The notes beneath the pieces are model-generated. The model worked only from the letters and a program-made list of their open reading frames with translations. It was not told where the DNA came from and did not search any database. From Clostridia bacterium (GTDB taxonomy: Bacteria > Bacillota > Clostridia > Oscillospirales > CAG-272): a DNA stretch of 10,187 nt. The stretch spans positions 1-10,187 of the forward strand of contig JAFTMU010000052.1 in the NCBI GenBank assembly GCA_017452215.1, given 5' to 3'. Both the position numbers and the translations under genes were made by a program. Every line of letters starts with the position of its first letter. Position 1 is the stretch's first letter. Below are positions 1-10,187 of the stretch, one piece after another.

Positions 1-60
1 ATCCTGTTTGGTGTTTTGTTGATGAAATGTTTGCGTTTTGTTAATTTGATTTTTTGGTGC

Positions 61-89
61 AAAAAAAGCTGACCGAATGAACGGTCAGC
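61..89 (-). terminator. Rho-independent terminator for leftward transcription
   Basis: On the minus strand the sequence reads a perfect 8-bp stem (GCTGACCG / CGGTCAGC) with a 6-nt loop, followed at once by seven T. This is a standard intrinsic terminator pointing left, and it would end any transcript from sfsA that runs through the hairpin-rich stretch to its right. On the plus strand no T-tract follows, so it should work in one direction only. Its core is repeated exactly at 340-359. Confidence 0.7.
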
Positions 90-90
90 C
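71..90. repeat. 20-bp direct repeat, copy 1
   Basis: This 20-bp stretch (GACCGAATGAACGGTCAGCC) occurs again without a mismatch at 340-359 in the same orientation, 269 bp away. The inner part is itself a dyad (GACCG / CGGTC around AATGAA). Together the two copies bracket the hairpin chain between them. The left copy is extended by GCT and an A-tract to form a leftward terminator; the right copy lacks the A-tract. Confidence 0.85.
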
Positions 91-95
91 TAGAT

Positions 96-272
96 TGCTG
101 ACAAGGGAATCAGCACTATGATTTTGACGAAAGTTTTGGTCAAGCTTTTTCAAAAGCTTGCGGGGTGGAGGGCGAGTAGCCCTCCTCGCCCGTCGCAACG
201 GGCGAAATTCCCCTTACGGCGTTTCTTTTTGCCAAGCTTTTTCTTTGCGCCTCTTTTCTGCAAAGAAAAAGC
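96..272. repeat. Chain of perfect hairpins (structured intergenic element)
   Basis: This gene-free stretch holds five consecutive inverted repeats without a mismatch: 96-101/110-115 (6 bp), 141-149/152-160 (9 bp, 2-nt loop), 167-173/179-185 (7 bp, 5-nt loop), 187-193/198-204 (7 bp, 4-nt loop) and 236-248/260-272 (13 bp, 11-nt loop). Short reading frames across it are low-complexity and overlap one another, with no credible ribosome binding site, so I treat it as non-coding. The density of hairpins between two identical 20-bp repeats suggests a dispersed non-coding repeat or a long structured 3' region of sfsA. Which of these it is cannot be decided from one copy. Confidence 0.65.
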
Positions 273-339
273 GTCTAAAAAGTTTATACGCTTTAACAAA
301 CTGTCCCTTTTATAACAGGGTTTGTCTACAGTCTGAACC

Positions 340-359
340 GACCGAATGAACGGTCAGCC
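340..359. repeat. 20-bp direct repeat, copy 2, overlapping the sfsA stop codon
   Basis: This is an exact match to 71-90. The leftward sfsA stop codon (354-356) and the last sense codon lie inside the repeat, so the repeat sets the C-terminus of the protein. The GACCG/CGGTC dyad is kept, but no T-tract follows on the minus strand, so this copy alone is a poor terminator. Confidence 0.85.
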
Positions 360-1037
360 CTCTGTTGGGGTTAAAAAGGTATCGATCTCTAAAAGATCCT
401 CCCGGGTGTGACAGGTGAGAACGCAGACGGTGACGCCTGCCGCCTTCGCCTGTTCCAGGGCGTCGGCAAAGGCAGGATCGGTCCTGCGATTCGCCTCGAA
501 GCGAGTACAGTGCTGCATCTGGACCACGAAAAAAAGATAGGCGCCGTATCCCTGCTTCTTCGCCTCGATCAGCACATAGATATGCTTGACCCCTAGTTGC
601 GTGGGGGCGTCGGGAAAGGAGACCACGCCATCCTTCTCCAGGGTCACGCCCTTGACCTCTGCAAAGATCTTTTGCTCGGCAGTCTCCAAATAGAAATCAA
701 AGCGGGAGCTTCCAAAGCTGCACTCGGGTTGGATCTTGGTCAGCTTACCGAAATAGTCGGTGGTCTGCAACCATTCTCCAAGCACGGCGTTGGGGGCTTG
801 GCTATCCATATTGATCAGGGTCTCGCCCTTGTAAACCGCCACCAGATCGTATGCCGTTCGGCGGTTGGGGTTTTGGCTTTTCTCCAATATGACCGTTGCT
901 CCCGGAAGCAAAAGCTCCCGACAGCGCCCCGTATTTTTCACGTGACAGATCTGCACCTCTCCCTCCACCTCCACGTGAGCGATAAAGCGGTTGGGGCGAG
1001 AAAGGAATCTCCCCTTGACGGTATGACTGTATCTCAT
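354..1037 (-). CDS. sfsA: SfsA family protein (sugar fermentation stimulation protein)
   Basis: The 227-residue product matches the SfsA family over its whole length (the E. coli protein is about 234 residues). Visible family motifs are HVKNTGRCRELL at 32-43, SRFDFYL at 111-117, EVKGVTLE at 127-134 and PDAPTQLG at 142-149. D114, E127 and K129 fit the acidic-acidic-lysine pattern of a PD-(D/E)XK nuclease-like fold, preceded by an OB-like N-terminal part. SfsA was named for stimulating maltose fermentation in E. coli and is described as a nucleic-acid-binding, nuclease-like protein; its exact role is unsettled. The start is supported by AAAGGAG about 7 nt upstream. It lies 31 bp downstream of the Crp/Fnr gene on the same strand with no terminator between them, so the two are probably one transcript. 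The last two codons coincide with a 20-bp repeat. Confidence 0.95.
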   Translation of the reverse strand: MRYSHTVKGRFLSRPNRFIAHVEVEGEVQICHVKNTGRCRELLLPGATVILEKSQNPNRRTAYDLVAVYKGETLINMDSQAPNAVLGEWLQTTDYFGKLTKIQPECSFGSSRFDFYLETAEQKIFAEVKGVTLEKDGVVSFPDAPTQLGVKHIYVLIEAKKQGYGAYLFFVVQMQHCTRFEANRRTDPAFADALEQAKAAGVTVCVLTCHTREDLLEIDTFLTPTEG

Positions 1038-1068
1038 TCTCTGCTCCTTTTCTCCAAAATTCCCACAC

Positions 1069-1728
1069 TCACAGCAATCGAAACTGCTTTTTTCGGCTAT
1101 ACAGGACGCCTTCCCTTTGCAGCTTTCCGATCTCGGAGGAAAGACCGCTGCGCTCTACCTCAAGATAATCGGCAAGCTCCTGGCGGTCAAAGGGGATCTC
1201 AAAGCTGTTCTTGCCCTCCTTTTTGGCGCAAAGCATCAGATAGGTCATCAGCTTTTCTCTGGTGGTGCGCTTGGAGGTCACCTCTACTCTTTCATGGAAC
1301 TGTATGGTCTTTTTGGCAAGATCCTTCATCAAATTATAGATCAGTTGATGATGGAATCCGCAGCCGTTCTGACAGGTGTGTAAAATGTGGGCGCAATCGA
1401 TCAAAAGGATCTCGCTTGCCTCGTTGGCGATCACTGAAACGGGCAATGCCTCCACCGAGGCGCATGCGAACGCCTCGGCAAACACCTCCCCCGTGTGGAC
1501 GTTGGTCAGAATGCTCCTGTTCCCGTAATAGTCCACCTGGCTGACCTGCACCGAGCCCGAGAGCACGATGCCGATATATTTTGCCTTGGAGCCCTCGGAA
1601 AACACGGTGTACTTTTTATCAAAGCTCGCCTGCTTTGCTCCCAGGCAGTGAAGCATTTTTTGAAGATCGTTTTCCTGGATCCCCTCAAAAAGAGGACATT
1701 TTTTTAAAATTTCCATATATTTGATCAT
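1069..1728 (-). CDS. Crp/Fnr family transcriptional regulator
   Basis: The 219 residues have the usual two-domain plan: an N-terminal cyclic-nucleotide-binding-type beta roll (about 14-120, with the glycine turns GIVLSGSV and HTGEVF), a long dimerisation helix (about 125-150) and a C-terminal winged helix (about 152-219) whose helix-turn-helix spans FDRQELADYLEVERSGLSSEIGKLQREG. The E. coli FNR N-terminal cluster cysteines are absent. Scattered cysteines (C11, C28, C89, C112, C119, C123) do not form an obvious cluster motif, so the signal is unknown. Aligned to FNR, the three base-reading positions are all Ser, which argues against a classic FNR or Crp box. A perfect 16-bp dyad lies 14 bp upstream of the start codon and recurs before the ferritin gene; I infer that both are its operators. 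GGAG about 8 nt upstream supports the start. Probably co-transcribed with sfsA. Confidence 0.93.
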   Translation of the reverse strand: MIKYMEILKKCPLFEGIQENDLQKMLHCLGAKQASFDKKYTVFSEGSKAKYIGIVLSGSVQVSQVDYYGNRSILTNVHTGEVFAEAFACASVEALPVSVIANEASEILLIDCAHILHTCQNGCGFHHQLIYNLMKDLAKKTIQFHERVEVTSKRTTREKLMTYLMLCAKKEGKNSFEIPFDRQELADYLEVERSGLSSEIGKLQREGVLYSRKKQFRLL

Positions 1729-1742
1729 TGTTTTTCTCCGTT

Positions 1743-1758
1743 TGTTGAAAATTCAACA
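1743..1758. promoter_or_regulatory. Predicted Crp/Fnr-type operator, site 1
   Basis: The site reads TGTTGAAAATTCAACA, a dyad with the 5-6-5 geometry (TGTTG-N6-CAACA) shared by Crp/Fnr-family operators. It is nearly identical to 3575-3590, and the similarity extends outside the dyad: 22 of 23 bases match between 1741-1763 and 3573-3595. It ends 21 bp before the ldhA -10 hexamer, centring near -41.5, and lies about 9-24 nt downstream of the predicted start of the regulator's leftward transcript. Binding by the adjacent regulator is inference. Confidence 0.75.
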
Positions 1759-1772
1759 GAAATTCCACTGCA

Positions 1773-1801
1773 ATTATACTATAATGGGGTCAGAAAGTCA
1801 A
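1773..1801 (-). promoter_or_regulatory. Sigma-A promoter of the Crp/Fnr-sfsA transcript
   Basis: On the minus strand TTGACT (1801-1796) is followed after 17 bp by TATAAT (1778-1773), giving a predicted start near 1766. This promoter needs no activator by its consensus match. The dyad at 1743-1758 falls just inside the transcribed region, where a bound protein would block escape, so self-repression is likely. Confidence 0.75.
1780..1785 (+). promoter_or_regulatory. -10 element of the ldhA operon promoter (activator-dependent type)
   Basis: TATAAT lies 21 bp after the dyad at 1743-1758 with no good -35 hexamer at the right distance; the dyad occupies that place. This is the layout of a class II activated promoter. 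The predicted start is near 1792, giving a leader of about 25 nt. The element overlaps the leftward promoter of the regulator, so the two promoters should compete. Confidence 0.65.
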
Positions 1802-1816
1802 GAGGAGGAATAAAAA

Positions 1817-2854
1817 ATGAAAGTTGCTTTTTTTGATGCAAAGCCCTACGACAAGCCCTCGTTTGAAAAATACGGGGAGGCGTATGGGGTCAGGTTTAAA
1901 TTTTTTGAAGCCAAGCTCAACGCTGACACTGCCGAGCTTTGTCGGGGCTTTGATGCCGTTTGCGCATTCGTCAACGACACCGTGGATGCTCCCGTGATCG
2001 ACAAGCTCCATGCCTTGGGCGTGCGTGTTCTTGCTCTGCGCTGCGCAGGCTTTAACAACGTGGATATGAAATACGCTTACGGGAAGCTGCACGTGCTGCG
2101 TGTGCCCGCCTATTCCCCTTATGCGGTTGCCGAGCATGCTATCGCCCTGCTTTTGACCTCGATCCGCCGTATCCACAAGGCATATATCCGCTCCAAGGAG
2201 TTCAATTTCAGCCTGACGGGACTTACGGGCTTTGATCTGCACGGCAAGACCATTGGTGTGATCGGAACGGGAAAGATCGGACGGGTGCTCATTGACATCT
2301 GTCGAGGCTTTGGCATGAAGATCCTCGCCTATGACAAGTTCCCCGTTCGGGAGCTGCAGCGGGACGGTACCGTTCGCTACGTTGACACCGACGAGCTCTT
2401 TGCGCAGAGTGATATCATCTCCCTGCACTGCCCCCTCACCGAGGACACCTACCACATGATCGATGCCGCCGCTCTTGAAAAATGCAAAAAGGGCGTGATC
2501 CTGATCAACACCTCCAGAGGCGCTTTGGTAGATGCCGAGGCGTTGCTGAACGGGATCAAATCCAGGCATGTGGGAGCTGCGTGCCTAGACGTTTACGAGG
2601 AGGAATCCGATCTGTTCTTTGAGGACAACTCGGGGCATATCATGGAGGATGACACCCTTGCCCGTCTGATCTCCATGCCCAACGTGATCGTGACCTCTCA
2701 CCAAGCCTTTTTGACCGAGGAGGCACTGGAAAACATCGCCGAAACTACGGTGACGAATATCGTTGGATTTTTGAAGAACGATCAATGCCCCAACGAGCTC
2801 TGCTATCGCTTTGACGACGTTGCGGATTGCAAGGACGGCAAATGCTTTTCGTAA
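1817..2854 (+). CDS. ldhA: Fermentative D-lactate dehydrogenase (NAD-dependent)
   Basis: The 345-residue protein reduces pyruvate to D-lactate with NADH in the cytoplasm, regenerating NAD during fermentation. It follows the E. coli LdhA sequence closely throughout, including RCAGFNNVD (75-83), VPAYSPYAVAEHAIA (96-110) and NFSLTGLTGFDLHGKT (130-145). The Rossmann motif GTGKIG is at 150-155 and the NAD-selecting acidic residue is D173. The catalytic trio is R234 (NTSRG), E263 (VYEEE) and H295 (SHQAF), each one place before the E. coli equivalents R235, E264 and H296. A C-terminal tail of about 15 residues with two cysteines extends past the usual end. AGGAGG about 8 nt upstream fixes the start. 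It is the first gene of an operon with the ferredoxin-like gene 12 bp downstream and is predicted to be activated through the dyad at 1743-1758. Confidence 0.96.
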   Translation: MKVAFFDAKPYDKPSFEKYGEAYGVRFKFFEAKLNADTAELCRGFDAVCAFVNDTVDAPVIDKLHALGVRVLALRCAGFNNVDMKYAYGKLHVLRVPAYSPYAVAEHAIALLLTSIRRIHKAYIRSKEFNFSLTGLTGFDLHGKTIGVIGTGKIGRVLIDICRGFGMKILAYDKFPVRELQRDGTVRYVDTDELFAQSDIISLHCPLTEDTYHMIDAAALEKCKKGVILINTSRGALVDAEALLNGIKSRHVGAACLDVYEEESDLFFEDNSGHIMEDDTLARLISMPNVIVTSHQAFLTEEALENIAETTVTNIVGFLKNDQCPNELCYRFDDVADCKDGKCFS

Positions 2855-2866
2855 GGAGAAACTGTT

Positions 2867-3565
2867 ATGATCAGAAGAATGATAAAAATTGATCAAGAAA
2901 AATGCAACGGCTGCGGCGCTTGCGCTACCGCCTGCCACGAGGGAGCTATTGAAATGATCAACGACAAGGCGACCCTTGTCCGTGAGGATTTTTGCGACGG
3001 GCTTGGCGATTGCCTTCCCGCCTGTCCCGTGGGAGCCATCACTTTTGAGGAGCGAGAGGCGCCCTCCTACGACGAGGCCGCCGTTCACCGTGCAAAAATG
3101 CAACGCTCGGAGGCGACTCCCTGCGCTTGCCCCGGCACCCGTGCCAAAGCCATCACACGGGACGCCGCCCCCGCCCCCACGGAGCGCACCGGAGCTGCGC
3201 CAAGTCAGCTGATGCAATGGCCCTGCCAGATCAAGCTCGTCCCTCCCAATGCCCCCTATTTTGACGGCGCCAATCTGCTCATTGCCGCCGACTGCACGGC
3301 GTATGCTTACGGCAGCTTTCACGCCGATTTCATGCGCAATCACATTACGCTGATCGGTTGCCCCAAGCTTGACGAGGGAGATTACACCGAAAAGCTGACG
3401 CATATCATTCGGGAAAACGACATCAAAAGCGTCAAGATCCTTCGCATGGAGGTTCCCTGCTGTCAAGGGATCGAGAACGCCGCCAAGCGGGCGATTTTAG
3501 CCAGCGGAAAGTTTATCCCCTGGCAGGTGGTGGTCGTCTCCACCGACGGAAAAATTTTAGAATAA
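2867..3565 (+). CDS. Ferredoxin-like 4Fe-4S protein with Cys-rich C-terminal domain
   Basis: The 232-residue protein has an N-terminal bacterial-ferredoxin module. The first cluster motif is complete (C13, C16, C19, C23), though H24 replaces the usual Pro. The second is C43-x2-L46-x2-C49-x3-C53-P, so one of four ligands is missing and it may hold a 3Fe-4S or a labile cluster. Residues about 65-115 form an Ala/Pro-rich linker with C86 and C88. The C-terminal domain (about 118-232) carries C120, C143, C165, C198 and C199 in compact motifs (WPCQIKLVPPNAPYFDGANLLIAADC, IGCPKLD, EVPCCQGI). From memory, related proteins occur near hydroxylamine reductase (hcp) genes in Clostridia; no hcp is visible here. 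A role in electron transfer is likely, the partner unknown. AAGGAG 8 nt upstream supports the first ATG over M5. It lies 12 bp after ldhA and should share its transcript. Confidence 0.88.
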   Translation: MIRRMIKIDQEKCNGCGACATACHEGAIEMINDKATLVREDFCDGLGDCLPACPVGAITFEEREAPSYDEAAVHRAKMQRSEATPCACPGTRAKAITRDAAPAPTERTGAAPSQLMQWPCQIKLVPPNAPYFDGANLLIAADCTAYAYGSFHADFMRNHITLIGCPKLDEGDYTEKLTHIIRENDIKSVKILRMEVPCCQGIENAAKRAILASGKFIPWQVVVVSTDGKILE

Positions 3566-3574
3566 TTTTCATTT

Positions 3575-3590
3575 TGTTGAATATTCAACA
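3575..3590. promoter_or_regulatory. Predicted Crp/Fnr-type operator, site 2
   Basis: The site reads TGTTGAATATTCAACA, a perfect 16-bp palindrome and a one-base variant of the site at 1743-1758. It ends 21 bp before the ferritin -10 element, exactly as site 1 does before the ldhA -10. The shared flank (the following GAAAT) adds support. It implies that ferritin belongs to the same regulon as ldhA. Confidence 0.78.
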
Positions 3591-3608
3591 GAAATGGATC
3601 CATTTTTG

Positions 3609-3617
3609 TGGTATACT
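3609..3617 (+). promoter_or_regulatory. Extended -10 promoter of the ferritin gene
   Basis: TG at 3609-3610, one base, then TATACT at 3612-3617 form an extended -10. No -35 hexamer is present; the dyad at 3575-3590 sits centred 29.5 bp before the hexamer, near -41.5 from the predicted start at about 3624. No terminator hairpin is seen between the ferredoxin-like gene and this promoter, so read-through from ldhA is also possible. Confidence 0.68.
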
Positions 3618-3661
3618 GTATACAGAAAACAAAATCAACGCAATGAACGGAGGAAAATACA

Positions 3662-4174
3662 ATGTTAAACAAAAAGGTTCACAAGCTCTTGAATCAGCAG
3701 ATCAACAAGGAATTTTACTCGGCATATCTCTACCTGGATTTTTCCAACTACTTCAAAGCCAAGGGGTTGGACGGCTTTGCAAACTGGTATATGATCCAGG
3801 CGCAGGAGGAAAGAGATCACGCAATGCTCTTTTACACCTATCTGCAAAATGAAAATATGCCCGTGGAATTGGACGCCATCGCAAAGCCCGACAAGGTCTT
3901 TCACAGCCATATGGACGTCCTGCAAGCAGGCTTGGAGCACGAGATGTACGTCACCTCGCTGATCAACGACATCTACGGCGCCGCTTATGACGTCAGAGAT
4001 TTTCGCACCATGCAGTTCCTTGACTGGTTCGTCAAGGAGCAGGGCGAGGAGGAGACCAACGCCAACGATATGATCTCCAAAATGGAGCTGTTCGGTTCGG
4101 ATCCCAAGAGCCTCTATATGCTCAACCAGGAGCTTGCCGGAAGAATCTACACGGCGCCCTCGCTGGTGCTTTGA
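3662..4174 (+). CDS. ftnA: Bacterial non-haem ferritin (FtnA type)
   Basis: The 170-residue protein is a four-helix-bundle ferritin, which oxidises ferrous iron and stores it as a mineral core in a 24-subunit cytoplasmic shell. All E. coli FtnA ferroxidase-site ligands are in register: E17, E50, H53, E94 and Q127 with E130, so the centre should be active. The family signatures EFYSAYLYLD (17-26) and QEERDHAMLFYTYLQ (48-62) are intact, and the length is normal. There is no haem-binding Met or C-terminal extension to suggest bacterioferritin. GGAGG about 8 nt upstream fixes the start. It has its own promoter with an upstream dyad matching that of the ldhA operon, which suggests control by the Crp/Fnr-family protein. 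A 15-bp stem hairpin follows the gene. Confidence 0.97.
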   Translation: MLNKKVHKLLNQQINKEFYSAYLYLDFSNYFKAKGLDGFANWYMIQAQEERDHAMLFYTYLQNENMPVELDAIAKPDKVFHSHMDVLQAGLEHEMYVTSLINDIYGAAYDVRDFRTMQFLDWFVKEQGEEETNANDMISKMELFGSDPKSLYMLNQELAGRIYTAPSLVL

Positions 4175-4195
4175 GATAGGAATATCAACAAGGGG

Positions 4196-4230
4196 GGGGC
4201 TGTCTCAAATTTGCAATTTGAGACAGCCCC
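4196..4230. terminator. Long hairpin between the convergent ferritin and transporter genes
   Basis: A perfect 15-bp stem (4196-4210 with 4216-4230) closes a 5-nt loop, TTGCA. It lies between two converging genes and would serve either transcript. Neither side carries a clean T-tract: TTGCTGT follows on the plus strand and a C-run then TTGTT on the minus strand, so termination efficiency is uncertain. Confidence 0.7.
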
Positions 4231-4242
4231 TTGCTGTATGGT

Positions 4243-5133
4243 CTATAAGTTGAGCAAAACAAGAGCAACGCAGCCTACGGCGATTCCGCACCATTGCATC
4301 GGTCGCAAGCGCTCCCGAAACAAAAATCTGGATGCAAAGATCGTCAGGATCAAGCCTCCCACCGCAACGCCCGGATAAATAACCGCCGGGGACATGGTGG
4401 AATTGACCAAAAGCAGGACGAACACGTTGGATATGGCGCTGCTCAATCCTGCGAGGCATGGAAACTCCCACGTATCCTTGAGCGCAGCTCTCCAATAGGT
4501 GCGGTCCTCTCGCCAAGCCAAGACAAGAGACACGATCAGAGAGAAGAACACGCCAAACAGCATGAGCATATTTTTATGCTGTCCCGCATACGCCATCTGC
4601 TGATACTTTTGAATGATAGAACAGCCTGCGTTGCCCGCCGCTATCAGCAGTGCAAACGGGATCCATTTGAGAATTGAACGGAATGCTTCTCCTTTGCTGT
4701 CTGAGCGCTTTTCCTTCCCTGTCCCAAGCAAGCACAGGCACAGGGAGACCACGATGCAGACGATGCCCACCCCCGACACGATGGTAAACGGTACGTCCCA
4801 AAAGAAGAATCCCCATACGGAGGCCCCCACCAGGGACACCTGCTTGACCAGGGACGTCAAGGACGTAGAGCCAACCTTGAGGGCGCCCACCATACCGATG
4901 GTGAAAAAGGTATAAAAAATACCGTATCCCACCGAATAGATCAGCACGCCCGGGTCAAAGGAAAAATCAATGATGTACAAAACCAGCCAGCCTAACGTAG
5001 CTCCCGCAGGAACGATCACGTTGTACAGACGGGAAACGTTGGGTCTTTGGGCGTTCTTATTGTTATACACACGTCCGCAAACGGTCAGCATGGCAGAAAA
5101 GACCATGGCAAATAAAAGATAAAGATACTCCAT
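4243..5133 (-). CDS. EamA/DMT-superfamily membrane transporter
   Basis: The 296-residue protein is almost wholly hydrophobic with about ten predicted membrane helices (roughly 1-20, 37-56, 62-83, 92-112, 116-137, 154-175, 187-207, 226-244, 250-270 and 278-295). They are arranged as two five-helix halves around the charged loop GTGKEKRSDSKGE at 137-149. This is the plan of the drug/metabolite transporter superfamily with two EamA units. The C-terminal half shows the typical PAVIYPGVAVGGLILTIFASRFLFRERLRPMQWCGIAVG, where the RE after the ninth helix is a family hallmark. The substrate cannot be told; relatives export amino acids, metabolites or drugs. GGAGG about 8 nt upstream supports the start. 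It has its own sigma-A promoter at 5172-5200 and appears monocistronic, ending at the hairpin shared with ferritin. Confidence 0.88.
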   Translation of the reverse strand: MEYLYLLFAMVFSAMLTVCGRVYNNKNAQRPNVSRLYNVIVPAGATLGWLVLYIIDFSFDPGVLIYSVGYGIFYTFFTIGMVGALKVGSTSLTSLVKQVSLVGASVWGFFFWDVPFTIVSGVGIVCIVVSLCLCLLGTGKEKRSDSKGEAFRSILKWIPFALLIAAGNAGCSIIQKYQQMAYAGQHKNMLMLFGVFFSLIVSLVLAWREDRTYWRAALKDTWEFPCLAGLSSAISNVFVLLLVNSTMSPAVIYPGVAVGGLILTIFASRFLFRERLRPMQWCGIAVGCVALVLLNL

Positions 5134-5171
5134 TGTTCATCCTCCAGAGGCTCATGGGATCGATCCAAGAG

Positions 5172-5200
5172 ATTATAGCACTCCCCAAGCGGGTTGTCAA
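5172..5200 (-). promoter_or_regulatory. Sigma-A promoter of the EamA transporter gene
   Basis: On the minus strand TTGACA (5200-5195) and TATAAT (5177-5172) are separated by exactly 17 bp. The predicted start near 5165 leaves a leader of about 32 nt. It lies downstream of the terminator at 5238-5273, so transporter expression should not depend on the other leftward promoter at 5326-5354. Confidence 0.85.
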
Positions 5201-5237
5201 GACTTTTTCGGTTGTTTTTAGAGTTTTTTTTGAGAAG

Positions 5238-5273
5238 AAAAAACGCATCGTCGATCCTGACGGTGCGTTTTTT
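5238..5273. terminator. Bidirectional Rho-independent terminator
   Basis: AAAAAACGCA (5238-5247) pairs with TGCGTTTTTT (5264-5273), the stem continuing through one wobble pair and CGTC/GACG around a 6-nt loop. T-tracts appear on both strands. No gene on either strand ends here, so its obvious client is the leftward transcript predicted to start near 5319. Confidence 0.8.
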
Positions 5274-5319
5274 GAATTGGTTTGTGTAGCAACGTTTTTT
5301 GGCGACAATCGGAGTTTGC
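5238..5319 (-). ncRNA. Candidate small RNA (promoter and terminator, no ORF)
   Basis: A perfect leftward sigma-A promoter (5354-5326) would start a transcript near 5319, and the terminator at 5273-5238 would end it after about 82 nt. No start codon with a ribosome binding site and open frame lies between them. The downstream transporter has its own promoter beyond the terminator, so the short transcript is either a stand-alone small RNA or an attenuated leader. It matches no RNA family I recognise. The XRE-type operators sit on its promoter, so it may be controlled by the regulator at 5435-5653. Confidence 0.45.
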
Positions 5320-5325
5320 AAATAT

Positions 5326-5354
5326 ATTATAGCATTCATTTGAATGCTTGTCAA
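5326..5354 (-). promoter_or_regulatory. Consensus sigma-A promoter of the candidate small RNA
   Basis: On the minus strand TTGACA (5354-5349) and TATAAT (5331-5326) are separated by 17 bp, both hexamers at full consensus. The inverted repeat at 5332-5347 fills the spacer almost exactly, so a protein bound there would exclude RNA polymerase. Confidence 0.8.
5332..5347. promoter_or_regulatory. Inverted-repeat operator 1 (likely XRE regulator site)
   Basis: GCATTCATTTGAATGC has perfect 7-bp arms around TT. It matches 5355-5370 at 15 of 16 positions, and the two start points are 23 bp apart, close to two helical turns. It fills the spacer of the leftward promoter. Binding by the XRE protein encoded next door is inferred from position. 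Confidence 0.65.
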
Positions 5355-5370
5355 GCATTTATTTGAATGC
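5355..5370. promoter_or_regulatory. Inverted-repeat operator 2 (likely XRE regulator site)
   Basis: GCATTTATTTGAATGC differs from operator 1 by one base in the left arm. It covers the -35 region of the rightward promoter at 5373-5381, so a bound protein should reduce transcription of the XRE gene. A further half-site-like GAATGCTTGT occurs at 5398-5407, repeating 5342-5351. Confidence 0.6.
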
Positions 5371-5372
5371 AG

Positions 5373-5381
5373 TGGTATAAT
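5373..5381 (+). promoter_or_regulatory. Extended -10 promoter of the XRE regulator gene
   Basis: TGG followed by TATAAT forms an extended -10 element at 5373-5381. The -35 position (about 5353-5358, AAGCAT) is poor, which the extended -10 could offset. The predicted start near 5388 leaves a leader of about 47 nt. Confidence 0.6.
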
Positions 5382-5434
5382 TGTAGCAATGAACGAAGAA
5401 TGCTTGTATTTTAAGCTTGAAATGAGGCAGAATT

Positions 5435-5653
5435 ATGTATATTTATCAACGGCTCAAAGATCTCAGAGAGGACAAGGACAAAAAGCAGGAAGATATAGCG
5501 CAGGTCTTGGATATTTCCAGACAGCAATATCAACTCTACGAGAGCGGCAAGCGGGAGCTCCCCATGCACCACTTTATTACCTTGGCAAGGTATTACAACG
5601 TATCGCTCGACTATCTTGCGGGACTGACTGAAACACCGAAAAAATTACAATAA
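5435..5653 (+). CDS. Small XRE-family helix-turn-helix regulator
   Basis: The 72-residue protein is a single Cro/C1-type DNA-binding domain. The five-helix HTH_3 pattern runs from RLKDLREDKDKKQEDIAQVLDISRQQYQLYESGKRELPMHHFITLARYYNVSLDYLAGL; helix 2-3 is QEDIAQVLDISRQQYQLYESGKR (about 18-40) and the closing VSLDYLAGLT motif is typical. There is no sensor or oligomerisation domain beyond it. GAGG about 7 nt upstream of the ATG supports the start. Two inverted repeats lie in its upstream region over this gene's promoter and a divergent one, as expected for a self-regulating phage-type or chromosomal repressor. No antitoxin-toxin partner or phage gene is adjacent. The regulated target may be the divergent short transcript or the EamA gene. 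Confidence 0.92.
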   Translation: MYIYQRLKDLREDKDKKQEDIAQVLDISRQQYQLYESGKRELPMHHFITLARYYNVSLDYLAGLTETPKKLQ

Positions 5654-5715
5654 TGGTTGGGGGGAGCAAATTTGCCCTGCGCCTTGCAAGCCAGCTTGCA
5701 GATCTTCGGGCGGCG

Positions 5716-5809
5716 AATGCGGACCTACATTCCGTGCCAAGGGCACGGAATGGGGCGAATCGGGGCTGCTACCCCAGCCAACAGAAAAGCCACCCGATGG
5801 GTGGCTTTT
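5716..5809. repeat. 94-bp repeat with tRNA-Gln 3' end, copy 1
   Basis: This copy differs from 5900-5993 at only two of 94 positions. It contains a 10-bp hairpin (5729-5738/5742-5751), then on the plus strand the last 15 bases of the tRNA-Gln body-plus-tail, CTGCTACCCCAGCCA, the same three-base ACA that follows the tRNA, and an 11-bp terminator hairpin at 5785-5809. It lies in the opposite orientation to the tRNA gene and far from any coding start. Reading frames through it are spurious. Confidence 0.85.
5785..5809. terminator. Bidirectional terminator hairpin after the XRE gene
   Basis: AAAAGCCACCC (5785-5795) and GGGTGGCTTTT (5799-5809) pair perfectly around GAT, with T4 on both strands. 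It is the first good terminator to the right of the XRE gene and is part of the 94-bp repeat. Confidence 0.75.
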
Positions 5810-5823
5810 GTAAGCGCAGGGTA

Positions 5824-5848
5824 TTCAAGTTCGCCTTGCGAACTTGAA
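5824..5848. repeat. Perfect 11-bp hairpin between the two 94-bp repeats
   Basis: TTCAAGTTCGC (5824-5834) and GCGAACTTGAA (5838-5848) pair perfectly around CTT. There is no T-tract. Another short dyad follows (GGTGT/ACACC at 5868-5881) inside a longer one (GAGCCG/CGGCTC, 5860-5898). The whole spacer between the repeat copies is therefore structured, but its function is unknown. Confidence 0.6.
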
Positions 5849-5899
5849 GATTTTTCGCCGAGCCGCTGGTGTGCAAACACCCCGACGGCTTTCGGCTCA

Positions 5900-5993
5900 A
5901 ATGCGGACCTACATTCCGTGCCAAGGGCACGGAATAGGGCGAATCGGGGCTGCTACCCCAGCCAACACAAAAGCCACCCGATGGGTGGCTTTT
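5900..5993. repeat. 94-bp repeat with tRNA-Gln 3' end, copy 2
   Basis: This copy is 184 bp from copy 1, with two substitutions. Its terminator hairpin (5969-5993) directly abuts the tRNA-Gln 3' end on the other strand, so the same hairpin serves as the tRNA terminator. The plus-strand tRNA fragment in this copy and the real tRNA 3' end are mirror images around that hairpin. Confidence 0.85.
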
Positions 5994-6012
5994 CTGTTGG
6001 CTGGGGTAGCAG
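5950..6012. repeat. 30-bp-armed palindrome spanning the tRNA-Gln 3' end
   Basis: Bases 5950-5979 pair with 5983-6012 around the 3-nt loop GAT, with a single C/C mismatch at 5968/5994. The inner 11 bp are a terminator stem with T-tracts. The right arm includes the last 15 nt of the leftward tRNA-Gln (CCA, discriminator, acceptor strand and part of the T stem); the left arm is an inverted copy of them. A transcript reading through could pair the tRNA 3' end with this copy instead of its own 5' end. Confidence 0.9.
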
Positions 6013-6072
6013 GATTCGGACCTACGAATGCCAGAGTCAAAGTCTGGTGCCTTACCGCTTGGCTATACCCCA
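5998..6072 (-). tRNA. tRNA-Gln (anticodon TTG)
   Basis: The minus strand folds as a complete 75-nt tRNA with encoded CCA. The acceptor stem is TGGGGTA/TACCCCA with discriminator G. The D arm is GCC/GGC around AAGCGGTAA. The anticodon stem CCAGA/TCTGG encloses CTTTGAC, giving anticodon TTG (Gln). The T stem GTAGG/CCTGC contains one G-T pair. The T loop reads TCCGAAT instead of TTCGAAT, so position 55, almost always U (pseudouridine), is C. Otherwise the structure is intact. A strong promoter lies 22 bp upstream, and a terminator hairpin follows three to four bases after CCA. The gene may be functional with an altered elbow, or at an early stage of decay; I lean to functional. Confidence 0.88.
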
Positions 6073-6094
6073 ATATTCAGAATTGACGCTGATT

Positions 6095-6123
6095 ATTATA
6101 TCATAATTATTCCCCTCTGTCAA
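6095..6123 (-). promoter_or_regulatory. Sigma-A promoter of tRNA-Gln
   Basis: On the minus strand TTGACA (6123-6118) and TATAAT (6100-6095) are 17 bp apart, and TGA precedes the -10, making it extended. An A-rich block lies upstream. The predicted start near 6088 leaves a 5' leader of about 16 nt. Full consensus is typical of stable-RNA promoters. Confidence 0.85.
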
Positions 6124-6181
6124 GCGTTTTTTCTGCTTTTTTTAAAAAACTCTTTTTTTCCGGCTTTTTCTTTGATCTTTG

Positions 6182-6210
6182 TTGAAAAATCTCCAAAAAA
6201 ATGATATACT
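6182..6210 (+). promoter_or_regulatory. Sigma-A promoter of the 77-residue ORF
   Basis: TTGAAA (6182-6187) and TATACT (6205-6210) are separated by 17 bp, with TGA before the -10 (extended). The predicted start near 6217 leaves a leader of about 26 nt. TTTGTTGAA over the -35 resembles one arm of the dyads at 1743 and 3575, but no second arm is present. Confidence 0.75.
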
Positions 6211-6242
6211 AAAATTACAATCATAAAAAAGGAGTAAAACCA

Positions 6243-6476
6243 ATGAAAAAAACAATTTGCGGCAAGCTGTACGATACCGAGCTTGCAACCGTTGTCAAAA
6301 AGGTGACCGTTGGCGAATTGGGCGATCCCACAGGCTATGAGGAAACGCTCTATCAGACCGAGGGCGGTCTCTTCTTCCTCTACGTTGCCGGTGGCGAGAC
6401 TTCTCCCTACCCCACAGAGGATATTCGCAGAATGTCGAAGGCAAACGCTCAAAAATGGGTGGCTGAGCACAACTGA
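6243..6476 (+). CDS. Small conserved-type hypothetical protein (77 aa)
   Basis: I do not recognise a named family. The product is a soluble, near-neutral 77-residue protein with no signal peptide or membrane segment. Its N-terminus KKTICGKLYDTELAT, the middle ETLYQTEGGLFFLYVAGGETSPY and the helical C-terminus SKANAQKWVAEHN resemble small proteins in Clostridia that begin KKTINGKRYDTETA and contain an ETLY...FFLY segment; this is recalled, not searched. The gene is well framed: a consensus-like promoter at 6182-6210, GGAG about 8 nt before the ATG, and a strong terminator 9 bp after the stop. It is therefore monocistronic and surely expressed. It converges on glnN and is divergent from tRNA-Gln; neither suggests a job. 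Confidence 0.85.
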   Translation: MKKTICGKLYDTELATVVKKVTVGELGDPTGYEETLYQTEGGLFFLYVAGGETSPYPTEDIRRMSKANAQKWVAEHN

Positions 6477-6484
6477 ACGGTTTT

Positions 6485-6530
6485 GGGGAGCGCCAAGTGT
6501 CAAAACGCACTTGGTGCTCCCCTCTTTTTT
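6485..6530 (+). terminator. Rho-independent terminator of the 77-residue ORF
   Basis: GGGGAGC/GCTCCCC and CCAAGTG/CACTTGG, joined by one wobble pair, form a 15-bp stem (6485-6499 with 6508-6522), followed by TCTTTTTT. On the minus strand only AAAAC follows, so it acts in the plus direction. It ends 5 bp from the glnN stop codon. Confidence 0.9.
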
Positions 6531-6535
6531 ATATC

Positions 6536-8629
<2,094 letters not shown>

Positions 8630-8710
8630 TCTCTCGGTCCTTTCCAGCCGCCAAGCCTTATCTTGACGACTTGTCCTTTTCAATAAATGAAAACACTACC
8701 TGATTTTATC

Positions 8711-8740
8711 ATTATATACCAAACCACTCCGTTTTGTCAA
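8711..8740 (-). promoter_or_regulatory. Sigma-A promoter of glnN
   Basis: On the minus strand TTGACA (8740-8735) and TATAAT (8716-8711) are 18 bp apart. The predicted start near 8704 leaves an untranslated leader of about 75 nt, long enough for post-transcriptional control, though I find no known riboswitch motif in it. Confidence 0.8.
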
Positions 8741-8762
8741 TCCCGTAGCGAAAATTTCTGTG

Positions 8763-8815
8763 TTTTGCACGGGAAAGGCTTTGTTTTTGGGGAATCCTCG
8801 TTGCCTTTTGCAAAA
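8763..8815. repeat. Bulged inverted repeat in the glnN/hydrolase intergenic region
   Basis: TTTTGCA (8763-8769) plus AAAGGC (8774-8779) pair with GCCTTT (8803-8808) plus TGCAAAA (8809-8815), giving a 13-bp stem with a 4-base bulge and a 23-nt loop. The rest of the 324-bp gap holds the two divergent promoters and nothing else I can identify. Confidence 0.4.
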
Positions 8816-8886
8816 TACAAGGGCTGTGGGGATCTGTAAAATACGGTCTAATTTTGATAAAATCCCGTTAAAAAGAGAATTTGCGA

Positions 8887-8915
8887 TTGACAAACCATCT
8901 AAAAACTGCTATCCT
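8887..8915 (+). promoter_or_regulatory. Sigma-A promoter of the MBL-fold hydrolase gene
   Basis: TTGACA (8887-8892) is followed after 17 bp by TATCCT (8910-8915). A better -10 hexamer, TATACT at 8915-8920, lies at an unsuitable 22-bp spacing. The 10 bases GATTGACAAA around this -35 also surround the divergent glnN -35. Confidence 0.6.
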
Positions 8916-8953
8916 ATACTTACCCCACCCACAGAGAAAGGAAGCAAAACGGT

Positions 8954-9706
8954 ATGAAAATCACGTTTCTCGGTACTGCCGACGTACGCCCGAGAGCAGA
9001 CGCTTACTGCTCCTCTACCATGCTGGAAATCGGAGACGATATTTATCTGATCGACACGGGTGCTCCCGTGGCAGAGTTATTATTGAAATACGGAAAACGC
9101 CCCTCGCAGATCAAGGCGATCTTTATCACCCACGGACACAGCGATCATTTTCAGGGCATCTTTCCATTACTGAGTCAATGCTATTACGTTTACGGTGATG
9201 CGAATTTTGACATCCTCTTTCCCGAGAAGAAGCAAGCGGACGCTCTTTGTGACTGTGCCGTTGCTGCGTATTTGGGCACTCCCTTTCCCCACGACCGCTT
9301 GCGCTTTCACATCCCCGCCGAGGGAAAGACGGCTACGGTCTACGATGACGGTGTGCTCAAAGCTACCTATATTCCCGTCTCGCCCCACGAGGGAGTGCCC
9401 CATTTTTCGATCCTGATCGAGGCAGAGGGCAAGACCCTGCTCTTTACGGGAGACCTTTCGGAGCGTCTTAAGGATGACGATTTTCCCAAGGTTGCGTACG
9501 AACGTGAGATCGATTTGGTCGTTTGCGAGTATGCGCACATTCAAGCGGAGCATCTGGAGCCCTGCATTCAAAAATCTCTTGCCAAGCAGTTTGTTTTCAA
9601 TCACTACGCCGCCTGGCGCCGTGAGGAGATCGCCGCCTTTGTCAGCGACCCGAGATATAAGATCCCTCTGCGTGCTGTCAACGACGGTGACGTGATTGAG
9701 CTGTAA
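8954..9706 (+). CDS. MBL-fold metallohydrolase (RNase Z-like / beta-lactamase-like)
   Basis: The 250-residue protein belongs to the metallo-beta-lactamase superfamily. The N-terminus KITFLGTAD and LIDTGAP (32-38) are the first strands of the fold; the metal-binding motif THGHSDH is at 59-65, giving H60, H62, D64 and H65. Further ligand candidates are H145 or H150, D167 in LLFTGDLS, and H217 in FNHY. The order of motifs resembles the RNase Z/ElaC and cyclic-phosphodiesterase side of the superfamily, but it is shorter than the usual 300-residue ElaC and lacks a clear tRNA-binding exosite arm, so tRNA 3' processing should not be assumed. Substrate unknown. AAAGGA lies about 11 nt before the ATG. 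It is monocistronic between its own promoter and a terminator, beside tRNA-Ser but separated from it by a promoter. Confidence 0.9.
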   Translation: MKITFLGTADVRPRADAYCSSTMLEIGDDIYLIDTGAPVAELLLKYGKRPSQIKAIFITHGHSDHFQGIFPLLSQCYYVYGDANFDILFPEKKQADALCDCAVAAYLGTPFPHDRLRFHIPAEGKTATVYDDGVLKATYIPVSPHEGVPHFSILIEAEGKTLLFTGDLSERLKDDDFPKVAYEREIDLVVCEYAHIQAEHLEPCIQKSLAKQFVFNHYAAWRREEIAAFVSDPRYKIPLRAVNDGDVIEL

Positions 9707-9726
9707 GCTTTTTGAAACAGAAAAAT

Positions 9727-9770
9727 TCCCCGAGGTTGATCTTTTGAGTAAGGTCTGCCTCGGGGATTTT
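9727..9770. terminator. Terminator of the MBL-fold hydrolase gene
   Basis: TCCCCGAGG (9727-9735) pairs with CCTCGGGGA (9758-9766) around a 22-nt loop, followed by TTTT. On the minus strand the same stem is followed by ATTTTT, so it may stop transcripts from both sides. Confidence 0.75.
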
Positions 9771-9801
9771 GGAAAATTGCGTGGCGTTTTGAAAAAAGTT
9801 C

Positions 9802-9830
9802 TTGACATCGCTCCCACGTTGTGGTAAAAT
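9802..9830 (+). promoter_or_regulatory. Strong promoter upstream of the tRNA-Ser region
   Basis: TTGACA (9802-9807) and TAAAAT (9825-9830) are 17 bp apart, with TGG before the -10 (extended). The predicted start is near 9837. The first intact gene downstream is tRNA-Ser, 259 nt away. No other convincing promoter is seen nearer to it, so this one may drive it through the leader and the truncated tRNA copy. Confidence 0.75.
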
Positions 9831-9843
9831 GAATGGGCATTGG

Positions 9844-9912
9844 TGTTGCATCAATACGGAGGGGGATGTTTCCAAGCTCCTCAGGTGTGATGCAATAGGG
9901 TGCATCATTTTT
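9844..9912 (+). promoter_or_regulatory. Attenuator-like leader with mutually exclusive hairpins
   Basis: TGATGCA (9888-9894) pairs with TGCATCA (9901-9907), followed by T5, giving a short intrinsic terminator. The same left arm can instead pair upstream: TTGCATCA (9846-9853) with TGATGCAA (9888-9895), extendable to 10 pairs (9844-9853/9888-9897). The second pairing would destroy the terminator. The loop between holds a GGAG/CTCC hairpin (9858-9861/9877-9880). This is the switch logic of riboswitches and attenuators, but I recognise no ligand-binding class and no signal-recognition-particle or T-box motif. It could also be a stand-alone small RNA of about 75 nt. Confidence 0.5.
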
Positions 9913-9914
9913 AC

Positions 9915-9955
9915 GGAGAGGTATCGAAGTGGTCATAACGAGGCGGGCTTGAAAA
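9915..9955 (+). pseudogene. Truncated tRNA-Ser copy (5' half)
   Basis: This stretch matches the first 41 nt of the intact tRNA-Ser (10096-10136) at 38 positions, with the same preceding AC. The D arm is identical, but homology stops just after the anticodon loop TGA. The anticodon stem can no longer pair, and no T arm or acceptor 3' strand follows; instead there is a 7-bp hairpin (9956-9962/9973-9979). It cannot form a tRNA. It starts three bases after the T-tract of the leader terminator. Confidence 0.8.
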
Positions 9956-10095
9956 TTTGCAGTCGCGGATTTCTGCAAAGTGCCAAAATTCCTTGCTACG
10001 TCTGATGTTTTCGACTTCCCGACGAAGCAGAAAATTATTCCTTCTAAAACTTTTGCTAAAAAATTCGCAAATCTAAAAACTTAATAGTCTTACAC
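9956..10095. other. Unassigned AT-rich spacer between the tRNA-Ser copies
   Basis: No ORF with a ribosome binding site and no clear promoter is seen. There are two weak hairpins: 9956-9962/9973-9979, perfect, and GCTACGTC/GACGAAGC near 10003-10028 with one mismatch. No remnant of the tRNA-Ser 3' half is found here. Confidence 0.5.
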
Positions 10096-10184
10096 GGAGG
10101 GTTATCGAAGTGGTCATAACGAGGCGGTCTTGAAAACCGTTTGCCTTCACGGGCGCGTGAGTTCGAATCTCACACCCTCCGCCA
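10096..10184 (+). tRNA. tRNA-Ser (anticodon TGA)
   Basis: This is a complete 89-nt class II tRNA. The acceptor stem is GGAGGGT/ACCCTCC, followed by discriminator G and encoded CCA. The anticodon stem GCGGT/ACCGT encloses CTTGAAA, so the anticodon is TGA (Ser). The long variable arm typical of tRNA-Ser (GCC/GGC-type stem) follows, then T stem GTGAG/CTCAC around a canonical TTCGAAT loop. The gene ends three bases before the end of the window. A truncated copy of its 5' half lies 181 bp upstream. Confidence 0.96.
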
Positions 10185-10187
10185 AAC

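Follow-up and report, generated by a model that had tools for sequence, protein, structure and literature searches.

What binds two nearly identical palindromes that precede two promoters on one metagenome contig, and what does the binder control? In the window studied here (the whole 10,187-nt stretch of contig JAFTMU010000052.1 from a Clostridia bacterium), one dyad lies between a Crp/Fnr-family regulator gene and a divergent ldhA-ferredoxin operon and the other precedes a ferritin gene (Table 1). A preliminary description predicted the neighboring Crp/Fnr protein as the binder and proposed an ldhA-ferredoxin/ferritin regulon.

Table 1. Genes, dyads, and predicted promoter elements (positions within the window).
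Feature	Position	Strand	Remarks
Crp/Fnr-family regulator, HcpR-like, 219 aa	1069..1728	-	Pfam cNMP_binding and HTH_Crp_2 above cut-off
Dyad 1, TGTTGAAAATTCAACA	1743..1758	.	Predicted operator; relative to the predicted starts, centered at about -41.5 (ldhA) and about +16.5 (regulator)
-10 TATAAT, regulator's own predicted promoter	1773..1778	-	Back to back with the ldhA -10; predicted start near 1766
-10 TATAAT, ldhA-ferredoxin operon	1780..1785	+	Without -35; predicted start near 1792
-35 TTGACT, regulator's own predicted promoter	1796..1801	-	17 bp from its -10
D-2-hydroxyacid dehydrogenase, 345 aa	1817..2854	+	Pfam 2-Hacid_dh and 2-Hacid_dh_C
FrdX-like ferredoxin	2867..3565	+	N-terminal 2x[4Fe-4S] region; C-terminal domain (PF27217, precomputed hits) with invariant cysteines
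Dyad 2, TGTTGAATATTCAACA	3575..3590	.	Ferritin promoter
-10 TATACT, ferritin promoter	3612..3617	+	21 bp past dyad 2; opposing promoter absent; predicted start near 3624
Ferritin, 170 aa	3662..4174	+	Pfam Ferritin; NCBIfam non-heme ferritin below cut-off

The sequence TGTTGA-N4-TCAACA fits exactly at both 1743-1758 and 3575-3590, and the surrounding stretches, 1741-1763 and 3573-3595, are identical at 22 of 23 bases. From the end of dyad 1 (1758) to the TATAAT beginning at 1780 there are 21 bp, as there are from the end of dyad 2 (3590) to the TATACT beginning at 3612. The best TTGACA-like hexamer 15-19 bp from the -10 matches at 3/6 positions in both promoters, i.e., neither has a -35. The paired dyads, the 21-bp spacing, and the lack of a -35, all described earlier, were reproduced. 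If transcription starts 7 nt past the -10, as predicted, each dyad is centered at about -41.5. A class II promoter is defined by a Crp/Fnr dyad centered near -41.5 and by the lack of a -35. The window by itself is weak evidence against chance: 17/200 shuffled windows contained at least two matches when one mismatch was allowed, and the loose pattern TGTTG-N6-CAACA is no rarity in the window's own genome (4 sites vs 2 for the reversed control). The dyads are beyond chance because they are conserved across the genomes of the genus and order.

Among 35 genomes of the genus, TGTTGAANNTTCAACA occurred at 23 sites and the reversed pattern at none. Every one of the 13 genomes that encode a Crp/Fnr orthologue (63% identity or more) has it, compared to 1 of the 22 that do not; in that sole exception, the dyad sits at a MarR-type gene. 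In 61 of the 80 best relatives, the 220 bp preceding the regulator contain an exact dyad, and 69 of these 80 have one with at most one mismatch; in the main, the dyad is thus present upstream of orthologues. The dyads at the loci of Oscillibacter ruminantium GH1 and Aminicella lysinilytica (L153, L154) are TGTTGG/CGTTGG variants. At 68 of the 69 aligned sites of relatives, a TATAAT matching at 5 or 6 of 6 positions follows exactly 21 bp on, and the best -35 hexamer at 16-18 bp matches at 3/6 positions or fewer in 73 of 75 sites. Across the order (295 genomes), 49 of 69 dyad-TATAAT pairs had a spacing of exactly 21 bp, the other 20 allowed spacings together accounting for 20. Random scatter of the dyad through genomes is in the main ruled out by the genus and order scans. 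Relative to predicted starts, a site near -41.5 replaces the -35 at both window sites, at 68/69 regulator-linked sites, and in 49/69 order-wide pairs; conservation thus backs the class II position proposed earlier. Together with co-occurrence, it also backs the neighboring Crp/Fnr protein as predicted binder, and the dyads are very probably its operators.

Targets were examined for 14 sites taken from the order-wide search. Eight of these sites fit the regulon's theme, with dehydrogenase, flavodiiron, ferredoxin-hcp, or DUF1858 genes following them (G110, G164, G157, G216, G219, G226, G252, and G312, the last with a spacing of 22 bp). G246, also with a 22-bp spacing, was left out of this set. 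Targets were off-theme or ambiguous at five sites, and one further target is a protein without a Pfam match. The G178 site precedes TM1266-like and radical-SAM genes and is possibly a real member. The target in G281 is a short NRDD-like frame, those in G315 and G150 are membrane proteins as judged by eye, and that in G269 is a 104-aa protein without a Pfam match, 84% identical to one adjoining the ferredoxin in L153.

The core alone is insufficient to identify the regulon, because the same core occurs in another promoter class, which adjoins Fe-alcohol dehydrogenase genes and accounts for 6 of the 23 dyads in the genus. The window's own genome has two further loose-pattern dyads, which were rejected as members: these longer palindromes form a pair, spaced about 42 bp, next to an Fe-alcohol dehydrogenase-like gene and a gene of the MarR family. 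Five other genomes have similar pairs, some with a mismatch, near genes of this dehydrogenase family, and a MarR-type family was called at 4 of 6 palindrome-pair loci.

The earlier description did not mention that dyad 1 directly follows the promoter predicted for the regulator gene itself. The -10 of that promoter (at least 5/6 matches) was found at 67/75 sites with a divergent regulator vs 0/15 sites without one, its -35 (at least 4/6 to TTGACA) at 53/75 vs 1/15, and both together at 45/75 vs 0/15. On this layout, we predict two roles for the one site, which should activate the target operon and probably represses the regulator.

The regulator itself combines a Crp/Fnr fold with a Crp-type HTH, as in HcpR, by both Pfam and fold search; P. 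gingivalis HcpR (9day) has the highest query TM-score, 0.75, among the 50 matches listed. In a MAFFT alignment to CRP, residues 180, 181, and 185 correspond to R193, S194, and S198, so the base-reading residues of the recognition helix are Arg, Ser, and Ser, not three Ser as first reported. Arg occupies position 180 in 79/80 relatives, the other showing a gap. At arm position 6, base A accompanied the helix pair GL in 88/89 sites, and other bases accompanied AM in 16/16. This covariation includes near-duplicate rows and, in a test corrected for phylogeny, comprises only two to three independent changes (p 0.5); 12 of 117 rows were left out, 10 for having no site at one mismatch or fewer and 2 for other residues.

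Turning to the sensor, position 64, which aligns to the heme ligand Met68 of P. gingivalis HcpR, is R in 40, Q in 34, and another residue in 6 of the 80 relatives, and Met in none. Position 149, corresponding to a possible second ligand of that protein, His149, is E in 63 and another residue in 17, and His in none. As neither position is kept, the NO-heme mechanism of P. gingivalis HcpR is not transferable to this regulator; and as the heme ligand is known for one protein, it may not define the HcpR family. FNR has an N-terminal cluster, CX2CX5C, plus a distal Cys. No such N-terminal cysteine cluster is present in the regulator, whose conserved cysteines are at 28, 89, 119, and 123. Loss of the heme-ligand positions, together with retention of four cysteines, suggests that the sensor may be new.

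We then considered what the regulon contains. For the dehydrogenase, the best NCBIfam models are D-lactate dehydrogenases, at scores below their cut-offs, and the product is probably a D-lactate dehydrogenase. In the fetched stretches, reaching up to 6 kb to each side of 80 regulators, a ferredoxin was found near 67, a flavodiiron protein near 42, the dehydrogenase near 13, Hcp near 11, and ferritin near 10. It is the ferredoxin gene, not ldhA or ferritin, that accompanies the regulator most constantly, and in all 15 genus genomes with the ferredoxin, a regulator of the HcpR-like family stands beside it or heads its operon. With at least 7998 homologue matches and this constant partnership, the ferredoxin is not the unusual protein it was first taken for; a fold search with its model (mean pLDDT 67) yielded nothing at or below E 0.001. 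The ldhA and ferritin genes are variable members of the regulon: of the 13 orthologue genomes, three lack a dyad at the dehydrogenase and only three have a separate dyad for ferritin, two of the latter with nearly identical regulators. In G004, TGTTGA-N4-TCAACA occurs far upstream of ferritin, off the 21-bp place.

Ten of the 11 regulator loci with hcp also have the ferredoxin, and in G252, hcp follows the ferredoxin at a 21-bp site. Within the genus, hcp is near-absent (one partial match in 35 genomes, unlinked to the regulator) and was rejected as a current member. Close to the window, the neighborhood holds flavodiiron protein, D-2-hydroxyacid dehydrogenase, and ferritin genes, and distant relatives have hcp. 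Of the originally proposed ldhA-ferredoxin/ferritin regulon, the shared control is backed by conservation, but the theme of fermentation and iron storage fits less well, given the flavodiiron protein or Hcp in relatives. Judged by gene content, the regulon is better read as HcpR-like NO/O2 defense, and the signal is most likely NO or O2. Taken as a whole, we consider it probable that the window encodes a clostridial HcpR-like regulator with predicted operators at class II promoters and a self-limiting NO/O2-defense regulon.

We propose that, when the signal meets the sensor domain, the dimer would bind TGTTG-N6-CAACA, centered near -41.5 in promoters with a -10 but lacking a -35, and would recruit RNA polymerase (class II activation), site 1 serving ldhA-ferredoxin and site 2 serving ferritin. 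Because the regulator promoter, TTGACT-N17-TATAAT, stands back to back with the target promoter at site 1, the bound dimer would occupy the early transcribed DNA of the regulator; by shutting off the regulator's own gene, it would make the switch activating outward and self-limiting. The FrdX-like ferredoxin could serve as electron carrier in the anaerobe's defense, lactate formation as an NADH outlet once the Fe-S enzymes of pyruvate metabolism fail, and ferritin as a store for released iron, while in relatives the flavodiiron protein or Hcp would remove NO/O2. More tentatively, and with real doubt that all parts hold jointly, an order-wide HcpR-like branch might sense NO/O2 through a metal center at Cys28/89/119/123 (perhaps with His126), act as a one-site two-way switch in which, as part of that proposal, a single dimer turns the target operon on and the back-to-back regulator promoter off, and have exchanged its targets in the window's lineage from Hcp to flavodiiron protein, D-lactate dehydrogenase, and ferritin.

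The same binder and sites could instead answer to metabolic redox state or a fermentation product and govern a fermentative/iron-handling regulon, as the preliminary description held. In the window, ldhA is the first gene of its operon, the cNMP-binding-type domain could take a small ligand, and the G178 site, preceding genes for a TM1266-like hydrogenase-system regulator and radical-SAM proteins, suits redox or hydrogen metabolism. Nevertheless, we regard this reading as unlikely: the dehydrogenase is near far fewer regulators than the ferredoxin or flavodiiron protein, the flavodiiron protein and Hcp are NO/O2 enzymes, and dehydrogenase and flavodiiron genes also adjoin in four congeners lacking the orthologue (G001, G003, G010, and G042). 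Crp/Fnr proteins can also repress, as this one probably does at its own promoter through site 1. That the regulator binds the dyad yet chiefly represses its target promoters until a signal relieves them is very unlikely, however, as these promoters lack a -35 and have the site at class II distance, and as C. difficile HcpR is an activator according to passages of PMC12915319. A further possibility is that the dyad is an operator of Rex or another repressor and the Crp/Fnr gene a bystander, since each window site shows only three mismatches to the published Rex consensus TTGTTAANNNNTTAACAA. Rex controls lactate dehydrogenases in other bacteria. But its N-terminal domain is found in 33/35 genus genomes and the dyad in 14/35, tracking the Crp/Fnr orthologue (13/13), and -35-less promoters with the site fixed near -41.5 suit an activator. 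Since dyad presence does not follow Rex in the 35 genus genomes, we rejected Rex as the binder and hold this explanation to be highly improbable. A chance repeat of a short palindrome, for which the two near matches in shuffled windows might speak, has a negligible probability and is refuted by cross-genome conservation.

Two look-alike sites on one metagenome contig thus lead to a regulon that can be predicted in many uncultured Clostridia of the gut; its promoter grammar (dyad, 21 bp, TATAAT) is strict enough for members to be found by pattern search. The NO/O2-defense reading offers a possible route by which strictly anaerobic gut bacteria turn on this defense, and a reason why D-lactate output could rise under inflammation-type stress.

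Among known systems, FNR and Crp class II promoters share the dyad near -41.5 and the lack of a -35. Their half-sites are TTGAT or TGTGA compared to TGTTG here, and they differ from this locus in its back-to-back promoter with the regulator gene and its lack of an FNR-type N-terminal cysteine cluster. TGTTG-N6-CAACA was not found in the literature searched, which included the main text of PMC1274295. Crp and FNR go unmentioned in the main text of a survey of C. thermocellum binding sites. The literature search likewise found no Crp/Fnr regulon combining D-lactate dehydrogenase, ferritin, and flavodiiron protein. The Rex palindrome is similar to the dyad, whose presence here does not follow Rex. 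In S. aureus, according to passages of PMC8593685, the expanded Rex regulon includes ldh1, which is needed for NO resistance; it resembles our case in placing a lactate dehydrogenase under stress control tied to NO resistance but differs in its regulator, its repressor logic, and its respiring host.

As in the HcpR regulon described in parts of Rodionov et al. 2005 (PMC1274295) and PMC12915319, a Crp/Fnr regulator stands beside a ferredoxin-like gene, hcp is linked in distant relatives, and positive control is expected. A link to a putatively frdX-type ferredoxin gene holds at 67/80 loci. The portion of PMC12915319 on C. difficile reports that HcpR raises frdX and hcp about 200-fold upon NO, and Ser at position 181 is shared with C. 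difficile and C. thermocellum HcpR as reported in passages of PMC1274295/PMC12915319. Unlike the regulon in those passages, hcp is almost absent in this genus, which has flavodiiron protein, dehydrogenase, and ferritin genes instead. The operator was compared with the consensuses spelled out in the text of PMC1274295, of TGTGA, TTGAC, and GTAAC types, all of them unlike TGTTG-N6-CAACA; the C. difficile/C. thermocellum motif is given in a figure of that paper. Finally, in contrast to P. gingivalis HcpR, the regulator keeps four cysteines rather than the heme-ligand positions, and its sensing chemistry looks unlike the heme model of that protein.

The two look-alike sites in the window probably belong to an HcpR-like regulon whose sensor pattern is unusual, whose promoter design is strict and whose targets have been exchanged, a reading that supports the preliminary description in part and extends it. 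As described there, the sites sit at equal spacing: both are exact dyads placed 21 bp before a -10 hexamer with no -35 element, and 22 of 23 surrounding bases are identical between them. The window is an entire contig (C342) of a draft genome of 1.76 Mb, 78.6% complete and in 408 contigs (G000, hereafter the own genome).

Features of the window
Feature	Position	Strand	Remarks
Crp/Fnr-family regulator	1069-1728	-	219 residues; divergent from dehydrogenase-ferredoxin-ferritin genes
Predicted promoter of regulator	-35 1796-1801; -10 1773-1778	-	start near 1766
Dyad 1	1743-1758		exact; -10 TATAAT
D-2-hydroxyacid dehydrogenase (ldhA)	1817-2854	opposite to regulator	
FrdX-like ferredoxin	2867-3565	opposite to regulator	
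Dyad 2	3575-3590		exact; -10 TATACT
Ferritin	3662-4174	opposite to regulator	
Inverted repeat GGGGCTGTCTCAAATT..AATTTGAGACAGCCCC	4196-4230		strong; 3′ of ferritin; without clear T run
94-nt direct repeat	5716-5993		98% identical, spacing 184; end adjoins tRNA-Gln
tRNA-Gln	5998-6072	-	
Partial copy of tRNA-Ser start	9913-9955		43 nt, 93%; 181 bp before tRNA-Ser
tRNA-Ser	10096-10184		

The window by itself is weak evidence against chance, as 17 of 200 shuffles contained at least two matches with at most one mismatch. The loose pattern TGTTG-N6-CAACA alone is likewise weak proof, because the own genome holds four such sites and two of the reversed control. Across the 35 genomes of the genus, the own genome included, TGTTGAANNTTCAACA occurs at 23 sites and the reversed pattern at none. 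Thirteen of these sites lie between the regulator and a divergent operon, and four precede ferritin or the dehydrogenase (own genome, G016, G020 and G043). The dyad is present in all 13 genus genomes with a regulator orthologue of at least 63% identity versus 1 of 22 without one, although absences are soft because many genomes are incomplete. Across these genomes the distribution of the dyad is in the main non-random and tracks the orthologue.

The six remaining genus sites, including that of G013, the one orthologue-free genome with a dyad, represent another class of promoter: they lie beside genes of the Fe-alcohol dehydrogenase family, and at four of them a MarR-type gene was called. These clusters (L001 1885-2413 on contig C291 of the own genome, L056, L060, L062, L065 and L067) carry palindrome pairs such as ACTTGTTGA-N4-TCAACAAGT, about 42 bp apart and some with a mismatch. 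They apparently form a separate regulon containing the same core, and a search by motif would be misled by them.

In a single scan of GTDB genomes, at least 587 relatives were identified, and all counts per 80 below refer to the best 80 of these. An exact dyad stands upstream of the regulator in 61 of the 80, and 69 have one with at most one mismatch, including 45 of 45 relatives with at least 60% identity; the other 11 have two mismatches (four) or more (seven, one at a contig edge). Alignment of these 69 sites on the dyad reveals a constant promoter consisting of the dyad, 14 bp and ATTATACTATAAT, with TATAAT matched at five or six of six positions exactly 21 bp from the dyad in all except one (68/69; exception L096). 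An order-wide search of 295 genomes for TGTTG-N6-CAACA followed by TATAAT, with 11 to 31 bp allowed, returned 69 matches, of which 49 have the 21-bp spacing and 20 have any of the others; the reversed pattern returned six. Upstream of the flavodiiron gene in two congeners (L210 in G021, L214 in G047) we noted TGTTGGATT(C/G)ACAACA 21 bp before TATAAT, with spacing judged by eye. As the regulator homologues in these genomes are only 32-33% identical, the promoter design may be common to paralogous regulators.

The conserved block also reads as a promoter on the reverse complement, with TATAAT at positions 15-20 after the dyad and TTGA(C/T)T at 38-43, 17 bp apart and pointing toward the regulator. 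Among 75 sites facing a regulator, 67 have the reverse -10 (at least five matches), 53 the reverse -35 (at least four matches) and 45 both; among 15 sites lacking a divergent regulator, the window's ferritin promoter being one, the counts are zero, one and zero. With the predicted start near 1766, dyad 1 would therefore span about +9 to +24 of the regulator's own transcript. We infer that the dimer, once bound, would act outward as an activator from about -41.5 and at the same time shut off its own gene.

The proposed ldhA-ferredoxin/ferritin regulon held up for the ferredoxin, the most constant partner (67/80 loci), and less well for the dehydrogenase (13) and ferritin (10); flavodiiron protein genes were present at 42 loci and Hcp at 11. 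These counts record presence in a fetched stretch of up to 6 kb on each side, several of which stop at contig edges. All 11 Hcp loci belong to relatives of 50-57% identity, including Oscillibacter ruminantium and Aminicella lysinilytica, and 10 also carry the ferredoxin. Within the genus, all 15 genomes with the ferredoxin have a family regulator adjoining it or heading its operon, namely the 13 orthologues and those of G013 (42% identity) and G014 (36%). Targets were read for 14 order-wide sites: G157, G216, G219, G226 and G312 (the last at 22 bp) have dehydrogenase and/or flavodiiron genes, G252 has ferredoxin-hcp, and G110 and G164 have a DUF1858 protein; the remaining six sites were set aside. 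Both the dehydrogenase and the flavodiiron gene are widespread in the genus, whether the regulator is present or not (26 and 30 of 35 genomes). They look recruited to it, because they are adjacent in four congeners without an orthologue (G001, G003, G010 and G042) and the dyad, at up to one mismatch, is missing from all 14 dehydrogenase upstream regions examined in orthologue-free genomes. The flavodiiron protein combines beta-lactamase-like, flavodoxin, flavin-reductase and short rubredoxin domains and by these looks like class H of PMC6033852.

Several further loci were noted. In L277 (contig C37 of G178), a TGTTGAAATTTCAACA site lies 21 bp before TATAAT, upstream of a TM1266-like hydrogenase-system regulator and two radical-SAM genes. 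The 21-bp site in G269 is followed by a 104-aa protein that matches no Pfam family (L284 656-970), and an 84% identical copy adjoins the ferredoxin gene in O. ruminantium (L153 4851-5165). A second ferritin copy in L075 (contig C16 of G043) is flanked by frames that by eye resemble desulfoferrodoxin and rubredoxin, and a partial hcp frame lies close by. The C-terminal domain of the window ferredoxin (PF27217, from precomputed hits) has an invariant Cys143, GCPKLD and PCC; its structure model is poor.

By sequence and fold, P. gingivalis HcpR (9day) is among the nearest solved relatives of the regulator. CRP positions 180, 181 and 185 contact DNA, 180 and 181 correlate with the bases read, and 181 is Ser in C. 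difficile and C. thermocellum HcpR (Rodionov et al., PMC1274295). Three Ser had been assigned to these positions; we find R193, S194 and S198. R193 and S194 are conserved in 79/80 relatives, with one gap, and 198 is mostly Ala. In a comparison of 117 rows, 12 of which were left uncounted, the helix pair G195-L196 accompanies A at arm position 6 in 88 of 89 sites and A195-M196 accompanies T, G or mixed bases in 16 of 16, a pairing that is not significant on the tree because it reflects only two to three independent changes.

P. gingivalis HcpR uses Met68, and possibly His149, as a haem ligand (PMC12750200); the aligned positions here are mostly R/Q and E among the 80 relatives. Instead, Cys28 (80/80), Cys89 (78), Cys119 (78), Cys123 (79) and His126 (78) are kept, and from these residues one may reasonably conjecture that the sensor is an Fe-S centre held by cysteines. 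Some of them are missing in the more distant relatives L291, L295, L296 and L309 (30-41% identity), where the dyad design is retained.

In C. difficile, NO raises frdX and hcp about 200-fold via HcpR (PMC12915319). In the switch that we consider most likely, NO or O2 would change the sensor so that the dimer binds the dyads, switching on ldhA-ferredoxin and ferritin and damping the regulator gene. Ferritin would store iron. FrdX would act as an electron carrier, and the recipient may be an unlinked flavodiiron protein on contig C17 of the own genome, whose frame has one listed stop and no dyad upstream. Lactate formation would serve as an outlet for NADH once the Fe-S enzymes of pyruvate metabolism fail. 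A parallel exists in S. aureus, where ldh1 belongs to the NO-resistance regulon (PMC8593685).
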